The notes under the pieces were generated by a model. It was not told the DNA's origin, made no database searches, and saw nothing but the letters and a program-made list of their open reading frames with translations. Shown here piece by piece: positions 1-59,673 of a stretch of 59,673 nucleotides of DNA. The position numbers were made by a program, and so were the translations under genes. The stretch's first letter is position 1. The number at the start of each line of letters is the position of its first letter. Source of the DNA: Ignavibacteria bacterium (GTDB lineage Bacteria > Bacteroidota > Ignavibacteria > Palsa-1295). The stretch covers positions 1 through 59,673 of the forward strand of contig JABDDM010000007.1 in the NCBI GenBank assembly GCA_013287605.1, given 5' to 3'.

Positions 1-462
1 ATACAAGAAGCCTACGATACACTGACGCCGTTACTTGGCACGAGTGTGGCGAGTCTTGCTTTTGGTATCGCACTTCTAGCCTCTGGTCAGGCCTCGACGA
101 TTACCGGCACATTGGCAGGTCAAGTGGTAATGGAAGGTTTTCTCCATTTGAAGATTAAGGTCTGGCTCCGTCGTATCATCACTCGAGGACTGGCGATCGC
201 TCCAGCGGTCATTGTGATCGCGTTGAACACTTCGGGCGGCCCGGCAACTGAGAATCATGCCATCTACCAACTCCTCATTCTTTCGCAAGTTGTACTTTCA
301 ATCCAACTCTCCTTTGCGACCGTCCCTCTGGTAATGTTTACCAGCGATCGCAGGATCATGGGTGAGTTTGCAAATCCTTTCTGGTTAAAGATGCTTGCGT
401 GGGCAGTTGTGATTACGATTGCGATCCTGAATGGCTATTTGCTCTTCAAGCAGTTCGCCTGA
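1..462 (+). CDS. NRAMP-family divalent metal transporter, C-terminal part
   Basis: The reading frame is open from the first base of the window, so the 5' part of the gene lies outside. The visible 153 residues are hydrophobic, with about four membrane segments. They contain the stretch GQASTITGTLAGQ, the conserved helix of the NRAMP (MntH-like) proton-coupled Mn2+/Fe2+ transporters, followed by an RRIITRGLAIAPA-like helix typical of the same family. The role is metal uptake across the inner membrane. Substrate choice cannot be judged because the metal-binding DPGN motif is upstream of the window. The gene ends in TGA and is followed by a hairpin at 476-502. Confidence 0.85.
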   Translation: MQEAYDTLTPLLGTSVASLAFGIALLASGQASTITGTLAGQVVMEGFLHLKIKVWLRRIITRGLAIAPAVIVIALNTSGGPATENHAIYQLLILSQVVLSIQLSFATVPLVMFTSDRRIMGEFANPFWLKMLAWAVVITIAILNGYLLFKQFA

Positions 463-475
463 GATTATGCAAAAA

Positions 476-502
476 CACCGCCGCGGCATGACCGCGACGG
501 TG
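476..502 (-). terminator. Hairpin, terminator-like on the minus strand
   Basis: Arms 476-486 and 492-502 pair over 11 bp with one mismatch around a 5-nt loop. On the minus strand the hairpin is followed by five T residues (475-471); on the plus strand no T-run follows. It therefore fits a factor-independent terminator for a minus-strand transcript, and it sits 28 bp past the stop of the possible minus-strand ORF at 531-704. It may also slow transcripts leaving the NRAMP gene. Confidence 0.45.
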
Positions 503-530
503 ATTGGAAGATGCGCAATGCAGCCAAGGC

Positions 531-704
531 TTAGTGTTGGTTGCCAGTGCCGTCGGTTTGATAGGCTCCGATGGATGTTCGCGTCATCGATACGCCGGAC
601 ACGCGCTGTGACACATCGGCAACGGAAACGTCACGTGAGACTTCGATCGTACGAGCAGAGCACTCTCCGAATGTACGGTCGTGAAAGTTAGCCGGCAAAG
701 CCAC
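531..704 (-). CDS. Possible small protein, 57 aa, unknown
   Basis: This lies in the 405-base space between the NRAMP and amt genes. A minus-strand frame from a GTG at 704 reads 57 residues with plausible codon use, ending ...GAYQTDGTGNQH. An in-frame stop lies directly upstream at 708-710, so the ORF cannot be longer. The ribosome-binding site is weak. The main support is the T-tailed hairpin 28 bp downstream on the same strand. No family is recognised. It could equally be non-coding sequence; the rest of the interval holds only the presumed amt promoter. Confidence 0.28.
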   Translation of the reverse strand: MALPANFHDRTFGECSARTIEVSRDVSVADVSQRVSGVSMTRTSIGAYQTDGTGNQH

Positions 705-867
705 CTTTCACGCTTTTCGTCAGCGTTATGCTTTTGTTCTCTTAATGTAAACAGGCTTGCGACAAGTTGTCTTTTTGGATGAGCTAGCGACTTGGTATCG
801 ACTTGTATGACTGCGCATTACCTGCGTATATTCTGTTTCTAATTCATTCACATTGGAGTAATCGCAC

Positions 868-2094
868 ATGTTCGATACCGGCAACACTGGTTTCATGCTG
901 CTTGCGACGAGTCTGGTCATGTTAATGACGCCGGGCCTCGCATTTTTCTATGGCGGACTAGTTGGAAGGAAAAATGTCCTCGCCATCATGATGCAGAGTT
1001 TTGTATCGATGGGATTTACGACCGTCCTCTGGTACGTCGTCGGATACTCCATGTGTTTTAGTGGCACACTTGGGGCGCACACAGATCTAGGTGGCATCCT
1101 CGGAAATTTTGACCTGATGTTTCTACACGGAGTAAAGGTTTCGACTCCATCGACGCTGACTCCGAGTATCCCACTCATGGTCTTCATTGCATATCAGATG
1201 ATGTTCGCGATCATCACTCCCGCACTCATCACTGGCGCGTTCACGAATCGTGTGCGATTCCCAGCCTATCTGCTCTTTCTTACTTGCTGGCTGCTTTTTG
1301 TTTATTTTCCGTTTGTGCATATGGTTTGGGGCGGCGGATTACTTGCATCGTGGGGTGTGCAGGATTTCGCAGGTGGGATCGTGGTGCATGCGATCGCGGG
1401 ATTTGCCGCGCTAGCTTCGGTCTTTTACGTTGGCAAGCGGAGAGTCGCTGACGCACAAGCACACAGCATCCCGCTTGTTGCGCTTGGCACGGGTCTTCTC
1501 TGGTTCGGCTGGTACGGTTTCAATGCGGGCAGTCAATTCAAGGTAGATGGCGTAACAGCACTCGCATTTCTGAATACAGATGTCGCAGCTTCGTTCGCAG
1601 GAATGACGTGGCTATTGCTTGAGTGGAGGATTTCGAAGAAGCCGAAATTTCTGGGATTGCTAACAGGCTCTGTCGCTGGATTAGCCACGATCACACCTGC
1701 CGCAGGATATGTGACGACAACGAGCGCAGTCATCATTGGTATCTCCGCCGGTATTATCTGCTATTTCGCTGTTCAACTTAAAAACAAACGTGGCTGGGAC
1801 GATGCTCTCGACGTTTGGGGCGTGCATGGTGTCGGAGGATGCCTCGGCATCCTGCTGCTCGGAGTTTTTGCCGACAACGCGGTCAACGCTAGCGGAGTAA
1901 ACGGACTGCTACTAGGCAATACATCATTCTTCCTTCTTCAAGCTGGCGTGATGGTTGGTGCATCACTCTACGCATTCCTGTTTACGTATGGCATGCTGAA
2001 AGTGATCAATATGATCACACCTGTCAAAGTTGGAAAGGAAGATGAAGAGCGCGGTGTAGACGAATCACTGCATGGTGAAGTGGCCTATATCTAG
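868..2094 (+). CDS. amt: Amt/MEP-family ammonium transporter
   Basis: A 408-residue polytopic inner-membrane protein of normal length for AmtB-type ammonium channels, about 11 membrane helices. It starts with the family's usual N-terminus (TPGLAFFYGGLVGRKN) and holds both pore histidines, in VVHAIAGF and WGVHGVGG. ATG at 868 has a GGAG ribosome-binding site about 10 nt upstream. Family knowledge: it conducts NH3/NH4+ into the cell and is gated by the PII protein GlnK. No glnK gene lies next to it here, which is unlike the common glnK-amt pairing, so control by PII would have to be in trans. The next gene converges on it from the minus strand. Confidence 0.95.
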   Translation: MFDTGNTGFMLLATSLVMLMTPGLAFFYGGLVGRKNVLAIMMQSFVSMGFTTVLWYVVGYSMCFSGTLGAHTDLGGILGNFDLMFLHGVKVSTPSTLTPSIPLMVFIAYQMMFAIITPALITGAFTNRVRFPAYLLFLTCWLLFVYFPFVHMVWGGGLLASWGVQDFAGGIVVHAIAGFAALASVFYVGKRRVADAQAHSIPLVALGTGLLWFGWYGFNAGSQFKVDGVTALAFLNTDVAASFAGMTWLLLEWRISKKPKFLGLLTGSVAGLATITPAAGYVTTTSAVIIGISAGIICYFAVQLKNKRGWDDALDVWGVHGVGGCLGILLLGVFADNAVNASGVNGLLLGNTSFFLLQAGVMVGASLYAFLFTYGMLKVINMITPVKVGKEDEERGVDESLHGEVAYI

Positions 2095-2152
2095 ACAAAT
2101 ACTCCTTGACGATAAGCATAATGATCTCTGTGTCGCATTGGTGTAGAGACAC

Positions 2153-3286
2153 TTATTGCTTTAACATCTTCCCGGTTCGTAGCTGACCGTGTATCTCCGC
2201 ACGAACGATATAAAGTCCAGGCGGAAGCGATGCGACGTTGATGTCTTGAGCATGACTGCTCACGACATCCCTTCCAAGCGCATCGAAGATCTTGACTCCT
2301 CCTTGAAAAGCACTCGATCGATGGATAGTCTGGGTGCAGGGATTAGGATAGAAGATGGATTCCGTCCGTGACGCACCGGGTTCCGGCTTGACCGCCTGGA
2401 ACTGGCCGAGCGTGTAGCGGCTGAAGAACTGCCAGATCGCTGTTGAAGCATCAAAATCCCGGTTGGCTCCACTGTGTTTGCCCGGCCAATCGACGTGAGG
2501 GCCATTGATCACCTTATAGATCTCGCACGTAATACTCTCCACTTCAGCGGACCACACATAGTGGACGACAGTACTACCATCTTTCGGATCAACATCGGGC
2601 AAGTTTGTTATGGATGGTGGCAGAAGACAGTTATCGTTCTCAACCCAGAATTTCATCAGGGTATCGGCATTCACGTTGTACATTGTCCCGTCGTAAGAAA
2701 TTAGTTTATCGGCGGTACCATGGATTTCCATGACAGGGATCGCCCGCGGAGGAGTACATACGGCAAACTGACTCGGGTGCATGCTGCCTGAAACCGATGC
2801 GATCGCTGCAATGCGATTACTTAACTTCCATGCGAGCTGATAACACATGAATCCTCCGAGACTTAGTCCGGACGCGTACACGCGAGTTAGATCGATCGAG
2901 TAGCGAGCAGCAAGCGTGTCGATGAGCGCGGATAGGAACTTGACATCGTCGGTTGCTGGATTTCCAACCCCTGGCCAGCCGGTATTCCATGCTCGGAGGC
3001 CATTGCCGTCGAGCGTCGCATCCGGATAAGCTACAAGGAAATTCGCTGTATCGGCGACCGGCATGTAGTTCTCATAGTACTGAGCGGACAGACCGTTTGA
3101 AGTAAAAGCATGTAAATGCACTAAAAGTGGACGCGCACTTCCTCGATGGTACTTCGATGGTATATACACACGATATGGCCGCCACACCCCATCCGACATG
3201 ATGCTATCAACAACGGTGGTTTGCGCCAGTGCTGGTGATGCCTGAATTGACAGGAGAACGACGAGGAGCCAGAAGACTTGTTTCAT
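2153..3286 (-). CDS. Secreted alpha/beta-hydrolase esterase (PHB-depolymerase/feruloyl-esterase-like) with T9SS tail
   Basis: A secreted protein of 377 residues. An N-terminal signal peptide ends near ...SPALAQ. The hydrolase core has the LVHLHAFTSNG oxyanion-region stretch and the nucleophile elbow GLSLGG (Ser at about residue 142). A late GPHVDWPG supplies a likely catalytic histidine. This arrangement is typical of the LpqC/polyhydroxybutyrate-depolymerase and CE1-like esterases. The last ~70 residues (NPCTQTIHR... then FDALGRDV...LPPGLYIV) are a type A T9SS sorting domain, so the enzyme is expected outside the cell or on its surface. ATG at 3286 is preferred over the TTG at 3295 because it begins a clean signal peptide. 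The substrate is unknown. Confidence 0.82.
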   Translation of the reverse strand: MKQVFWLLVVLLSIQASPALAQTTVVDSIMSDGVWRPYRVYIPSKYHRGSARPLLVHLHAFTSNGLSAQYYENYMPVADTANFLVAYPDATLDGNGLRAWNTGWPGVGNPATDDVKFLSALIDTLAARYSIDLTRVYASGLSLGGFMCYQLAWKLSNRIAAIASVSGSMHPSQFAVCTPPRAIPVMEIHGTADKLISYDGTMYNVNADTLMKFWVENDNCLLPPSITNLPDVDPKDGSTVVHYVWSAEVESITCEIYKVINGPHVDWPGKHSGANRDFDASTAIWQFFSRYTLGQFQAVKPEPGASRTESIFYPNPCTQTIHRSSAFQGGVKIFDALGRDVVSSHAQDINVASLPPGLYIVRAEIHGQLRTGKMLKQ

Positions 3287-3440
3287 TGGACACAATGGGC
3301 GTGATGAACTTGCATATGAGACAGGCAGACCGATGAATGCGTTTCCGACAGCTCTTCTTCATCAAACATCGTTTTGGTGCCGGAGTTACGCTGGGAGATT
3401 CGAATGTTAACAGTTTCGCTACCGAATTCAGGCAGTCGAT

Positions 3441-3456
3441 TGGCACAGTTTCGGCT
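3441..3456 (+). promoter_or_regulatory. Weak sigma-54 promoter-like site
   Basis: TGGCAC followed by CGGCT keeps the GG and GC doublets 10 nt apart, as in -24/-12 promoters, but the -12 element lacks the usual TTGC. It points toward the small ORF at 3517. rpoN is present in this window, so such promoters should exist in the genome; this one is only a candidate. Confidence 0.22.
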
Positions 3457-3516
3457 CATTGAATATCAACAACCGCATTCTACTATTCGAGTATCGTACC
3501 ATGATTCCTGATCAAT

Positions 3517-3660
3517 ATGGACATCGAAAAGAAAACCACGATTACAACAACAACGGAGCGCCCCGAACCAAAGACACAGACAACGACGACAACCACAACT
3601 ACTAAGCAGGTTGCCCGTCCGCGCGAAGTTACAGAGGTAGTGATTGAAGAGAAGGACTAA
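3517..3660 (+). CDS. Possible Thr-rich small protein, 47 aa
   Basis: ATG at 3517 opens 47 codons. The translation has a charged N-terminus (MDIEKKTT), a long threonine-rich middle with a run of seven Thr, and a charged tail (VTEVVIEEKD) ending in TAA. No family is recognised and no clear ribosome-binding site is visible. It lies in the same frame as the 86-residue ORF at 3685, with only the TAA and eight codons between them. A second overlapping frame from ATG 3501 is also open but gives a low-complexity translation rich in Asn and Asp. Confidence 0.4.
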   Translation: MDIEKKTTITTTTERPEPKTQTTTTTTTTKQVARPREVTEVVIEEKD

Positions 3661-3684
3661 GCAATAAACCGAAGAGATAAAGCA

Positions 3685-3945
3685 TTGGGATCAACACTCG
3701 CTTTCACTGGGATCAGTCCAGAGGTTTTTGCAAGGTTAAAACAAAAGCTCGCAGGACAAGGGATCGATTTGCCATCGACGAATAGTGGTGTGATCGGAGG
3801 CTCGGGGATCAAGGCGGAGTACACGTGGGATGGGTCTGAGAATCTTTCAGTCGCAATTCTGAATAAGCCGATATTTCTTCCGATGAGTGTGGTTACTAGC
3901 GGCATTCAAAGCACGATCAAGGAGTGCGGCGGCGCAAGCAGTTAA
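3685..3945 (+). CDS. Conserved-looking small protein, 86 aa, unknown function
   Basis: An 86-residue soluble protein with no signal peptide. It has a well-mixed composition with predicted alternating helix and strand: GISPEVFARLKQKLAGQ, then GIKAEYTWDGS, then LSVAILNKPIFLPMSVV. Coding character is good and a T-rich terminator follows 17 bp after the stop. The only plausible start codon is TTG at 3685, with GAAGAG about 9 nt before it; no ATG or GTG lies between it and the previous in-frame TAA at 3658. It could be translated on its own or as a readthrough extension of the upstream Thr-rich ORF. I do not recognise its function. Confidence 0.6.
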   Translation: MGSTLAFTGISPEVFARLKQKLAGQGIDLPSTNSGVIGGSGIKAEYTWDGSENLSVAILNKPIFLPMSVVTSGIQSTIKECGGASS

Positions 3946-3962
3946 AAGAATTTAATCACAAG

Positions 3963-4007
3963 GCAAGCCAGACTGACACCTAGTTCAGTATCTGGCTTGC
4001 TTTTTTT
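3963..4007 (+). terminator. Factor-independent terminator
   Basis: A perfect 10-bp stem (GCAAGCCAGA at 3963-3972 with TCTGGCTTGC at 3991-4000) around an 18-nt loop is followed directly by seven T. It closes the small-ORF transcript from the plus strand. Confidence 0.88.
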
Positions 4008-4019
4008 GCGTTTGCACTC

Positions 4020-4802
4020 TTACGCCTGCGGAGCAAGGTTGATGTGAATACATCCCGGCTCTCGAACGATGCCAATAATCTTCAAGGAAGTGTTCTTCGC
4101 ATAGGCAGACCTGGAGAAATCTGCTAACCATCCGCTCAGTTGGTCAAGACTTCCCGCGATAAAGTCAATCGCAAGTCCCTTCAAGTGCATCGATGTTTTA
4201 ATGTCCTGACCAGGAATATCGGCCGGGGCATTGACCGCCACTCTCCGAGCACGCAGCCAATTCCATGCACTCAACCACACTTTCGTATCTGAGGGCGAAG
4301 CGCTGTCAAGCAACGGAAATTGATTGGCCGCTCCATGCTCCTCGATGCGCTGCTTGATGATATCGAGTTGTCCCTCTGGCGAACGTTCACCCGAAGTAAT
4401 CACGGCCATTTCATGATGCGCGGTTAGATACTCGCTGAAATGTTTGACAAGATCTACCTGATCGGCAGTCAATACCACTTCCGGATTCTTGCTCAAAGCC
4501 GCAGAGTCAGCAGGTATGCCCCGCTGCACAGTTACCGGCAACCCATCATTAAGATCAAGCGGAATTGCCATGTGCTCTTTGCGTCCTGACACATCGATTT
4601 GTGGCCCCTGGATCGTGATGATGTTTGCGGCATCAGCTCGAGCTCGCTGCGACTTCGTTGTGATAAGCATTGAATTGATAAGCAAGCACAGCCCTATACA
4701 TGAACTGATAGCCGTAAGGCGCCTCAGCTCCTGGAACCTGGGACTTTTGATCTTCGCAATATGTGGCTTGAATATTTCAACTGTTTCATTCCATTTTCCC
4801 AT
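4020..4802 (-). CDS. Membrane-anchored M15-like (D-Ala-D-Ala carboxypeptidase-like) peptidase
   Basis: A 260-residue protein with one membrane segment at about residues 28-50 and the rest periplasmic. The C-terminal half has the metal-site pattern of VanY/M15-type peptidases: ITSGERSP, then SMHLKGLAIDF (His and Asp ligands, H-x6-D), then REPGCIHINL (a catalytic-type Glu and the last His). Such enzymes trim peptidoglycan stem peptides. The N-terminal periplasmic region (about 50-110) matches nothing I recognise. ATG at 4802 has an AGGAG about 7 nt upstream. It converges on the plus-strand terminator at 3963-4007. Carboxypeptidase activity is inferred from the motif only. Confidence 0.65.
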   Translation of the reverse strand: MGKWNETVEIFKPHIAKIKSPRFQELRRLTAISSCIGLCLLINSMLITTKSQRARADAANIITIQGPQIDVSGRKEHMAIPLDLNDGLPVTVQRGIPADSAALSKNPEVVLTADQVDLVKHFSEYLTAHHEMAVITSGERSPEGQLDIIKQRIEEHGAANQFPLLDSASPSDTKVWLSAWNWLRARRVAVNAPADIPGQDIKTSMHLKGLAIDFIAGSLDQLSGWLADFSRSAYAKNTSLKIIGIVREPGCIHINLAPQA

Positions 4803-4955
4803 GCACGCTCCTTGTGTATTAATAACGATCGATTCGATCGCAGAGAGTATAACGCCGCCGTATCAGGAGTGTCCGTTAATAGGTAGTAATGGAAACGGCC
4901 TTTCAAGAAAACCATACATTAGGCCTGGTTTGGCCTGGAATGAGGCAAATAGCGA

Positions 4956-7397
4956 TTAATGAATGACTCGCAGCGAAAGCGTTTGCTGATCTTGAGAGGT
5001 TGCAAGCGTCAGGAAGTACGCGCCTGCAGACAGGTAATTGATCGAGTATGACTTTGGGTCAAACCGCAACGTATGAAGGCCAGCATCTTCATCGGCGTCT
5101 CGAAGATCTGCGACCAATCCACCAAGTTCATTATAAAGCTTTAGCGAGACATGATCCCGAACATTTAGGGAATACCGAATGTCCAACGTCTTCCAAAACG
5201 GACTCGGCCAAGTGGAGAAACCAGTGATAGAGCCGGCCGGCGGAGCGGTAGTTTGCCTCGACACCTTTGCTTCTGCAATTGGCAGACGATAAAACGTAAA
5301 GCAGCCGACTCCACGTGAATTGACGATCGTCGGTCCCTCATACGTCTTTTGCGTTGTATTGAAATATTGGTCAGGAAGGTAGGAAATGGAAGTCGCCGTT
5401 GATTTTGGACTCAGATAGATGTGCAGTGTATCGTTGATGATCGCCAGACTACGAATCGAACTTCCTGCGCTGTCAAGATAGAGATAATCCTTGAGTGCTT
5501 CCTTGCTGAGCGTATCCCCAATAATATGAATTCCGAGATTGCCGCCTTTGAACGCGAGAAGTATCTCATCGTGAGCAATAGTCGCGTAATGTGCCCCAAT
5601 TGGCTGAGGAGGTAAGACATTGAAGGTATCTGTACCGCCATAAAAGTCGTGTGTCACAAGGGGATAGATCTCATCAGCAACGGAGAAATATCCACGAGCG
5701 GAATAATGGCATCCGTCATGACCAGGCAAACTGGCTGTAGACATCACCGTGATGTTCGGAAGAGAATCTCCAAGTGTTCGCTGAAGATCTCGCAGCGCAG
5801 ATGTTTTACCGACACCGCACCAGCTCGGACGCACCTGAAAGAGATAGTATTTTTTTACAGCCGGATAATCAGTCTTCCAACCGGAATAGAGCGATTTGAA
5901 ATTCTTGTAATAACCACTGATCGTGTTTGATTCGCCTTGATACCAAAAAAGCGCCTTGTATTTGTCTGCAAGCCCACTCTTGATCGACCGATAGAACGTC
6001 CGTCCGTAGATCGTTGAGAGCGTGGCTGGAAGCGAATCTTTTCGAAGATTTTGTTCGATCGAAGACCCCCCTGTGCCACCGTTAATAATGCAAATCGGCA
6101 GATGGTAATCGTTCATGAGTTTCTCCTGAAGGTGAATCCCCCACACCCCTGTCAAGTACGGGCCGCACAACTCATGCCCGAATCCGTGACCGTTGGCCAG
6201 TCCCCATAAGGTATCGCCAGGGTCGTACGCAACATAATTTGAATTAAGCGTTTGAACGCCGAACGAGCGCAAGAAAGGCGATTGAGTCATTAAGGATGGA
6301 CTCGAAGGATGCGAATTCGACTGCCCGGTTATGAGATAGGCATCACCGACGACGAGATCGGCGGCCTCACGAAGCAGTCGGCGATTTCCTGACACAAACC
6401 CATAAAGCCGGAGCGTATACTGGGAGAGCTCTGCATGCAGTGCGACATTCGCGTGAATGGTCGCAGGATGATTGCTGGTCTGAATCGTAATCTTCCTTAC
6501 GAGTGTGTCATTCTTGAGAAGCTCAACTTCAATGCTATCACAACGACTATCAAGCATCCTCCCATCGATTCCAATGTGCGAAGAGTCATCGCTTCCTCGT
6601 GCGAAAAATTGCATGTGTGCTGGGAATCGATCGAACAATATTCTTGGTGGAGTTCCGTCAAGCAATGGTTGTTCGTCTGTAGCGATCGTTGCAGTTCGGC
6701 ATGCGCCATGCAATCGCGCTGTCAGCGAGTCAAGATGGCGTCCGCCAGTGTTCGCCAGGTGTAGGCTGTCGGCGCCGTCTAGTCCATCCATGGCATAGCG
6801 AAGCAACAGCGAAGAATCTCCATAATCCAGTCGAGTGTACATCGCTGCACGTATCGAATCCTGAGACCGTTCGACAGTCCAGATTCGAAATTCCATCATC
6901 TTCCCTACAAAGCCGCCACCGAGAATCGTCGTAAATGCGCCGTTGATCGACGCCGCTTTACCTCGACCCACAAGTTCACCATCTTTATATAGTTTCCAGA
7001 TGGAATCGTTGCGAGTTAGCGCCACATGGGTCCAGATATTCGGAACAAGACGCAACCCGTTGCCCGTAACGGAGTATGTAACGTTGCCAAGCACAATCGT
7101 CATATAGGGACCGGCAGCGATGGTCGTGCCGTCATGCAGAAATAACGCGTAAGAAATAGCCGACTTGTTTGTAAAGCGGAAAGGATATCCAGACTGATTG
7201 GTTTTGGCGGAGTTTACCCAACATTCGATCGTAAACGTCGAGCATCCATTGGCAAGCATTGGAGCACTTGCATAGCCGCTCGAATCGAGAATCAGTACCC
7301 GGTCTAAGGGACCAAGATTTTGAGCTTGCAGGGTGTTAGAAAGACCCCACAATAGCAACGCGCTGCATAGCAAGCGCAGTAAGAACGTTTTCACCAT
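4956..7397 (-). CDS. Secreted sialate O-acetylesterase-like protein with LamG domain and T9SS tail
   Basis: An 813-residue secreted protein. A signal peptide (residues 1-25, ...NTLQAQ) is followed by a LamG/concanavalin-like domain (about 30-190; FTIECWVNS, WTHVALTRND, WKLYKDG). The SGNH-type acetylesterase domain (about 350-600) has block I GQSNS, GGTGGSSIEQN, WYQGESN and a C-terminal DGCHYS holding the Asp-His pair. The last ~80 residues form a T9SS sorting domain (LYNELGGLV... LSAGAYFLTL). Family knowledge: these enzymes remove O-acetyl groups from sialic acids or plant polysaccharides. It is probably surface-bound or extracellular. A sialidase-like BNR protein also lies in the window (24282-26129). 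Confidence 0.85.
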   Translation of the reverse strand: MVKTFLLRLLCSALLLWGLSNTLQAQNLGPLDRVLILDSSGYASAPMLANGCSTFTIECWVNSAKTNQSGYPFRFTNKSAISYALFLHDGTTIAAGPYMTIVLGNVTYSVTGNGLRLVPNIWTHVALTRNDSIWKLYKDGELVGRGKAASINGAFTTILGGGFVGKMMEFRIWTVERSQDSIRAAMYTRLDYGDSSLLLRYAMDGLDGADSLHLANTGGRHLDSLTARLHGACRTATIATDEQPLLDGTPPRILFDRFPAHMQFFARGSDDSSHIGIDGRMLDSRCDSIEVELLKNDTLVRKITIQTSNHPATIHANVALHAELSQYTLRLYGFVSGNRRLLREAADLVVGDAYLITGQSNSHPSSPSLMTQSPFLRSFGVQTLNSNYVAYDPGDTLWGLANGHGFGHELCGPYLTGVWGIHLQEKLMNDYHLPICIINGGTGGSSIEQNLRKDSLPATLSTIYGRTFYRSIKSGLADKYKALFWYQGESNTISGYYKNFKSLYSGWKTDYPAVKKYYLFQVRPSWCGVGKTSALRDLQRTLGDSLPNITVMSTASLPGHDGCHYSARGYFSVADEIYPLVTHDFYGGTDTFNVLPPQPIGAHYATIAHDEILLAFKGGNLGIHIIGDTLSKEALKDYLYLDSAGSSIRSLAIINDTLHIYLSPKSTATSISYLPDQYFNTTQKTYEGPTIVNSRGVGCFTFYRLPIAEAKVSRQTTAPPAGSITGFSTWPSPFWKTLDIRYSLNVRDHVSLKLYNELGGLVADLRDADEDAGLHTLRFDPKSYSINYLSAGAYFLTLATSQDQQTLSLRVIH

Positions 7398-7601
7398 AGA
7401 TCTAGAACATACCTAGAGATGGGTACTGCAACTGAACGAAACTCCGATTAGGTGAGAGGAGGCTCACATAAATAGGGCTCATTCATAGAATCGCGACAAA
7501 GATAAATACGTTCAGTTTTCCTAAAATCATCTATTTGTTACGCTGCTGTTAACTGGGATTGCTGGGTCCCAGATTGAGTTCTGAACGTATATTCGCGCCA
7601 C

Positions 7602-9751
7602 TTGAAGAAAAACGACCCCGTTAACCACACCTCAGCGATCCGAGGGCAATTGGCGAAACGCTATCCCAGAGCATTGATCGCGGTCGCCCTGATTGCTGCC
7701 ACCTTCCTCTATTATGATGCTGGGATACTGACGCTTGCGAAGACCACGCTTGTAGCTTTCTGGCTTGTGGTGCTACCTGGGACGTTCCTCGTATCGATTC
7801 TTCTCAAAAAATCTCTTCGGAGTCTCGAAACATGGGTGATCGGAACCGCTGTTGGTATTAACCTCCTGCCGCTCGGATTTACAATCGGTGCTGCAGTAAC
7901 GACGGAAGCGCCGATCGTCTGGTGGGTCGTTGGCGGTGCGATCAGCGTATTTAATCTGATCTCGCTCGCGCGATTGAAATCTCGACCTGAAGCTGAGCGT
8001 GGGCAGCCCCTGCCATTTGCACTTATTACTATCGTCTGTTTTACATTTCTGGCGCTATTTCTTTTCCAGCATTTCTCCAGAAATGCTTCGTCCGGCAATT
8101 ACACTTACAGCACGTATTTCGGCGGCGATATTCCCTTCCTTGCGGCCTTCATCACCAATTTTGAGCGGACGACGATTCTCCAGGATCTGCACTTTGGCGG
8201 TGCTCGGATGTACTACCACGATTTCACGCTTCGCTTACAGGCAGGATTGCATTTTTTGCGGGCGGAAACATCTTTGATCTTGAGTGGTATTGGTTCGTCG
8301 CTTTCGATCTGTTTCTACTACTCTCTGTCGTCTGGCTCGTGGTTCGACGTATCACCGATTCAGGCATCGCGGCATGGGCCGCAACGATCGGGATATTCTT
8401 TTTTCCTGGCAAATTGTCCGAGCTGTATGTATTCGACAGCAGCAGTTTTCGGCTCGGATTGATCGAAGCGTTTTTCGCACTCTACCTCGTGATGGAGCTC
8501 GTAAAGCATGCCGAGAAACGAGACAGAGTTTATGCCGGAGTATTGCTTGTGCTCACGATAGCGGCACTCGTTGGGTGGAAGATCACAAACTTTGTCGTGT
8601 TCGTGCCGTCACTGCTGGTTGTCGCTTTGCTTCGAGGTTTTCGCGAACAAAAGTGGGATCTGATAATCTGCACGTTAGTCGCCTCTGTAATTGGTTGTAC
8701 ATATAGTTTGATCGTGTATTCCGGTGCGAATGCGATCACTGGTCCTGATGTCGTTGGGAGACCTCTTGTTCAAGTCGCGGAGCTTCTACATCGTCTCGTT
8801 GGAATTTCGCTTCGGCCAGCTTCATTGTTGAGTCAAATTACAGCAAGTAGCTTCTTCGCTATTCTCGCGCTGCTCATCCCATTCCTGCTCCTTACGGCAG
8901 CAAAGTCAGGAAGATATTTTCTCACCTTCGCTTTTTTGCCCCGGATCCCACCGACCAAAACTCGGTTTCCATACTTCCTACTCTTTATGATGAGCACAAT
9001 GCTCGTCGGGAGAATTTTCGGAGTGTTTATCTCCAAACAATTCTATCATTTTGGAGATGTGTATCCTGCGCTCTTTGCCGATGGGATGGGTCTGATCGTG
9101 CTCAGCTTAGCCATCAATGAAGGCTGGCAGATATTATGCGCTCGAAATGTCAGCGGGAAGAAGGCCATCATAACGCTCACCATCGTCGTACTCGGATTGG
9201 GTATCGACGCCATCAATGCCGCGCACAGCTATCACTGGATCGCAACGCTTCTTCATTATGAACTTCCGATCCGGCTTGTCGATGAACTTGATAGCGCATC
9301 AAAACGCGTTGACTCAACTGCCCTCATCGCAACGCATCGGTTTAATCTCAATCGTAACTATGCTACTGCCACACTGCAGCCAGAGCGGAACTGGTTCTAT
9401 GTTGACTGGAATTTTGAATTCTATGCAGCGGGTCTGAAAGCTCCGGTGATCATGGAGGGACCAGCGGATGGCCTGTTTGGTCCGGCGGCAGCCTCGGGCT
9501 ATGACTCCGTCAGTTTGGTGAAACCGAATCCACTATTCGCTCCCATCTTCTGGCGCACAAGTCGGTTACTTGATAGCGTCTATTTCTCGAAGGACTCGAA
9601 CGCGCTCAAAGCACTCGATTCGCTTCGTGCGACACATGTGTTAATCGATCACACGATCAGCCAGACACTTTCACCCGAAATTATCGCTGCTACCGACACC
9701 GCATATTCCGGCCAAACGATCACGCTTCTTAGGCGTAAGACTCCGCATTAG
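7602..9751 (+). CDS. Large polytopic membrane protein (GT39/PMT-like), split by a -1 frameshift
   Basis: Two overlapping frames make one protein of about 716 residues. Frame A starts at TTG 7602 and encodes about eight membrane helices. Around 8252-8258 the coding sense passes to frame B, which continues FFAGGNIFDLEWYWF... to 9751 with more helices and a soluble C-terminal domain. Frame A's tail after 8260 is poor protein; frame B upstream of it is also poor. One extra T in the T6 run at 8252-8257 would restore a single ORF. The protein resembles integral-membrane glycosyltransferases or uncharacterised DUF2298-like proteins, but no catalytic motif is certain. A sequencing error, a true mutation, or programmed frameshifting are all possible. 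Confidence 0.6.
8252..8258 (+). other. Slippery heptamer T-TTT-TTG at the frame transition
   Basis: In the zero frame the codons read CAT TTT TTG. The heptamer fits the X-XXY-YYZ rule for -1 ribosomal slippage and lies exactly where coding sense moves to the -1 frame. After slippage the next codon is GCG at 8258, entering the long downstream frame. No clear stimulatory stem-loop was found just downstream. A homopolymer miscount gives the same picture. Confidence 0.45.
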
Positions 9752-9757
9752 TTCGGG

Positions 9758-11029
9758 CTAACCATCCGAAAGGAAGCGGTGGACGAATGCCACAGCCATC
9801 GCACCTTCACCGACTGCTGAGGCACAGCGTTTAATCGAATTATGACGGACGTCTCCTGCTGCGAACATGCCCGGCATGTTTGTTTCCAGGTAATACGGAT
9901 CGCGTGCTGGCGCCCAGTTGGCGGGACGCTGGCCATTACGAAGCAGATCCGGACCGGTAACGAGATAGCCCCCTTCATCCCTTACCAACCCCACTTCTTC
10001 AGCCCAGGCTGTATGCGGCTCGCCTCCAATGCAGGCGAAGAGCCAATGCGTCTTGACAATCTGCGAATCTCCAGTTCTACAGTTGGTGATCGTGATCGCT
10101 TCGAGTGATGCTTCGCCATGCAGCGCAGTCACTTCTGTCTGTGTAAGCACCTCTACATTCTTCGCGGCGTAAATGCGATCAACAAGATACTGCGAGAGCG
10201 TGCTTTTTAGAGAGTCTCCGCGAACGACTAGCATAACCTTGCTTGCATAAGAAGCAAAATGCATGGTCGCCTGTCCCGCAGAGTTGCCGCCACCCACAAC
10301 GAAGACATGCTCGTGCTTTGTTAGCGGCGCTTCGCTCGCACCTGCGCCATAGTAGAGACCTGCCCCGAAATACTTTGCTTCGTTAGGAAGATTAAGGCTT
10401 CGATATGCTACACCCGTCGAGCAAATTGTTGCGCGAGCGTTTATTCTTGTGCCGTCGTCAAGTATGCCCTCGAGTTTTCCAGTTCCGAAGACAGCGCGGA
10501 CGCCTTCGCGGGCAAGAAGAATCTCCGTGCCGAAACGAGTTGCCTGCTCTCTCGCTCTGTCGGCCAGATCCGCGCCGCTGATCCCTTCTGGAAATCCGAG
10601 GTAGTTCTCGATCCTCGAGCTGCTGCCGGCTTGTCCGCCAATCGCATAGCGCTCGATCAAAATGGTCTTGAGCCCTTCAGTCGAACCATACACTGCTGCG
10701 CTCAGACCAGCGGGACCGGCGCCATAAATTGCGAGGTCATATTCAGTTCGGGAGGGCATCCGAAACCACCCAAGCTTTTCGGTGATCTTCCGGATGTCCG
10801 GATTTTTCAGTCGAGTGCCGTCCGGGAAGATGCAGATAGGAAGATTCTGATCATCGAGCGTTTCCACCCCGACAAGAGCTCTCGCCTCTTCCTCGGATGT
10901 GAGTCCGACCCATTCGAACGGCACATCGCAGCGTTGCAAAAAATCGCGGATGGTGTATGCCTCTGCCGAATCGTGTTTACCGATTACTTTGACCATCGGC
11001 TGTTTCCTGGTGCCAGATGACTTACTCAT
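9758..11029 (-). CDS. Thioredoxin-reductase-like flavoprotein lacking the CxxC site
   Basis: About 423 residues. The N-terminal ~85 residues look like a cysteine-free glutaredoxin fold (MVKVIGKHDSAEAYTIRDFL). The rest is a two-dinucleotide-binding flavoprotein: FAD motif YGAGPAGLSAA, NAD(P)H motif VVGGGNSAGQA, and the C-terminal FAD site MFAAGDVRHNSIKR. At the place where thioredoxin reductases carry their redox CxxC the sequence is GAGLYYGAGASEA, so it cannot pass electrons to thioredoxin in the usual way. The start is set by GGAGG 7 nt before ATG 11029; the longer frame to 11062 has no such site. Its presumed upstream leader is broken by a transposon (see 11088-14225). The electron acceptor is unknown. 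Confidence 0.82.
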   Translation of the reverse strand: MSKSSGTRKQPMVKVIGKHDSAEAYTIRDFLQRCDVPFEWVGLTSEEEARALVGVETLDDQNLPICIFPDGTRLKNPDIRKITEKLGWFRMPSRTEYDLAIYGAGPAGLSAAVYGSTEGLKTILIERYAIGGQAGSSSRIENYLGFPEGISGADLADRAREQATRFGTEILLAREGVRAVFGTGKLEGILDDGTRINARATICSTGVAYRSLNLPNEAKYFGAGLYYGAGASEAPLTKHEHVFVVGGGNSAGQATMHFASYASKVMLVVRGDSLKSTLSQYLVDRIYAAKNVEVLTQTEVTALHGEASLEAITITNCRTGDSQIVKTHWLFACIGGEPHTAWAEEVGLVRDEGGYLVTGPDLLRNGQRPANWAPARDPYYLETNMPGMFAAGDVRHNSIKRCASAVGEGAMAVAFVHRFLSDG

Positions 11030-11031
11030 CG

Positions 11032-11079
11032 TTACCCTCCAAAATAAGCCCTGATTCGCCAATTCTTATCTTGGCTACT
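11032..11079 (-). pseudogene. 3' part of a 23-codon ORF interrupted by the transposon
   Basis: Removing the transposon and one copy of the 8-bp duplication joins this segment to 14226-14249. The result is a 23-codon ORF that begins MNKVFTHT and ends with TAA two bases before the start codon of the flavoprotein gene. The flavoprotein's ribosome-binding site lies inside its last codons, a layout typical of translational coupling. It may be a leader peptide; it has no homologue I recognise. Confidence 0.4.
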
Positions 11080-11087
11080 GGTGTGTG
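11080..11087. repeat. Target-site duplication, left copy
   Basis: GGTGTGTG immediately outside the left inverted repeat. An identical copy lies immediately outside the right inverted repeat at 14226-14233. Eight base pairs is the duplication length known for IS1595-family elements. Confidence 0.9.
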
Positions 11088-11113
11088 GGCACTTATGAAC
11101 AAGGCTCAGCAAA
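11088..11113 (+). repeat. Left terminal inverted repeat
   Basis: 26 bp, starting GGCACTTATGAAC and ending AGGCTCAGCAAA, matching the right end in inverted orientation at 25 of 26 positions. The mismatch is A (left) versus T (right) at the fourteenth base. Similarity continues loosely for a few bases inward (TGTG). Confidence 0.93.
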
Positions 11114-11126
11114 TGTGGACTGCTAC

Positions 11127-11582
11127 TCAGACGGAATACCCCCTCTTCTCAATATCCTGAATAAGCCTCTCTTTGGAAAATACTGGCAATCTAAACCCTT
11201 TTGTAACTGTATCGGATTGCCGAAGGAGCATAGCTTTTGACGTTAAGTCCAGAGCAACTTGAACGGCCTCCGCTATTTGTGAGATCGGAGGCTTCGAAAC
11301 ATAGATATCGATTCCTGTGAATGCCTTGTAAGTCGCACGTGAAGACGCGGCTTCTTCCTCGAGTGAAAATTCGGCATCAGTAATGATATGGGAAAACTCC
11401 TTATCCGGTGAATCTACGTACATCGTAACCGCGATCCTTATACTGAGTTTAGAAAAGTCAGGCTCAAGGTGGTAAGAGTAGCTATACCTAAAAGCCGTTG
11501 CTTGTGGGTTGAATGGGCCCAACGGTTCATCATAGTCATAATGCGATATGCGGAAATTTGGAGCGCCAAAAATGAAGTTCAT
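11127..11582 (-). CDS. SecB-like protein (possible antitoxin-chaperone), transposon passenger
   Basis: A 151-residue soluble protein without signal peptide. The middle has alternating strands (RYSYSYHLEPDFSKLSIRIA, then TDAEFSLEEEA). The C-terminal part PPISQIAEAVQVALDLTSKA followed by RLPVFSKERL resembles the last helix and the LPxxF/LPPI segment of SecB-type chaperones. Its start overlaps the stop of the upstream XRE gene by ATGA, so the two are translationally coupled. In toxin-antitoxin-chaperone systems a SecB-like protein stabilises an HTH antitoxin; that role is inferred here because no toxin gene is recognisable. Similarity to SecB is by eye and should be treated as tentative. Confidence 0.55.
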   Translation of the reverse strand: MNFIFGAPNFRISHYDYDEPLGPFNPQATAFRYSYSYHLEPDFSKLSIRIAVTMYVDSPDKEFSHIITDAEFSLEEEAASSRATYKAFTGIDIYVSKPPISQIAEAVQVALDLTSKAMLLRQSDTVTKGFRLPVFSKERLIQDIEKRGYSV

Positions 11583-11881
11583 TCCGGTTTGGTGGTTCCA
11601 ATTAATTCTCCTGAAACCTCTCCCGTGAAACCAGCAGGGATGAGCTTGGATGGGATTTCGATCAATGGGTATCCCAACGCCAATTCGATCTTACAAATTG
11701 TCTGGAGAGTCAGGTTGGCTTCCCCCTGTAAGACACGGTTAAGGTAGGAAAGCTTTATATCCGACATTTTTGAGAATTGAGTCTGATTCATCCCCTTCAT
11801 AGCCATAGCTTCCCCAAGACGCTTCGCTATCGCCTTTCGGTATGCTTTAAGCTTGCTATTGAGGGCTGTTTCCTTTGCCAT
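11579..11881 (-). CDS. XRE/Cro-type HTH regulator, transposon passenger
   Basis: A 100-residue DNA-binding protein. The HTH occupies about residues 18-70: RLGEAMAMKGMNQTQFSKMSDI then YLNRVLQGEANLTLQTICKIELALG, with the NQTQFSK helix-2 and SYLNRVLQG recognition-helix pattern. The tail after residue 75 (IPSKLIPAGFTGEVSGEL) is flexible and could be the chaperone-addiction or protein-contact segment seen in TAC antitoxins. The gene leads a two-gene unit with the SecB-like ORF (4-bp overlap). It is divergent from the transposase across a region rich in palindromes, which are likely operators. Phage-repressor-like or antitoxin function are both possible. Confidence 0.85.
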   Translation of the reverse strand: MAKETALNSKLKAYRKAIAKRLGEAMAMKGMNQTQFSKMSDIKLSYLNRVLQGEANLTLQTICKIELALGYPLIEIPSKLIPAGFTGEVSGELIGTTKPE

Positions 11882-11922
11882 TTATGCCGAATCCTTTCTC
11901 AAAAATATACGTTTGGTAAAAA

Positions 11923-11997
11923 TGGTGGAGTGGACGGGAGTCTGACCCGTTTTCCGTGGATGCTAAGCCCGCTTGCGATAACGACCGCCCCCACCCC
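11923..11997 (-). tRNA. Degenerate tRNA-like sequence (TAG anticodon by position), transposon-borne
   Basis: On the minus strand 75 nt fold as a cloverleaf. A 7-bp acceptor stem pairs GGGGTGG with CCACTCC (one G:U), the D-stem has four pairs, the anticodon stem five positions with one mismatch, and the T-stem is a perfect 5-bp ACGGG/CCCGT. An encoded ACCA end follows. The 7-nt anticodon loop CTTAGCA would give TAG. The T-loop is TCAGACT rather than TTCRANY, the D-loop lacks GG, and position 37 is C. It is therefore a pseudo-tRNA or a tRNA mimic rather than a standard tRNA. Five T follow the CCA end on the same strand. It sits 42 bp upstream of the XRE gene. Confidence 0.4.
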
Positions 11998-12012
11998 ACT
12001 TTTTCTACCAGT

Positions 12013-12040
12013 AGCCACCTTCGGGTGGCTTTCTGTTTTC
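12013..12040 (+). terminator. Terminator-like hairpin
   Basis: AGCCACC (12013-12019) pairs perfectly with GGTGGCT (12024-12030) around a stable TTCG loop, followed by TTCTGTTTTC. It faces the plus strand although no plus-strand gene precedes it inside the transposon. It may insulate the transposase from outside transcription, a common feature of insertion sequences. Confidence 0.7.
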
Positions 12041-12097
12041 TTGAAACAAAGCCTCAAATTTCTCGTTCCCCAATTCGTGAAGATTTATTAGGCGTAC

Positions 12098-12113
12098 TTC
12101 ACTAATTAGTGAA
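12098..12113. promoter_or_regulatory. Perfect 16-bp palindrome, likely operator
   Basis: TTCACTAATTAGTGAA is a perfect inverted repeat between the divergent XRE and transposase genes. Its half-site CACTAA/TTAGTG recurs as a second inverted pair at 12141-12157. Repeated dyads in this position fit operators for the XRE regulator, for example to hold down transposase transcription. Confidence 0.55.
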
Positions 12114-12130
12114 ACCATACTCTTGCTTTC

Positions 12131-12171
12131 TTCGTATTTATTAGTGTAAGGCACTAACGACAAAGTACGAA
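12131..12171 (+). promoter_or_regulatory. Nested inverted repeats covering the transposase ribosome-binding region
   Basis: TTAGTG (12141-12146) pairs with CACTAA (12152-12157), and an outer pair TTCGTA (12131-12136)/TACGAA (12166-12171) ends one base before the transposase ATG at 12173. In RNA the outer pair would bury the weak ribosome-binding region, limiting translation. In DNA the inner dyad repeats the half-site of the palindrome at 12098. Confidence 0.5.
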
Positions 12172-12172
12172 G

Positions 12173-13099
12173 ATGGCTACACTAACTTTCCCAAAGACAT
12201 TGCTTGAAGCGGTGACGTACTTCTCGGATAATACCCGTTGCGTTGAGTACCTGACAAAGACTTTTTGGCCAAATGGGGTAATTTGCAAGTGCGGTTCACA
12301 GCGCGTTACCTTGCTCAAGACCCGCCAACTTTGGCAGTGCAAGGATTGCAGGAAGCAGTTCAGCATTAAGGTTAATACAGTGTTCGAAAACTCGGCTCTC
12401 CCACTGACCAAATGGCTTCCGGCGGTTTGGCTTTTGACAAATGCAAAAAACGGTATCAGCTCATGCGAATTGTCTCGGTCACTCGGTATATCCCAACACT
12501 CGACTTGGTTCATGCTCCACAGGATTCGTGAGGCATTGCGTAACGGTTCGTTAGCGAAGCTTTCCGGCACCGTAGAGAGCGACGAAAGCTGGGTAGGTGG
12601 TAAAGAGGCGAACCGCCACATCTCGCAACGTGGTGGTAAGCGTCAGGGCCGCAAAGATGACAAGACACTTGTACATGGATTGTTAGAGCGTGGCGGTGAG
12701 GTTCGTGCTCAGGTTGTCGAAAATCAGAAAATGCGAACGCTCATTCCGATTATCCATGCGAACGTTGAGGCAGGTGCAACGCTCTACACCGACGCTCTCC
12801 AGTCATACAAGAATCTTCGCACGATGTACTCACACGATTTCGTAGATCATGGTTTTGAATATGTCCGTGGTGACGTGCATACCAATACGATTGAGAACTA
12901 CTGGTCACTCGTTAAGAGAATGCTGAAAGGCACCTACATTCATACCGAGCCGTTCCATCTTGACCGTTACTTAGACGAACAGGGATTCCGCTACAACACG
13001 CGCAAAGGCAACGATCAGAGCCGTTTCGAATTGGCTATCTCTCAAGTTGTCGGAAAGCGTTTGACCTACAAAGAATTGACCGGAGCCAGCGCCGAATGA
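12173..13099 (+). CDS. IS1595-type (ISXO2-like) DDE transposase
   Basis: 308 residues. The N-terminal zinc ribbon has CKCGSQ and CKDC cysteine pairs (about residues 37-64), typical of IS1595 transposases. The DDE core contains VESDESWVGG (first acid), LYTDALQSY (second acid) and HTNTIENYWSLVKR with the conserved Asn-Glu, ending in a C-terminal helix. Length matches the family. It moves the element bounded by the 11088-11113/14200-14225 repeats. The start at 12173 lies under a hairpin, and the stop overlaps the next ORF by ATGA. No frameshift or truncation is seen, so it is probably active. Confidence 0.95.
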   Translation: MATLTFPKTLLEAVTYFSDNTRCVEYLTKTFWPNGVICKCGSQRVTLLKTRQLWQCKDCRKQFSIKVNTVFENSALPLTKWLPAVWLLTNAKNGISSCELSRSLGISQHSTWFMLHRIREALRNGSLAKLSGTVESDESWVGGKEANRHISQRGGKRQGRKDDKTLVHGLLERGGEVRAQVVENQKMRTLIPIIHANVEAGATLYTDALQSYKNLRTMYSHDFVDHGFEYVRGDVHTNTIENYWSLVKRMLKGTYIHTEPFHLDRYLDEQGFRYNTRKGNDQSRFELAISQVVGKRLTYKELTGASAE

Positions 13100-13284
13100 T
13101 TGCAAAACCGAAAGGAGCAAACGAGGACTCGAACTCCGAAGAAGAAAAGAGCGAAGAGTTTTTGAACTTCGAAAGAGGAATGAAAGCAATCCTTTCCCTT
13201 ACTCCCGAAGAGGCCTTGAAGGTAAGAGAAAAGGTGCCAGAGCCCAAATCCAAGAAGCGAAAACGAAAACCACGAACCAACTGA
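13096..13284 (+). CDS. Small highly charged protein coupled to the transposase, 62 aa
   Basis: This starts in the ATGA overlap with the transposase stop, so translation is coupled. It is acidic and Ser/Glu-rich in the first half (SNSEEEKSEEF), then has LSLTPEEALKVREKV, then a strongly basic tail (KSKKRKRKPRTN). The tail suggests nucleic-acid contact. A terminator follows 13 bp after the stop, making tnp plus this ORF one transcript. Function unknown; an accessory role in transposition is a guess from the coupling. Confidence 0.7.
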   Translation: MIAKPKGANEDSNSEEEKSEEFLNFERGMKAILSLTPEEALKVREKVPEPKSKKRKRKPRTN

Positions 13285-13296
13285 GTCTATTCCAAG

Positions 13297-13320
13297 AAGC
13301 CCCGCACTAGAGGGGCTTTC
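13297..13320 (+). terminator. Terminator after transposase unit
   Basis: AAGCCCC (13297-13303) and GGGGCTT (13312-13318) form a 7-bp stem around an 8-nt loop; the tail TTC is short. It separates the transposase unit from the membrane-protein passenger that starts 14 bp later. Confidence 0.65.
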
Positions 13321-13333
13321 CGTATATTGCGGA

Positions 13334-14137
13334 ATGGACTCGCAACAAAACCTCTCCTATATATACAGTCTCGTTGTTTGGGCTGTATCCAGCATCGTTA
13401 TAGCGTTATCGCGCCTCTCCGTCTCACCACCACACTCTGAATTCACTGCAACAAATCTAATTCAAGTAGTGAGTGCCGCAGTTGTAGCATGGGCAACAGT
13501 TTCCATTATGCTGAGCACAAAGAAGAACTCCCAAACCTCTTCTCAGATTCACGAGCTGTCAGCGAGAATCTACGACCTGACGTACCGCCCCTATCTTAAG
13601 ACCGAAATTTCGAAACCCTATCTTGTAGGTGAACAGCAACCTTATATCACGGATGTTATTTTTAGAAACAATGGTCAAGTACCGATAGAAATAAGAAAGA
13701 TCGAGTACGAGGCTAGTCAAGACGGTCTGGAACTCACGGGCCAAAAGGATGCGGAATTCATGCTGATCCAGCATGAGCGCAATACGATGCCCGTTGCCCT
13801 ACCATTCGTCAATTTTGGTGGGACGGTTGCCCTGCTTACCGTAAAAGTAGTGATAATGTATAAGGGAGTAGCAGAGAAGTACCACGTCCGCCACACTTGG
13901 TATGAGTACAACGCTGATACCAAGGAGTTTAATAAAACGAGAGAATGGGAACCCATAGAGGATACAGCCACAGATGAAAAAGAACATGGTCGAAAGAACA
14001 AGATCCGACGCATAAACCCCGTCGTTTCGCGTTTTCTTCGAAGAAAGGCTAAGCTCCCAGATAAAGTCCCAAAGGATGAAAGCGCCGAAATACCAACAGC
14101 CCAAAAGACTGAGCGTCAAGAGCAGCCAAAGGAATAG
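13334..14137 (+). CDS. Membrane-anchored passenger protein of unknown function
   Basis: 267 residues. Two N-terminal hydrophobic segments (about residues 10-26 and 40-58) are followed by a mostly beta soluble domain (about 85-215; ITDVIFRNNGQVPIEIRKIEY resembles an immunoglobulin-like or CARDB-like strand pair). A very basic then acidic tail closes the protein (RRINPVVSRFLRRKAK ... ERQEQPKE). No catalytic motif and no family is recognised. It lies inside the transposon, downstream of the transposase terminator, so it probably has its own promoter. Small membrane proteins with such layout occur in defence islands and mobile elements, but nothing here proves a defence role. Confidence 0.75.
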   Translation: MDSQQNLSYIYSLVVWAVSSIVIALSRLSVSPPHSEFTATNLIQVVSAAVVAWATVSIMLSTKKNSQTSSQIHELSARIYDLTYRPYLKTEISKPYLVGEQQPYITDVIFRNNGQVPIEIRKIEYEASQDGLELTGQKDAEFMLIQHERNTMPVALPFVNFGGTVALLTVKVVIMYKGVAEKYHVRHTWYEYNADTKEFNKTREWEPIEDTATDEKEHGRKNKIRRINPVVSRFLRRKAKLPDKVPKDESAEIPTAQKTERQEQPKE

Positions 14138-14199
14138 ATCAGTCATTTACCCTCCTCATTCCTAAAACCGTCGAAATTAGCTTGTTTTCGGTCACACAT

Positions 14200-14225
14200 T
14201 TTGCTGAGCCTAGTTCATAAGTGCC
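14200..14225 (-). repeat. Right terminal inverted repeat
   Basis: Read on the minus strand from 14225 it starts GGCACTTATGAAC and matches the left end at 25 of 26 positions. It is followed outside by GGTGTGTG. Confidence 0.93.
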
Positions 14226-14233
14226 GGTGTGTG
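14226..14233. repeat. Target-site duplication, right copy
   Basis: GGTGTGTG, identical to 11080-11087. Confidence 0.9.
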
Positions 14234-14249
14234 TGAAAACTTTATTCAT
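14226..14249 (-). pseudogene. 5' part of the 23-codon ORF interrupted by the transposon
   Basis: ATG at 14249 has a strong GAAGGAG ribosome-binding site on the minus strand (complement of 14253-14260). Eight codons (MNKVFTHT) lead to the transposon boundary. In the present arrangement translation runs on into the transposon end and stops after 36 residues. Without the element it would continue into 11079-11032 and stop beside the flavoprotein start. Confidence 0.4.
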
Positions 14250-14479
14250 AATTCTCCTTCTTACAGAAAACTATGACTCAGGCTTGAGGACTGGATATGT
14301 GCAAACTCTATTCCCAATTTATTGCTGTAAGAAAGAGATTATAAGGAATCGGGAAGACAATGGACGTGCAACATAAGAAACATATAATAACTGCACTACG
14401 GTTCCCCATAAAGGCCGAGTTAACGCTTGGGTGGATTTCTTCTCGCTTGAGATCGCACACGGTAAAGGCGTTCGGTGAA

Positions 14480-14670
14480 GCCTGCTTCCTTCGGCGATGT
14501 TTTGCACGCCGCTGCGTGCCGCTTGCACCATTTGGTCGACCGTACGACTGCGCTTCTCAACATATCGCTCGCAAAAACGGGCTGTGATATCGTAGCAAAG
14601 CTGCGCAACCTGGAAGCCCTTCAGCCCCCGGTAAACCACCATGTTTTGGTATCAGGATTTCGTCGTTCAC
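14480..14670 (-). pseudogene. Decayed four-helix-bundle (S23/IVS-type) protein gene
   Basis: The minus strand shows the family signature in two frames. First NDEILIPKHGG (14667-14635); then, after a one-base shift in the ggtttacc stretch near 14631-14640, YRGLKGFQVAQLCYDITARF and QMVQAARSGVQNIAEGSR down to about 14480. The rest of the usual ~110-120 residues (the SSKTEL... third and fourth helices) is missing in every frame. This family, named for 23S rRNA intervening sequences, is common as stand-alone genes in Bacteroidota. Here it is truncated and frameshifted, just downstream of tRNA-Glu on the same strand. A start at GTG 14670 would fit the family. Confidence 0.75.
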
Positions 14671-14748
14671 TCCAACGAACCAGGACCAGAGCTTTTTCAA
14701 GGACCGACTACATTGCACTCGCTCAAATCTACAAGCGAATCGCATTTG

Positions 14749-14820
14749 TGACCCCTACGGGACTCGAACCCGTGCAGCCACCGTGAAAGGGTGGTGACCT
14801 AACCATTAGTCGAAGGGGCC
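14749..14820 (-). tRNA. tRNA-Glu (TTC)
   Basis: A complete 72-nt cloverleaf: acceptor GGCCCCT/AGGGGTC, anticodon loop CTTTCAC giving TTC, canonical T-loop TTCGAGT, discriminator A at 14749. No CCA is encoded. Confidence 0.97.
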
Positions 14821-14836
14821 ATGTGCAAAATGCAGA

Positions 14837-14894
14837 GTGCTGGATTCTGGGCTGCAAATAGCAAGTCCGCACAGAACCCAGCACTCAGGTTTTT
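14837..14894 (+). other. Long hairpin with T-tail upstream of tRNA-Glu
   Basis: Arms 14837-14849 and 14872-14884 pair over 13 bp with one mismatch around a 22-nt loop; on the plus strand TCAGGTTTTT follows. It looks like a terminator for plus-strand transcription, yet no plus-strand gene precedes it. It could stop readthrough antisense to the tRNA before the gene at 14991. Confidence 0.4.
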
Positions 14895-14990
14895 CACGTG
14901 CGCCTGTAAAACACGGTCTCCTTTTTTCCGTTCCGAGAAGCTTTCTTTGAGCGTGGAAGCCATAATTGGGCTTCTGTGTGTTAGCAACCC

Positions 14991-15803
14991 ATGCAGAAAC
15001 GCCAGTTCGCCGCCTCTTTGATTGCCTTCGTTTTCGTCGTTTTTCTCTTTCAGCGAATTGCTCCCGCACAGCCGCATCACTCGGCACCTAAGGGTGATGC
15101 CGCCCTTGAAGAGCATGTTCCAACTCAACCGACTGCAGGAAAGAAGGAAGTCGAGAAGGCATTCCAGTTTCAGCGTCGACTGCTGCATGGACTTGAGACC
15201 ATCGATACCGTGATCAAGAATTGGGCACGGACTGCAAAACTTGCGGAAGTAAAAAAAGACCCAGACGCTCTCGGAATCTCTTACGGTTGTGAAGGACTCA
15301 TGGAAATCGAACGCGATTCTGCAAGCCGGGCGGATTCGCTTCTCAAGCGGGCGATGCCACTTTTCAAGTATAAAGATTCAAAATCGTATTTCCTCGTTGC
15401 ACTCGCGCAACTTGAAACACGACGCTCGTTTTATGATCAATCCTTCAGAGTGTATTCCGAGATCCTGAACAACTTTGATTCGCTCGACGCATTGAAGGAC
15501 ATCACGTTCTATTCTGAATCCGGCTATGCACCGTATGCGTACGGCATTGACGCAGCGCTACACATCGCAAATCTTGGCAGATCGCTTCCGGAACTTCGCA
15601 ACCCCGCGATCGAACTGCTTGAAGCTGCAGCCATCAAGCATCCGATCGACGCACTTGGGTTAATGTCGCTTACCGCACTGAAGCATCTCGATTCCACACA
15701 CGTCCAGGATTACAACTTCCGCATCGAACAACTTTGCTCACGAAAACCAGAACTTCGAAAAGCTTCGGACAAATTCGAATTGCAGTTCGCTGAAAATAAG
15801 TAG
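14991..15803 (+). CDS. Secreted TPR-like protein of unknown function
   Basis: 270 residues with an N-terminal signal peptide (about 1-27, ...RIAPAQP). The rest is alpha-helical with repeat-like pairs, for example RADSLLKRAMPLFKYKD and YFLVALAQLETRRSFYDQS, that resemble tetratricopeptide repeats. This suggests a periplasmic scaffold. No catalytic motif is seen. ATG at 14991 opens directly on the signal peptide. It stands alone between tRNA-Glu and the small cysteine-rich protein at 15954. Confidence 0.72.
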   Translation: MQKRQFAASLIAFVFVVFLFQRIAPAQPHHSAPKGDAALEEHVPTQPTAGKKEVEKAFQFQRRLLHGLETIDTVIKNWARTAKLAEVKKDPDALGISYGCEGLMEIERDSASRADSLLKRAMPLFKYKDSKSYFLVALAQLETRRSFYDQSFRVYSEILNNFDSLDALKDITFYSESGYAPYAYGIDAALHIANLGRSLPELRNPAIELLEAAAIKHPIDALGLMSLTALKHLDSTHVQDYNFRIEQLCSRKPELRKASDKFELQFAENK

Positions 15804-15953
15804 GTGCATTCTTCCGATCATCCACGTCTCTTATTTCTTAATCTCCGGACAACTCGTCTGAAAATTCCTTACTTTTGAAATTGTTACTTCTACTCATCCA
15901 GGATGCAAGTCTGCGTTCACTAGCCTCGCGTTTCCACGATACACATAGTACCA

Positions 15954-16262
15954 ATGAATAAGCTCGTTGCGATACTCGCACTTCTCAGCCTCGCGTTTGT
16001 GTTGACGTCTCAGCCGGATTCTTCGTTTGCGAAGAAGACCGCAAAGGTGCATTACGTATGTCCGGCATGCAATTATGTTTCTGACAAACCTGGTGTCTGT
16101 CCGATGGATCAGGCGACGCTTGTCAAGGTCGGAAATTATTACTGCAAATCCGATCCTTCGAAGGTCTCATCCAAGCCCGGAAAATGTGCTGATGGGACCA
16201 AAATGATAAAGATGAAATTGCCGAAAACAAAAATGAAGCCGATGCAGTCGAGTCCAATGTGA
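15954..16262 (+). CDS. Periplasmic small metal-binding-like protein (Cys-rich)
   Basis: 102 residues. A signal peptide (1-26, ...DSSFA) precedes a zinc-ribbon-like segment, YVCPACNYVSDKPGVCPMD, with CxxC plus a further CPMD. This resembles the heavy-metal-binding domain found near copper and other metal exporters. Two more cysteines (YYCKSD, GKCADG) follow, then a basic Lys/Met/Pro-rich tail whose methionines could bind copper. Periplasmic metal handling is inferred from composition. It lies 76 bp before the UBP zinc-finger gene. Confidence 0.65.
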   Translation: MNKLVAILALLSLAFVLTSQPDSSFAKKTAKVHYVCPACNYVSDKPGVCPMDQATLVKVGNYYCKSDPSKVSSKPGKCADGTKMIKMKLPKTKMKPMQSSPM

Positions 16263-16337
16263 TTCGCTGGAGATTGCTTCATGGCCTCGGCGCTCCTGGC
16301 GACGAGGCCTGACATCACAACCTTTCTCTCATCCACA

Positions 16338-16658
16338 ATGGAAGTCTGCACTCACTTATCTTCGCTTATTCCGAAGGAGCCTCGAGGGCGCGGCTGCGAA
16401 GAATGTTTAAAGATTGGCAGTTTTTGGGTTCACCTTCGACTGTGTCTTGAATGCGGCCATGTTGGTTGCTGCGATAGTTCGCCCAATCGTCACGCCACCA
16501 AGCACTTTCATGCAACCCAGCACCCGGTCATCAAATCCTTTGAACCTGGCGAGGAATGGGGATACTGTTATGTCGACGATGTAGAACTGGATCCCGAAAC
16601 GGATGTAGCGTTTGCAAGGGTGATTGCGAAGATTAAACACCATAATTACTTGCAGTAA
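16338..16658 (+). CDS. UBP-type zinc-finger protein
   Basis: 106 residues from ATG 16338. The family core is complete: MEVCTHLSSL, GCEECLKIG, WVHLRLCLECGHVGCCD, HATKHFHATQHPVI. This is the three-zinc ZnF-UBP fold known in eukaryotic ubiquitin hydrolases and in stand-alone bacterial proteins of unknown role. Family members start near MxVCxHL, which favours 16338. An upstream in-frame ATG at 16281 has a better GGAG site but would add 19 non-family residues encoded over a GGCCTCG hairpin. The stop overlaps the next start (TAATG), so it is co-translated with the DUF5996 gene. Confidence 0.85.
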   Translation: MEVCTHLSSLIPKEPRGRGCEECLKIGSFWVHLRLCLECGHVGCCDSSPNRHATKHFHATQHPVIKSFEPGEEWGYCYVDDVELDPETDVAFARVIAKIKHHNYLQ

Positions 16659-17578
16659 TGGCTCAGAACAACATCGATCCTACTCTATGGCCATCGCTGC
16701 CATATGACGAATGGTCTTCAACGCGCGAGACCGTTCACATGTGGACGCAGATCGTGGGCAAAGTGAAGCTTGTGCTTTGCGCACCAGAAAATCATTGGTG
16801 GCATGTCGCACTCTACGTAACACCACTTGGACTTACGACTGGACCCATTCCATATGAGACGATCACGTTTCAAATCGATTTCGATTTCGTCTGCCATCAA
16901 CTCCGGATCGTTACGAGTACCGCGAACGCGGAGGTCATTACGCTTGAGCCAAAGTCGGTACGCACATTTTACGAGGAGTTTACTGAAGCCCTGGACCGAC
17001 TCGGCATCCATATAAAGATCGATACACTGCCGAGAGAAGTCCCTCATCCGATTCGCTTCGACGAGGATATTATTCATTCAAGTTACGACGCGGCAGCCGT
17101 AGAAAAATTTCGTACTGTTCTGATTCAATGCGATCGTGCGTTTAGAGAATTTCGCGGAAGATTCTGCGGGAAATCAAGTCCGGTGCATTTCTTCTGGGGA
17201 AGTTTTGATATCGCTGAGACGAGATTTAGCGGAAGAATGTACGAAATACAAAATGCAGATGGCAGCATTACTGAAATCTCGGAAGATGTTAGTCTTGGCT
17301 ATTGGCCAGGAAGCGAGAGTTATCCCAAGGCTGCGTTTTATGCCTATTCGTTGCCGGCGCCAGAGGGGTATTATCAATCCAGCATTGATCCTGAGGGCGC
17401 TCATTATGATGAGCAGCTTGGAGAGTTCGTGTTAGAGTATGAAGCGGTTCGAACGATGCTGGATCCGCAACAGGCTATCCTGGAATTTGCTCAAAGCACG
17501 TACGAATCAGCAGCAAATCTTGCGAACTGGGATCGCACTCATCTGGAGAGAGTGATTCTCGAACCGATCCCGAACTAG
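16658..17578 (+). CDS. DUF5996 family protein
   Basis: 306 residues, cytoplasmic. It opens with the family pattern WPSLPYDEWSSTRETVHMW and continues VKLVLCAPENHWWHVALYVTPLGLTT, ending with FYAYSLPAPEGY and EFVLEYEAVRT. DUF5996 proteins are widespread and uncharacterised; the many aromatic and His residues suggest a binding or enzymatic pocket. It is coupled to the UBP zinc-finger gene by a one-base overlap (TAATG), so the two may work together. It converges with the small T9SS protein gene at 17594. Confidence 0.85.
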   Translation: MAQNNIDPTLWPSLPYDEWSSTRETVHMWTQIVGKVKLVLCAPENHWWHVALYVTPLGLTTGPIPYETITFQIDFDFVCHQLRIVTSTANAEVITLEPKSVRTFYEEFTEALDRLGIHIKIDTLPREVPHPIRFDEDIIHSSYDAAAVEKFRTVLIQCDRAFREFRGRFCGKSSPVHFFWGSFDIAETRFSGRMYEIQNADGSITEISEDVSLGYWPGSESYPKAAFYAYSLPAPEGYYQSSIDPEGAHYDEQLGEFVLEYEAVRTMLDPQQAILEFAQSTYESAANLANWDRTHLERVILEPIPN

Positions 17579-17593
17579 TATTGGAGCGAACTC

Positions 17594-18037
17594 TTATCGC
17601 ACAATATTGAGATGTAGGCTTTGCTGTGTCTTCCCGTCTGAGACACTGACAATGTAAGCTCCTGAGGGTAGTCTTGCCATGTCGATCAACCATTCGTGCG
17701 TCCCCGCGATCTGGTCCGGCTTCTCGACTGTCTGGATGATCCTACCCGAAATATCATAAACACGATAGACAATCGACGACCGCGATGCAATTGTGACAGA
17801 GAGCATCGTGGCGTTCTGTGCTGGGTTGGGAGTGATCGCAGTTGAGAAAGTCGCAATCTGAATAGCCGCAATTTTCTTTTCTGCTCGCCTGACGGTCTCG
17901 GCTTCAATTTTGGGCTGTTGCAGACAGGTATTCCAGATATTAAGATGATTGATGAGCGGCAACTGGCAGGATTGTGCGCGAAGCTCTCCACTCTTGACAA
18001 GCAGGACAAGCAACGCGAGGATAATGAGTCGTTTCAT
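17594..18037 (-). CDS. Small secreted protein with T9SS sorting domain
   Basis: 147 residues from ATG 18037, which begins the signal peptide MKRLIILALLVLLVKSG. After about 45 residues of unassigned sequence containing two cysteines, the rest is a T9SS type A tail: NPAQNATMLSVTI, VYDISGRIIQTVE, ARLPSGAYIVSV. It is little more than an export tail, so it may be a short surface peptide or the remnant of a larger protein. No other domain is recognised. Confidence 0.7.
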   Translation of the reverse strand: MKRLIILALLVLLVKSGELRAQSCQLPLINHLNIWNTCLQQPKIEAETVRRAEKKIAAIQIATFSTAITPNPAQNATMLSVTIASRSSIVYRVYDISGRIIQTVEKPDQIAGTHEWLIDMARLPSGAYIVSVSDGKTQQSLHLNIVR

Positions 18038-18111
18038 AACCGCAGTCCACAAAATGAAGAAATATGGAGCAGTCGACTAACATAACACATTCCGCGGGCG
18101 AAATCAAGGCT

Positions 18112-18708
18112 TCATTTCGCTTTCAAAAACTGCACGGCTTCTTTCAATGCACGGGCTCGGTGGCTGATCTGATTCTTCTCTTCAGAAGCAAGCTCAGCAA
18201 ATGTCCTTCCTTCGCTTTCGAGCGGCTCAAAGACCGGATCGTAGCCAAAGCCATTTGACCCCAGAGCTTCGAGCGTGATCAGACCCGAGACTTCGCCAGA
18301 AAATAAATGTTCGGATCCTTGTTGATCGATAAAGGCAATCACGGTTCGAAACCGAGCTCGCCGATCTGCTTCGCCAGTCAACGAAAAGAGAAGTTTATTG
18401 ACATTGTCGAAATAGCTCGCGCGTGGTCCGGCATATCTTGCGCTAAAGACACCTGGATCTCCATTAAGCGCTACAACCTCAAGTCCCGTATCATCGGCAA
18501 GGGTGGCGCTTCCCGTCAAAGCATGAATTGCGCGAGCTTTGATCAATGCGTTTTCTTCGAGCGTCGTACCTGTTTCTTCGATTTCGATTCCCGAAAGCCC
18601 TGCCTCCTCGAGCGTCTGGATTTCGAATGCGTCCGGAAGTTCTCGTTGAAGCACGGCGACGAGTTCTTCGCGCTTGTGCTGGTTGTTTGTTGCGAGGACG
18701 ATCTTCAT
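18112..18708 (-). CDS. rdgB: XTP/dITP pyrophosphatase (RdgB/HAM1)
   Basis: 198 residues, normal for the family. It starts MKIVLATNNQHKREEL (substrate and metal site T/SxNxxK) and holds ADDTGLEVVALNGDPGVFSARYAG and SNGFGYDPVF, the hallmark loops. The enzyme hydrolyses non-canonical purine triphosphates (ITP, XTP, dITP) to monophosphates, keeping them out of DNA and RNA. ATG at 18708 is chosen over 18723 because the family begins at MKIVLAT and a GAGA lies just upstream. It lies 72 bp downstream of the T9SS protein gene ending at 18781, on the same strand. Confidence 0.95.
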   Translation of the reverse strand: MKIVLATNNQHKREELVAVLQRELPDAFEIQTLEEAGLSGIEIEETGTTLEENALIKARAIHALTGSATLADDTGLEVVALNGDPGVFSARYAGPRASYFDNVNKLLFSLTGEADRRARFRTVIAFIDQQGSEHLFSGEVSGLITLEALGSNGFGYDPVFEPLESEGRTFAELASEEKNQISHRARALKEAVQFLKAK

Positions 18709-18780
18709 TCTCGTAATTGCCAAGGTTGGATTGACACCGTCAGCGAGAAAAGATTGCAGGATTGAGAAGAGAACAAACGG

Positions 18781-19629
18781 TCAGTGGCGAACTAAGAATA
18801 ACTGACTCCCACTCGGAGTCGAAAGGAAGTAGGTACCAGATGGCAGCGTTGAAACATTGATTCGCGTTGACTTAAGCCCAATGGGGACTGCCACATTCAA
18901 TGCTTCACGTCCGAGAATATCCATAACGCGCAGACTCGCATGAGGAAAGCCTTCAGGAAAAGCAACGTTAAGATAAGAATCAGCGGGTTGAGGATTCATG
19001 CCCAATCGCGGGGATCCAGTGATCGTCGCGACACCAGCGGCAAGTATGTCGTGCTTTGAAATCGTAAAGGTGACTTCCGAGTTTTGATTCACGCCCGTTG
19101 CAGAATCAGTGTCGAACCACGACTGATTGCTTGATTGCGTCTTGCGACAGAAATACGTCATTAACGAGAAGCCATGTCCAAGCAGTTGGCTACCCATAAG
19201 GGTAAACGAGAAACTCGTGTCGGATTCGTTCATCGTAATATTTTGAAGGTGCAGCCATGAGCGCGATTGATAAGAACAACCGGAACAAGCATTATCTGGG
19301 ACATCCTTCTCGTAGTTAATACTCAGAAACCTTCCCGATATCCCGTCTCGCACGAGAACGAGGTAGTCGTATTCAGACTGTCCCCAAAAATCAAGAGTAT
19401 CGCCGTGCTTCAGAGGAGGGTCAAAGGTAACTTCCGGATAGTCCGAACCAAACATCACGGTTTCCGAACCAGCAGAGTGCGTGAGGTGTCCAGTCTCACC
19501 GTAATCCGTATAGTAATCCCATGTGTGGATTACAGGAATATTCACTATGCTGCCGCTCGCTGAAGTTTGCCCGTAAGCTGGAGAGAAGAGGAAGAGAGAA
19601 ACTGAAAGAAACACGAATATCTGTTTCAT
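18781..19629 (-). CDS. Secreted protein of unknown function with T9SS sorting domain
   Basis: 282 residues from ATG 19629, which opens the signal peptide MKQIFVFLSVSLFLFSPAYGQ. The middle is beta-rich and Ser/Thr/Tyr-rich, with a CSGC pair and a strand pattern like a carbohydrate- or calcium-binding jelly roll, but no family is certain. The end (GMNPQPADSYLNVAF, MDILGREALNV, STLPSGTYFLST) is a type A T9SS tail. Expected on the cell surface. Confidence 0.7.
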   Translation of the reverse strand: MKQIFVFLSVSLFLFSPAYGQTSASGSIVNIPVIHTWDYYTDYGETGHLTHSAGSETVMFGSDYPEVTFDPPLKHGDTLDFWGQSEYDYLVLVRDGISGRFLSINYEKDVPDNACSGCSYQSRSWLHLQNITMNESDTSFSFTLMGSQLLGHGFSLMTYFCRKTQSSNQSWFDTDSATGVNQNSEVTFTISKHDILAAGVATITGSPRLGMNPQPADSYLNVAFPEGFPHASLRVMDILGREALNVAVPIGLKSTRINVSTLPSGTYFLSTPSGSQLFLVRH

Positions 19630-19712
19630 AGCTTTACGCGAGGTTCCGATCATGGAGGAATCCCATTTCTGGCGAAATAATTGCACGGAAATCGGATATC
19701 TAAGCCCAAAGC

Positions 19713-21086
19713 TCAGAACAACAAATCCACTGCCTGCCCTACTCGATCAATACCCGAGATCTTCTTTCCTTTCGTCATTCTGTCGAGCGCTTTGAGATTC
19801 GCCTTCGGCACGATGATATGTTCAAAGCCGAGCTTCAGCGCTTCCTGCACACGCATTTCCGGCTGTGGGACAGCCCGGACTTCGCCGCCAAGACCAATTT
19901 CACCAATGAGACATGTGCCCGGATTTGCAGGCACATCTCGATGACTGCTAACGACCGCCATCGCGATCGCGAGATCAACGGCAGGTTCATCGATGTAGAG
20001 GCCGCCGGCAATATTGATGAAGACATCGCTTTGCGAAATGCGAATACCAAGACGCTTTTCGAGCACTGCGAGGAGCATGGAAGTCCGACGCTGATCGTAA
20101 CCCGTTATGGTGCGCTGAGGATTGTTGAAGTACGATGCAGAGACAAGTGCCTGCACTTCCAGCAATACCGGTCGCGTACCTTCGAGTATGGCCGAGACGA
20201 CGGAGCCGGACGAACCATCCTGCCGCTCCGAGAGAAATATCTCGGACGGATTGGGGACTTCCATGAGACCTTCGGATGTCATCTGGAAGACGCCGATCTC
20301 ATTGGTCGAACCGTATCGATTCTTCGCGGCTCGAAGAATGCGATAGGCATGCGTCCGTTCCCCTTCGAATTGCAGAACTGTATCGACAATATGTTCAAGC
20401 ACTTTCGGCCCCGCGATCGAGCCTTCCTTCGTCACGTGTCCGATCACGAAGACCGGCACGCCGCTCGTCTTAGCGTATTGCATAAGCAGCGCGGTCGATT
20501 CGCGAACTTGCCCGACACTGCCTGGCGCAGATTCGATCATCGAACGAAACATGGTCTGGATCGAATCGATGATCAGAATGTCAGGTTGATGTTCACGCGC
20601 AGCGTCGAGAACGGCCTCAACATTCGTCTCCGAAAGTACCGAAAAATCTTCATTCGACATGCCCAGCCGTTGCGCACGCATTTTGATCTGCTTCGCAGAC
20701 TCTTCTCCGCTCACATAGAGGATGCGCACGGTCATCAGGCTTCGTGCCATTTGCATCATGAGTGTCGACTTGCCGATGCCGGGATCTCCGCCAACAAGAA
20801 TGATCGAGCCCTTTGTGATGCCTCCGCCGAGCACGCGATCAAATTCTCCGATACCGGTTTCGATGCGTTGCTCCTGTGAATTGTCGATCTCCGCTAACCT
20901 GCGAGGATGTTCTTTCCCCGTTTGAGCGCCCATGCTTCGAGCTCCCTTTGCGGAGCCACTCGATTCCTCGCGGATCGTCTCTTCTACGAAGGAAGACCAG
21001 TTATTACACTCCGGACATTTTCCGATCCAGCGCGGCGATTGATAGCCACACTGTTGACAAACAAAACGCGTTTTTACTTTTGACAA
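19713..21086 (-). CDS. radA: DNA repair protein RadA/Sms
   Basis: 457 residues. Domain order matches RadA: an N-terminal C4 zinc finger (CQQCG...CPECNNW, residues 9-30), a RecA-like ATPase with Walker A GDPGIGKST and Walker B ILIIDSIQ, the RadA-specific KNRYGSTNEIGVF motif, and a C-terminal Lon-like domain (VFINIAGGLYIDEPAVDLAIA, ... GEIGLGGEVRAV). It promotes branch migration during recombination. All key residues appear intact. It starts at ATG 21086 with the usual KTRFVCQQCG beginning. Confidence 0.97.
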   Translation of the reverse strand: MSKVKTRFVCQQCGYQSPRWIGKCPECNNWSSFVEETIREESSGSAKGARSMGAQTGKEHPRRLAEIDNSQEQRIETGIGEFDRVLGGGITKGSIILVGGDPGIGKSTLMMQMARSLMTVRILYVSGEESAKQIKMRAQRLGMSNEDFSVLSETNVEAVLDAAREHQPDILIIDSIQTMFRSMIESAPGSVGQVRESTALLMQYAKTSGVPVFVIGHVTKEGSIAGPKVLEHIVDTVLQFEGERTHAYRILRAAKNRYGSTNEIGVFQMTSEGLMEVPNPSEIFLSERQDGSSGSVVSAILEGTRPVLLEVQALVSASYFNNPQRTITGYDQRRTSMLLAVLEKRLGIRISQSDVFINIAGGLYIDEPAVDLAIAMAVVSSHRDVPANPGTCLIGEIGLGGEVRAVPQPEMRVQEALKLGFEHIIVPKANLKALDRMTKGKKISGIDRVGQAVDLLF

Positions 21087-21163
21087 TGGAGTTAGAGATC
21101 GATGTGAGCGACAAATTTACGGAGGACAAACTGTGCGAGGGCAAACGCAGCTCGTGCGAGCTG

Positions 21164-24100
21164 CTATCGCTGAATCACCACCTGGCGAGACTGCGCGTTG
21201 CCGTCACTCGTCCGAATACGGAGGACATAGTTGCCGGAGTGGATGTTTTCTTTCAGTGGAATTTCATACGCGTTATCACCAGCAACAACATGCGATGTTC
21301 CTTTGAACACTTTGTGCCCCAGAATATCCATAAGATCGATCGACACATCACGCTCACGTGAGGCATGAATAGTCACGGTGAACTGATCGTGCGCGGGGTT
21401 CGGCTGGATTGCGCGGATCACAACTTCAAGCGTTCCGTCGAGCTTTGCACGAATGGTGCTATCAGCGCAAACACTGCCCAGCGAGATCAATCCTGGATTC
21501 CCCGATATCGTCGAATAGCTTCCTGCATACAGTTGACTAAACGAGACACTCGTGCTCGTTGCCTTTGCTACAAACGTGGCAGTAACCGGCAGAGCAATCG
21601 AAGTATTAGTATAGGCGAGCGTCGGCGATATCAAATGTGATTTCCTCACCAACTGGTATGCGACGTCACCATTTCCCTTCACGCTCGGCGTGATCGAGTA
21701 ATTGCACAGACCGGTATCTAGCCCCGAACAATTCTCGTTCAGTTGGCCGAGGGACGCAACATCATGATCCCAGGAGAGTGTGAATACAATGGTATCAAGA
21801 TTGATCGGCTGAGGCGATGCTTGAATGCGCATCGTCATCGTAGATTGATCGCCTCCCTTCGCAAGTGTGACAGAGTCAAGTCGCAACACCACATTGCCCG
21901 TTGATCTTCCAAGCAGTTGAACGCTTGCGAGGAGCATCGTATCGTTGCTGAATGTGTATGTACATTGCCACGAACCGAGTAGCGTAGGAGCAAACGTGAA
22001 ATCAAGCTGCGTCGTTGATCCAGCAGCAACAGTAATCGGTACAAACTGCTTAAGGGAAAACACAGAAATATCTCCCGCCGCGGCAAGCAGTGAAAGTGTT
22101 ACTGGAACCGCATTCGGATTCGTGAGCGTGATCGATGCTGTGGCCGAAGTTGCGGCGGGAATGCTGCCGAAGTCATACGGTGTCGAGACTGCCAGCGGCT
22201 TAAGCGGCGAGGGTCCTGTCGGAGTATAGTTTATCAAAGTGGACGATTGATTACCTGCGCTATCAACCGCTACAACCTGCCCAGAGGCACTCAGGAGAAG
22301 ATCGGTGATTGTCAGTTGAATGCTTGCATGTCGTCCATCAACGAAGACTGGTGCGAGAGCCGACATATTGATTTGCGCTCCCGTGGGAGCGACAGACGCT
22401 ATTCCACGGTCCCATGGTTGAATCTCCGTCACACTTACCAATCGCGTTGCAAGGGTTGGAGCGGTTAGCGACATCTGGGGTGCGAGTATGTCCGCTTGCG
22501 GAGAATACCGTAATGTGTCACGCATGAAATTCCCAGCACTGTCGCTCGCCTCGACTTTACAAAGTGCATTGTGCAGTGTATCCAGGATATTTACGCTGAT
22601 GCTCGCGAGTGTCTTGTCAGTGAAGACGACGCTCGGCACCGCTGCATTTGTGATCGGTGTGAGGATGACTGTTTTGAGTCCGATGTCGCCCGTGCGTTTT
22701 TCCGTCACTCTTCCAGTCATCGCCAGCAGTGGTTCAACAAACGGGAGCTGTTTAAACACGGGAGCGAGCGTGTCGCCGCCAACACCATTCCACTGGTAGC
22801 AAGCCGTGTTTACATTGCCAACGGAGTCTGTCGCAATCAGACAGCCCGAAGCGCTGTCAGTATAGCGCAGTACGCGCAAATATGCTCGTGCGAAGCTCTT
22901 CGAGAAATAGTGTACGCTGTCGAGCACGAGATTTTTCGCTCCCGCCTTCAGGACAACGCTTTTGATACCTCGGTCCCAGGGTAATTGCTCAAGCACATTT
23001 TGAATAACAAGTCCGGCAGCCACAGGCGCAAATGGAAGCTGCGGAGCGTTGGTATCGGGCTTTGGACTGTAGGAAACGAGCATGCGGCGCACGTTGCCAG
23101 CTGAATCGCGCACGATGTAGTAACCACTTGCAGGCTGCATCGAGTCGATGACGACAAGGCTATCCCAGGCGCTATCCGGCAACGCACGCCGGGGCTTCAG
23201 TTTTGCGAAATTGTGCAGCGCCGAATCGGTGAAAAACTGTATGCCAGACTCACAGGGAAAGATCTCGATCGCCTTTATAATGCGCGAAGTGTAGTGGGAC
23301 GAATCCTGTTTGAATAGTGGTGCAACCGAATCGCGTGTGGTACGGCCCAACGAATACTGCAAATGTGCGTTTGCCGATTCGTTGTTAAAATTGAGCAGCA
23401 CGTTCACATCATGCGATGCATCCCACGGGCATGGAAGCGCGCTGACATATCGGAGCAAACATTGCTCTGCGAGAAAGCTTTTGCCGATCGCAGTCATCAC
23501 AGGGACAAATTGGGTGGTGTCTCCCGCAGCATAATAACGACCACCCACGGCCGCTGCCAGATCCGAATTTGACCGGATCGTATCCTTGTCGAGCTCCATC
23601 ACGAAGAGCGAGATCCCATTGTCACGCAACTGCTGGAACGCGAATGTTTCGTTGACCACCCCATCATCCGTCACAAGGATGATCACTTTCCGTGGCAGTG
23701 CATTCGACATCAAAAGATTCACAGCATAGTCAATGCCGCGATCGATACTTGTATTTCCCTGAAACTGGAATGTATGCACGGCCGCCATGAACGCGGTTGT
23801 GTCAGCCGTATTGCCTGCGTTGTACCACTTTCCGCCTCCTGGATAATACAAGGCGACGGTATCGGTAAACGGGATCAGTGCGAGCTGAGATGGCGCCGAG
23901 ACCTGTGCAAGAAAGTTGGAATAGCTATCAAAATATTTGCCTGTATTGCCATTGCCCGTCGAGGAGAACATCGAACTGGTAACATCCGAAAGAACGGCGA
24001 TCGCTGCAGCGGGCGCGCCGGCACAATTCAGAAGTTCGAACGGATTGACATTCTTGCCATCCTCGGTGAGGATGAAATTCCCAACAGTAAGTGGCTGCGC

Positions 24101-24277
24101 TGGTCTGCCACTATCGCTTATGCTGACGCCAATTCGCACGACCGGAAAACTATCGACGAGTGGTGGAGAACAATACATTTGAAGTTGCTGCGCGTGGGTT
24201 AAACGCGGCAGCAGTGCTGCAAGGCTCATGCAGAGCACGAGCGCAATCGTTCTGGGCAAACAAGTTTTCACGAGCAT
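21164..24277 (-). CDS. Large secreted VWA-domain protein with T9SS tail
   Basis: 1037 residues. After a signal peptide (1-29) and an N-terminal beta domain (SVFPVVRIGV-like strands), a von Willebrand A domain spans about 90-270, with a MIDAS-like AVLSDVTSSM and KVIILVTDDGVV. Several repeated modules follow (about 300-680), each with a PWDRGI stretch, apparently internal duplications. Then comes an ASPM/Hydin-like beta domain (DFGSIPAATSATASITLTNPN), and finally a T9SS tail (DLMDILGHKVFKG, IHSGNYVLRI). This suggests a cell-surface adhesin or scaffold. Its start lies 4 bp after the stop of the upstream sialidase-like gene, so the two form an operon. Confidence 0.82.
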   Translation of the reverse strand: MLVKTCLPRTIALVLCMSLAALLPRLTHAQQLQMYCSPPLVDSFPVVRIGVSISDSGRPAQPLTVGNFILTEDGKNVNPFELLNCAGAPAAAIAVLSDVTSSMFSSTGNGNTGKYFDSYSNFLAQVSAPSQLALIPFTDTVALYYPGGGKWYNAGNTADTTAFMAAVHTFQFQGNTSIDRGIDYAVNLLMSNALPRKVIILVTDDGVVNETFAFQQLRDNGISLFVMELDKDTIRSNSDLAAAVGGRYYAAGDTTQFVPVMTAIGKSFLAEQCLLRYVSALPCPWDASHDVNVLLNFNNESANAHLQYSLGRTTRDSVAPLFKQDSSHYTSRIIKAIEIFPCESGIQFFTDSALHNFAKLKPRRALPDSAWDSLVVIDSMQPASGYYIVRDSAGNVRRMLVSYSPKPDTNAPQLPFAPVAAGLVIQNVLEQLPWDRGIKSVVLKAGAKNLVLDSVHYFSKSFARAYLRVLRYTDSASGCLIATDSVGNVNTACYQWNGVGGDTLAPVFKQLPFVEPLLAMTGRVTEKRTGDIGLKTVILTPITNAAVPSVVFTDKTLASISVNILDTLHNALCKVEASDSAGNFMRDTLRYSPQADILAPQMSLTAPTLATRLVSVTEIQPWDRGIASVAPTGAQINMSALAPVFVDGRHASIQLTITDLLLSASGQVVAVDSAGNQSSTLINYTPTGPSPLKPLAVSTPYDFGSIPAATSATASITLTNPNAVPVTLSLLAAAGDISVFSLKQFVPITVAAGSTTQLDFTFAPTLLGSWQCTYTFSNDTMLLASVQLLGRSTGNVVLRLDSVTLAKGGDQSTMTMRIQASPQPINLDTIVFTLSWDHDVASLGQLNENCSGLDTGLCNYSITPSVKGNGDVAYQLVRKSHLISPTLAYTNTSIALPVTATFVAKATSTSVSFSQLYAGSYSTISGNPGLISLGSVCADSTIRAKLDGTLEVVIRAIQPNPAHDQFTVTIHASRERDVSIDLMDILGHKVFKGTSHVVAGDNAYEIPLKENIHSGNYVLRIRTSDGNAQSRQVVIQR

Positions 24278-24281
24278 GGGA

Positions 24282-26129
24282 TCATCTTGCCACTGTCATC
24301 GCTCGCCACATACTCCCCCCATTCGTTACAATTCGATAGTAGTAGGCGCCGTTAGGCAGACCGGTACTTTCGAGCGCAGTCCGATATTCACCCGCGGCCT
24401 GGTCCTTGTTGACCAAAACGCGGACAACTTGACCAAGCACGTTCATGATCTCAAGACGGACGTGTGAAGCGCGATCGAGACGGTAACCGATTGTTGAAGT
24501 ATGGCTTACTGGATTCGGAAAATTATCGTAGAGAACAAAACCTGGAGTGACCGAACCAGCGCGGACACTTCTTGCAGGTGCATTCGGATCCAACGGAATG
24601 AACGCCGCATAAATATCGAGATTGCCATCACCAGTTCGTCCGTCCGACCACACTGGGATTGCGTAATTGTCCGTAGTGACGATCTGCGTGTATTCGCCGA
24701 TTCCGAAGTTCGTGTTCATTAATTCAACCGTCGTCATGTCTGTTGGCATCGTCGAGACCTGGCTGCTGCGCTTCCATGTGGCTCCGCCGTTGAATGACTG
24801 AGTCATATAGTAGATTGCACTTAGATTCAATGAGTCATCTCTCCGGTCGTACCAGCTAACGGACACGACGCTCTTGCCGTTGATTGCGATCGTGGGGTAG
24901 AAGTGATCGCAGTAATTGGTGTGTTTGTCTTCGTTAATGAGCTTGGCTGCAGTCCAATGTGCGCCGTTGTCGTCAGAAGTGCTTACATAGATATCGGATC
25001 CGTGATGTTCATCGACGGATGTCCCGAGGGCACACCAAACCATGAAGAGACGTCCAATCTCGCCAGCAGTGTCAATGGCAAGATGAGGGCATGGGTAATT
25101 ACCTGCTTTACGGAGTCCCAGGATGCTATCGGAATGGGCATCCGCGGATGTTAACGGAATGTCGATATCGGAGATCTTTGTCGGGCTTTCGAAGGTCACA
25201 CCGCCATCATTTGAGAGTGCATGGTAGAGAGCGAAGTTCTGTGTGTCCAGTGAAGCTGCGAACGTCACATGTAAGCCGCCATTGCGATCGACTCCGATAC
25301 TTGTGTATTGCACGATCACAAACGTATCCCTAGAAACGGCTGTCGGCACTTCAAAGGAATCCCGATCCGGAAGTTTCCTTTGCAGAAGGACGGAGCGTCC
25401 TGATGTCGCAAATTGTGTGCATGCGAGATATAGCGTGTTGTGATGACTCGAACTCGTTCGATCGACCGTCATCCATTGCTTATCATTGAGAGAAAACCCG
25501 GCGGGATCCAAACTCGAGCTGTGCGACAACCGTTGTTTCAGCGGACGCGTGAATGTTGCACCTCCATTTGAGGATGATGCCCAATACATCGCGCTCTCTA
25601 TCCCACCGGTAAAATAGAGATTGATCCAGCTTAAATAGAGCTTGCCATCGGCATCAAACGCGAGAATAGGATCACCTCCACCCAGAGTGAGCGCTCCAAC
25701 TACATCAGGGACCGCTTTGAAGGTACTTTGTTTCCAGCTTTTACCAAAATCCTTCGAGTAATAGATCGGCATGATGAGCCCGACAGACGGATCAAATCGG
25801 ATCGGCGAGACAACAATATTTGAACTATCTTTCGGATTGATCGCAGCGTGGACCTCCGATTCGGGCAATGGATTCCCTGAAACCAACTCCTCGCCAACAC
25901 TCTGTAATTGATTGTCATGCTTGAACAATTCGAGGCTTGATTTCTGGCCTGCGTTCATTGTTCCCTGAGGATGCATTTTCTCCCTGAGCGCATCTTCGAG
26001 TTGGCGGAGATGATACTGATTCCACTCCTTGGAGCCGGGTTTCATATTAAATTGCTGGGCAGATGCGTCGCGCACCATCAGCAGCAATATCACCAGAAAG
26101 AGATTCCGAATAAGTAAAGCAATGCGCAT
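24282..26129 (-). CDS. Secreted sialidase-like BNR-repeat protein with T9SS tail
   Basis: 615 residues from ATG 26129, which begins the signal peptide (MRIALLIRNLFLVILLLM...DASA). The body is a beta-propeller with Asp-box repeats of the S-x-D-x-G-x-T/x-W type: SKDFGKSW, SSNGGATF, SNDGGVTF, STSDDNGAHW, SFNGGATW. This is the fold of exo-alpha-sialidases and related glycosidases. The arginine triad cannot be assigned with certainty, so it may be a non-catalytic propeller. The tail (NPVSHTSTIGYRL, IMNVLGQVVRV, TGLPNGAYYYRI) is a T9SS sorting domain. It leads an operon with the VWA protein. Confidence 0.8.
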   Translation of the reverse strand: MRIALLIRNLFLVILLLMVRDASAQQFNMKPGSKEWNQYHLRQLEDALREKMHPQGTMNAGQKSSLELFKHDNQLQSVGEELVSGNPLPESEVHAAINPKDSSNIVVSPIRFDPSVGLIMPIYYSKDFGKSWKQSTFKAVPDVVGALTLGGGDPILAFDADGKLYLSWINLYFTGGIESAMYWASSSNGGATFTRPLKQRLSHSSSLDPAGFSLNDKQWMTVDRTSSSHHNTLYLACTQFATSGRSVLLQRKLPDRDSFEVPTAVSRDTFVIVQYTSIGVDRNGGLHVTFAASLDTQNFALYHALSNDGGVTFESPTKISDIDIPLTSADAHSDSILGLRKAGNYPCPHLAIDTAGEIGRLFMVWCALGTSVDEHHGSDIYVSTSDDNGAHWTAAKLINEDKHTNYCDHFYPTIAINGKSVVSVSWYDRRDDSLNLSAIYYMTQSFNGGATWKRSSQVSTMPTDMTTVELMNTNFGIGEYTQIVTTDNYAIPVWSDGRTGDGNLDIYAAFIPLDPNAPARSVRAGSVTPGFVLYDNFPNPVSHTSTIGYRLDRASHVRLEIMNVLGQVVRVLVNKDQAAGEYRTALESTGLPNGAYYYRIVTNGGSMWRAMTVAR

Positions 26130-26319
26130 AGATCGGGACGAGAATATTCTGTTAAGCTCACCACCTGGGAGCGACAATCGAAGACGTATAGTGAGTACAA
26201 GCCGAAATTCAGGTTAGTTCAGTGGGGTTGGATTGTAACAATTTCACGAGGCAGGTCGTACTCTTCGCAGAGCTGATTCTGCCCAGCCCGATTGAGCAAA
26301 CCACATTTAGAATGTCCCT

Positions 26320-28593
26320 ATGGCGCGTTGGTTACCCTTTTTGTTCTCTCTGCTCACATTTCTCCTTTTGCAATCAGTTCGAGCTCAGTCCATGCCCGAA
26401 GCTGATACCAGCTACCATCCCATTTTTAACCCCAATCTTGAGGTACATCGGCGTAGCGGCCCGATTACGATCGACGGGGACCTAAACGATGCTGGCTGGA
26501 AGAACGCGGCTCGATCCGACGTGTTCACAGAGGCGTTGCCTATCCCAAATAAACGGGCACGTCAACGCACCGAAGCTCTCATCACATACGACAGCAATTA
26601 TCTCTACATCGCGATGATCGCGTATGATGATCACCCTGAACGCATTCGCGCCTCGATGGTCAATCGCGATCAAATCTGGGATGATGATTTTATGGGTATC
26701 ATTCTTGACACCTATGGTGATGCGACTCGAGCATTTGAAGTGTATACGAATCCGCTTGGCGTGCAGGGTGATCTCTTCTGGACGACCAACAGTGAAGATC
26801 AATCCTACGACATGGTCTTCAACGCGGAATCGAAGATCACTTCGGATGGCTGGCAGACGGAAATACGCATCCCGTTTAGCAGCCTGCGATTTCCGGATAA
26901 AACGGTGCAAAATTTCCATGTCAGCTTTTGGCGCAACTGGCCGCGCGATGCCGATTACAAGTTTTCCTGGGCTCCCATCAACTTTTTTATTCCATGCGCA
27001 TTCTGTCAACTTGGTTCGCTCACGGGAATCGAATCGATCAGACCAGCCGGCACGCTGGAGTTACTGCCAGCGCTCGTCGCTTCACAGGATGCAACAATCA
27101 GTGATCCCGGTATCCCTGATTCGCGGCTTACGAACGGACCTGTGCTTGTCAAGCCATCTCTCGGTATTCGGTATGCAATCGGTCCGGCGACAGGCTTAGA
27201 AGCCGCGATCAAGCCTGATTTTAGTCAGGTCGAGGCGGATCAGGCGCAGGTGAGCGTCAACTCTACGTTCGCACTTTTTTACCCCGAGCACAGACCATTT
27301 TTCCAGGACGGCAGCGATCTTTACAGCACGCTGCTCCCTGCTGTCTATACTCGTTCGATCAACAGTCCTCTCGCGGTAGCGAAGGCGATCCATCGAGACG
27401 CAACGACTTCGTTTCTCTATCTCTCCGGTTATGATGAGCACTCGCCAGTGATCATTCCGCTTGAAGAGCGAAGCATTATTCTTCCTGATGTGGGCAAGAG
27501 CCTCTCGAATATTTTGCGAGTGTCGCACTCATTCGCTAACGATGCTTACCTGGGAATACTTGGAACAGACCGCAGGTACGAAAACAATGGCTCGAACACT
27601 GTAGGTGGTCTTGATGGAAGGGTAAATCTGTTCGAGAACGTAGAATTGCTTGGCCAGGCACTCTTAAGCTACACACAAGAATCGAACACGCATCAGATCG
27701 GAAGCAGCACGTTGTTCGATAACGGAAGACACACCGTTGAACTCGATGGTGAACATTATCTCGGTGATATGAGCTATTTTGCCCTGCAACGGTATACGCA
27801 AACGGTGGATCTGCATGCTGAGTATGCGGAGACCAGCCCGACCTTTCGGGCCGGGAATGGGTTCGTCACTGCGAACGACTTCCGAGGTGTGCTTGCATGG
27901 GCTGGTGATAAGTATCCTCTCGTTGGGCAGCCACACTGGATGAAATGGCTGCAGGAAGTCGATGGAACATTCACCGTCGCGCAAGACTGGAATTTCGACG
28001 CCATCACAAAGCGAAAGGCATACCGCGCGCAGCTTGACATTTCATTGATCGGTCAGACCGCTCTGCATATTTTTTATCGAGGATACACAGAGCGTTTTCA
28101 AAACATAACATTTCCCGGGCTTCATCAATGGGACCTTACGTGGATCACGAAGTTCGACCAAAGCATTGCGATGGGTGGTGAAGTTACTCTTGGAAGGATC
28201 ATAGCTCGAACAGTGTCGCCGCCCTCAACTGGAAAGGAAGCAGACATCACATTCTGGGTACGACTAAAGCCCTTCGAACGGATCCTAATCGAACCAACTT
28301 GGACGTTCTCTCAGCTTACTTCGGACTCTGGCGGTCAGTTCTATTCCGGCTCGATCTATTTCGCCCGCATCAGTTATCAATTTAGTCGCGATCTCAATTT
28401 CAGAGCGATCGTTCAATACGATAACTTCGCGAGACAATTTGATGTCGACCCACTCATCACATACAAAGTCAATCCATTCACAAGCTTTTACATCGGATCG
28501 ACGCATACCTATTCTGCATTTGACGAGACCTCGCCGCTCCGTGCGACGGATCGACAGTTTTTTGCGAAGGTGCAGTATTTGTTTCAGACCTAG
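26320..28593 (+). CDS. CBM9-like plus DUF5916 outer-membrane protein
   Basis: 757 residues. Signal peptide 1-22 (...LQSVRAQ). Residues ~40-220 form a carbohydrate-binding family 9-like domain: ITIDGDLNDAGW, ALITYDSNYLYIAMIAYDD, WDDDFMGIILDTYGD. The remainder is DUF5916, a beta-barrel-like region rich in alternating hydrophobic strands and ending with an aromatic C-terminus (FFAKVQYLFQT), as expected for an outer-membrane barrel. Proteins with this pair are frequent in FCB bacteria; the exact function is unknown, though surface glycan binding or hydrolysis is suspected. It is divergent from the sialidase/VWA operon. Confidence 0.85.
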   Translation: MARWLPFLFSLLTFLLLQSVRAQSMPEADTSYHPIFNPNLEVHRRSGPITIDGDLNDAGWKNAARSDVFTEALPIPNKRARQRTEALITYDSNYLYIAMIAYDDHPERIRASMVNRDQIWDDDFMGIILDTYGDATRAFEVYTNPLGVQGDLFWTTNSEDQSYDMVFNAESKITSDGWQTEIRIPFSSLRFPDKTVQNFHVSFWRNWPRDADYKFSWAPINFFIPCAFCQLGSLTGIESIRPAGTLELLPALVASQDATISDPGIPDSRLTNGPVLVKPSLGIRYAIGPATGLEAAIKPDFSQVEADQAQVSVNSTFALFYPEHRPFFQDGSDLYSTLLPAVYTRSINSPLAVAKAIHRDATTSFLYLSGYDEHSPVIIPLEERSIILPDVGKSLSNILRVSHSFANDAYLGILGTDRRYENNGSNTVGGLDGRVNLFENVELLGQALLSYTQESNTHQIGSSTLFDNGRHTVELDGEHYLGDMSYFALQRYTQTVDLHAEYAETSPTFRAGNGFVTANDFRGVLAWAGDKYPLVGQPHWMKWLQEVDGTFTVAQDWNFDAITKRKAYRAQLDISLIGQTALHIFYRGYTERFQNITFPGLHQWDLTWITKFDQSIAMGGEVTLGRIIARTVSPPSTGKEADITFWVRLKPFERILIEPTWTFSQLTSDSGGQFYSGSIYFARISYQFSRDLNFRAIVQYDNFARQFDVDPLITYKVNPFTSFYIGSTHTYSAFDETSPLRATDRQFFAKVQYLFQT

Positions 28594-28598
28594 CGCCC

Positions 28599-28636
28599 AT
28601 AGGTCCTATAAGACTTATAAGTCCTATAGGACCTAT
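28599..28636. repeat. 38-bp near-perfect palindrome of a recurrent intergenic repeat type
   Basis: This begins ATAGGTCCTATA and ends TATAGGACCTAT; all but two base pairs match across the dyad. It lies 6 bp after the DUF5916 stop and has no T-run. A looser relative (TAGGAC...GTCCTA) occurs at 58513-58539. It may act as a hairpin stabilising the transcript end. Confidence 0.6.
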
Positions 28637-28736
28637 CACCGATCCTCGAAAATTCTTCCCATCTTGCCGAACTCGATCGCAAGTGCAAGCATTAGTGACA
28701 ACTGCGTATTTATGAAGCCACGTAGATCATCACTTT

Positions 28737-29687
28737 ATGTCATTATTAGTTGTAGGCTCGCTAGCAGTTGATACGATCGAAACTCCGTTCGCTCGCAAAG
28801 AACGGGCGCTGGGTGGTAGTGCCACCTATATTTCACTTGCCGCTCAGTATTTTGTGGGCGCCGATATTTCGCTTGTCGGAGTCGTTGGCGATGATTTCCC
28901 GGCGCATGCCTGGAAGCTCTTCAAGGACCGTGGTTTCAATCTCGACGGAGTGGAAGTGATTGAAGGCGGGAAGACTTTCTTCTGGGAAGGCAAGTACCAC
29001 TATGATATGAACACTCGAGATTCGATCGCTACGGAGCTGAATGTGTTCGCTGATTTCTCTCCCAAGGTACCCAACGCACAGCTTAAGCCTGAATTTCTTG
29101 TCCTCGGTAATATCGAACCGCGGCTGCAATCAGACGTCATCGATCAACTGCAAGCGCAGCCGAAGCTCATTCTGCTTGACACCATGGATTACTGGATCAA
29201 GAGCGCGCGCCCGGCGCTTGAAGAAACACTGAGCAAGGCGAATGCGCTCGTCATCAATGATAGCGAGGCACGTTTACTCGTCGAAACTCCCAGCCTGATC
29301 GTAGCCGGCAAAAAGCTTCAGCAAATGCTTTCGCCCGTTACGGATCGCATCGTGATCATCAAAAAAGGCGAGCACGGCGCCCTTCTCTTCTTCAACGATA
29401 AACTCTTTAGCGCGCCAGCATATCCGCTAGAAGAAATTTTCGATCCGACTGGCGCTGGTGATAGCTTCATGGGAGGTTTTATTGGTTACCTCGCACGGCG
29501 CGGGTCGATCGATTATGAAAACGTCAAGCGTGCAGTCGTCTTCGGTACCGTGCTCGCAAGTTACTGCTGTGGAAAGTTTTCGACCGAAGGCATCGAATCA
29601 CTGACGCTTGATGCGATCTCGGATCGATTTAAAGAGCTGCAATTTCTCTCAGCGTTTCAGGAAGAACCCGAGCTAGCGATAGGCTGA
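28737..29687 (+). CDS. PfkB-family carbohydrate kinase
   Basis: 316 residues, cytoplasmic. PfkB features: N-terminal ALGGSATYISLAA (GG substrate motif), a beta lid region (KTFFWEGKYHYDMNTRD), and the C-terminal signature DPTGAGDSFMGGF containing the catalytic base Asp and the anion hole. It phosphorylates a sugar or nucleoside with ATP. The sugar cannot be named from the sequence; similarity is to ribokinase- and adenosine-kinase-like members. It stands alone, ending in a strong terminator at 29713-29740. Confidence 0.9.
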   Translation: MSLLVVGSLAVDTIETPFARKERALGGSATYISLAAQYFVGADISLVGVVGDDFPAHAWKLFKDRGFNLDGVEVIEGGKTFFWEGKYHYDMNTRDSIATELNVFADFSPKVPNAQLKPEFLVLGNIEPRLQSDVIDQLQAQPKLILLDTMDYWIKSARPALEETLSKANALVINDSEARLLVETPSLIVAGKKLQQMLSPVTDRIVIIKKGEHGALLFFNDKLFSAPAYPLEEIFDPTGAGDSFMGGFIGYLARRGSIDYENVKRAVVFGTVLASYCCGKFSTEGIESLTLDAISDRFKELQFLSAFQEEPELAIG

Positions 29688-29712
29688 GTCTGAAGGATTG
29701 TGAGCACATAAA

Positions 29713-29740
29713 AATGGCCTCGAAGTTCGAGGCCATTTTT
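29713..29740. terminator. Bidirectional terminator between pfkB-like and htrA
   Basis: An ATGGCCTCGA/TCGAGGCCAT stem with a 3-nt loop, preceded by A residues and followed by five T. It serves both convergent genes. Confidence 0.9.
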
Positions 29741-29756
29741 CATTCAGAGATTTTGA

Positions 29757-31340
29757 TCAGCTAGGGATCTTAATGGATACGAAATGTGAATTTCCGCTTT
29801 CATCATAGATCGTCAGACCAACGGCTTTGCCTTTGTTCTCATTTACCACTCGCTCAAAGTCGACCACATTCTTGATCGGCGTGTGTGCTACATTCGTGAT
29901 AACTTTGAAGTTGCTTCCGAGTCCACGGTCGTACGCTTCAGAGAATTGTTCAACGTGCGAGACGTAGACGCCTTCCTTCACACCATACTTGTCTTTCTCG
30001 GACGAGGTAAGGTTTCTTACCGTCAGGCCGATATTGTCGACAGTAGCTGTTTCCTTCTGCGGACTCAGACCAGAGTTGTCGTTCTCGTCGGTATTGCCAT
30101 TGTCGTTGCTCGCAAGATTCATATCGCTGCGTGGCTTGAGTTTGATGAGTTTTTCAATCTCTTTGCCATCGCGCCAAACTTTGAGCGAAACCTGATCGCC
30201 AGCATGATGCATACCGATCATGCCTTGAAGCTGATTTGACTCATTGACCTCATGCCCATCAACGGAGAGGATGATGTCATTTTGCTTGAGACCCGCAGCT
30301 TCACCTGCTCCATCCTTCGTTACGCGATCAATGCGAACGCCACGCGGACGGTCTAGACCAAGTGCTTCTGCATCAGTTTGATCAACCGAGCGAATCTCAA
30401 CTCCGATATAGCCACGGTTGACTTTGCCATTCTTGATGAGATCCATCGCAACAGCTTTCGCCATGTTGATCGGGATCGCAAATCCGTAGCCAGCAAACAT
30501 TCCAGTCTGCGAAGCAATGGCAGCATTGATGCCGATTACTGCTCCGTGCATATCGAAAAGTCCTCCGCCAGAGTTGCCTGGATTGATCGCGGCATCGGTC
30601 TGGATGAAGTTTGCAATTCCGTAGTCCTTGGTTTTGGAACGATCGAAGATTTGGATCGGGCGACCAAGCGAGGAAACGATGCCTGTCGTGACGGTGGATT
30701 CAAGTCCGAGCGGATTGCCCACTGCCATCACCCATTCACCAACCTGCGCGTCGTCAGAATTTCCAAGAGCAGCCACGGGTAGATTCGATGCATCGATCTT
30801 GACAATCGCAAGATCGGTTGTTGGATCGGTACCAATGACTTTTGCGTCAAAGACACGCTTGTCCGTAAGTTTAATCGAGACCCCGCCTTTTTTCGCGGCG
30901 TTCTCAACGACGTGATTGTTCGTCAGTATATACCCATCGCTCGTGATGATCACGCCGGATCCGAGGCCTTCTTCGGGCCCTTGCTGACCAAACGGTGATC
31001 CGCCATCCTGACCGTCACCGAAGGGGCTTTCAAAGAAATGCCGAAATGGATTATTGTCGTTCTTGTTGGCTGCTGCCTGCTTCGGTGCTTCGGTTTTGAC
31101 CGTGATCGACACGACCGTTGGCCGAACAGCTTTTGCTACAGCAGTAAATGAATTGTTGATGCTCTGCAGAGTTGCATCATTTGGCAGGCTCGGAAGCTGT
31201 CCCCCCAATTGTGGGTCGCTTGCTCCGAATGCCAGGTTGATGCCTTTCCAGCTGCCGAACCCTGAAACCAGTGAGGCCCCGAATGCGAGACCAATCACCA
31301 GCAACACGATTGAAGCGAAGAGCGGGCGTTTTGATAACAT
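29757..31340 (-). CDS. degP: HtrA/DegP-type periplasmic serine protease
   Basis: 527 residues. N-terminal membrane anchor or signal (about 5-28), trypsin-like domain with the full triad in ILTNNHVVENA (His), TDLAIVKID (Asp) and GNSGGGLF (Ser), then two PDZ domains (about 310-400 and 435-525; RGYIGVEI, GLTVRNLT). A GGQLP...DNNPFRHFFESPF Q-linker-like loop precedes the protease. Do-family proteases degrade or refold misfolded envelope proteins and are usually stress-induced. ATG at 31340 has AAGGAAGG upstream. The 497-bp region upstream is long enough for complex control. Confidence 0.95.
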   Translation of the reverse strand: MLSKRPLFASIVLLVIGLAFGASLVSGFGSWKGINLAFGASDPQLGGQLPSLPNDATLQSINNSFTAVAKAVRPTVVSITVKTEAPKQAAANKNDNNPFRHFFESPFGDGQDGGSPFGQQGPEEGLGSGVIITSDGYILTNNHVVENAAKKGGVSIKLTDKRVFDAKVIGTDPTTDLAIVKIDASNLPVAALGNSDDAQVGEWVMAVGNPLGLESTVTTGIVSSLGRPIQIFDRSKTKDYGIANFIQTDAAINPGNSGGGLFDMHGAVIGINAAIASQTGMFAGYGFAIPINMAKAVAMDLIKNGKVNRGYIGVEIRSVDQTDAEALGLDRPRGVRIDRVTKDGAGEAAGLKQNDIILSVDGHEVNESNQLQGMIGMHHAGDQVSLKVWRDGKEIEKLIKLKPRSDMNLASNDNGNTDENDNSGLSPQKETATVDNIGLTVRNLTSSEKDKYGVKEGVYVSHVEQFSEAYDRGLGSNFKVITNVAHTPIKNVVDFERVVNENKGKAVGLTIYDESGNSHFVSIKIPS

Positions 31341-31837
31341 AGATACTATTTCCTTCCTTGATACGGATGATAGCCCATAAAGGGCTTATACATGTTGTTG
31401 AAATCGAAGAGAATTCGAATCGTGAGCCAGTCGTAATGGCACGATCCGAACACGTATTAACGTAGGATCTAATTCCAGGTTTCACAGAACCATGCAAAAG
31501 TGCTGCCAAATATGCTACATTCTTGAGTAGAGTCAAGTGTAATCGGTTGTTTATGAATGTCCCGAAACCGCGAGGATCTAATTGCCCCAGCAACTTGAGT
31601 GTTGTCGACCTGGACCGTGGCAACAACGTACCGAATTCAGTAACTACTTTCCATAGATCATAGTTGATTGATGCGATGCCATGAGGCGATCTAGTTTGAC
31701 AGTGAAGCAGAGCCCTCTGAGAGAAAGCTAATCGTACCCAGCGCCACTGTCACACACCCCTGATTAGCCGTTGACTAGGAGACAACGGCTTCCGAATCTA
31801 CGTAAGCATTCTGTTCGCGTTTACGCCCGGATTAGTA
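31341..31837. other. 497-bp intergenic region
   Basis: No convincing ORF on either strand. It must hold the htrA promoter on the minus side. Near the right end an 8-bp stem, AGCCGTTG (31766-31773) with CAACGGCT (31783-31790), has a 9-nt loop but no T-run. I see no other structure. Confidence 0.5.
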
Positions 31838-32137
31838 ATGAAAACTATAACGAATTCCGATACGAGGAATCTGAGGCAAGCAGCCCATCGAGTTGCTTGT
31901 CAAGACTTGGTTGATCGTTGTTTCTTGATTGCGATCGGCATGCGGTGTGCCGAACATGGACAACCTCCCAGCCTAATAATTAAAGATGACAAGGTCGAGA
32001 TTCAAGCATGTTGCACTCGCTTTCGAAAGCAAGTGGGGGCGGAAGTAACGCTGAAAACCGGGAATAAGCCCATTCGAATCAAGGAGTTTCAAGCAGCGAA
32101 ACACCCGACCAAAGGATTGCAACTCTCCGATGACTGA
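31838..32137 (+). CDS. Hypothetical protein, 99 aa
   Basis: A 99-residue soluble protein. The middle (MRCAEHGQPPSLIIKDDKVEIQACCTRFRKQVG) has a mixed, protein-like composition with three close cysteines that could bind metal. The C-terminus (IRIKEFQAAKHPTKGLQL) is basic. No family is recognised and the ribosome-binding site is weak. It converges with the histidine kinase gene at 32192. Confidence 0.5.
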   Translation: MKTITNSDTRNLRQAAHRVACQDLVDRCFLIAIGMRCAEHGQPPSLIIKDDKVEIQACCTRFRKQVGAEVTLKTGNKPIRIKEFQAAKHPTKGLQLSDD

Positions 32138-32191
32138 CATTGCAAATATTTTTGATTACGAAGATGAGATACTGCCAATTAGCATCGAGTA

Positions 32192-33325
32192 TCACTTCAT
32201 AGGAACGTCAGTCCTCTGATCACGAAGAACAGCTCCTTCTTGCAATGGTGGTGCCTTTGGCAGATCGATAATAAAGATGCAGCCCTTACCGGGAAGATTT
32301 TCAACGCGGAGCTCACCTTTATTACGCTCGATTGCTGTTCGACTGATCGAAAGTCCAAGCCCCAAGCCAGATTTATTCTTGCCCATCTGCACGCCGGGTT
32401 CGAATAGCGCCTCGATCTTCCCATCGTGAAGCCCGCCGCACTCATCTTCAACTTCGATCAGAACGCGGTCGCCAACTTCATGCGCTCGAACTTGAATCGT
32501 GCCCCCTGGCTTTGAGAACTTCAAGGCGTTCTGCACCAAATTGGAAAGCGCAGATACGAACAACTGCTGATCGACCTCGACCTCAAGATTGCCAAATCCA
32601 TGCATAAGCAACACACGATTCTCCGTTCGCGCCTCGAACCCAGCCGTCGCACCGACGTCGCTCATCAATTCAAAGATTTTCGTTCGCTGTGGGTGCCACT
32701 CGGGTTCAGAACGCAATCGGACCTCGGTGAGCGCTGTATCAATTAGCTCAGCCATCTTTATCAAACTGCTCCTGAGCACACTCCCGGTGTTGCTTCGAAT
32801 ACCGACGCTTCCTCCCTCGATCATCTGAAGCGCTAGTGTTGCGCTCTGCAAACAATTGCGCAACTCATGCGAGAGATATCCCAGTCGCTTGACTTCAGCC
32901 CGTTCAATCGAATGCCCTCTAACACCTTCAAATGCAGTCACTGCTTCGGCAATGACGGTATCAAGCGAGAGATTTAGCTGTTGGAACTCGCGATTGCTAA
33001 TATTGTATTTTAACTTCGTCGCCGTCCCAGTAATTGCTTGACACAAGGCACCGTAACTGTGAACAACCTCCGAGACGGTGTATCCCAGTGCCATATACTC
33101 TTTGCCCTGTTTCACAGCCATCTCCGTATGGATGCCGCCTTTCGTTACCTCGGCATCGCCAAGCTTTTCATCCGCTTTCAACAGACCGATCAGTTCATCG
33201 TAGAAGATACCCCAGCCTTCTTCTACTTTGTCCGACGTGATTTTTATCCCTTGCGTTTCTGTCGCTCGTTCTTTCGCATCCGCAAGTATTGACTTCTTCT
33301 CCTTCGTAAGAAAGCTATGTAACAT
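32192..33325 (-). CDS. Sensor histidine kinase with RsbR-like N-terminal domain
   Basis: 377 residues, no membrane segment, so cytoplasmic. The N-terminal ~160 residues are helical, resembling the RsbRD/globin-like sensor of stressosome proteins. The kinase part has H-box YLSHELRNCLQSA (phospho-acceptor His), N-box NLVQNALKF, G1 VEDECGGL and G2 GLGLGLSIS, so the ATPase is intact. ATG at 33325 is fixed by GGAGGG 4-5 nt upstream. No response regulator gene lies beside it, so it is an orphan kinase whose partner is elsewhere. Confidence 0.88.
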   Translation of the reverse strand: MLHSFLTKEKKSILADAKERATETQGIKITSDKVEEGWGIFYDELIGLLKADEKLGDAEVTKGGIHTEMAVKQGKEYMALGYTVSEVVHSYGALCQAITGTATKLKYNISNREFQQLNLSLDTVIAEAVTAFEGVRGHSIERAEVKRLGYLSHELRNCLQSATLALQMIEGGSVGIRSNTGSVLRSSLIKMAELIDTALTEVRLRSEPEWHPQRTKIFELMSDVGATAGFEARTENRVLLMHGFGNLEVEVDQQLFVSALSNLVQNALKFSKPGGTIQVRAHEVGDRVLIEVEDECGGLHDGKIEALFEPGVQMGKNKSGLGLGLSISRTAIERNKGELRVENLPGKGCIFIIDLPKAPPLQEGAVLRDQRTDVPMK

Positions 33326-33663
33326 GGACCCTCCTTCGCAAAAATTAACGAATGACAAATGACGAAAAATGCGATAAGTTCCGGACGTAAGAGGGCCTCA
33401 TATTAAGATAAATTGATAGTCATGTACACATTATAAGCAAACCTTCCAAGGTTGTCCCCACCATGCGCGCGATTCGCCTTTGTGCTCTCAGGCCAGATCA
33501 TCAAATGTTGAGCGACATTTTTATGTCGCCGCTCACCTTATTGTTCGACAACAAGAAGAGAAGGTTGTAGAGGCTGTTGCTGAGAGTATAGAAAACTTGG
33601 GTGGGTACAACAAAGTAAAAGCCAGGTAAAACTTGCGTTCTACTTGGCCTTCTATCATTTTCG
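33326..33663. other. 338-bp intergenic region
   Basis: No credible ORF. A small hairpin GCGACAT (33512-33518) with ATGTCGC (33523-33529) encloses a T4 loop, without a T-run. The left part must carry the kinase promoter; the right part ends at the tRNA. Confidence 0.5.
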
Positions 33664-33736
<73 letters not shown>

Positions 33737-33838
33737 ATCCTTTTCTATTCGCATTGTTGCGATCCCGTTGTAGGGATGCCCACAACTTGCAACCATGGGT
33801 AGTGGTTCCGAATTTTACCTCAAGTGAGCCTGGGTGAA

Positions 33839-34426
33839 TTAATGCGAGGTTAGAGCGCGGATTCGATACTCCAGATCCTTTGTCGACCTCGGACCGGCGA
33901 GTGTGGCTCCAATACGATCGTTCGGGGTTACAAGCAAAACCGTAGGGATAACGTCGATTCCCCCAAAGGAAGAGGCTAGCTCACTCGAACCAACTACCTG
34001 CTGGAAATCAATTCTATTTGCGCGGACGACTTCAGAAACGCGATCAAACATTTCCTGGCGAGGCCCTTTTTCTTCGAGCGAGATTCCCAGGAAGACGATT
34101 CCCGAGTCACGATACTTCGAAGCCAGTTCTGCAGTTTCACGTAATTCCTGAATGCTCGCTGGGACAGACGATCTCCAGAACATTACCACTACCGGTGAAC
34201 CGAGATAGTCGTGGAGCTGACGCGACACACCGGCGGAATCCCACCAGACAAAATTGGTAACAAAGGTTGCGGAGCCGAGACGATCGTATGTCTTGAGATG
34301 CGATACGTTCGCTTTGTAATCAACAGGTTTGATTTGATCGGCGCTGCTCTGCGATCCGCCGCATGCGGAGAGGCTGAAGCAAAGAATCGGAAGAAGAAAG
34401 CTGCGGGCGAATGGTTTAACGCCCAC
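33839..34426 (-). CDS. TlpA-like thioredoxin-fold lipoprotein lacking both active cysteines
   Basis: 195 residues. A lipoprotein signal ends LSAC (Cys22). The AhpC/TlpA-type thioredoxin fold follows: LHDYLGSPVVVMFWRSSVPAS, IVFLGISLEEKG, IPTVLLVTPNDRIG with the cis-Pro. At the WCxxC position it reads S-V-P-A-S, so both redox cysteines are lost and it cannot be a normal thiol oxidoreductase. It may bind rather than reduce. The start is GTG 34426 (or TTG 34432), overlapping the stop of the upstream anti-sigma gene, so translation is coupled. No cysteine remains in the mature fold apart from the lipid-bearing one. Confidence 0.78.
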   Translation of the reverse strand: MGVKPFARSFLLPILCFSLSACGGSQSSADQIKPVDYKANVSHLKTYDRLGSATFVTNFVWWDSAGVSRQLHDYLGSPVVVMFWRSSVPASIQELRETAELASKYRDSGIVFLGISLEEKGPRQEMFDRVSEVVRANRIDFQQVVGSSELASSFGGIDVIPTVLLVTPNDRIGATLAGPRSTKDLEYRIRALTSH

Positions 34427-34670
34427 TTCCAACCAATGAGGTGTACTCCCGTTCGAGGGTTTGGCGAACCCGCTCACGCGCTTTCTTTGGCAATTCCTGA
34501 TAGTGGTAACGCTCACGACAAAGATCGCGAATCGCGCGTGAGAGTTGATAATCCAACTTGCACTTCGCGCAAGTGATGAGGTGACTTTCTAAAGCGATCC
34601 GTTCCTCGGCGGGTATTGGAGCAGCGTCCAACAGCGCATCGGACTTTTCGAGACATTCAGGGCAGTTCAC
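34416..34670 (-). CDS. Zinc-finger anti-sigma factor-like protein (zf-HC2)
   Basis: 84 residues, cytoplasmic, with CPECLEKS and the HxxxCxxC signature (SHLITCAKC) of anti-sigma factors of the RsrA/ChrR type. Such proteins hold an ECF sigma factor in check and sometimes sense redox stress. No sigma-factor gene lies upstream in the 180 bp before the FKBP gene, so the usual sigma/anti-sigma pair is broken or the sigma partner is elsewhere. It is co-translated with the cysteine-less TlpA-like lipoprotein. Confidence 0.82.
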   Translation of the reverse strand: MNCPECLEKSDALLDAAPIPAEERIALESHLITCAKCKLDYQLSRAIRDLCRERYHYQELPKKARERVRQTLEREYTSLVGSGR

Positions 34671-34850
34671 AACACATCTTCGTTTAGTGATCTCTTAACA
34701 ACAACTCATTCCGTAATACAAATTATTCTTAACAGCCTTGCGAGCGAGATCGAGACAACGCTCATCCTGCAAATTGGAACCTCGCTTCTAAAGCGAAGAG
34801 TTTCGGCCATCGGGCGACATTGGGCCGCCCGAGCCTTTCTTTAAATATAT

Positions 34851-35375
34851 TTATTGAACCTTTAACAGTTCAACGTCGAAGATGAGTGGCGAATTAGGTG
34901 GAATATCACCTACGCCGCGCGCGCCATACGCGAGTTCTGCCGGAATGAGCAATCGACGCTTGCCTCCAACCTTCATCGTCAGCATTCCTTCATCCCATCC
35001 TGGAATCACTTTGCCAACACCGATCGCAGTTACGAACGGTTCGACGTGGTGGAAATTCGGATCAACATTGGAATCGAAAACTTTGCCATCAAGAAGTTGT
35101 CCGGTGTAATTCACGGTGATATTCTGACCGGATTTCGGCATTGTACCGTTACCGGCCTTGACGTCGATGATCATCAATCCCGACGGCGTCACCGTGGTGT
35201 CGCCATGCTTGCCTGCCGCAAGCTTTGGAAGCGTCGGGATAGGAGTTGACTGAATCGACTGTGCCGGTGGTGGGGTAACCGCATTAGTAGAATCGGCATT
35301 TGCCTGCACATCTGCTTTCGGTTTGCAGGAGACGAAGAGGAATACTGAAAGAACGAGCACAAATGAGTAGCGCAT
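34851..35375 (-). CDS. FKBP-type peptidyl-prolyl isomerase, lipoprotein
   Basis: 174 residues from ATG 35375, which opens a lipoprotein signal (MRYSFVLVLSVFLFVSC). A Pro/Ser/Thr-rich linker (about 25-65) leads to one FKBP domain: ITVNYTGQLLDGKVFDSN, VIPGWDEGMLTMKVGGKRRLLIP, YGARGVGDIPPNSPLIFDVELL. All aromatic pocket residues are present. It helps fold exported proteins in the periplasm. It starts 36 bp after the end of rsgA on the same strand. Confidence 0.92.
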   Translation of the reverse strand: MRYSFVLVLSVFLFVSCKPKADVQANADSTNAVTPPPAQSIQSTPIPTLPKLAAGKHGDTTVTPSGLMIIDVKAGNGTMPKSGQNITVNYTGQLLDGKVFDSNVDPNFHHVEPFVTAIGVGKVIPGWDEGMLTMKVGGKRRLLIPAELAYGARGVGDIPPNSPLIFDVELLKVQ

Positions 35376-35410
35376 GAATAAGTAAATAGATGAATGAAAA
35401 AATGCTGAGA

Positions 35411-36550
35411 TCAAAACCGCTCGCGCGTTGCTTTTTCCTGCTCGAGCGCTTCTTCAAAAAGTTTTACGTAGCTGGCGTATCGTTCGATCGCGATCGCTCC
35501 AGTTTCAGTGGCGGCGATCACCGCGCAGGCCGGTTCATGGATATGCGAGCAATTCGTGATTGCACACATTTCGGCATACGGCCCAAATTCAACGAAGAGA
35601 AACTTGAGCTGCGTGCTTTCGATCGCATGATTTGCGAACTCGCGCACGCCGGGGGTGTCAACGACATAGGTATCTGAAATGTCTCCTAATTTTAGGAGCA
35701 CACTGCGGCTTGTCGTGTGTGCACCGCGGCGAAATTTTTTCGAGAGCTCACCTGTGCGTTCATCGTCTGTGCCGAGCAACACATTCACAAGAGAAGATTT
35801 GCCGACACCGGAATGCCCCGCGAAAACGCTTGTTGTGCCGGCGAGGAATTCGTGAAGCGGTGTAAGGCTCCTCGAATCGTTTGCAGTCACGGCGAAGATC
35901 GGGTAACCGACCTTCCGATACAATGTTAGAAAATAATCGAGCTCGGCTTTAATCTCAGGCTTAACCGCGAGATCGATCTTGTTGATGACAATCGCAATCT
36001 TAATGCCACCTTCCAGCCCCGCAACAATGTAGCGATCGATGATACCCGAGCGGATCGGGGGCTCAAGAATACTTACAACGATCACAAGCAGATCGATATT
36101 CGCAACGATTACTTGCGCATAGTCATCCGAACGTCCCGAAGCGCGACGAAGGAGTTTTGTTTTGCGTTCAAGAACTTCGGCGATCAGAGGCACACCTGTG
36201 GTTGATGGGTCGATCAGCACTCGATCGCCCACGGTAACAAGCGTCGCATTCTGATCCGCAGCTAACGTCCGCTTGCCAGCTTTTACGCGCAGTTCAGTAC
36301 CATCCTCAAGCTCTGCGATGAGATACTGGGCCTCGGTGCGAACGATCCGACCTGGAGTGTAGCCATCGGCGACCGCTGAGGAAGCGGCGGCTCGGCCCAC
36401 CATCCGCTCGCGGTGTTTCGTCGTCTTTCGCCTTTCACGCGTCCGGTCTTCGTGAGCGCGCCGGATGCGTTCTGATTGAGGAAGCTCAAGCTCTTCCTGC
36501 TCCTCATTCGAGAGATTCTCACTCTTTGGATCAGCCGGGATCACCAACAA
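35411..36550 (-). CDS. rsgA: Ribosome small-subunit GTPase RsgA
   Basis: 379 residues. A charged N-terminal extension (~1-70) precedes the OB fold (GRIVRTEAQYLIAELEDGTELRV). The circularly permuted GTPase follows: G4 NKID, then G1 GHSGVGKSSLVN, then G3 DTPGVRE. A C-terminal zinc-binding segment has C-AITNCSHIHEPACAV. It matures the 30S subunit in a GTP-dependent way. The extension is longer than in most RsgA proteins. Conserved features are intact. Confidence 0.95.
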   Translation of the reverse strand: MLVIPADPKSENLSNEEQEELELPQSERIRRAHEDRTRERRKTTKHRERMVGRAAASSAVADGYTPGRIVRTEAQYLIAELEDGTELRVKAGKRTLAADQNATLVTVGDRVLIDPSTTGVPLIAEVLERKTKLLRRASGRSDDYAQVIVANIDLLVIVVSILEPPIRSGIIDRYIVAGLEGGIKIAIVINKIDLAVKPEIKAELDYFLTLYRKVGYPIFAVTANDSRSLTPLHEFLAGTTSVFAGHSGVGKSSLVNVLLGTDDERTGELSKKFRRGAHTTSRSVLLKLGDISDTYVVDTPGVREFANHAIESTQLKFLFVEFGPYAEMCAITNCSHIHEPACAVIAATETGAIAIERYASYVKLFEEALEQEKATRERF

Positions 36551-36601
36551 TGGATATGTTTGTGGTAACTTTACAACCCTTAAAGATACGCAACTCGCCG
36601 T

Positions 36602-38206
36602 TTGACGAACAGTTCACCCAGTCTGACTAGTACCCGAAATAAATACCTTGCAGCATCCATGCTGCTTACGGCGCTTATCTATGCGCCCTCGCTGAGCTGG
36701 TCGTTCGGACACGATCAAAATGTCTTCGCCGAGATTGGCGCCCTGATCCTGAAAGGCAAACTTCCTTATCTCGATGCCTGGGATATCAAGCCCCCGAATA
36801 TCTTCTATGTCTACGCGCTTGCACAGTGGATGTTCGGACAGAGCGAGCTCGCGATCCGTCTGCTCGACTGGGTTAGTATTGTGATTACTGGAGGTCTTGT
36901 CTTTCTGCTTACTGCGCGACATGCATCCGAGGAGCCAACGGTAAGTAATCGCATCGGTTTGCTTTCGGTTTTCCTTATCGCGATCACCGCATTCACGTTG
37001 GGCCTTGCCGATACCGCCCAAACAGAATCGTTTTCACTGCCATGGATAGTGGCTGCGGCGCTCTGCGTTTATCGCGTTGAGAGCGACAAAAAGATATTCC
37101 TCGCCGGCGTCTTCATTGCAATAGCGAGCTTCTTCAAGACCACGAATTTCGTTTTCTTTCTTCCGCTTACAATCGAACTGCTCTCGCATCCAAACAAGCG
37201 AGTGAAGAGAGTCCTTCTTTTTATTGCGGGTTGTGCTGCTGGCTCTCTCGCAGAACTGGGGTTCATGTGGACTCAGGGATATTTGCAGGAGTATCTCTTG
37301 ATTACCAGATCTGTCATCTTAGGACATGCATCCGAACTCGCCGGAAGTCCTGTGACGATCTTTAGCGTCCTGAGGATTATCTGGGTCTACCTTGGCGCAT
37401 GGCTGCCGTTGGCGATTGTTGGTGCGGCAGCAATCTTCTCTTCAAGATTTCGGCAGTGGATTTCGCACAAAGTCTCATCCCGATTCGCTGCATTCCTATT
37501 CGTCTTGTTGCTTGCGGGAATTGTCGGAGTTCTCGTACAGCAAAAGGGCTGGGGATATCACTACGTGATCCTGTTGCCGGGACTTATTCCGCTTACGGCG
37601 CTTCTTGCGTACCCGATCCTCGCGAAGGTTGCGCACATAGTCTCACAGAGGGTGCCAGTGCATCCGTTTGTTATCGGTGTCTTGCTTACGATCTTCATCA
37701 CGGCAATGCCGCTCAGTGGTGCACGATGGCTTCATGTCTATTATGACAGCACGCTAGCTCTATCGAATCATCCGAAGTACCTTTCAACGCTGGGTTCGCA
37801 CAATAGCATGTATTATCCTCTTTGTACAGAATCTCTCGCGGAATATTTACTCCGGCATGTGCAGCCCAATGAAAGTACTTTTATTCTCGGTCAGGAGCCA
37901 GGCGCATATTGGAAGGCGAATCGAATGCCCACGACACGATACATCTATACGCTACTCTTCACAAGTCCAGTCATGAAGCAGGAAAATTTCGATGAACTGG
38001 CGCATTCACTTCGCAAAGAGCTGCCGGCACTTATTGTTGTTGAGCGTTTTGATACACTCGCATTCTCCGGCACAACTACGACAAGCGAAGATCTGTTGAG
38101 TACACCCAGGCTGCAAGACGTCAATAAACTTCTTCACGAACACTATGTCTTCACGGATATCGTGTGTGACAAGTTCTTGATCTACGCACGCAAACCCACG
38201 ATGTAA
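36602..38206 (+). CDS. GT39-like integral-membrane glycosyltransferase
   Basis: 534 residues, about 11-12 membrane helices. The first periplasmic loop has AWDIKPPNIFY, which fits the D-x-x-K-P-P pattern of PMT_2/ArnT-type GT39 enzymes that use lipid-linked sugar donors. Their usual product is a glycosylated lipid A, protein or polymer, not identifiable here. A soluble C-terminal domain of about 120 residues follows. The start is TTG 36602 because no ATG lies before the first helix. It overlaps the promoter region of the divergent rsgA gene and is followed 9 bp later by a small membrane protein gene. Confidence 0.82.
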   Translation: MTNSSPSLTSTRNKYLAASMLLTALIYAPSLSWSFGHDQNVFAEIGALILKGKLPYLDAWDIKPPNIFYVYALAQWMFGQSELAIRLLDWVSIVITGGLVFLLTARHASEEPTVSNRIGLLSVFLIAITAFTLGLADTAQTESFSLPWIVAAALCVYRVESDKKIFLAGVFIAIASFFKTTNFVFFLPLTIELLSHPNKRVKRVLLFIAGCAAGSLAELGFMWTQGYLQEYLLITRSVILGHASELAGSPVTIFSVLRIIWVYLGAWLPLAIVGAAAIFSSRFRQWISHKVSSRFAAFLFVLLLAGIVGVLVQQKGWGYHYVILLPGLIPLTALLAYPILAKVAHIVSQRVPVHPFVIGVLLTIFITAMPLSGARWLHVYYDSTLALSNHPKYLSTLGSHNSMYYPLCTESLAEYLLRHVQPNESTFILGQEPGAYWKANRMPTTRYIYTLLFTSPVMKQENFDELAHSLRKELPALIVVERFDTLAFSGTTTTSEDLLSTPRLQDVNKLLHEHYVFTDIVCDKFLIYARKPTM

Positions 38207-38215
38207 ATTTGCCAC

Positions 38216-38419
38216 ATGCAACTGATCACGTTTCACAAGATATTGATCTCTGTCGCCATTCTCTTTTTCCTGTTTTTTGGAATCAGGGAGCTCATCGTCG
38301 CCAAGTCGTTGGAGAATTATGTCAGGACCGGATTCTCTCTCGTCGTGATCGTTTCCCTTGGATTTTATTTGCGTTGGGTTATCCGGACGTACAACCAGCC
38401 TCCTACTCCAAAGCGTTGA
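38216..38419 (+). CDS. Small two-helix membrane protein, 67 aa
   Basis: 67 residues with two hydrophobic segments (about 8-24 and 40-55) and a polar tail (TYNQPPTPKR). It lies 9 bp after the GT39-like gene on the same strand, so is probably co-transcribed. It has no recognisable motif; it may be an assembly or regulatory subunit. Confidence 0.7.
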   Translation: MQLITFHKILISVAILFFLFFGIRELIVAKSLENYVRTGFSLVVIVSLGFYLRWVIRTYNQPPTPKR

Positions 38420-38482
38420 ATTTCTTCTTCTATAATGTTTGTTGAGACGACCAGAAGAAATGTTGCCTAAAAGAAAGCTCTT

Positions 38483-38908
38483 ATGTACGATCCGATTTTA
38501 GTCCAGCCGATGCGTGATGAAGTTACACGCGTGGGCGTCAAGGAGACCCGAACTGCCGAAGCAGTCGATGCCGCTGTTAAATCGCCAGGCACGACATTCG
38601 TGTTTGTTAATTCTGTCTGCGGTTGTGCAGCCGGTGGCGCGCGCCCTGCGCTTGCATTGGCGATGAAGCACGAGAATTTGCCCGATCAGGCGATCACAGT
38701 CTTTGCCGGCAATGATATCGAAGCGGTCAAGCAAGTGCGCTCGCACTTCCTTGGTTATGCACCGAGTTCACCTCAGTTTGGGATGTTCAAGGATGGAGAA
38801 CTTGTCTTCATGCTGGAGCGCTGGCAGATCGAAGGACGCCATCCTCTGGAGCTTGCGCAAACGCTGAAGAACGCATTCGACGAGCACTGCGTCAAGATCT
38901 CTGCCTGA
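38483..38908 (+). CDS. Bacilliredoxin (BrxA/BrxB family)
   Basis: 141 residues of thioredoxin-like fold with the family's CGC active site in FVNSVCGCAAGGARPAL and the downstream MFKDGELVFMLERWQIEGR region. Bacilliredoxins remove bacillithiol from S-bacillithiolated proteins. They are best known in Firmicutes but also occur in Bacteroidota/Chlorobiota, where bacillithiol is made. The thiol synthesis genes are not in this window. It follows the small membrane protein gene by 63 bp. Confidence 0.92.
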   Translation: MYDPILVQPMRDEVTRVGVKETRTAEAVDAAVKSPGTTFVFVNSVCGCAAGGARPALALAMKHENLPDQAITVFAGNDIEAVKQVRSHFLGYAPSSPQFGMFKDGELVFMLERWQIEGRHPLELAQTLKNAFDEHCVKISA

Positions 38909-38910
38909 TC

Positions 38911-39876
38911 TTAGGCAGCCTTCACCAATGTGAGGGCCGATTGCTCCGGGCCGAAGCGATCCAGCTCACTGGCTTTCACAACGATCTCTTTATTGACAAC
39001 GATCACCTTCTGGGTGATCGTTTTTTTATCAATCGTAATGAGATTATACTTCAATTCTTCCCGCGGGTTCACTGGATAGACCGCTCCGCCTCCATTTAAG
39101 CACACAATTCCTTTGCGTGAGTACTCGGCGGTGAAGTGCACATGGCCATGGAGCACCATCCCGACGTTACCAGCATTCATCGTTTTTAGAAACTTACGCT
39201 TCCCGCGAAGTTTGAGCGTGGCTTGTTCAATACGCTCGACGATCACGTTCGTCTCGGGTGGTGTGTGAAGTTTACTCTCATCCTTTCTTCGAAAGAGATG
39301 ATGATGGACCATCACGATCCGATGATCGCAATGCTTGATCTCTTTGTCCTTTAGCAGCATCACGAGTTCGTCCAACTCTCTATCTGCAATCTCTCCGTTC
39401 GAACCAACGGGATTTCTCAAGGCGGATTGGCGGGCTACCGAATTAAGTCCGATCATCGCGACATTCCCCAGAACCTTTGCATACGGGAACGGACTACTCC
39501 CCGGTCCCTCGCTTCCAGCAAATGTTTCGGAGAACGTGTCGTAGAATAAATTCAGATGACGCACATAATCGCGATTGGAACAGCGTCCGGGGAATTGCAA
39601 TAATTCGTCGGCAAGATGCGGGCCGCCGAAAATATCGTGATTGCCAATGACCAGCGAGAGTCGTTCGGCATTCAAGATTTCGAGGTCTTTGAAAAGCTCT
39701 CTGCAGGCTTTCAAATCACGTTCATCGGCGTTGCTTGTGATGTCGCCTGTGAATGCGATGTGATCGGCATGCTGCACATAGAGCGCATGCTCCAGGACGG
39801 TTTTTAGTCGGGGAAGATGGTCGGGATGGAATCGTTCGTTGACGTGGGAATCGGAAATGTGAGCAATCTTGAGCAT
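38911..39876 (-). CDS. Calcineurin-like metallophosphoesterase
   Basis: 321 residues from ATG 39876, chosen because AGGA lies about 6 nt upstream and the family begins with MLKIAHISDSHVN. Dinuclear metal site: DSH, FTGDITSN (GDxxD/N-type), VIGNHDIF (GNHD), MVHHHLF and LHGHVH (GHxH). All metal ligands are present, so it is likely an active phosphodiesterase or phosphatase. The substrate is unknown. It converges with the bacilliredoxin gene with 2 bp between them. Confidence 0.9.
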   Translation of the reverse strand: MLKIAHISDSHVNERFHPDHLPRLKTVLEHALYVQHADHIAFTGDITSNADERDLKACRELFKDLEILNAERLSLVIGNHDIFGGPHLADELLQFPGRCSNRDYVRHLNLFYDTFSETFAGSEGPGSSPFPYAKVLGNVAMIGLNSVARQSALRNPVGSNGEIADRELDELVMLLKDKEIKHCDHRIVMVHHHLFRRKDESKLHTPPETNVIVERIEQATLKLRGKRKFLKTMNAGNVGMVLHGHVHFTAEYSRKGIVCLNGGGAVYPVNPREELKYNLITIDKKTITQKVIVVNKEIVVKASELDRFGPEQSALTLVKAA

Positions 39877-40207
39877 TCGTCCTGCGTGGGTAGTTTCAAA
39901 CTCTCGCGCGGTCTTTCCTTCAGATTCAAACACAATGATCGGTGCTCAAGTCCCTTCCGGAGGTTATTGCACCGTTATCCTCGTGTTACCATCTAGTATT
40001 GTCGCCCTAAAACGGCAGAATCGGTTGCTTAGGGGCTATCCGATCAGTTGCCAGTTCATGAAAATGCACAATACGGCTCAAAAATTGGAATTATACGAGC
40101 TGGCATGGAATTAGCTATATACTGCAGACCAGCATCCAGAGTTTGAACTTGTAGTTGTCTGCTCCGTAGCCACATTGGGACGGATATTTCCCATGTTTTG
40201 AGATAGA
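39877..40207. other. 331-bp intergenic region upstream of rpoN
   Basis: Divergent promoter region between the phosphoesterase and rpoN. No ORF with good coding character and no clear -24/-12 site was found. Nothing else stands out. Confidence 0.5.
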
Positions 40208-41773
40208 ATGCTTCAATTACGGCAAAATCAATCACTGCAGCAGAGGCTAACCCCTCAGCAAGTCCAGTACCTTAAGCTGCTGCAACTGCCGATTATCGCG
40301 CTTGAACAGCGGATCAAATCAGAGATCGAAGAGAATCCGATGCTCGAAGAAGCATCGGAAGAAGAGGAAATGCAGCAAGGCATCGACAGCGCTTCGAGCA
40401 CCGAGCCGTACGAAATGACGGATGCTGCCAGCGCACAGGATGTTGAGGTGCCGATCACAACCGCCGAGCAGCTCAACGCTCAGGAAGGCAAGGATGCTGA
40501 GGCAAATCAGAAAGAAGCCGATACTTCGAACGAGTACTCGTTCGAAGATTATATGAACGACGACCTCGAAGGCTTCAAGAGCCCCACGGGTTCGAATTCA
40601 TCGAATGATGACGAGCGAGAAGAAATGCCGCATGCGGCTAGTCTCTCGTTCACCGAATCATTGTTCGCACAAGTGTCGCTGCTGAATCTTCCCGACCGGT
40701 TGCGCGCGCTCGCAGAAGAGATCATTGGTTCGATCGATGAGGATGGTTATTTGCGCGTACCGCTTGAGCAGATCGTCAGCGATGCCGCAGTATTTTATGA
40801 TGAAGTATACACAATGCCCGAAGCGGAGGCGTTGCTTCATCGTCTGCAAAAGCTTGATCCGCCAGGCGTCGCTGCACGTGACCTTCGCGAATGTCTGCTT
40901 GTGCAGTTGGAGGTTATGCCGAATCACAATCCAATTCGGGAAGTTGCGCAGCACATCATCTCCGAGCGATTCGACGATTTCGTGAATAAGCGTTACACGG
41001 CCCTTTCGCGTCATTTTTCGCGGGAGCCGCATGATCTGAAGCCGGCGATCGACCTCATTCAACGTCTCAATCCGAAACCAGGGGCTCCGAGCGGCGCACT
41101 TGCCGACAGCACGAAGTACATCACAGCCGATTTTTATCTTGAGCGTACACCCGACGGCAAAGATTTTCTCATCACGCTGAACGAGCGTGGGGTACCGCCG
41201 CTGAGGGTGAACGCTGCATACAAGGACCTTGTCCGCAAGCAGCAGCCTGAGCATGGACGCGCGCTTACACCGGAAGCGAAAGATTTTATTAAGAAGAAAT
41301 TCGAAGCTGCGAAATTTTTTATCATGGCGATCTACCAGCGCCGTGAGACGATGATGCGCGTGATGCAATCGATCGTAAAGCATCAGCGCTCGTTCTTTGA
41401 TGCCGGTGAGAAATTCCTCAAGCCGCTGATCTACAAAACGATCGCAGAAGATATCGGAATGGATATCTCAACAATCTGCCGCGTAGTCAATGGTAAATAT
41501 TGCCAGACCGATCACGGTGTCTTTGAGTTGAAGTATTTCTTCAGTGAAGCGATCCCAACCGAAGGCGGCGAGGGCGAGGCTGTAGCGAACAAAGTTGTAA
41601 AGAACCGCATCAAGGATATCATCGATGCCGAGAATGGCTCCGACCCACTCAGTGATGAGAAGATCGTGCAGCTGCTCAACAACGAAGGTTTTGATGTTGC
41701 CCGCAGAACGGTCGCTAAGTATCGTGAGCAGATGAATATTCCAGTCGCAAGACTGCGCCGTAAGCTGATGTAA
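40208..41773 (+). CDS. rpoN: RNA polymerase sigma-54 factor
   Basis: 521 residues. Region I (LRQNQSLQQRLTPQQVQYLKLLQLP) is Gln/Leu-rich. An acidic region II (about 50-140) follows, then the core-binding region III with a helix-turn-helix. The RpoN box ARRTVAKYREQMNIP sits at the C-terminus. Sigma-54 needs AAA+ activators to open promoters. No activator gene is in the window. ATG at 40208. The stop is followed after 6 bp by the convergent permease gene. Confidence 0.97.
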   Translation: MLQLRQNQSLQQRLTPQQVQYLKLLQLPIIALEQRIKSEIEENPMLEEASEEEEMQQGIDSASSTEPYEMTDAASAQDVEVPITTAEQLNAQEGKDAEANQKEADTSNEYSFEDYMNDDLEGFKSPTGSNSSNDDEREEMPHAASLSFTESLFAQVSLLNLPDRLRALAEEIIGSIDEDGYLRVPLEQIVSDAAVFYDEVYTMPEAEALLHRLQKLDPPGVAARDLRECLLVQLEVMPNHNPIREVAQHIISERFDDFVNKRYTALSRHFSREPHDLKPAIDLIQRLNPKPGAPSGALADSTKYITADFYLERTPDGKDFLITLNERGVPPLRVNAAYKDLVRKQQPEHGRALTPEAKDFIKKKFEAAKFFIMAIYQRRETMMRVMQSIVKHQRSFFDAGEKFLKPLIYKTIAEDIGMDISTICRVVNGKYCQTDHGVFELKYFFSEAIPTEGGEGEAVANKVVKNRIKDIIDAENGSDPLSDEKIVQLLNNEGFDVARRTVAKYREQMNIPVARLRRKLM

Positions 41774-41779
41774 TCAGCC

Positions 41780-42691
41780 TCAAACCCACCGCAACAGGTG
41801 CGCCCAGATTGGGACGGTGACGAGCGAAATTGGGATTCCGATCCCCACCATTAAATTCGAGAGCTCCGGCTCTAATCCATATTCTTCAGCGATAATGGCT
41901 CCGGTGATCATCGGAGCCATTGCTGCTTCTGTGATCGTGACTTGAATCCACTCTCCACGTGCTCCTATGAATACAACATAGATAAGCAGAATCAGCAGTG
42001 GTGCGACAATCAACTTCAAGCACCACCCGATACCGAGTTCAAGACGATATTTCCCAAGAGTAGCAGCTTTGAAGTTCAATTGATAACCGATTGAGACAAG
42101 TGCAACCGGTACAAGTGTACTACCGATCCTATCGAGAATCGAAATGAATGCTGGGGGATAACAGATCGGCCTCAGGCATAATGCAACAACAGTTGCAAGG
42201 AACGGAGCAAAGGTGAAGATTCGCCGAGCGACAACCTTCGCGCTAATCTCTTTCGAGCTGAAGATCGCTGCCGCGAAAAGTCCGAGCGTGGATAGCACAA
42301 AGAATGAGCCCGCTTGATCGGCAAGCACTCCTGCTTCTAGCGATGAAGGCCCATACAACGCCTCAAGAAGAGGAAATCCAACGAAGGATGTGTTGCCAAG
42401 ACATGCAGTTAACAGCAAAGCTCCAATCGTCCCACGCGACCACTTGAGCCATCGACCGAGCAGAATGATGATGATCCCACACCCGATAAAGACGATCCAG
42501 GCCATTCCAGCCGGATAAAGCGCTCGACGCGTGATCGCCATTTCATGTACATGCAACAATACGATGGCAGGGAGTGCAATATTGACGACAAAGCTATTGA
42601 GAACGGCGGATGTCGAGTGCGGAAGCTTTCCGAGCCTGTGAAGAATCGCACCAATTATAAGGCAGACGAAAATCAGAATGAGATTGGCCAC
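41780..42691 (-). CDS. AEC-family (auxin efflux carrier-like) permease
   Basis: 303 residues from GTG 42691, about 10 membrane helices in two repeats of five, with the family's NPxxxL-like first half (AVLNSFVVNIALPAIVLLHV) and second half (GLEPELSNLMVGIGIPISLVTVPIW). Members export or import organic acids, amino acids or hormones; the substrate is not assignable. The GTG lies 5 bp after the cinA stop; longer starts would overlap cinA. It is last in the pgsA-pgpA-cinA unit. Confidence 0.85.
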   Translation of the reverse strand: MANLILIFVCLIIGAILHRLGKLPHSTSAVLNSFVVNIALPAIVLLHVHEMAITRRALYPAGMAWIVFIGCGIIIILLGRWLKWSRGTIGALLLTACLGNTSFVGFPLLEALYGPSSLEAGVLADQAGSFFVLSTLGLFAAAIFSSKEISAKVVARRIFTFAPFLATVVALCLRPICYPPAFISILDRIGSTLVPVALVSIGYQLNFKAATLGKYRLELGIGWCLKLIVAPLLILLIYVVFIGARGEWIQVTITEAAMAPMITGAIIAEEYGLEPELSNLMVGIGIPISLVTVPIWAHLLRWV

Positions 42692-42695
42692 AATC

Positions 42696-43952
42696 TCAGA
42701 GAGTCCCCAGGAGTTTCTTCCGCAGTAATTCCAGTGCGGCAATCGATGCGCGCTCGCGAATGAGTTGGCGGTCGCCGCCGAATTGATAATGGAATGCCTG
42801 CGAACCGTTCGCGTCGGCGATACCTATCCAGATTGTCCCGATCGGTTTGTGTTCACTCCCTCCGGTTGGCCCTGCAATTCCGGTGATTGAGAGAGCATAA
42901 TCGGATTTAGTCTCATCACGGACGCCTTGGGCCATTTGGGTAGCAGTCTCTTCACTGACTGCGCCAAACTTCTCGATCACACTTTCAGGCACTCCGAGTG
43001 CCCGTATCTTCATTGAGTTGTCATAGCTTACGACACCGCCAAGAAAGAACTTGCTGGCGCCAGGTAGTGCCGTGAGCTTCGATGCGAGCAACCCCCCTGT
43101 ACAGCTCTCAGCAAGTGACAATGTTTTTTTCGATCCGGACAACCGCGTTGACACGATGGCTTCAAGCGTATCATCGTCAGCGCCAATGATGTATTGTCCC
43201 GCAATGCCACGAATGCGTTTCTCGATTCGAGCGATTTTGTTGATCACTTCGCGACCAGTCTTTCCGTGAGCGCTGATCCTCAAGCGCAGCAACGGGACAT
43301 TCGGCAGAAATGCCAGCGTCGAGTCTTCCTCGAGAATTGAATCCACCGGACCAAACAATTCTGCCAACGACGACTCGCCGATGCCAGTCGTGATGAGTGT
43401 TCGATGCAGGATCACTTCTCTCGACTTTGCCGCAAACTTCTTCTTCAGCTGGTTGAGCAACCCATCCTCAGTGATCCATTGCATCTCAAGTGGAACGCCG
43501 GGAAGGATGACAAATGCCTTTGCACGTTCGAAATAAAGCAGACCTGGCGCGGTACCGGCGTGGTTACGAAGTACAATGAAATCTTTGGGGACCATTGCCT
43601 GACCAATATTTGATTCAGGCATCTTTGCATACCCGAATTTCCTGAACCGCTCTTTTACAGCACGAAGGGTTGCTCGGTGGAGAACGAGATCCTTCTTAAA
43701 GAACTTGGCGACACTTGCTTTCGAAATATCGTCGTGTGTAGGTCCAAGTCCGCCAGTTACGATCACAATGTCGTTCTCCTTCCATGCGCGCTTGAAGGCT
43801 TTCGCAATTGCTTTCGGACTATCGCCAACCGTGGTTATTCGTTCAACAGGGATTCCAATCTCTCCCAGCTTTCTGCTTAAGTAAGCGACATTGGTATTGA
43901 TGACCTGGCCGATCAGCAATTCGTCACCTATTGAGATGAGTTCAGCTTTCAT
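42696..43952 (-). CDS. cinA: CinA: competence/damage-inducible protein, NMN deamidase
   Basis: 418 residues from ATG 43952. The N-terminal MoaB/MogA-like domain (about 1-170; ISIGDELLIGQVINTN, VTGGLGPTHDD) has ADP-ribose pyrophosphatase activity in the family. The C-terminal nicotinamide-mononucleotide amidase domain (about 255-418; LAESCTGGLLASKLT, YALSITGIAGPTGG) recycles NAD breakdown products. Both domains look intact. Family proteins start MKAELISIGDE, which selects 43952 over 44048. It follows pgpA by 16 bp. Confidence 0.95.
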   Translation of the reverse strand: MKAELISIGDELLIGQVINTNVAYLSRKLGEIGIPVERITTVGDSPKAIAKAFKRAWKENDIVIVTGGLGPTHDDISKASVAKFFKKDLVLHRATLRAVKERFRKFGYAKMPESNIGQAMVPKDFIVLRNHAGTAPGLLYFERAKAFVILPGVPLEMQWITEDGLLNQLKKKFAAKSREVILHRTLITTGIGESSLAELFGPVDSILEEDSTLAFLPNVPLLRLRISAHGKTGREVINKIARIEKRIRGIAGQYIIGADDDTLEAIVSTRLSGSKKTLSLAESCTGGLLASKLTALPGASKFFLGGVVSYDNSMKIRALGVPESVIEKFGAVSEETATQMAQGVRDETKSDYALSITGIAGPTGGSEHKPIGTIWIGIADANGSQAFHYQFGGDRQLIRERASIAALELLRKKLLGTL

Positions 43953-43968
43953 GCTTCGTGAGTAGTCG

Positions 43969-44535
43969 TTACATAAGGTATCGGCGGACGAGCCAGGTTG
44001 CTGCATGCGCAGTGAGGTTTGCATAGGCCCCTGCGACCGCATCATCACCCATCACGGCAAATCCACCTTTCTTCCGCTCGATGAATGAAGCTGGATAGAG
44101 TTTGATGATATCAAAGAACCGAAACCCAAGGAAAGCAAACGTCGCAAAGACAGGATCGCCCGCGTAACTTACGCTGAAGAGAGCGATCCATTGTCCGATG
44201 GCTTCGTCCGCAACGATGATGCCGGGGTCGTGCTCATTGAGTACGCGTTCGATTACATCTGATGCCCACACGCCGGCGAAAAACACCACGACCGTGACAC
44301 CGAGCAGTACTACATTATTCTGAAGTCCAGGAATAAAATAGTAGAGGAGCACTGCGGCGAGGCTGCCGACCGTGCCTGAAGCCACTGGTGACAATCCTGT
44401 AAAAAAGAACGTGCCGATGATCAGCGGAAGAGGTGGGATTGACGAAATAGGAACCTTGCGTTTGACCCACGCTCTCGATTTTGCCTTTTGTAGCCAAACC
44501 GGCTGTCCACCAGGATTAACGTTCTTAGCCACCAA
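43969..44535 (-). CDS. pgpA: Phosphatidylglycerophosphatase A
   Basis: 188 residues, about four membrane segments. Family blocks are present: SPVASGTVGSLAA, IVADEAIGQWIAL, FRFFDIIKLYPA and GGFAVMGDDAVAGAYA. The D residues of the last block are catalytic in the family. It dephosphorylates phosphatidylglycerol-phosphate, the product of the upstream pgsA enzyme, so the two genes cover consecutive steps of phosphatidylglycerol synthesis. The start is TTG 44535 (or GTG 44532), abutting the pgsA stop (TAATTG). Confidence 0.93.
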   Translation of the reverse strand: MVAKNVNPGGQPVWLQKAKSRAWVKRKVPISSIPPLPLIIGTFFFTGLSPVASGTVGSLAAVLLYYFIPGLQNNVVLLGVTVVVFFAGVWASDVIERVLNEHDPGIIVADEAIGQWIALFSVSYAGDPVFATFAFLGFRFFDIIKLYPASFIERKKGGFAVMGDDAVAGAYANLTAHAATWLVRRYLM

Positions 44536-45147
44536 TTACAACTCCGCTGAACGATGCCCCAACCCTCGGCGGCCAATTCTTAGCAGGACGTGCCAATTAT
44601 CATACGTGTATTCACCAGCGGAAATCGCGGTCATTAACGTGACGCCTAGCATGATCCAGTAAAGCACGCCCGGTTCAATAAGCCTCTGTGCTATAGGCGA
44701 GACAACAGGAATCGACCACGAGCTCGCCAAGAGTCCGAATAAGACCATTCCAATAAAGACCATCTGAGTAAATGTCTTCATCTTCGCGAAGAAGCTCGTT
44801 TTCATGTTCGTGCCGATTGAGTCGGCGGAAACTCGAAACAATGTGAGATACACATCACGAGAAAGTACGATCAGAACCATCCACCACGGGATGAGTCCAC
44901 GGCTGGCAAAAGCAATAAAGGCAGCACTGGTCAGGAGTTTATCTGCAAGCGGGTCGAGGAAGGCACCGAATCGTGTAACGAGATTAAACTGGCGGGCATA
45001 GTATCCATCATACCAATCGCTCATCGCCGCGACAACAAAGACCACCGCAGCCCACATCACCTGAGGCGGGTCCATGACCGCGAAGAGAACATAAAACACA
45101 GGCACCAGGATGATCCTGAGCACCGTCAGCTGCGTGGGAAAGCTCAT
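44536..45147 (-). CDS. pgsA: CDP-diacylglycerol-glycerol-3-phosphate phosphatidyltransferase
   Basis: 203 residues, six membrane segments. The CDP-alcohol phosphotransferase signature DGx2ARx8Gx3Dx3D is complete (SDWYDGYYARQ ... FGAFLDPLADKL). It makes phosphatidylglycerol-phosphate at the inner membrane. It heads the unit pgsA-pgpA-cinA-permease. Confidence 0.95.
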   Translation of the reverse strand: MSFPTQLTVLRIILVPVFYVLFAVMDPPQVMWAAVVFVVAAMSDWYDGYYARQFNLVTRFGAFLDPLADKLLTSAAFIAFASRGLIPWWMVLIVLSRDVYLTLFRVSADSIGTNMKTSFFAKMKTFTQMVFIGMVLFGLLASSWSIPVVSPIAQRLIEPGVLYWIMLGVTLMTAISAGEYTYDNWHVLLRIGRRGLGHRSAEL

Positions 45148-45235
45148 TGACTTAAATGAGGGCAGCGATCAGAGCTGCTCAAGTATACAAATATAGGTCT
45201 TTCGGGCGCAATAAATGCCCCCCTATACCAATCAA

Positions 45236-46561
45236 TCACTCAATGGTCGGAAGTGATTCCGGATTTGATTTCCGCAGACGAACCGCAAAAAATCCGTCAC
45301 ACCCCTCTTTATCAGGACGAGTTCTGAGCGTCGACTCCAAAACGAATCCTGGAGTGTGCAAAAGGAATTGATCGATCTGCGACTCTCCTTCCTCCTTCAG
45401 TACAGAGCAGGTCGCGTATATCAGGACGCCACCAGGCTTCACATATTGAGCGTTCTCCTCAAGAATCGCACGCTGCTTGACTACTACTTCATCGAGCATC
45501 TGTTCCGTCATGACCCACTTTATTCCCGGATTCCGTCGAAGCGTACCAGTGCCAGTGCAGGGAACATCGAGAAGCACAACATCGAACCACTCGCGTTTTT
45601 TTTTGAGCTCACCTTCGCGCCGCTCAGGATAGATGATCCGCACATTCTGCGAAGTGCTCCGTTTCAGTCGCTTCTTTAATTCATCGATTTTGTACCCATC
45701 TATATCGGTGGCATAGATCTCTCCCTTGTTCTCGAGCAGCGCTGAAAAATGGAGTGTCTTTCCGCCCGCGCCTGCACACGCATCAAGGACTTTGACGCGC
45801 GTGTCCTCAATTCCTGCAAGCGGTGCAACAAGCTGGCTCGCTTCGTCCTGGATCTCAAAGGCTCCACGCTTGAACGCCTTTGAGCCTAGGACATTGATTC
45901 GTCTCGGAATGGTCAAAGCGCTTTCGGCAAGCAGCGACGGAGAAGTCTCGCATCCTTCTGCAGAAAGCTCGTGCGCCAGCTCTTCCCGATCTTTAACCAC
46001 AAGCGTGTTTGCTCGCAACACAGTTGGTGCTTCTTCATTCATCGAAGACAAGAGCGCCTCGATCTCAGATTCACCGTATTCCCGTTCAAGTTTCTCGACG
46101 AACCACACGGGGAATGAATAGGCTATCGCCAATCGCTCCGCAGGTGGAAGTGCAGCGAGACGCTCGATTTCTCGCTGATGGTCGGCCATTGCCCAAAATT
46201 GCTCTCGTACAAAATCCTGCGCGAATGGAAGATTGAGTTCAAACAGCGCCTCATTGACTTCATCGGGCGCCAGACCTTGCGAAGCAATAAAGAATGCAGC
46301 AACGGTCAAAACGGAGAAGAGCGGATCGCCCGTTTTGAATTCCTTTTTCGCGAGGTCAGTATCCCGAACGATGGCTTCGAGTCTTCGATAGTTCTTGATT
46401 GTGCCGAAGTACGCATCTGCGATAAAGCGCCGGTCCTTCGCACCCAAATACTTGCGCTCCGAAAAGAAATTTCTGATTTGCAGATCAGCAGGCCGTTCTG
46501 GCTTTTTTGCAAACGCAGAATAGATTTCAATCACATGTCCGATGAGACTCGCTTGACGCAT
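45236..46561 (-). CDS. rsmB: 16S rRNA m5C967 methyltransferase (RsmB-like)
   Basis: 441 residues. An N-terminal NusB-like helical domain (about 1-130) is followed by the RsmB/Nop2 SAM-dependent core: LDACAGAGGKTLHFS (motif I), DVPCTGTGTLRRNPGIKW (motif IV with a catalytic Cys) and IYATCSVLKEE (motif VI with the second catalytic Cys). It methylates C967 of 16S rRNA. Conserved residues are intact. It starts 9 bp after the tsaD stop. Confidence 0.93.
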   Translation of the reverse strand: MRQASLIGHVIEIYSAFAKKPERPADLQIRNFFSERKYLGAKDRRFIADAYFGTIKNYRRLEAIVRDTDLAKKEFKTGDPLFSVLTVAAFFIASQGLAPDEVNEALFELNLPFAQDFVREQFWAMADHQREIERLAALPPAERLAIAYSFPVWFVEKLEREYGESEIEALLSSMNEEAPTVLRANTLVVKDREELAHELSAEGCETSPSLLAESALTIPRRINVLGSKAFKRGAFEIQDEASQLVAPLAGIEDTRVKVLDACAGAGGKTLHFSALLENKGEIYATDIDGYKIDELKKRLKRSTSQNVRIIYPERREGELKKKREWFDVVLLDVPCTGTGTLRRNPGIKWVMTEQMLDEVVVKQRAILEENAQYVKPGGVLIYATCSVLKEEGESQIDQFLLHTPGFVLESTLRTRPDKEGCDGFFAVRLRKSNPESLPTIE

Positions 46562-46570
46562 GTCGTTTGC

Positions 46571-47599
46571 TTAGGTTCGGTACGCGATTGGGTGTCTCGG
46601 TTCAGCCCGCAATCCGAGATCATGGGTAACATCGCGATCGAGCTTTAACGCACCCAGCATTGCGATCATTGCCGCGTTGTCTGTCGAGTACAGTGGCCGC
46701 GGAGTGAAAAAACGAAGCTTCCGCGACTTTGCGTCGGATTTAAACCGCTCGCGAAGTTCAGAATTTGCGCTCACGCCTCCAACAACAACAATATCTGTCA
46801 TACCTTTTTCCGTGGCCGCCCGCAATGTCTTTGAAACCAGCACATCAACCACGGCACGCTGAAATGAGGCTGCAATGTGGGGGATGTCGTCATGCGGAAG
46901 CTCGGGATGCTTCTTCAACCAATAGAGCACCGACGTCTTGATCCCGGAGAAGCTGAAATCATAATGCTCTTCGCTCATCATCGCTCGAGGAAACTGAACG
47001 AATGAAGCATTGCCCGAAGCGGCCAATTTGTCAATTGCCGGACCAGCAGGGTATCCGAGACCGAGCATCTTTCCCACTTTGTCGAATGCTTCACCTGCGG
47101 CGTCGTCGAGCGTCTCTCCAAGCAGCTCGTAATCTCCAACATCCTTGACAAGAACGAGCAACGTATGACCACCTGAAACGACTAATGCAATAAACGGCAG
47201 CTCTGGTCGATTTTCTTCAAGGAGTGCAGAGAAGATGTGAGCTTCGATATGATGGATTCCAATTAATGGCAAGCCTAGAGCCGACGATAGGCCCTTGGCG
47301 TAATTGAGTCCAACGAGGAGCGACCCCATCAGGCCGGGCGTATTCGTAACTGCAATTGCTTCGATTGATGAGAGAGATCGACCCGCCTGTCTGAGTGCCT
47401 CATCAACGATCGGCACGATCGCACGCAGGTGAGCGCGAGAAGCAAGTTCTGGCACTACGCCGCCAAAGCTGTTATGAAAAAATTGAGATGAGACGACAAC
47501 AGATTCCAGTTTACCATTGGCAATTATGGCCGCACTTGTTTCATCGCAGGAGGATTCGATGCCGAGTACACAGTGATTTACAGGTACTTCGAGCTTCAT
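46571..47599 (-). CDS. tsaD: tRNA threonylcarbamoyladenosine synthase subunit TsaD
   Basis: 342 residues. VLGIESSCDETSAAI opens the ASKHA fold. The metal-binding HIEAH motif is in IGIHHIEAHIFSAL, with VSGGHTLLVLV and VVGGVSANSELR further along. TsaD transfers the threonylcarbamoyl group to A37 of ANN-decoding tRNAs. The ATG at 47599 overlaps the uvrC stop by 4 bp (ATGA). Confidence 0.96.
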   Translation of the reverse strand: MKLEVPVNHCVLGIESSCDETSAAIIANGKLESVVVSSQFFHNSFGGVVPELASRAHLRAIVPIVDEALRQAGRSLSSIEAIAVTNTPGLMGSLLVGLNYAKGLSSALGLPLIGIHHIEAHIFSALLEENRPELPFIALVVSGGHTLLVLVKDVGDYELLGETLDDAAGEAFDKVGKMLGLGYPAGPAIDKLAASGNASFVQFPRAMMSEEHYDFSFSGIKTSVLYWLKKHPELPHDDIPHIAASFQRAVVDVLVSKTLRAATEKGMTDIVVVGGVSANSELRERFKSDAKSRKLRFFTPRPLYSTDNAAMIAMLGALKLDRDVTHDLGLRAEPRHPIAYRT

Positions 47600-49668
47600 T
47601 CGATCTCTTCCACGATCGGCAGTTCCTCCGTGCTATCATTGTCAGCATCTCCTGCTTCTTCCAATAACTTCCGGTCGAGGAAGTGCTGCACGATTCTCTT
47701 CATCGCCTTTAATCCGACCGCGGTGACAAGTTCTGGCTCTGAAGCCTGCTTAACGCCCTCGACAGACCCAAACGTCTCCAGCAGCTTGGCAGCGGTCTTC
47801 TTGCCCACACCGGGGATCTCTGTTAATTCAGTCTGGAGCGTTCGTTTATTGCGAAGCGAGCGATGAAACGTGATCGCGAAGCGATGCGCTTCATCTCTGA
47901 CTTGCTGCAGCAACCGAAGGCTGCTCGAAGACCGCGGCAGGATCAGTGGATCGAGTGAGCCTACCACAAACACTTCTTCGAGTCGTTTCGCAAGTCCGAT
48001 GATCGGAATGTGTGTTAGATTGAGTTCTGTGAGCACTTCGTAGGCGCTTGAGAGTTGGCCTTTGCCGCCATCGACCACGATAAGATCAGGCAGTGGCGCC
48101 TTCTCGCTAAGCAAACGCGAGTACCGTCGAAGGACAACCTCGCGCATCGACTTGAAATCATCGATTCCTTCGACCGTTCTGATCCGATACTTCCTGTAGT
48201 CAGCCTTCTTCGAACGACCATCAACGAAGACGACCATCGAGCTTACTGTCTCGCTTCCCTGGAAGTGCGAATTATCGAAACATTCGATCCGGCGCGGTGG
48301 CTTTTTCAAATGCAGATCACGTTCCAGCGCTTTGAGCACATGTGGAATGTGATCTGTCTCCTTCATCTTTTGGAGCTTGATCTCACCCAAAAGAAATTGG
48401 GCGTTTGCACGCACCATCTCAACTAACTTCACTTTTTCGCCGATCTTCGGGATAATGATCTTGGGAGGTTTGATCGCTCCGACACTTTCATCAATGGAAA
48501 GCTCGCGGGCGCGTCTGGCAAGCCAAGCCTGAAGTGTGTCCTCGTCTTCAACATTTATCGGCAACAGAATCTCTTCCGGAATATAGTCGGTGACTGAATA
48601 GTATCGTTCGATCAAGGCACCGAGAATCTCTTCGCTCGACTTGCCCTCGACTGTCGTGAAAAAGAAATGCTGCTTTCCAACCAGTTTGCCGTCGCGAACC
48701 TTAAAGACGATCCCGGCTGCATCGTCATCTTCATGTGCAATCGAGAAAATATCCCGATCGACTTCCTCCGAGGTTACAACCTTTTGTTTGTTCGCGTATT
48801 CCGCAAGCAACGAGAGTTGATCGCGCACACGTGCCGCTTCCTCGAAGCGCATTTCCTCGGACATTCGCGCCATGTCTTCTTTGAGGGCACGCTCGACATC
48901 CTTCGTGCGACCCGCCAGGAGCTGACGGATCTTCCTTATCATGTTCTGATAATCCTGTTCGCTAACAAGCCCTTCACACGGCCCCTCACATTTTTTTATG
49001 TGATATTCGAGACAGACTTTGAATTTCTTTTTAGCTACGGCGTCTTCTGTAATATTATAGTCGCACGTGCGAATCGGGAAAATATCGCGCAAGGTCTTGA
49101 GCAGATATCGAAGATATCCTGCTTCCGTATACGGACCATAATACTTCGATCCATCCATAATCTTTCGACGCGTCGCAAAGACTCGTGGAAACGGCTCATT
49201 CGTGATCACGACATACGGATAGGTCTTGTCGTCTTTGAGATTAACATTGTAGCGCGGCTTGAGCTTCTTGATCAGTGTATTCTCAAGGATCAGCGCTTCG
49301 ACGTCACTATCAGTGATAATGACTTCAACATCGGCGATCTTCTCGACGAGCGCGCGTAACTTGGCGTCACCAGCGCCGCGCCGGTAGTTTTGGAAATACG
49401 AGCGAACGCGGTTTCGAAGGATCTTTGCTTTGCCTACATAGATCACGCGACCTGCACCGTTCTTGAATTGATAGACTCCAGGTGCTTTTGGAAGGCTTTC
49501 GAGTTTGGATTCGAGCGTTAGATCATCGACCGTAACTGTGAGATGGATGTGTTCGCCCTCGGTCGCGATCTGGATCGCGTCCTCTTCCTGTTCCTGTTCA
49601 TCATTGCGAAAGGGCTCCTGATCGAAGTCCTCCGGCATGACGAGGTCATCCAGTGGAATAAAACTCAC
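47596..49668 (-). CDS. uvrC: Excinuclease ABC subunit C
   Basis: 690 residues, longer than the usual ~610 because of a 55-residue acidic N-terminal extension (EPFRNDEQEQEEDA). Domains follow: GIY-YIG nuclease (APGVYQFKNGAGRVIYVGKAK), UVR (MARMSEEMRFEEAARVRDQ), the RNase H-like 5' nuclease (IECFDNSHFQGSETVSSMVVF, LIVVDGGKGQLSSA) and a C-terminal helix-hairpin-helix (LTEIPGVGKKTAAKLLETFGS). It makes both cuts in nucleotide excision repair. No alternative start near the family start is visible, so the extension appears real. Confidence 0.97.
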   Translation of the reverse strand: MSFIPLDDLVMPEDFDQEPFRNDEQEQEEDAIQIATEGEHIHLTVTVDDLTLESKLESLPKAPGVYQFKNGAGRVIYVGKAKILRNRVRSYFQNYRRGAGDAKLRALVEKIADVEVIITDSDVEALILENTLIKKLKPRYNVNLKDDKTYPYVVITNEPFPRVFATRRKIMDGSKYYGPYTEAGYLRYLLKTLRDIFPIRTCDYNITEDAVAKKKFKVCLEYHIKKCEGPCEGLVSEQDYQNMIRKIRQLLAGRTKDVERALKEDMARMSEEMRFEEAARVRDQLSLLAEYANKQKVVTSEEVDRDIFSIAHEDDDAAGIVFKVRDGKLVGKQHFFFTTVEGKSSEEILGALIERYYSVTDYIPEEILLPINVEDEDTLQAWLARRARELSIDESVGAIKPPKIIIPKIGEKVKLVEMVRANAQFLLGEIKLQKMKETDHIPHVLKALERDLHLKKPPRRIECFDNSHFQGSETVSSMVVFVDGRSKKADYRKYRIRTVEGIDDFKSMREVVLRRYSRLLSEKAPLPDLIVVDGGKGQLSSAYEVLTELNLTHIPIIGLAKRLEEVFVVGSLDPLILPRSSSSLRLLQQVRDEAHRFAITFHRSLRNKRTLQTELTEIPGVGKKTAAKLLETFGSVEGVKQASEPELVTAVGLKAMKRIVQHFLDRKLLEEAGDADNDSTEELPIVEEIE

Positions 49669-49686
49669 AGTTAACTAAACGACAAA

Positions 49687-50088
49687 TTACTTTTTCTGAC
49701 AGAGCTCGATCAACACACCATTCGTAGACTTGGGATGCAGAAAGGCGATTTTCATGTCGTGCGCTCCATCGCGAGGATGTTTATCGATCAATCGGATACC
49801 CTCTGACTCCAGGCGGCGCAATTCGCTCTCGACATCATCCACTTCGAATGCAACATGATGAATTCCTTCTCCTCGCTTTTCGAGAAATCCCGCGATCGGA
49901 GAATCAGGGCGGCTCGGCGCGGTAAGCTCGATGATGCTTTCGCCAACCTTGAAGGAAGCAATGCTTACTCCCTGATCCTCGACTTCCTCACGGTGCACAT
50001 TTGAATCACCAAGCAACTTCCGAAAAAGAGATTCACTTGCGCCGAGTTCTTTAACCGCGATTCCCAAATGCGAGATACGAATTGCCAT
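49687..50088 (-). CDS. mce: Methylmalonyl-CoA epimerase
   Basis: 133 residues from ATG 50088, which begins the family start MAIRISHLGIAVKELG. The VOC fold repeats and metal ligands are visible: His in ISHLGIAV, EGIHHVAFEVDD, and Glu in GVLIELCQKK. It interconverts (R)- and (S)-methylmalonyl-CoA in propionate metabolism. No mutase genes are nearby. It is 18 bp upstream of uvrC on the same strand. Confidence 0.92.
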   Translation of the reverse strand: MAIRISHLGIAVKELGASESLFRKLLGDSNVHREEVEDQGVSIASFKVGESIIELTAPSRPDSPIAGFLEKRGEGIHHVAFEVDDVESELRRLESEGIRLIDKHPRDGAHDMKIAFLHPKSTNGVLIELCQKK

Positions 50089-50240
50089 AAAAATGGTGTT
50101 GTTTGAGAATAAACAATGCCGTTTCGGGAATGGATGCATGGTTGAGCTCGGGATACCCGCTTACACGTCGGCACCCGCCCTATGCCTTGACCGTTACCCT
50201 TTCCTGTATATTCTTAGCGTTCCGACAAGGTCATTTCATC

Positions 50241-51971
50241 ATGACTACTTTAGGGGTATTTCAGGGGATCGCGCTTTTCTTGATGGTCCTTCTGCTGACG
50301 AAGCCAGTAGGTGAATATATGGAACGTGTGTTTTCGAAGCAACACACGATGCTCGATCTTGTACTATCTCCCATCGAACGATTCATCTATTGGATCACTC
50401 GCGTTGATCCTTCCGAAGAGATGGCCTGGAAACGGTATTCTCTGTGCCTCATTCTCTTTAGTCTCGTTGGATCGCTCGCACTCTATGCGATCATGCGACT
50501 CCAGCATGTTCTTCCCTGGAACCCGATGGCATTTCCTGCGATGGCACCTGATCTCTCCTTCAACACGTCCATCAGTTTTGTGACTGGTACTAGCTGGCAG
50601 GCTTACGCCGGGGAATCAACCATGAGTTACTTCACCGATATGGTTGGCATCACCGTGCAAGACTTTCTTTCTGCTGCGGTGGGGCTTTCTGTTGCGATTG
50701 CGATCATCCGAGGTTTCGCCGGATCGAAGGTAGAATCCATTGGTAATTTCTGGGTAGATATTGTGCGGTCGTGCCTCTACATTTTCCTGCCGATATGTAT
50801 CGTGGGAGGTCTCGTGTTTGTTTCACTCGGTGTAATTCAAAACCTGTCCCCTTATCATGTCTTGACAACACTTGATGGGACCCGTCAGATTATACCCCTG
50901 GGTCCGGTTGCTAGTGAAGAAATCATCAAGCTTCTGAGTGCTTCGGACGGAGGAGGATTCTTCAATGCCAATTCGGCGCACCCATTTGAGAATCCAAACG
51001 CTCTCTGTAATTTCCTCGAAATGTTCTGCTTGCTCATTATACCGGCGGCAACTACGTTTTGCTTCGGCCGTATGGTTAAAGACCAAAAGCAAGGATGGGT
51101 CTTGTTCAGCGTGATGAGTGTCCTCTTCTTCGTAGGCTTTCTCGGAATGTATGCTGCGGAGCAGCGTGGCACTCCAATACTGAAAACTCATCACATCGCA
51201 CAGGAGTCGAGCCCGACGCAATCTGGCGGAAACATGGAAGGGAAGGAAGTGCGATTCGGAATCGCAAACTCGGCGCTCTTTGAAACCGTCACGACAGATG
51301 TTTCTGATGGAGCTGTGAATGCCGGACTCGACAGTTTTACGCCGCTTGGTGGAATGGTTGCGCTGGTCAATATGATGTTGGGCGAAATCATATTCGGAGG
51401 CGTAGGCTCTGGCTTTTATGGCATGCTCCTCTTCGTTGTCATCACAGTCTTTATCGCAGGGCTAATGATCGGTCGGACGCCAGAGTATCTTGGAAAAAAA
51501 ATTCAATCACGCGAGATCAAGCTTGTAATGCTCGCATTGCTTCCGACAGTATTCTGTATCAGCGGATTCTCAGCCTGGGCAGCCGTTTCTCCTGAGGCGC
51601 TGAAAAGTCTCGGAAATCAGGGTGTGCATGGACTTACCGAATTACTCTATGCCTACACATCCACAGCCTCGAATAACGGATCCGCGATGGCAGGTTTACT
51701 AGTGAACACGGCGTTTTGGAATATTACGACTGCGATCGCAATGGAAGTTGGCCGCTTCACCACAATGATCGCAATGCTCGCGATGGCTGGATCACTTGCA
51801 AAAAAACCCTCCGCTCCTGCATCAGTTTCCTCATTCCAAACCAATACTCCTCTCTTTGCGCTACTCCTCGTTTCTGTGATTCTTATCGTCGGAGGTCTGA
51901 CCTACTTCCCAGCCTTGGCAATCGGGCCGATACTAGAACATTTCCAAATGATCGCCGGAAAAATTATTTAG
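50241..51971 (+). CDS. kdpA: Potassium-transporting ATPase subunit KdpA, without kdpB/C
   Basis: 576 residues, full length. The family start TTLGVFQGIALFLMVLLLTKPVGEYM appears at ATG 50241, with four selectivity-filter-like segments visible: SFVTGTSWQAY, GGGFFNANSAHPFENPN, TPLGGMVALVNM, and STASNNGSAMAGL. KdpA binds K+ and needs the KdpB ATPase and KdpC to pump it. Neither kdpB, kdpC, kdpF nor the KdpDE regulators follow; the next gene is a convergent MATE pump 53 bp away. This is an orphan kdpA, or its partners are elsewhere. The shared upstream region also carries the mce promoter. Confidence 0.95.
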   Translation: MTTLGVFQGIALFLMVLLLTKPVGEYMERVFSKQHTMLDLVLSPIERFIYWITRVDPSEEMAWKRYSLCLILFSLVGSLALYAIMRLQHVLPWNPMAFPAMAPDLSFNTSISFVTGTSWQAYAGESTMSYFTDMVGITVQDFLSAAVGLSVAIAIIRGFAGSKVESIGNFWVDIVRSCLYIFLPICIVGGLVFVSLGVIQNLSPYHVLTTLDGTRQIIPLGPVASEEIIKLLSASDGGGFFNANSAHPFENPNALCNFLEMFCLLIIPAATTFCFGRMVKDQKQGWVLFSVMSVLFFVGFLGMYAAEQRGTPILKTHHIAQESSPTQSGGNMEGKEVRFGIANSALFETVTTDVSDGAVNAGLDSFTPLGGMVALVNMMLGEIIFGGVGSGFYGMLLFVVITVFIAGLMIGRTPEYLGKKIQSREIKLVMLALLPTVFCISGFSAWAAVSPEALKSLGNQGVHGLTELLYAYTSTASNNGSAMAGLLVNTAFWNITTAIAMEVGRFTTMIAMLAMAGSLAKKPSAPASVSSFQTNTPLFALLLVSVILIVGGLTYFPALAIGPILEHFQMIAGKII

Positions 51972-52023
51972 AAACGTATCTCGAATTCCCTATAAATATA
52001 AGTCATATTCGGCTGGCCACTTA

Positions 52024-53454
52024 CTAGGCAGGCATTGCCTCTTGCCCAATGCTCTCCTCCTCGATCTGGTGGACGAGTTTGTCTTCTGAGGTAACCAATC
52101 TCTTTTTCTTCCAGTCGCCGCGTGCATACACTATGATCGCCATGATCGCTGTGAGCACATACGAAATTGGAAAGGACCACCATATCCCTTGAATGCCCTG
52201 CGACTTGGACAGTATGAAGGCAATCGGGAACAAGAAAACCCAAAGCGAGACAAGCGTAAGGATCATTGCGATGACCATACTCCCTGCTGCACGAAGCACA
52301 CCGACAAGAGCCAGTTGCACACCAACAAAGCCCCAGCTCAGGCACATGATCTGTAGAAATTGACTAGCAGCGCTGATCACTGCCTGATCATGAGGCACAA
52401 AGAATGTGACAATTGAGGATGCAGTGAAGTAGACGACAACTCCCAACAGAGTTAGCGCCCCAAACGAAAGCAAAGCGCCTAGCTTACCGATACGACTCGC
52501 GCGTTCGATATTCCCTGCGCCAAGATTTTGACCCACCAGCGTTGATACGGCCATCGATACTCCCATCGCAAGTATGGTAACGACTTGCAACAAATTTGAA
52601 CCAACACCATACGTCGCTACGCCGAGTGTACCAAAGCCCGTTATGAGAAACGTCATGACCATCATACCGAGCGATCGAGCCGACATCTCGATCGACGCAG
52701 GAAAACCAAGAAGGAATGCGCGTTTGATGTATGCCCAGTCCGGTCGGAGGTCACGCAAATGCAGACGGATGCCGTAGTTGCCCTTCACGAGAATGACGAG
52801 TCCGATGATGGCAGCCAGACTTTGCGTCCCAAGTGTGGCGACTGCGGCACCGGTTACACCATATCCCGGAATTGGACCGGCGCCAAAAATGAAGAGTGGA
52901 TCAAGAGCAAAATTCAACGCGACAGTGCCAAGCACGATATAGACAGGCAGCGTTGCTTCTCCAACTCCTCGCAACAGCGATTGAAACATGAAGAAAAAGA
53001 AGTTGAAGACCATGCCGATGAAAGAGACGCGCATGAATCCCAGTGCACCGGAATATACTTGTGGCGACACGCCCATCGCATGCAGATAAAAAGGCGCCGC
53101 TATGTATCCGATGACGCCGATGAGAATCGAAATAAGAAAGATCATCAGCAGTGTCTGCCCAGCTACGTGATCGACCATCTCATGATTTCCCGCCCCTACG
53201 TACTGAGCAACGAGCGTGGTACCCGCCATGGCAAGACCGATCGCAAACGACATACTGAGAAAAGCCATCGGCATGGAAATCGCGACGGCGGCGACTGCAT
53301 CGCCGCCCAACCGGCCGACCCAGAATGCGTCGATCAGTTGATAGCACGCCTGCAAGATGTTCGACGTGATGATCGGCACCGAGAGACGAAGAAGCGACCG
53401 CAGGATGGGCCCTTCAAGCAGTTGTTTTCCTTTGAAATTTTTTGGTGCGGACAT
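52024..53454 (-). CDS. MATE-family multidrug/sodium antiporter
   Basis: 476 residues from ATG 53454, 12 membrane helices in two six-helix halves. Family features include the N-terminal LLEGPILRSLLRLSVPIITSN and IDAFWVGRLGGDAVAAVAISMP, with the matching second-half repeat (MSARSLGMMVMTFLITGFGTLGVATYGVG). Such pumps export cationic drugs or metabolites in exchange for Na+ or H+. The substrate is unknown. Confidence 0.92.
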   Translation of the reverse strand: MSAPKNFKGKQLLEGPILRSLLRLSVPIITSNILQACYQLIDAFWVGRLGGDAVAAVAISMPMAFLSMSFAIGLAMAGTTLVAQYVGAGNHEMVDHVAGQTLLMIFLISILIGVIGYIAAPFYLHAMGVSPQVYSGALGFMRVSFIGMVFNFFFFMFQSLLRGVGEATLPVYIVLGTVALNFALDPLFIFGAGPIPGYGVTGAAVATLGTQSLAAIIGLVILVKGNYGIRLHLRDLRPDWAYIKRAFLLGFPASIEMSARSLGMMVMTFLITGFGTLGVATYGVGSNLLQVVTILAMGVSMAVSTLVGQNLGAGNIERASRIGKLGALLSFGALTLLGVVVYFTASSIVTFFVPHDQAVISAASQFLQIMCLSWGFVGVQLALVGVLRAAGSMVIAMILTLVSLWVFLFPIAFILSKSQGIQGIWWSFPISYVLTAIMAIIVYARGDWKKKRLVTSEDKLVHQIEEESIGQEAMPA

Positions 53455-53533
53455 TTGGTGAGATTGGTCGGCACAAAACAATTACGGGAAGAAAATGGAT
53501 GCAAGGTTGTGCGGGGTACCCTAAACAAAAACA

Positions 53534-53563
53534 AAAGCCTCATCAGCGGTCGATGAGGCTTTT
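53534..53563 (-). terminator. Terminator for the minus-strand redox cluster
   Basis: AAAGCCTCATC (53534-53544) pairs with the matching arm at 53552-53563. On the minus strand the hairpin is followed by TTTTG TTTTT-type sequence. It lies 13 bp after the stop of the di-heme peroxidase gene and separates it from the MATE gene. Confidence 0.85.
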
Positions 53564-53575
53564 CGAATAAGCACT

Positions 53576-54928
53576 TTACAGGGACTTCAGGAATTCGATC
53601 AGGTCTGTGATCTCGGCATCTGATAATCCAAGTTTTTTGAAATCGTTGTAGTGCTGAACTACAGCCTTCAGATCTGCGAACCTCCCATCATGATAGAATC
53701 CTCCTTTCGTCCTCGCGAAAAGACCTCGCAGTGGAGTAGTTCGATATCGATCATCGGGGGATCGCATCGCCTGGAAATTGTCGATTCCAATTTCTGCGCC
53801 AGTGTGCATGTTCCAACCAGGCTCCGTGTAAAGCGGCTCAACGTGGCAGCTTGAGCATTGTGCTTTATCCACAAAGAGTGTGTGACCTCGGGTTGCAGCT
53901 GCCTGGTCAAAACTTCCGGCGGGCGGTATCGGCGCCGGAATGGAAAGTTGATATGCCTGCAAGGACGGAAGATATTTTGTTACGAGATCAACCGCTGATC
54001 GCTTGTGCCCAAGTTTTGCTTTTGCCGCAACTGGGAATTTTACGGCATTGTCAAGTCGCGTATCAAGATAAGTGCCTTGCCCCTGCATTTCAAGATTGGC
54101 TACAAATGCATTCCATTGCGGCACGCTTCCCCAGCCGGTATAGGTATGGAGATTCATACCTGCAAGTCCAAACGCGGCCGGTAGCAATGTTGCTGAAGAT
54201 GAGCCATCCGGTCGCGATGCCTTTCCATCAAGGATCAGTTCAGCGTCAAATTTTCCCGGCCCCCAGGTTGCAAGCACCTTGCGAATCGCCTCGGCGGGAA
54301 GTCCGAGGAGATCCTCGAATGGTTTGAGCGATGGCGACATCGAAATGATCGTGCCAACATTCAGATCGCGATTAGGCCATCCATCCAGCCGGTGCCCGAT
54401 CCCTGCAGAAAATGCATTATCAACAGTCGAGTGACAGAGGGCGCAGGTGATGCCAACACGAATGATTTTTTTTGAATCATCGAAGATGCCCTTCACACCA
54501 ACCACGGCATTCGTCTGTAGCAACGCCAAAGTGGTTGCAGGATCATTCATGTCGACCTTGCCAGCTTTAATTGCGTCCACAAGAGCAGCGGGCAGCGCAT
54601 CCATATCTACCTTTAGTCCTGCCTCAAGCGCTGCTTTTGGACTAAGGCCACCACCGACACCGCCGTTTGCACTTCCGGCAATCGCTTGCTGCAAGTAGAG
54701 TTGATCGCCCCAAAAGGCTTCGTCTCCAAATGACTCAAATCGGAATACTCTCCGACCTTCTTCGATAGTTGTCGATTACTCGAAGCAATTGAATCATTGA
54801 AGGCCCCAGCAGAACTTACCGAGATAGAGTTCCTTTGCTGGTGTTGTCCCAGAGTGTTGACATGCGAACAGTCCGAGAAGAAGTAGTCCGAAGAATGGTG
54901 GCTGTTTGAATAATAGAGAATGTCTCAT
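53576..54928 (-). pseudogene. Di-heme cytochrome c peroxidase/MauG-like, with disrupted N-terminal region
   Basis: The C-terminal 372 residues are a good di-heme peroxidase: heme 1 CALCH, heme 2 CSSCH, GWNMHTGAEIG and the final FYHDGRFADLKAVVQHY region. Upstream, a lipoprotein start (MRHSLLFKQPPFFG... LFACQHSG) at ATG 54928 is in the same frame. TGA (54794-54796) and TAA (54776-54778) interrupt it. Between them a neighbouring frame reads SAGAFNDSIASSNRQLS, as if one base was lost and later regained. Then GRRVFRFESFGDEAFWG continues in the original frame. The gene may be intact in nature with two compensating sequence errors, or it may be a recent pseudogene. It is last in the redox cluster. 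Confidence 0.7.
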
Positions 54929-55037
54929 TTCACGTCAGGAATATGTAAACAGAAGGTTTACAAACTTTGCGGGCAAGCGTCTCCATCGTTCGGCCACCTT
55001 TATCACGTATTGTGTTCGCAGTTGTGTATTCCAATCC

Positions 55038-55523
55038 TTACGTATTCACTATACGCATAGAACGTGACTGACGAAGCGAATGCACGAGACTACTTGGCGG
55101 GAAGATAAACGAGTCTAAGCTATAAGCCAGTCCTCCGGTAAGCAGCAACGCGAGCGCGACCATCATCAAGCAAAATGGATACGCAGCGCCTCCGGGCCCA
55201 ATGAATCCCTTCGGAAGCACTTCCATTGTCGCGACAGCCATATTGATGGTCACAGCAAATGCCGCGGGCCGCGTCAGCAATCCGATTGCGAGACAGAATC
55301 CTCCGAGGAATTCCGTAAAGCATGAGAGATACGCGAGTATCGGCGGCATTCCCATATGCTCCTGGAAGCTAATGACTGTTGCCTCCAGGCCCTTGCCTCC
55401 AAACCAGCCCAGAACTTTCCCTGAACCGCCCGCAAACAGGATGATACCAATTGCGATGCGAAGCAGCAGTACCGCCATGTTCATCTGGCGCGTAGAGGTT
55501 TGTGTTAGATATCTTGTGAGCAT
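55038..55523 (-). CDS. DoxX-family membrane protein
   Basis: 161 residues from ATG 55523, four membrane helices. The family pattern RIAIGIILFAGGSGKVLGWFGG and FCLAIGLLTRPAAFAVTINMAVA is clear. DoxX-type proteins occur in membrane redox complexes such as thiosulfate:quinone oxidoreductase and in envelope stress units; the catalytic role is unclear. It lies between the CxxCH barrel and the peroxidase gene in a same-strand cluster, so an electron-transfer setting is likely. Longer ORF starts overlap the neighbour and are not preferred. Confidence 0.88.
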   Translation of the reverse strand: MLTRYLTQTSTRQMNMAVLLLRIAIGIILFAGGSGKVLGWFGGKGLEATVISFQEHMGMPPILAYLSCFTEFLGGFCLAIGLLTRPAAFAVTINMAVATMEVLPKGFIGPGGAAYPFCLMMVALALLLTGGLAYSLDSFIFPPSSLVHSLRQSRSMRIVNT

Positions 55524-55536
55524 GGGCTTAGTGGGC

Positions 55537-56865
55537 TTAGAAATAAATGTGTGTTTGAAGTAGGGCAGTTGTCTCCGTGTGATCGAGTCGCTCGGATGGC
55601 GCATCAGGATTTGGTGCGGTAACGGTGGCAAGTCTCACTTCCGGACGGAACTCCAGGAAGCGGACAGGAAACCATTGCAACCCAAACATTACCCGATGTT
55701 TCACCTCCGTTAGATTCACCGTCTCGTCTTGATCCTTGTAATTATCAAATCGGAAAATTCCGGCAAGACCTTGCAGAAGATCAAAAGCTGTTTCAATTGC
55801 AAGCGCATTTGCCTTAGCAGTAAATGCGTGTGTCAACGGATGAAAAATATTTTTGCCGAAATCGACCTCGGCAAGGATTCGAACGGGACCTGCACGGATA
55901 CCGCCATGAACTGCAATGAGCGTTGTCATCAGTGAGGTATCGGCAAGTCCTGATGGAGCAGATTGATTTGGCAGATGCGTATTATCATGGAGATATGCGG
56001 ATCCACCAATCTCCGCGCTGACCACGCTATCAATCAGAGAACCGGTAACTTCTGCTCGAAGGGACACAGCATACGGCCCCATGGGATCGAGCTTGAACGG
56101 CTGCAGAGGATTCATCTCATTCCCGTTTAGAATATCCGCAGTGATGAACGCATGATAGTCGAAAAGCGAAATACCCAACTCCGCACCTTCATCCTTATAG
56201 TTCGGCTCCCAAAACATCCCCGCAGGACTGTAGCCTGACAGCGTGTAAGTACCGCCGCGCGTGTAGACCGTATGATCGTCGAAGCGAATCCCAAACGTTG
56301 GTAGGAACGCACCGATTTTTAGATATGCATCGCTAAGCACGGAACCTGCTTCCCAAATGTCACCAGAAGGATGTATGAAGTGAACAAGTCCGTACACTTC
56401 CCAGGCTCCATTTGTGACAGGATCAAATCTCGCATAGGCCTGGATCGCTGGCGATAGCGTGGCACTGATGTAAATGGGCATTGCCATTTCGAGCAACCCA
56501 TTCATGGAGGCTTTCTTATCGATGGATGTGGTCGTAGTATGACTAAGTGAATCGGTCAGCGTCTGCACACCCACCGTATGCTCTGAGAAGTACAGAAACT
56601 GGCTCCGCAGATCGACGCCGAGCCTTAAGCCTTCCGAAATATCTGCGCTGAACTTTGGCCCGCGATCCCACATTGGAAGACGCTTCATGGCAAATTCATC
56701 GCCGCCTTTAGTCCGCATCCCACCACCTGTTGGATTCAGGTGGCATCCTCCGCACCAGGCTTCCCCGCCTTTTAATGCAAATCGCGGGAGGGCCTTCAAT
56801 GAATCAACGAATAACAATAGGAGAATGACCTCGATTATGATCGAGGCGAATTGATACCTTTTCAT
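55537..56865 (-). CDS. Outer-membrane beta-barrel protein with one CxxCH heme motif
   Basis: 442 residues from ATG 56865. After a signal peptide (about 1-25) comes a single c-type heme site, WCGGCHLNPTGGGMRTKGGDEF. The remaining ~380 residues alternate hydrophobic and polar strands (LGVDLRSQFLYFSEH, ISATLSPAIQAYARFDP, GPYAVSLRAEVTG) and end with an aromatic residue (LLQTHIYF), typical of an outer-membrane barrel. A heme attached to a porin-like barrel suggests electron passage across the outer membrane. It resembles proteins seen in Ignavibacteria-type genomes, but no named family is certain. It sits between the cupredoxin and DoxX genes. Confidence 0.75.
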   Translation of the reverse strand: MKRYQFASIIIEVILLLLFVDSLKALPRFALKGGEAWCGGCHLNPTGGGMRTKGGDEFAMKRLPMWDRGPKFSADISEGLRLGVDLRSQFLYFSEHTVGVQTLTDSLSHTTTTSIDKKASMNGLLEMAMPIYISATLSPAIQAYARFDPVTNGAWEVYGLVHFIHPSGDIWEAGSVLSDAYLKIGAFLPTFGIRFDDHTVYTRGGTYTLSGYSPAGMFWEPNYKDEGAELGISLFDYHAFITADILNGNEMNPLQPFKLDPMGPYAVSLRAEVTGSLIDSVVSAEIGGSAYLHDNTHLPNQSAPSGLADTSLMTTLIAVHGGIRAGPVRILAEVDFGKNIFHPLTHAFTAKANALAIETAFDLLQGLAGIFRFDNYKDQDETVNLTEVKHRVMFGLQWFPVRFLEFRPEVRLATVTAPNPDAPSERLDHTETTALLQTHIYF

Positions 56866-56923
56866 AGCATTCGTGTAAAAGAAGCACACACAACACGATG
56901 TGAAAAGGAGCAGCAGCGCAAGA

Positions 56924-57277
56924 CTATTTAACGATCACGGTTCCTCTCATTCCCATACTCACGTGGTATTTACAGAAATAGGTGAACGTCCCAATAGTAG
57001 TGAACGTGAACGATTTTGAAGTCCCGCCACCGATGTCTCCAGTATTCCAGAGGGAATTGTCGCCTGTCGAGGTATGGACGATGGCATCGTCATTCTTCCA
57101 GGTGACAGTCGTGCCTTTTGTTACTGTGATGCTCGCAGGGTTGAATTGACTGGCCGACATCGAAACAGTATTTGGAGAGTTTGTCGCAGGAGTGGATGAC
57201 GTTCCCGAACTGCACGAAACGGCCAGCAAGGCGATCACGGCAAAAAACAGTTGTCTGACTCTCATGGTCTTAGTCAT
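56924..57277 (-). CDS. Cupredoxin (plastocyanin-like) lipoprotein
   Basis: 117 residues from ATG 57277 (MTKTMRV; 57265 is an alternative). A lipoprotein signal ends AVSCSS. The cupredoxin fold binds type-1 copper with His in AIVHTS and the Cys-x-x-x-His-x-x-x-x-Met loop FCKYHVSMGM. It is a periplasmic or outer-membrane electron carrier. Its gene begins 38 bp after the end of the TIGR03118 gene and is followed by the CxxCH barrel gene, supporting an electron-transfer chain. Confidence 0.92.
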   Translation of the reverse strand: MTKTMRVRQLFFAVIALLAVSCSSGTSSTPATNSPNTVSMSASQFNPASITVTKGTTVTWKNDDAIVHTSTGDNSLWNTGDIGGGTSKSFTFTTIGTFTYFCKYHVSMGMRGTVIVK

Positions 57278-57315
57278 GATGTTATTTTGATTAGAAGGTG
57301 TATCTGAGAACTCGA

Positions 57316-58365
57316 TCAAGGTGCAATGGCAAGGTAGCCGAACAGACCGTGATTTTCTGTAAATGGTCCTGACGTGAAAAATAATTTGTTTGGATCACTA
57401 TTGGCAGTGGGATTGAAACTAAGAGCCCAGAGACCATCGATGCTAATGACGCTTCCGCCGCTGATCCTTAACTGACCAAGATCGGTTCCAGAATGATCAA
57501 AGGCAGTGATCTTTCCATCTCCGAAATTACCGACGAGAATGGCATTCGCGAACTGTCCGAAACTCGAGGGTGCTAGTGCGAGACCCCATGGTGAATTGAG
57601 ATTGCCATTCGATGCAAATCTCCCGATCAGCGTTCCATCCGGTTTGAACATATCGACATAGCCGATGCCAACTCCCAAAGAATCATCTTTCAACGTGGAT
57701 TTCTGACGAGCAAACGTCACGTACAATGTGTCGTGAATATTCTGGATTCCAAACGATGAGTAACCAACGGGGATCGAGGGATCGGTGAAATGACCGACTA
57801 TCAGAAAATTTTTGTCAAATACCCGAACTGTGTTGTTGTGAAAATCCGTCGCGTATATCTGGTGCACCGATGGAACAATCGCGAGTCCTTTGTACACTGC
57901 ATTGAGAGCAGACTGGTCAGAAACGATCAGCGCGCCTGCGCCTCCCTGCCATCCTGCGATTGTTCCGTCTTCCGTTGAAAAGATAAAGGCATTTTTTCCA
58001 AAATCTCCTGCGCTTGCATTTGCATTATAAACAACCCCAGTTGGTGAACCGCCAGTCGCTACGCCTGGAACGGGGATCTTTACTGCGGCCAGAATGGTGT
58101 TTCCGCTTGTGTCGTAGATCGTCGAGACATTTCCATGATTGGATGAAATCCAAGGCTTGCCAGTCCCGCCGAACGCTATACCCCAGGCATTCGCTAGTGC
58201 CGGATCGGTGTGAGCTGCTGCAAACGCAGCAGTATCGGATACGAGGTTGGTCTGCGCAAAGGATGTTGTGTTCGTAGGTGAAGTGCTTGTAGAAGATGTA
58301 CAAGCCTGAAGCATCGTTGATAGACTACCGAAGAATAAAAAAAGTGCAAAGTATCGTCTGCTCAT
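57316..58365 (-). CDS. TIGR03118-family lipoprotein, beta-propeller-like
   Basis: 349 residues. A lipoprotein signal ends LQACTSS. The family hallmark TNLVSDTAAFAAAHTDPALANAWGI is present in part (...DPALANAWGIAFG), followed by NHL-like repeats (SPTGVVYNANASAGDFGKNAFIFSTEDGTIAGW, SPWGLALAPSSFGQFANAILVGNFGDGKI). Family members are secreted and uncharacterised. It leads the minus-strand cluster TIGR03118-cupredoxin-CxxCH barrel-DoxX-peroxidase. Confidence 0.88.
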   Translation of the reverse strand: MSRRYFALFLFFGSLSTMLQACTSSTSTSPTNTTSFAQTNLVSDTAAFAAAHTDPALANAWGIAFGGTGKPWISSNHGNVSTIYDTSGNTILAAVKIPVPGVATGGSPTGVVYNANASAGDFGKNAFIFSTEDGTIAGWQGGAGALIVSDQSALNAVYKGLAIVPSVHQIYATDFHNNTVRVFDKNFLIVGHFTDPSIPVGYSSFGIQNIHDTLYVTFARQKSTLKDDSLGVGIGYVDMFKPDGTLIGRFASNGNLNSPWGLALAPSSFGQFANAILVGNFGDGKITAFDHSGTDLGQLRISGGSVISIDGLWALSFNPTANSDPNKLFFTSGPFTENHGLFGYLAIAP

Positions 58366-58548
58366 AACTCATCAGTGGAGAGTGAATTCGCCATTAGAAT
58401 CGGGATTCGATATGAGGTGGGAGCAGAATTGCCCTGACTCTCAGCAAAAACCAAGCCGCTGATACGCCAGTAGTGGCACTGGTTTTGTTTTCTCAGGACC
58501 TTCTGTGACCATTAGGACTTATAGAACCCATACGTCCTATTTCGATTG

Positions 58549-58633
58549 TACCGACAGCCGGACTCGAACCGGCACGTTCCTTACGGAACAACGGATTTTA
58601 AGTCCGTTGCGTCTACCATTCCGCCATGTCGGC
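58549..58633 (-). tRNA. tRNA-Leu (TAA)
   Basis: 85 nt with a long variable arm, as expected for leucine tRNAs. The anticodon loop CTTAAAA gives TAA; T-loop TTCGAGT; acceptor GCCGACA/TGTCGGT with discriminator A; no CCA encoded. Confidence 0.96.
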
Positions 58634-58798
58634 AAATGCGCCGGGAATAACAATCCTGCTTGCGGTGAGTTCTCTTGTCCAATCTTTCGAGCCTCCAGAC
58701 TGTGTCGCATATCTCCCATAAGACTCATCGAAATCAGAGGTACTATTGGTCAATTGGAACGATGCACGGGTCAAGAGCAGTTAGTAATTTTGAATACT

Positions 58799-58858
58799 AT
58801 GAAAAAGAAGACAACAGCAGCAACGCTCCATCATCATCACCCGCAATGCGGTCGGTGA
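58799..58858 (+). CDS. hisL: Histidine operon leader peptide, 19 aa
   Basis: ATG at 58799 encodes MKKKTTAATLHHHHPQCGR and stops at 58858. Four consecutive histidine codons (58829-58840) lie inside a hairpin (CATCACC at 58835-58841 with GGTGATG at 58854-58860). A terminator hairpin follows at 58884-58913, and hisG starts 109 bp after the leader. This is the architecture of his-operon attenuation: scarce charged tRNA-His stalls the ribosome and keeps the operon on. The ribosome-binding site is weak. Such leaders are best known in gamma-proteobacteria, so finding one here is unusual. Confidence 0.8.
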   Translation: MKKKTTAATLHHHHPQCGR

Positions 58859-58865
58859 TGCGTTA

Positions 58866-58913
58866 GCTTGTTGTCAAGAGTTTAACAGCGCCGGCCTTTG
58901 TGCCGGCGTTGTT
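58866..58913 (+). promoter_or_regulatory. his attenuator: terminator and antiterminator segments
   Basis: Segment 3:4, AACAGCGCCGGC (58884-58895) with GCCGGCGTTGTT (58902-58913), pairs with one mismatch; the tail CGTTTCT is only moderately T-rich. Segment GCTTGTT (58866-58872) can pair with AACAGC (58884-58889) with one bulge, competing with the terminator arm as an antiterminator. The 1:2 hairpin is at 58835-58860. Confidence 0.7.
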
Positions 58914-58966
58914 CGTTTCTATGCTCGAACTCCTCCTGCCCATCGGTCCGGTCCAATGAAATCAAC

Positions 58967-59673
58967 ATGTCAGAAATCAGAGAACCAGGGTCAATCCGAC
59001 TTGCACTACCGAAAGGGAGAATGCAGGAGAGCGTTCTTGCTCTCCTGTCAGAGGCAGGCATACGCATCACATCGGGAAACCGCAGCTATCGACCCAAGAG
59101 CAACCTCGCTGCGTTTGAAGTAAAAATTCTCAAACCTCAGAACATCGTCGAAATGCTGCATCTCGGCTCGCGCGACCTTGGGTTTGCCGGAGCCGATTGG
59201 GTCGCTGAACTCGATGCTGATCTTGTCGATCTCCTCGACACTGGTCTGGATCCGGTTCGAATCGTTGCGGCAGCACCTCCAGAAATTGCAGCGACGTTTC
59301 CGAGTTCACAAAAGTATCTGATCCTCGCCACTGAATACGTTCGATTGGCGGAGCGATGGGTTGCTGCGCGGTCGCTGAATGCATGTTGCGTGCGTTCCTA
59401 TGGTGCAACGGAAGTCTTCCCACCGGAAGATGCCGATTGCATCGTCGATAACATGTCGACAGGTTCGACCCTCGAAGCCAACAATCTTGTGATTCTTGAC
59501 GAGCTTATGACTTCGTCGACACATCTTTACTGCAACAGACAAGCGCTTGAAGATCCCGCGAAGTGCACTGCCATCGAGAGCTTTGTTCTGCTCGTTCGCT
59601 CCGTTCTGGAAGCACGCTCTCGCGTGATGCTCGAATTAAATGTCAACGCTTCAGAACTTGGACAGATCGTTGA
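58967..59673 (+). CDS. hisG: ATP phosphoribosyltransferase HisG, 5' part
   Basis: Open to the window end, 235 residues visible. It starts IRLALPKGRMQESVLALL, and MSTGSTLEANNLVILDE matches the family's PRPP-binding loop. HisG condenses ATP with PRPP, the first and feedback-controlled step of histidine synthesis. The short tail seen beyond residue 200 suggests the long form with a regulatory ACT-like domain may follow, but it is outside the window. It is preceded by a histidine leader peptide and attenuator. Confidence 0.95.
   Translation, partial: MSEIREPGSIRLALPKGRMQESVLALLSEAGIRITSGNRSYRPKSNLAAFEVKILKPQNIVEMLHLGSRDLGFAGADWVAELDADLVDLLDTGLDPVRIVAAAPPEIAATFPSSQKYLILATEYVRLAERWVAARSLNACCVRSYGATEVFPPEDADCIVDNMSTGSTLEANNLVILDELMTSSTHLYCNRQALEDPAKCTAIESFVLLVRSVLEARSRVMLELNVNASELGQIV

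Follow-up and report, generated by a model that had tools for sequence, protein, structure and literature searches.

An IS1595 unit transposon of an Ignavibacteria bacterium with a probable XRE repressor of its own and putatively exchangeable cargo

The IS1595 family is usually described with one transposase gene, and its members are usually listed as simple insertion sequences. ISfinder distinguishes the groups ISPna2, ISH4, IS1016, IS1595, ISSod11, ISNwi1 and ISNha5, of which all except IS1016 have the N-terminal zinc ribbon, and the family members with passenger genes are the closest known relatives of the transposon described here. The family is characterized by a transposase with a zinc ribbon and a DDE_Tnp_IS1595 domain, an 8-bp target duplication and short ends beginning with GG (PMC8101967). 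Genes beyond transposition are well documented in other transposons, i.e., Tn7-like transposons carry defence cargo (PMC8649781), while Tn3-family transposons carry toxin-antitoxin pairs near the transposition genes, with a proposed role in their control (PMC7157771). In the toxin-antitoxin-chaperone (TAC) modules, the chaperone-addiction tail lies at the C-terminus of the antitoxin (PMC5105189), and SecB genes that adjoin antitoxin genes alone have also been described (PMC4257090).

The window, i.e., the whole stretch of 59,673 nucleotides analysed here, belongs to a 2.2-Mb draft genome (68% complete) of an uncultured Ignavibacteria-type bacterium, and it contains a complete IS1595 element with 3138 bp between the 8-bp duplications (Table 1). 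The preliminary description of this DNA had proposed an IS1595 element with passenger genes, 26-bp inverted ends with one mismatch and borders exact to the base, and all of this is borne out by the ends, which start with GG (GGCACTTAT) and are complementary at 25 of 26 positions, by the identical duplication on both sides and by the intact transposase ORF. In a scan of all loci, the element scored 8/8 for the duplication and 23/24 for the ends, while chance pairs mostly reached 7/8 and 15-18/24. The transposase matched the DDE_Tnp_IS1595 domain (PF12762, 4.9e-41), the N-terminal zinc ribbon (PF12760, 8e-11) and the NCBIfam IS1595 model (NF033547, 2.4e-54). The element is a genuine IS1595 unit transposon, sharing with the family its transposase architecture, the 8-bp duplication and the short GG-starting ends, but unlike the usual IS1595 it has additional fixed genes, XRE and a small ORF, together with unrelated cargo. 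By analogy with the family, the transposase would recognise the 26-bp ends, cut the target with a stagger of 8 bp and move all the DNA that the ends enclose, and actual transposition of this element is predicted from the same family features.

Table 1. Features of the IS1595 element and its borders in the window
Feature	Positions	Strand	Basis
Left 8-bp target duplication, GGTGTGTG	11080..11087	.	sequence
Left terminal inverted repeat, GGCACTTATGAACAAGGCTCAGCAAA	11088..11113	+	end alignment
151-aa orphan gene, putative cargo, overlaps XRE stop by 4 bases	11127..11582	-	ORF, homology searches
XRE (HTH_3) regulator, 100 aa, core gene of the transposase group	11579..11881	-	Pfam, comparison
tRNA-like cloverleaf, anticodon UAG, abnormal D/T loops	11923..11997	-	cloverleaf fit
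Terminator-like hairpin between element end and transposase	12013..12030	+	hairpin scan; site number not above chance
Perfect 16-bp palindrome TTCACTAATTAGTGAA, candidate XRE operator	12098..12113	.	repeat search
Second inverted repeat with the same half-site, TTAGTG-N5-CACTAA	12141..12157	.	repeat search
IS1595 transposase, 308 aa, zinc ribbon and DDE domain	12173..13099	+	Pfam, NCBIfam
62-aa ORF, basic C-terminus, overlaps transposase stop	13096..13284	+	comparison, 11 elements
267-aa protein, putative cargo, two N-terminal hydrophobic segments then soluble domain	13334..14137	+	ORF, profile searches
Right terminal inverted repeat	14200..14225	-	end alignment
Right 8-bp target duplication, GGTGTGTG	14226..14233	.	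sequence

The element is present in one copy in the host genome, and the proposed search for the 3138-bp unit elsewhere returned the window copy alone from the host genome and the sampled genomes, plasmids and viral contigs. Another contig of the host carries a second, different IS1595 element with a transposase identity of 54%. No empty site was found via the flanking reductase gene, whose homologues are just 40-46% identical, the nearest relatives being too distant and the locus not kept. The ORF adjoining the right end (14322-14642, minus strand) gave a sub-threshold match to the 23S rRNA intervening-sequence protein.

Homologous transposases were searched in relatives, in the class and in the phylum, and their surroundings were cut out and scanned for ends and duplications. 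This yielded 42 elements, including that of the window, in which the ends match and the 8-bp duplication is exact; they measure 1235 to 8259 bp (139 kb in total), and three of them are identical cargo-free 1235-bp copies in one genome. IS1595 elements with similar ends and a duplication were also found on a Roseomonas (alphaproteobacterial) plasmid (L144, 6942-9545), with a hypothetical protein and a PIN-domain protein as cargo, and on a gut contig labelled 'Bacteriophage sp.' in GenBank (L146, 1555-4495), the latter complete and with an exact duplication. The cargo layout of the plasmid element resembles that of L062.

Comparison of these elements separates a fixed core, which consists of the transposase, the coupled small ORF and, in one subgroup, a divergent XRE gene. 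The small ORF had been described as a coupled, basic passenger; its presence and overlap stand, while its passenger status does not, since a family of this ORF occupies the same position, overlapping the transposase stop, in 11 elements, and by this comparison it is part of the element core and not cargo. The XRE regulator fared similarly: its presence and its coupling to the 151-aa gene hold, and its description as a passenger falls because XRE is shared by six elements, that of the window included, whose transposases group together. Significant similarity to the window XRE was detected in the XREs of just five other elements, all divergent from the transposase, and the six transposases accompanied by these mutually similar XREs form one group in the maximum-likelihood tree (support 86/65, 84% of bootstraps, 0 of 500 label shuffles), a support that we regard as moderate. 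Moreover, 7 of the best nine XRE matches in 16 genomes adjoin an IS1595 transposase. Because of the single tree group and these neighbourhoods, XRE is regarded as a core gene that was probably gained once and is inherited with the transposase.

The XRE is probably the element's own repressor. Most likely, it would bind the TTAGTG/CACTAA repeats in the gap that separates its gene from the transposase gene, and would repress its own operon together with the transposase. The CACTAA half-site occurs five times within 140 bp of the gap between XRE and transposase, a number equalled in 35 of 5000 null sequences, and similar gapped repeats are visible by eye in L026 and L032. In the paired-repeat shuffle test, with elements tested singly, p was about 0.05-0.09 in three and three sisters had none, and on account of this borderline or negative outcome we infer rather than claim XRE repression. 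The hairpin between the element end and the transposase could stop read-through, and a sigma-70 promoter scan gave chance level only.

The partner of XRE had been labelled 'SecB-like', which did not survive the searches. The 151-aa protein has no Pfam or PDB match and no significant homologue in about 640 sampled genomes or in the plasmids and viral contigs. Even with an E cut-off of 1, nothing in the host genome matched the SecB family PF02556, a SecB HMM built from the same class gave E 0.15 and hhalign a probability of 0.1%, and the P-Y-x-R motif common to those same-class SecB proteins is missing; with Pfam, custom HMM and profile comparison all without a match, SecB membership was rejected at the sequence level. 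A single-sequence AlphaFold model has a SecB-compatible order of four strands followed by two helices at a pLDDT of just 43, and Foldseek with this model found no match below E 0.3. These results bear on the idea of a TAC-like arrangement, in which XRE would be the antitoxin and the 151-aa gene would encode a SecB-type chaperone dedicated to it, so that transposase repression would hinge on chaperone supply. As in HigBA-SecB (PMC5105189, PMC4257090), a second small gene overlaps XRE, here by 4 bases, and XRE has a C-terminal tail; this tail of 23 aa, absent or short in the five sister XREs, sits like chaperone-addiction tails (PMC5105189), which alone is weak evidence. The strand and helix order of the model and the recorded SecB genes beside antitoxin genes alone (PMC4257090) would also fit. 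However, unlike TAC modules, the pair has no toxin, none having been found beside the window XRE with Pfam, NCBIfam or defence profiles, and the partner is not recognisable as SecB; besides, other sister XREs couple to unlike genes, namely a HEPN-like ORF and a methyltransferase. We thus consider the TAC interpretation improbable. A likely true TAC module was noticed in a same-class genome, where a HigB-like toxin, an XRE antitoxin and a SecB gene stand in a row (L108, 748-1979) and no IS1595 element was noticed around them.

None of the sister elements has the 151-aa gene, the membrane-type protein of 267 aa or the tRNA-like relic, and these three would therefore be exchangeable cargo. The membrane protein announced inside the element corresponds to the 267-aa ORF with its two N-terminal hydrophobic segments, and its only homologue, a weak one with 30% identity, comes from a genome of the same family. 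Neither it nor the 151-aa protein has a homologue in the viral contigs and plasmids, and neither matched a defence family at a convincing level or past any cut-off. In the elements, cargo ORFs were called by length alone; among the 87 of at least 120 aa, only four cross-element pairs were similar at 1e-6, and most match no family. The recognisable ones of the sister elements, among the matches listed, are mostly of restriction-modification, abortive-infection and toxin-antitoxin types and include N6_N4_Mtase and SocA_Panacea (at least three each), RloB, AAA_21, GmrSD_N, HEPN_AbiV, ResIII, IrrE-type M78, PIN and HSDR_N_2. One element (L028, 7029-10721) holds a complete AbiL pair, AbiLi and AbiLii, between its ends and has an exact 8-bp duplication. 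An equal number of flanking ORFs matched mainly housekeeping Pfam families among the matches listed, and a few defence genes, i.e., pAgo, AbiEi and NucC; since some flanking ORFs are defence genes, the cargo pattern could partly reflect insertion into defence islands. In PADLOC, overlapping methyltransferase models inflate the family counts, and no ratio of cargo to flanks was taken from these counts. Judged from these sequences, the true cargo is variable and its recognisable part mostly of defence or toxin-antitoxin type.

Since genes for restriction, abortive infection and toxin-antitoxin pairs abound in the sister cargo, the window cargo would most likely serve as a small module of the defence or addiction type that XRE controls, which is a guess by association. 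The same bias makes it conceivable, at less than even odds, that the cargo works by itself against phages or as a toxin-antitoxin module and that the transposon is kept for the protection it gives the host. The window XRE resembles the regulator of the defence candidate PDC-M64C (1.1e-12), but the likeness is limited to the common helix-turn-helix; the 267-aa protein has very weak SLATT-type matches (E 0.03-0.08), but no cargo protein of the element passes any cut-off. At the other extreme, orphan genes, a degenerate tRNA and elements that almost never have cargo in common might mean accidentally trapped host DNA, drifting without a selected function. This seems rather unlikely to us, as every ORF has stayed open, the overlaps resemble those of coding genes and the recognisable sister cargo families are functionally biased.

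The tRNA-like sequence is a 75-nt cloverleaf of 7+5+4+3 pairs with a 7-bp acceptor, a 5-bp T stem and a CCA end, and fits this good occur twice per 4 Mb of random sequence. Its acceptor is tRNA-Ala-like (G3-U70, A73, CCA), G3-U70 and A73 being alanine determinants, and its 3' half resembles the tRNA-Ala of a relative. The tRNA-like sequence reported earlier is thus present, but it does not score as a functional tRNA: it lies below the default thresholds of all the tRNA detectors, ARAGORN finds it at a relaxed setting only, and even at E 10 it is missing from the Rfam matches. RNA folding of this strand prefers another fold, with a stability no greater than that of shuffles. It is probably a relic, because both loops lack the conserved bases (TTC in the T loop, which reads TCAGACT, and GG in the D loop, which reads GTCGTTAT) and because Rfam does not report it. 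Use of the CUA codon in the window genes is low, so a role in serving these genes was rejected. Three sister IS1595 elements carry tRNA genes above the Rfam cut-off with odd anticodons, namely UUA in L030 (10799-10883, plus strand; long variable arm, serine-type acceptor) and L032 (7070-7141, minus strand) and ACU in L058 (9600-9673, minus strand; no long arm). The anticodon UUA would read UAA stops; suppression of cargo stops was rejected, as the cargo ORFs of the UUA-carrying elements have no credible in-frame TAA extension. The tRNA density in the elements, three to four per 139 kb, is not clearly above that of the genome, and we therefore claim no enrichment. That the odd tRNAs (UAG in the window, UUA twice and ACU in the sisters) are working cargo of this IS1595 lineage is very doubtful; if they were, and were charged, they would misread codons or stops and be a translational switch or a defence weapon on a transposon.

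Taken together, we favour, with a probability of about 0.75, an IS1595 unit transposon with a fixed core, an XRE repressor and exchangeable cargo for which a defence or addiction module is the best guess. The lineage, in which an XRE gene is resident and the exchangeable cargo is rich in defence genes, is a variant within the known class of IS1595 elements with passenger genes. Like Tn7-like transposons (PMC8649781), these elements combine a core with exchangeable cargo in which defence and toxin-antitoxin genes are enriched, but they are unrelated, far smaller, and have one transposase and no target-site selector. With the Tn3 family (PMC7157771), the window element has in common regulator-type genes beside the transposition genes that are proposed to help control them, while its transposase is of another family and no recognisable toxin adjoins XRE. 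Publications linking IS1595 to such defence or abortive-infection cargo were not found in a literature that came mainly from open journals and was mostly represented by titles and abstracts, and priority is not claimed.

Our results suggest that a small family with one transposase ferries defence and addiction modules between bacteria in the manner of Tn7-like and Tn3 elements, and that one IS1595 branch acquired its own repressor gene. As the ends are exact, the cargo is easily delimited, and these elements could therefore be mined for unknown defence genes.
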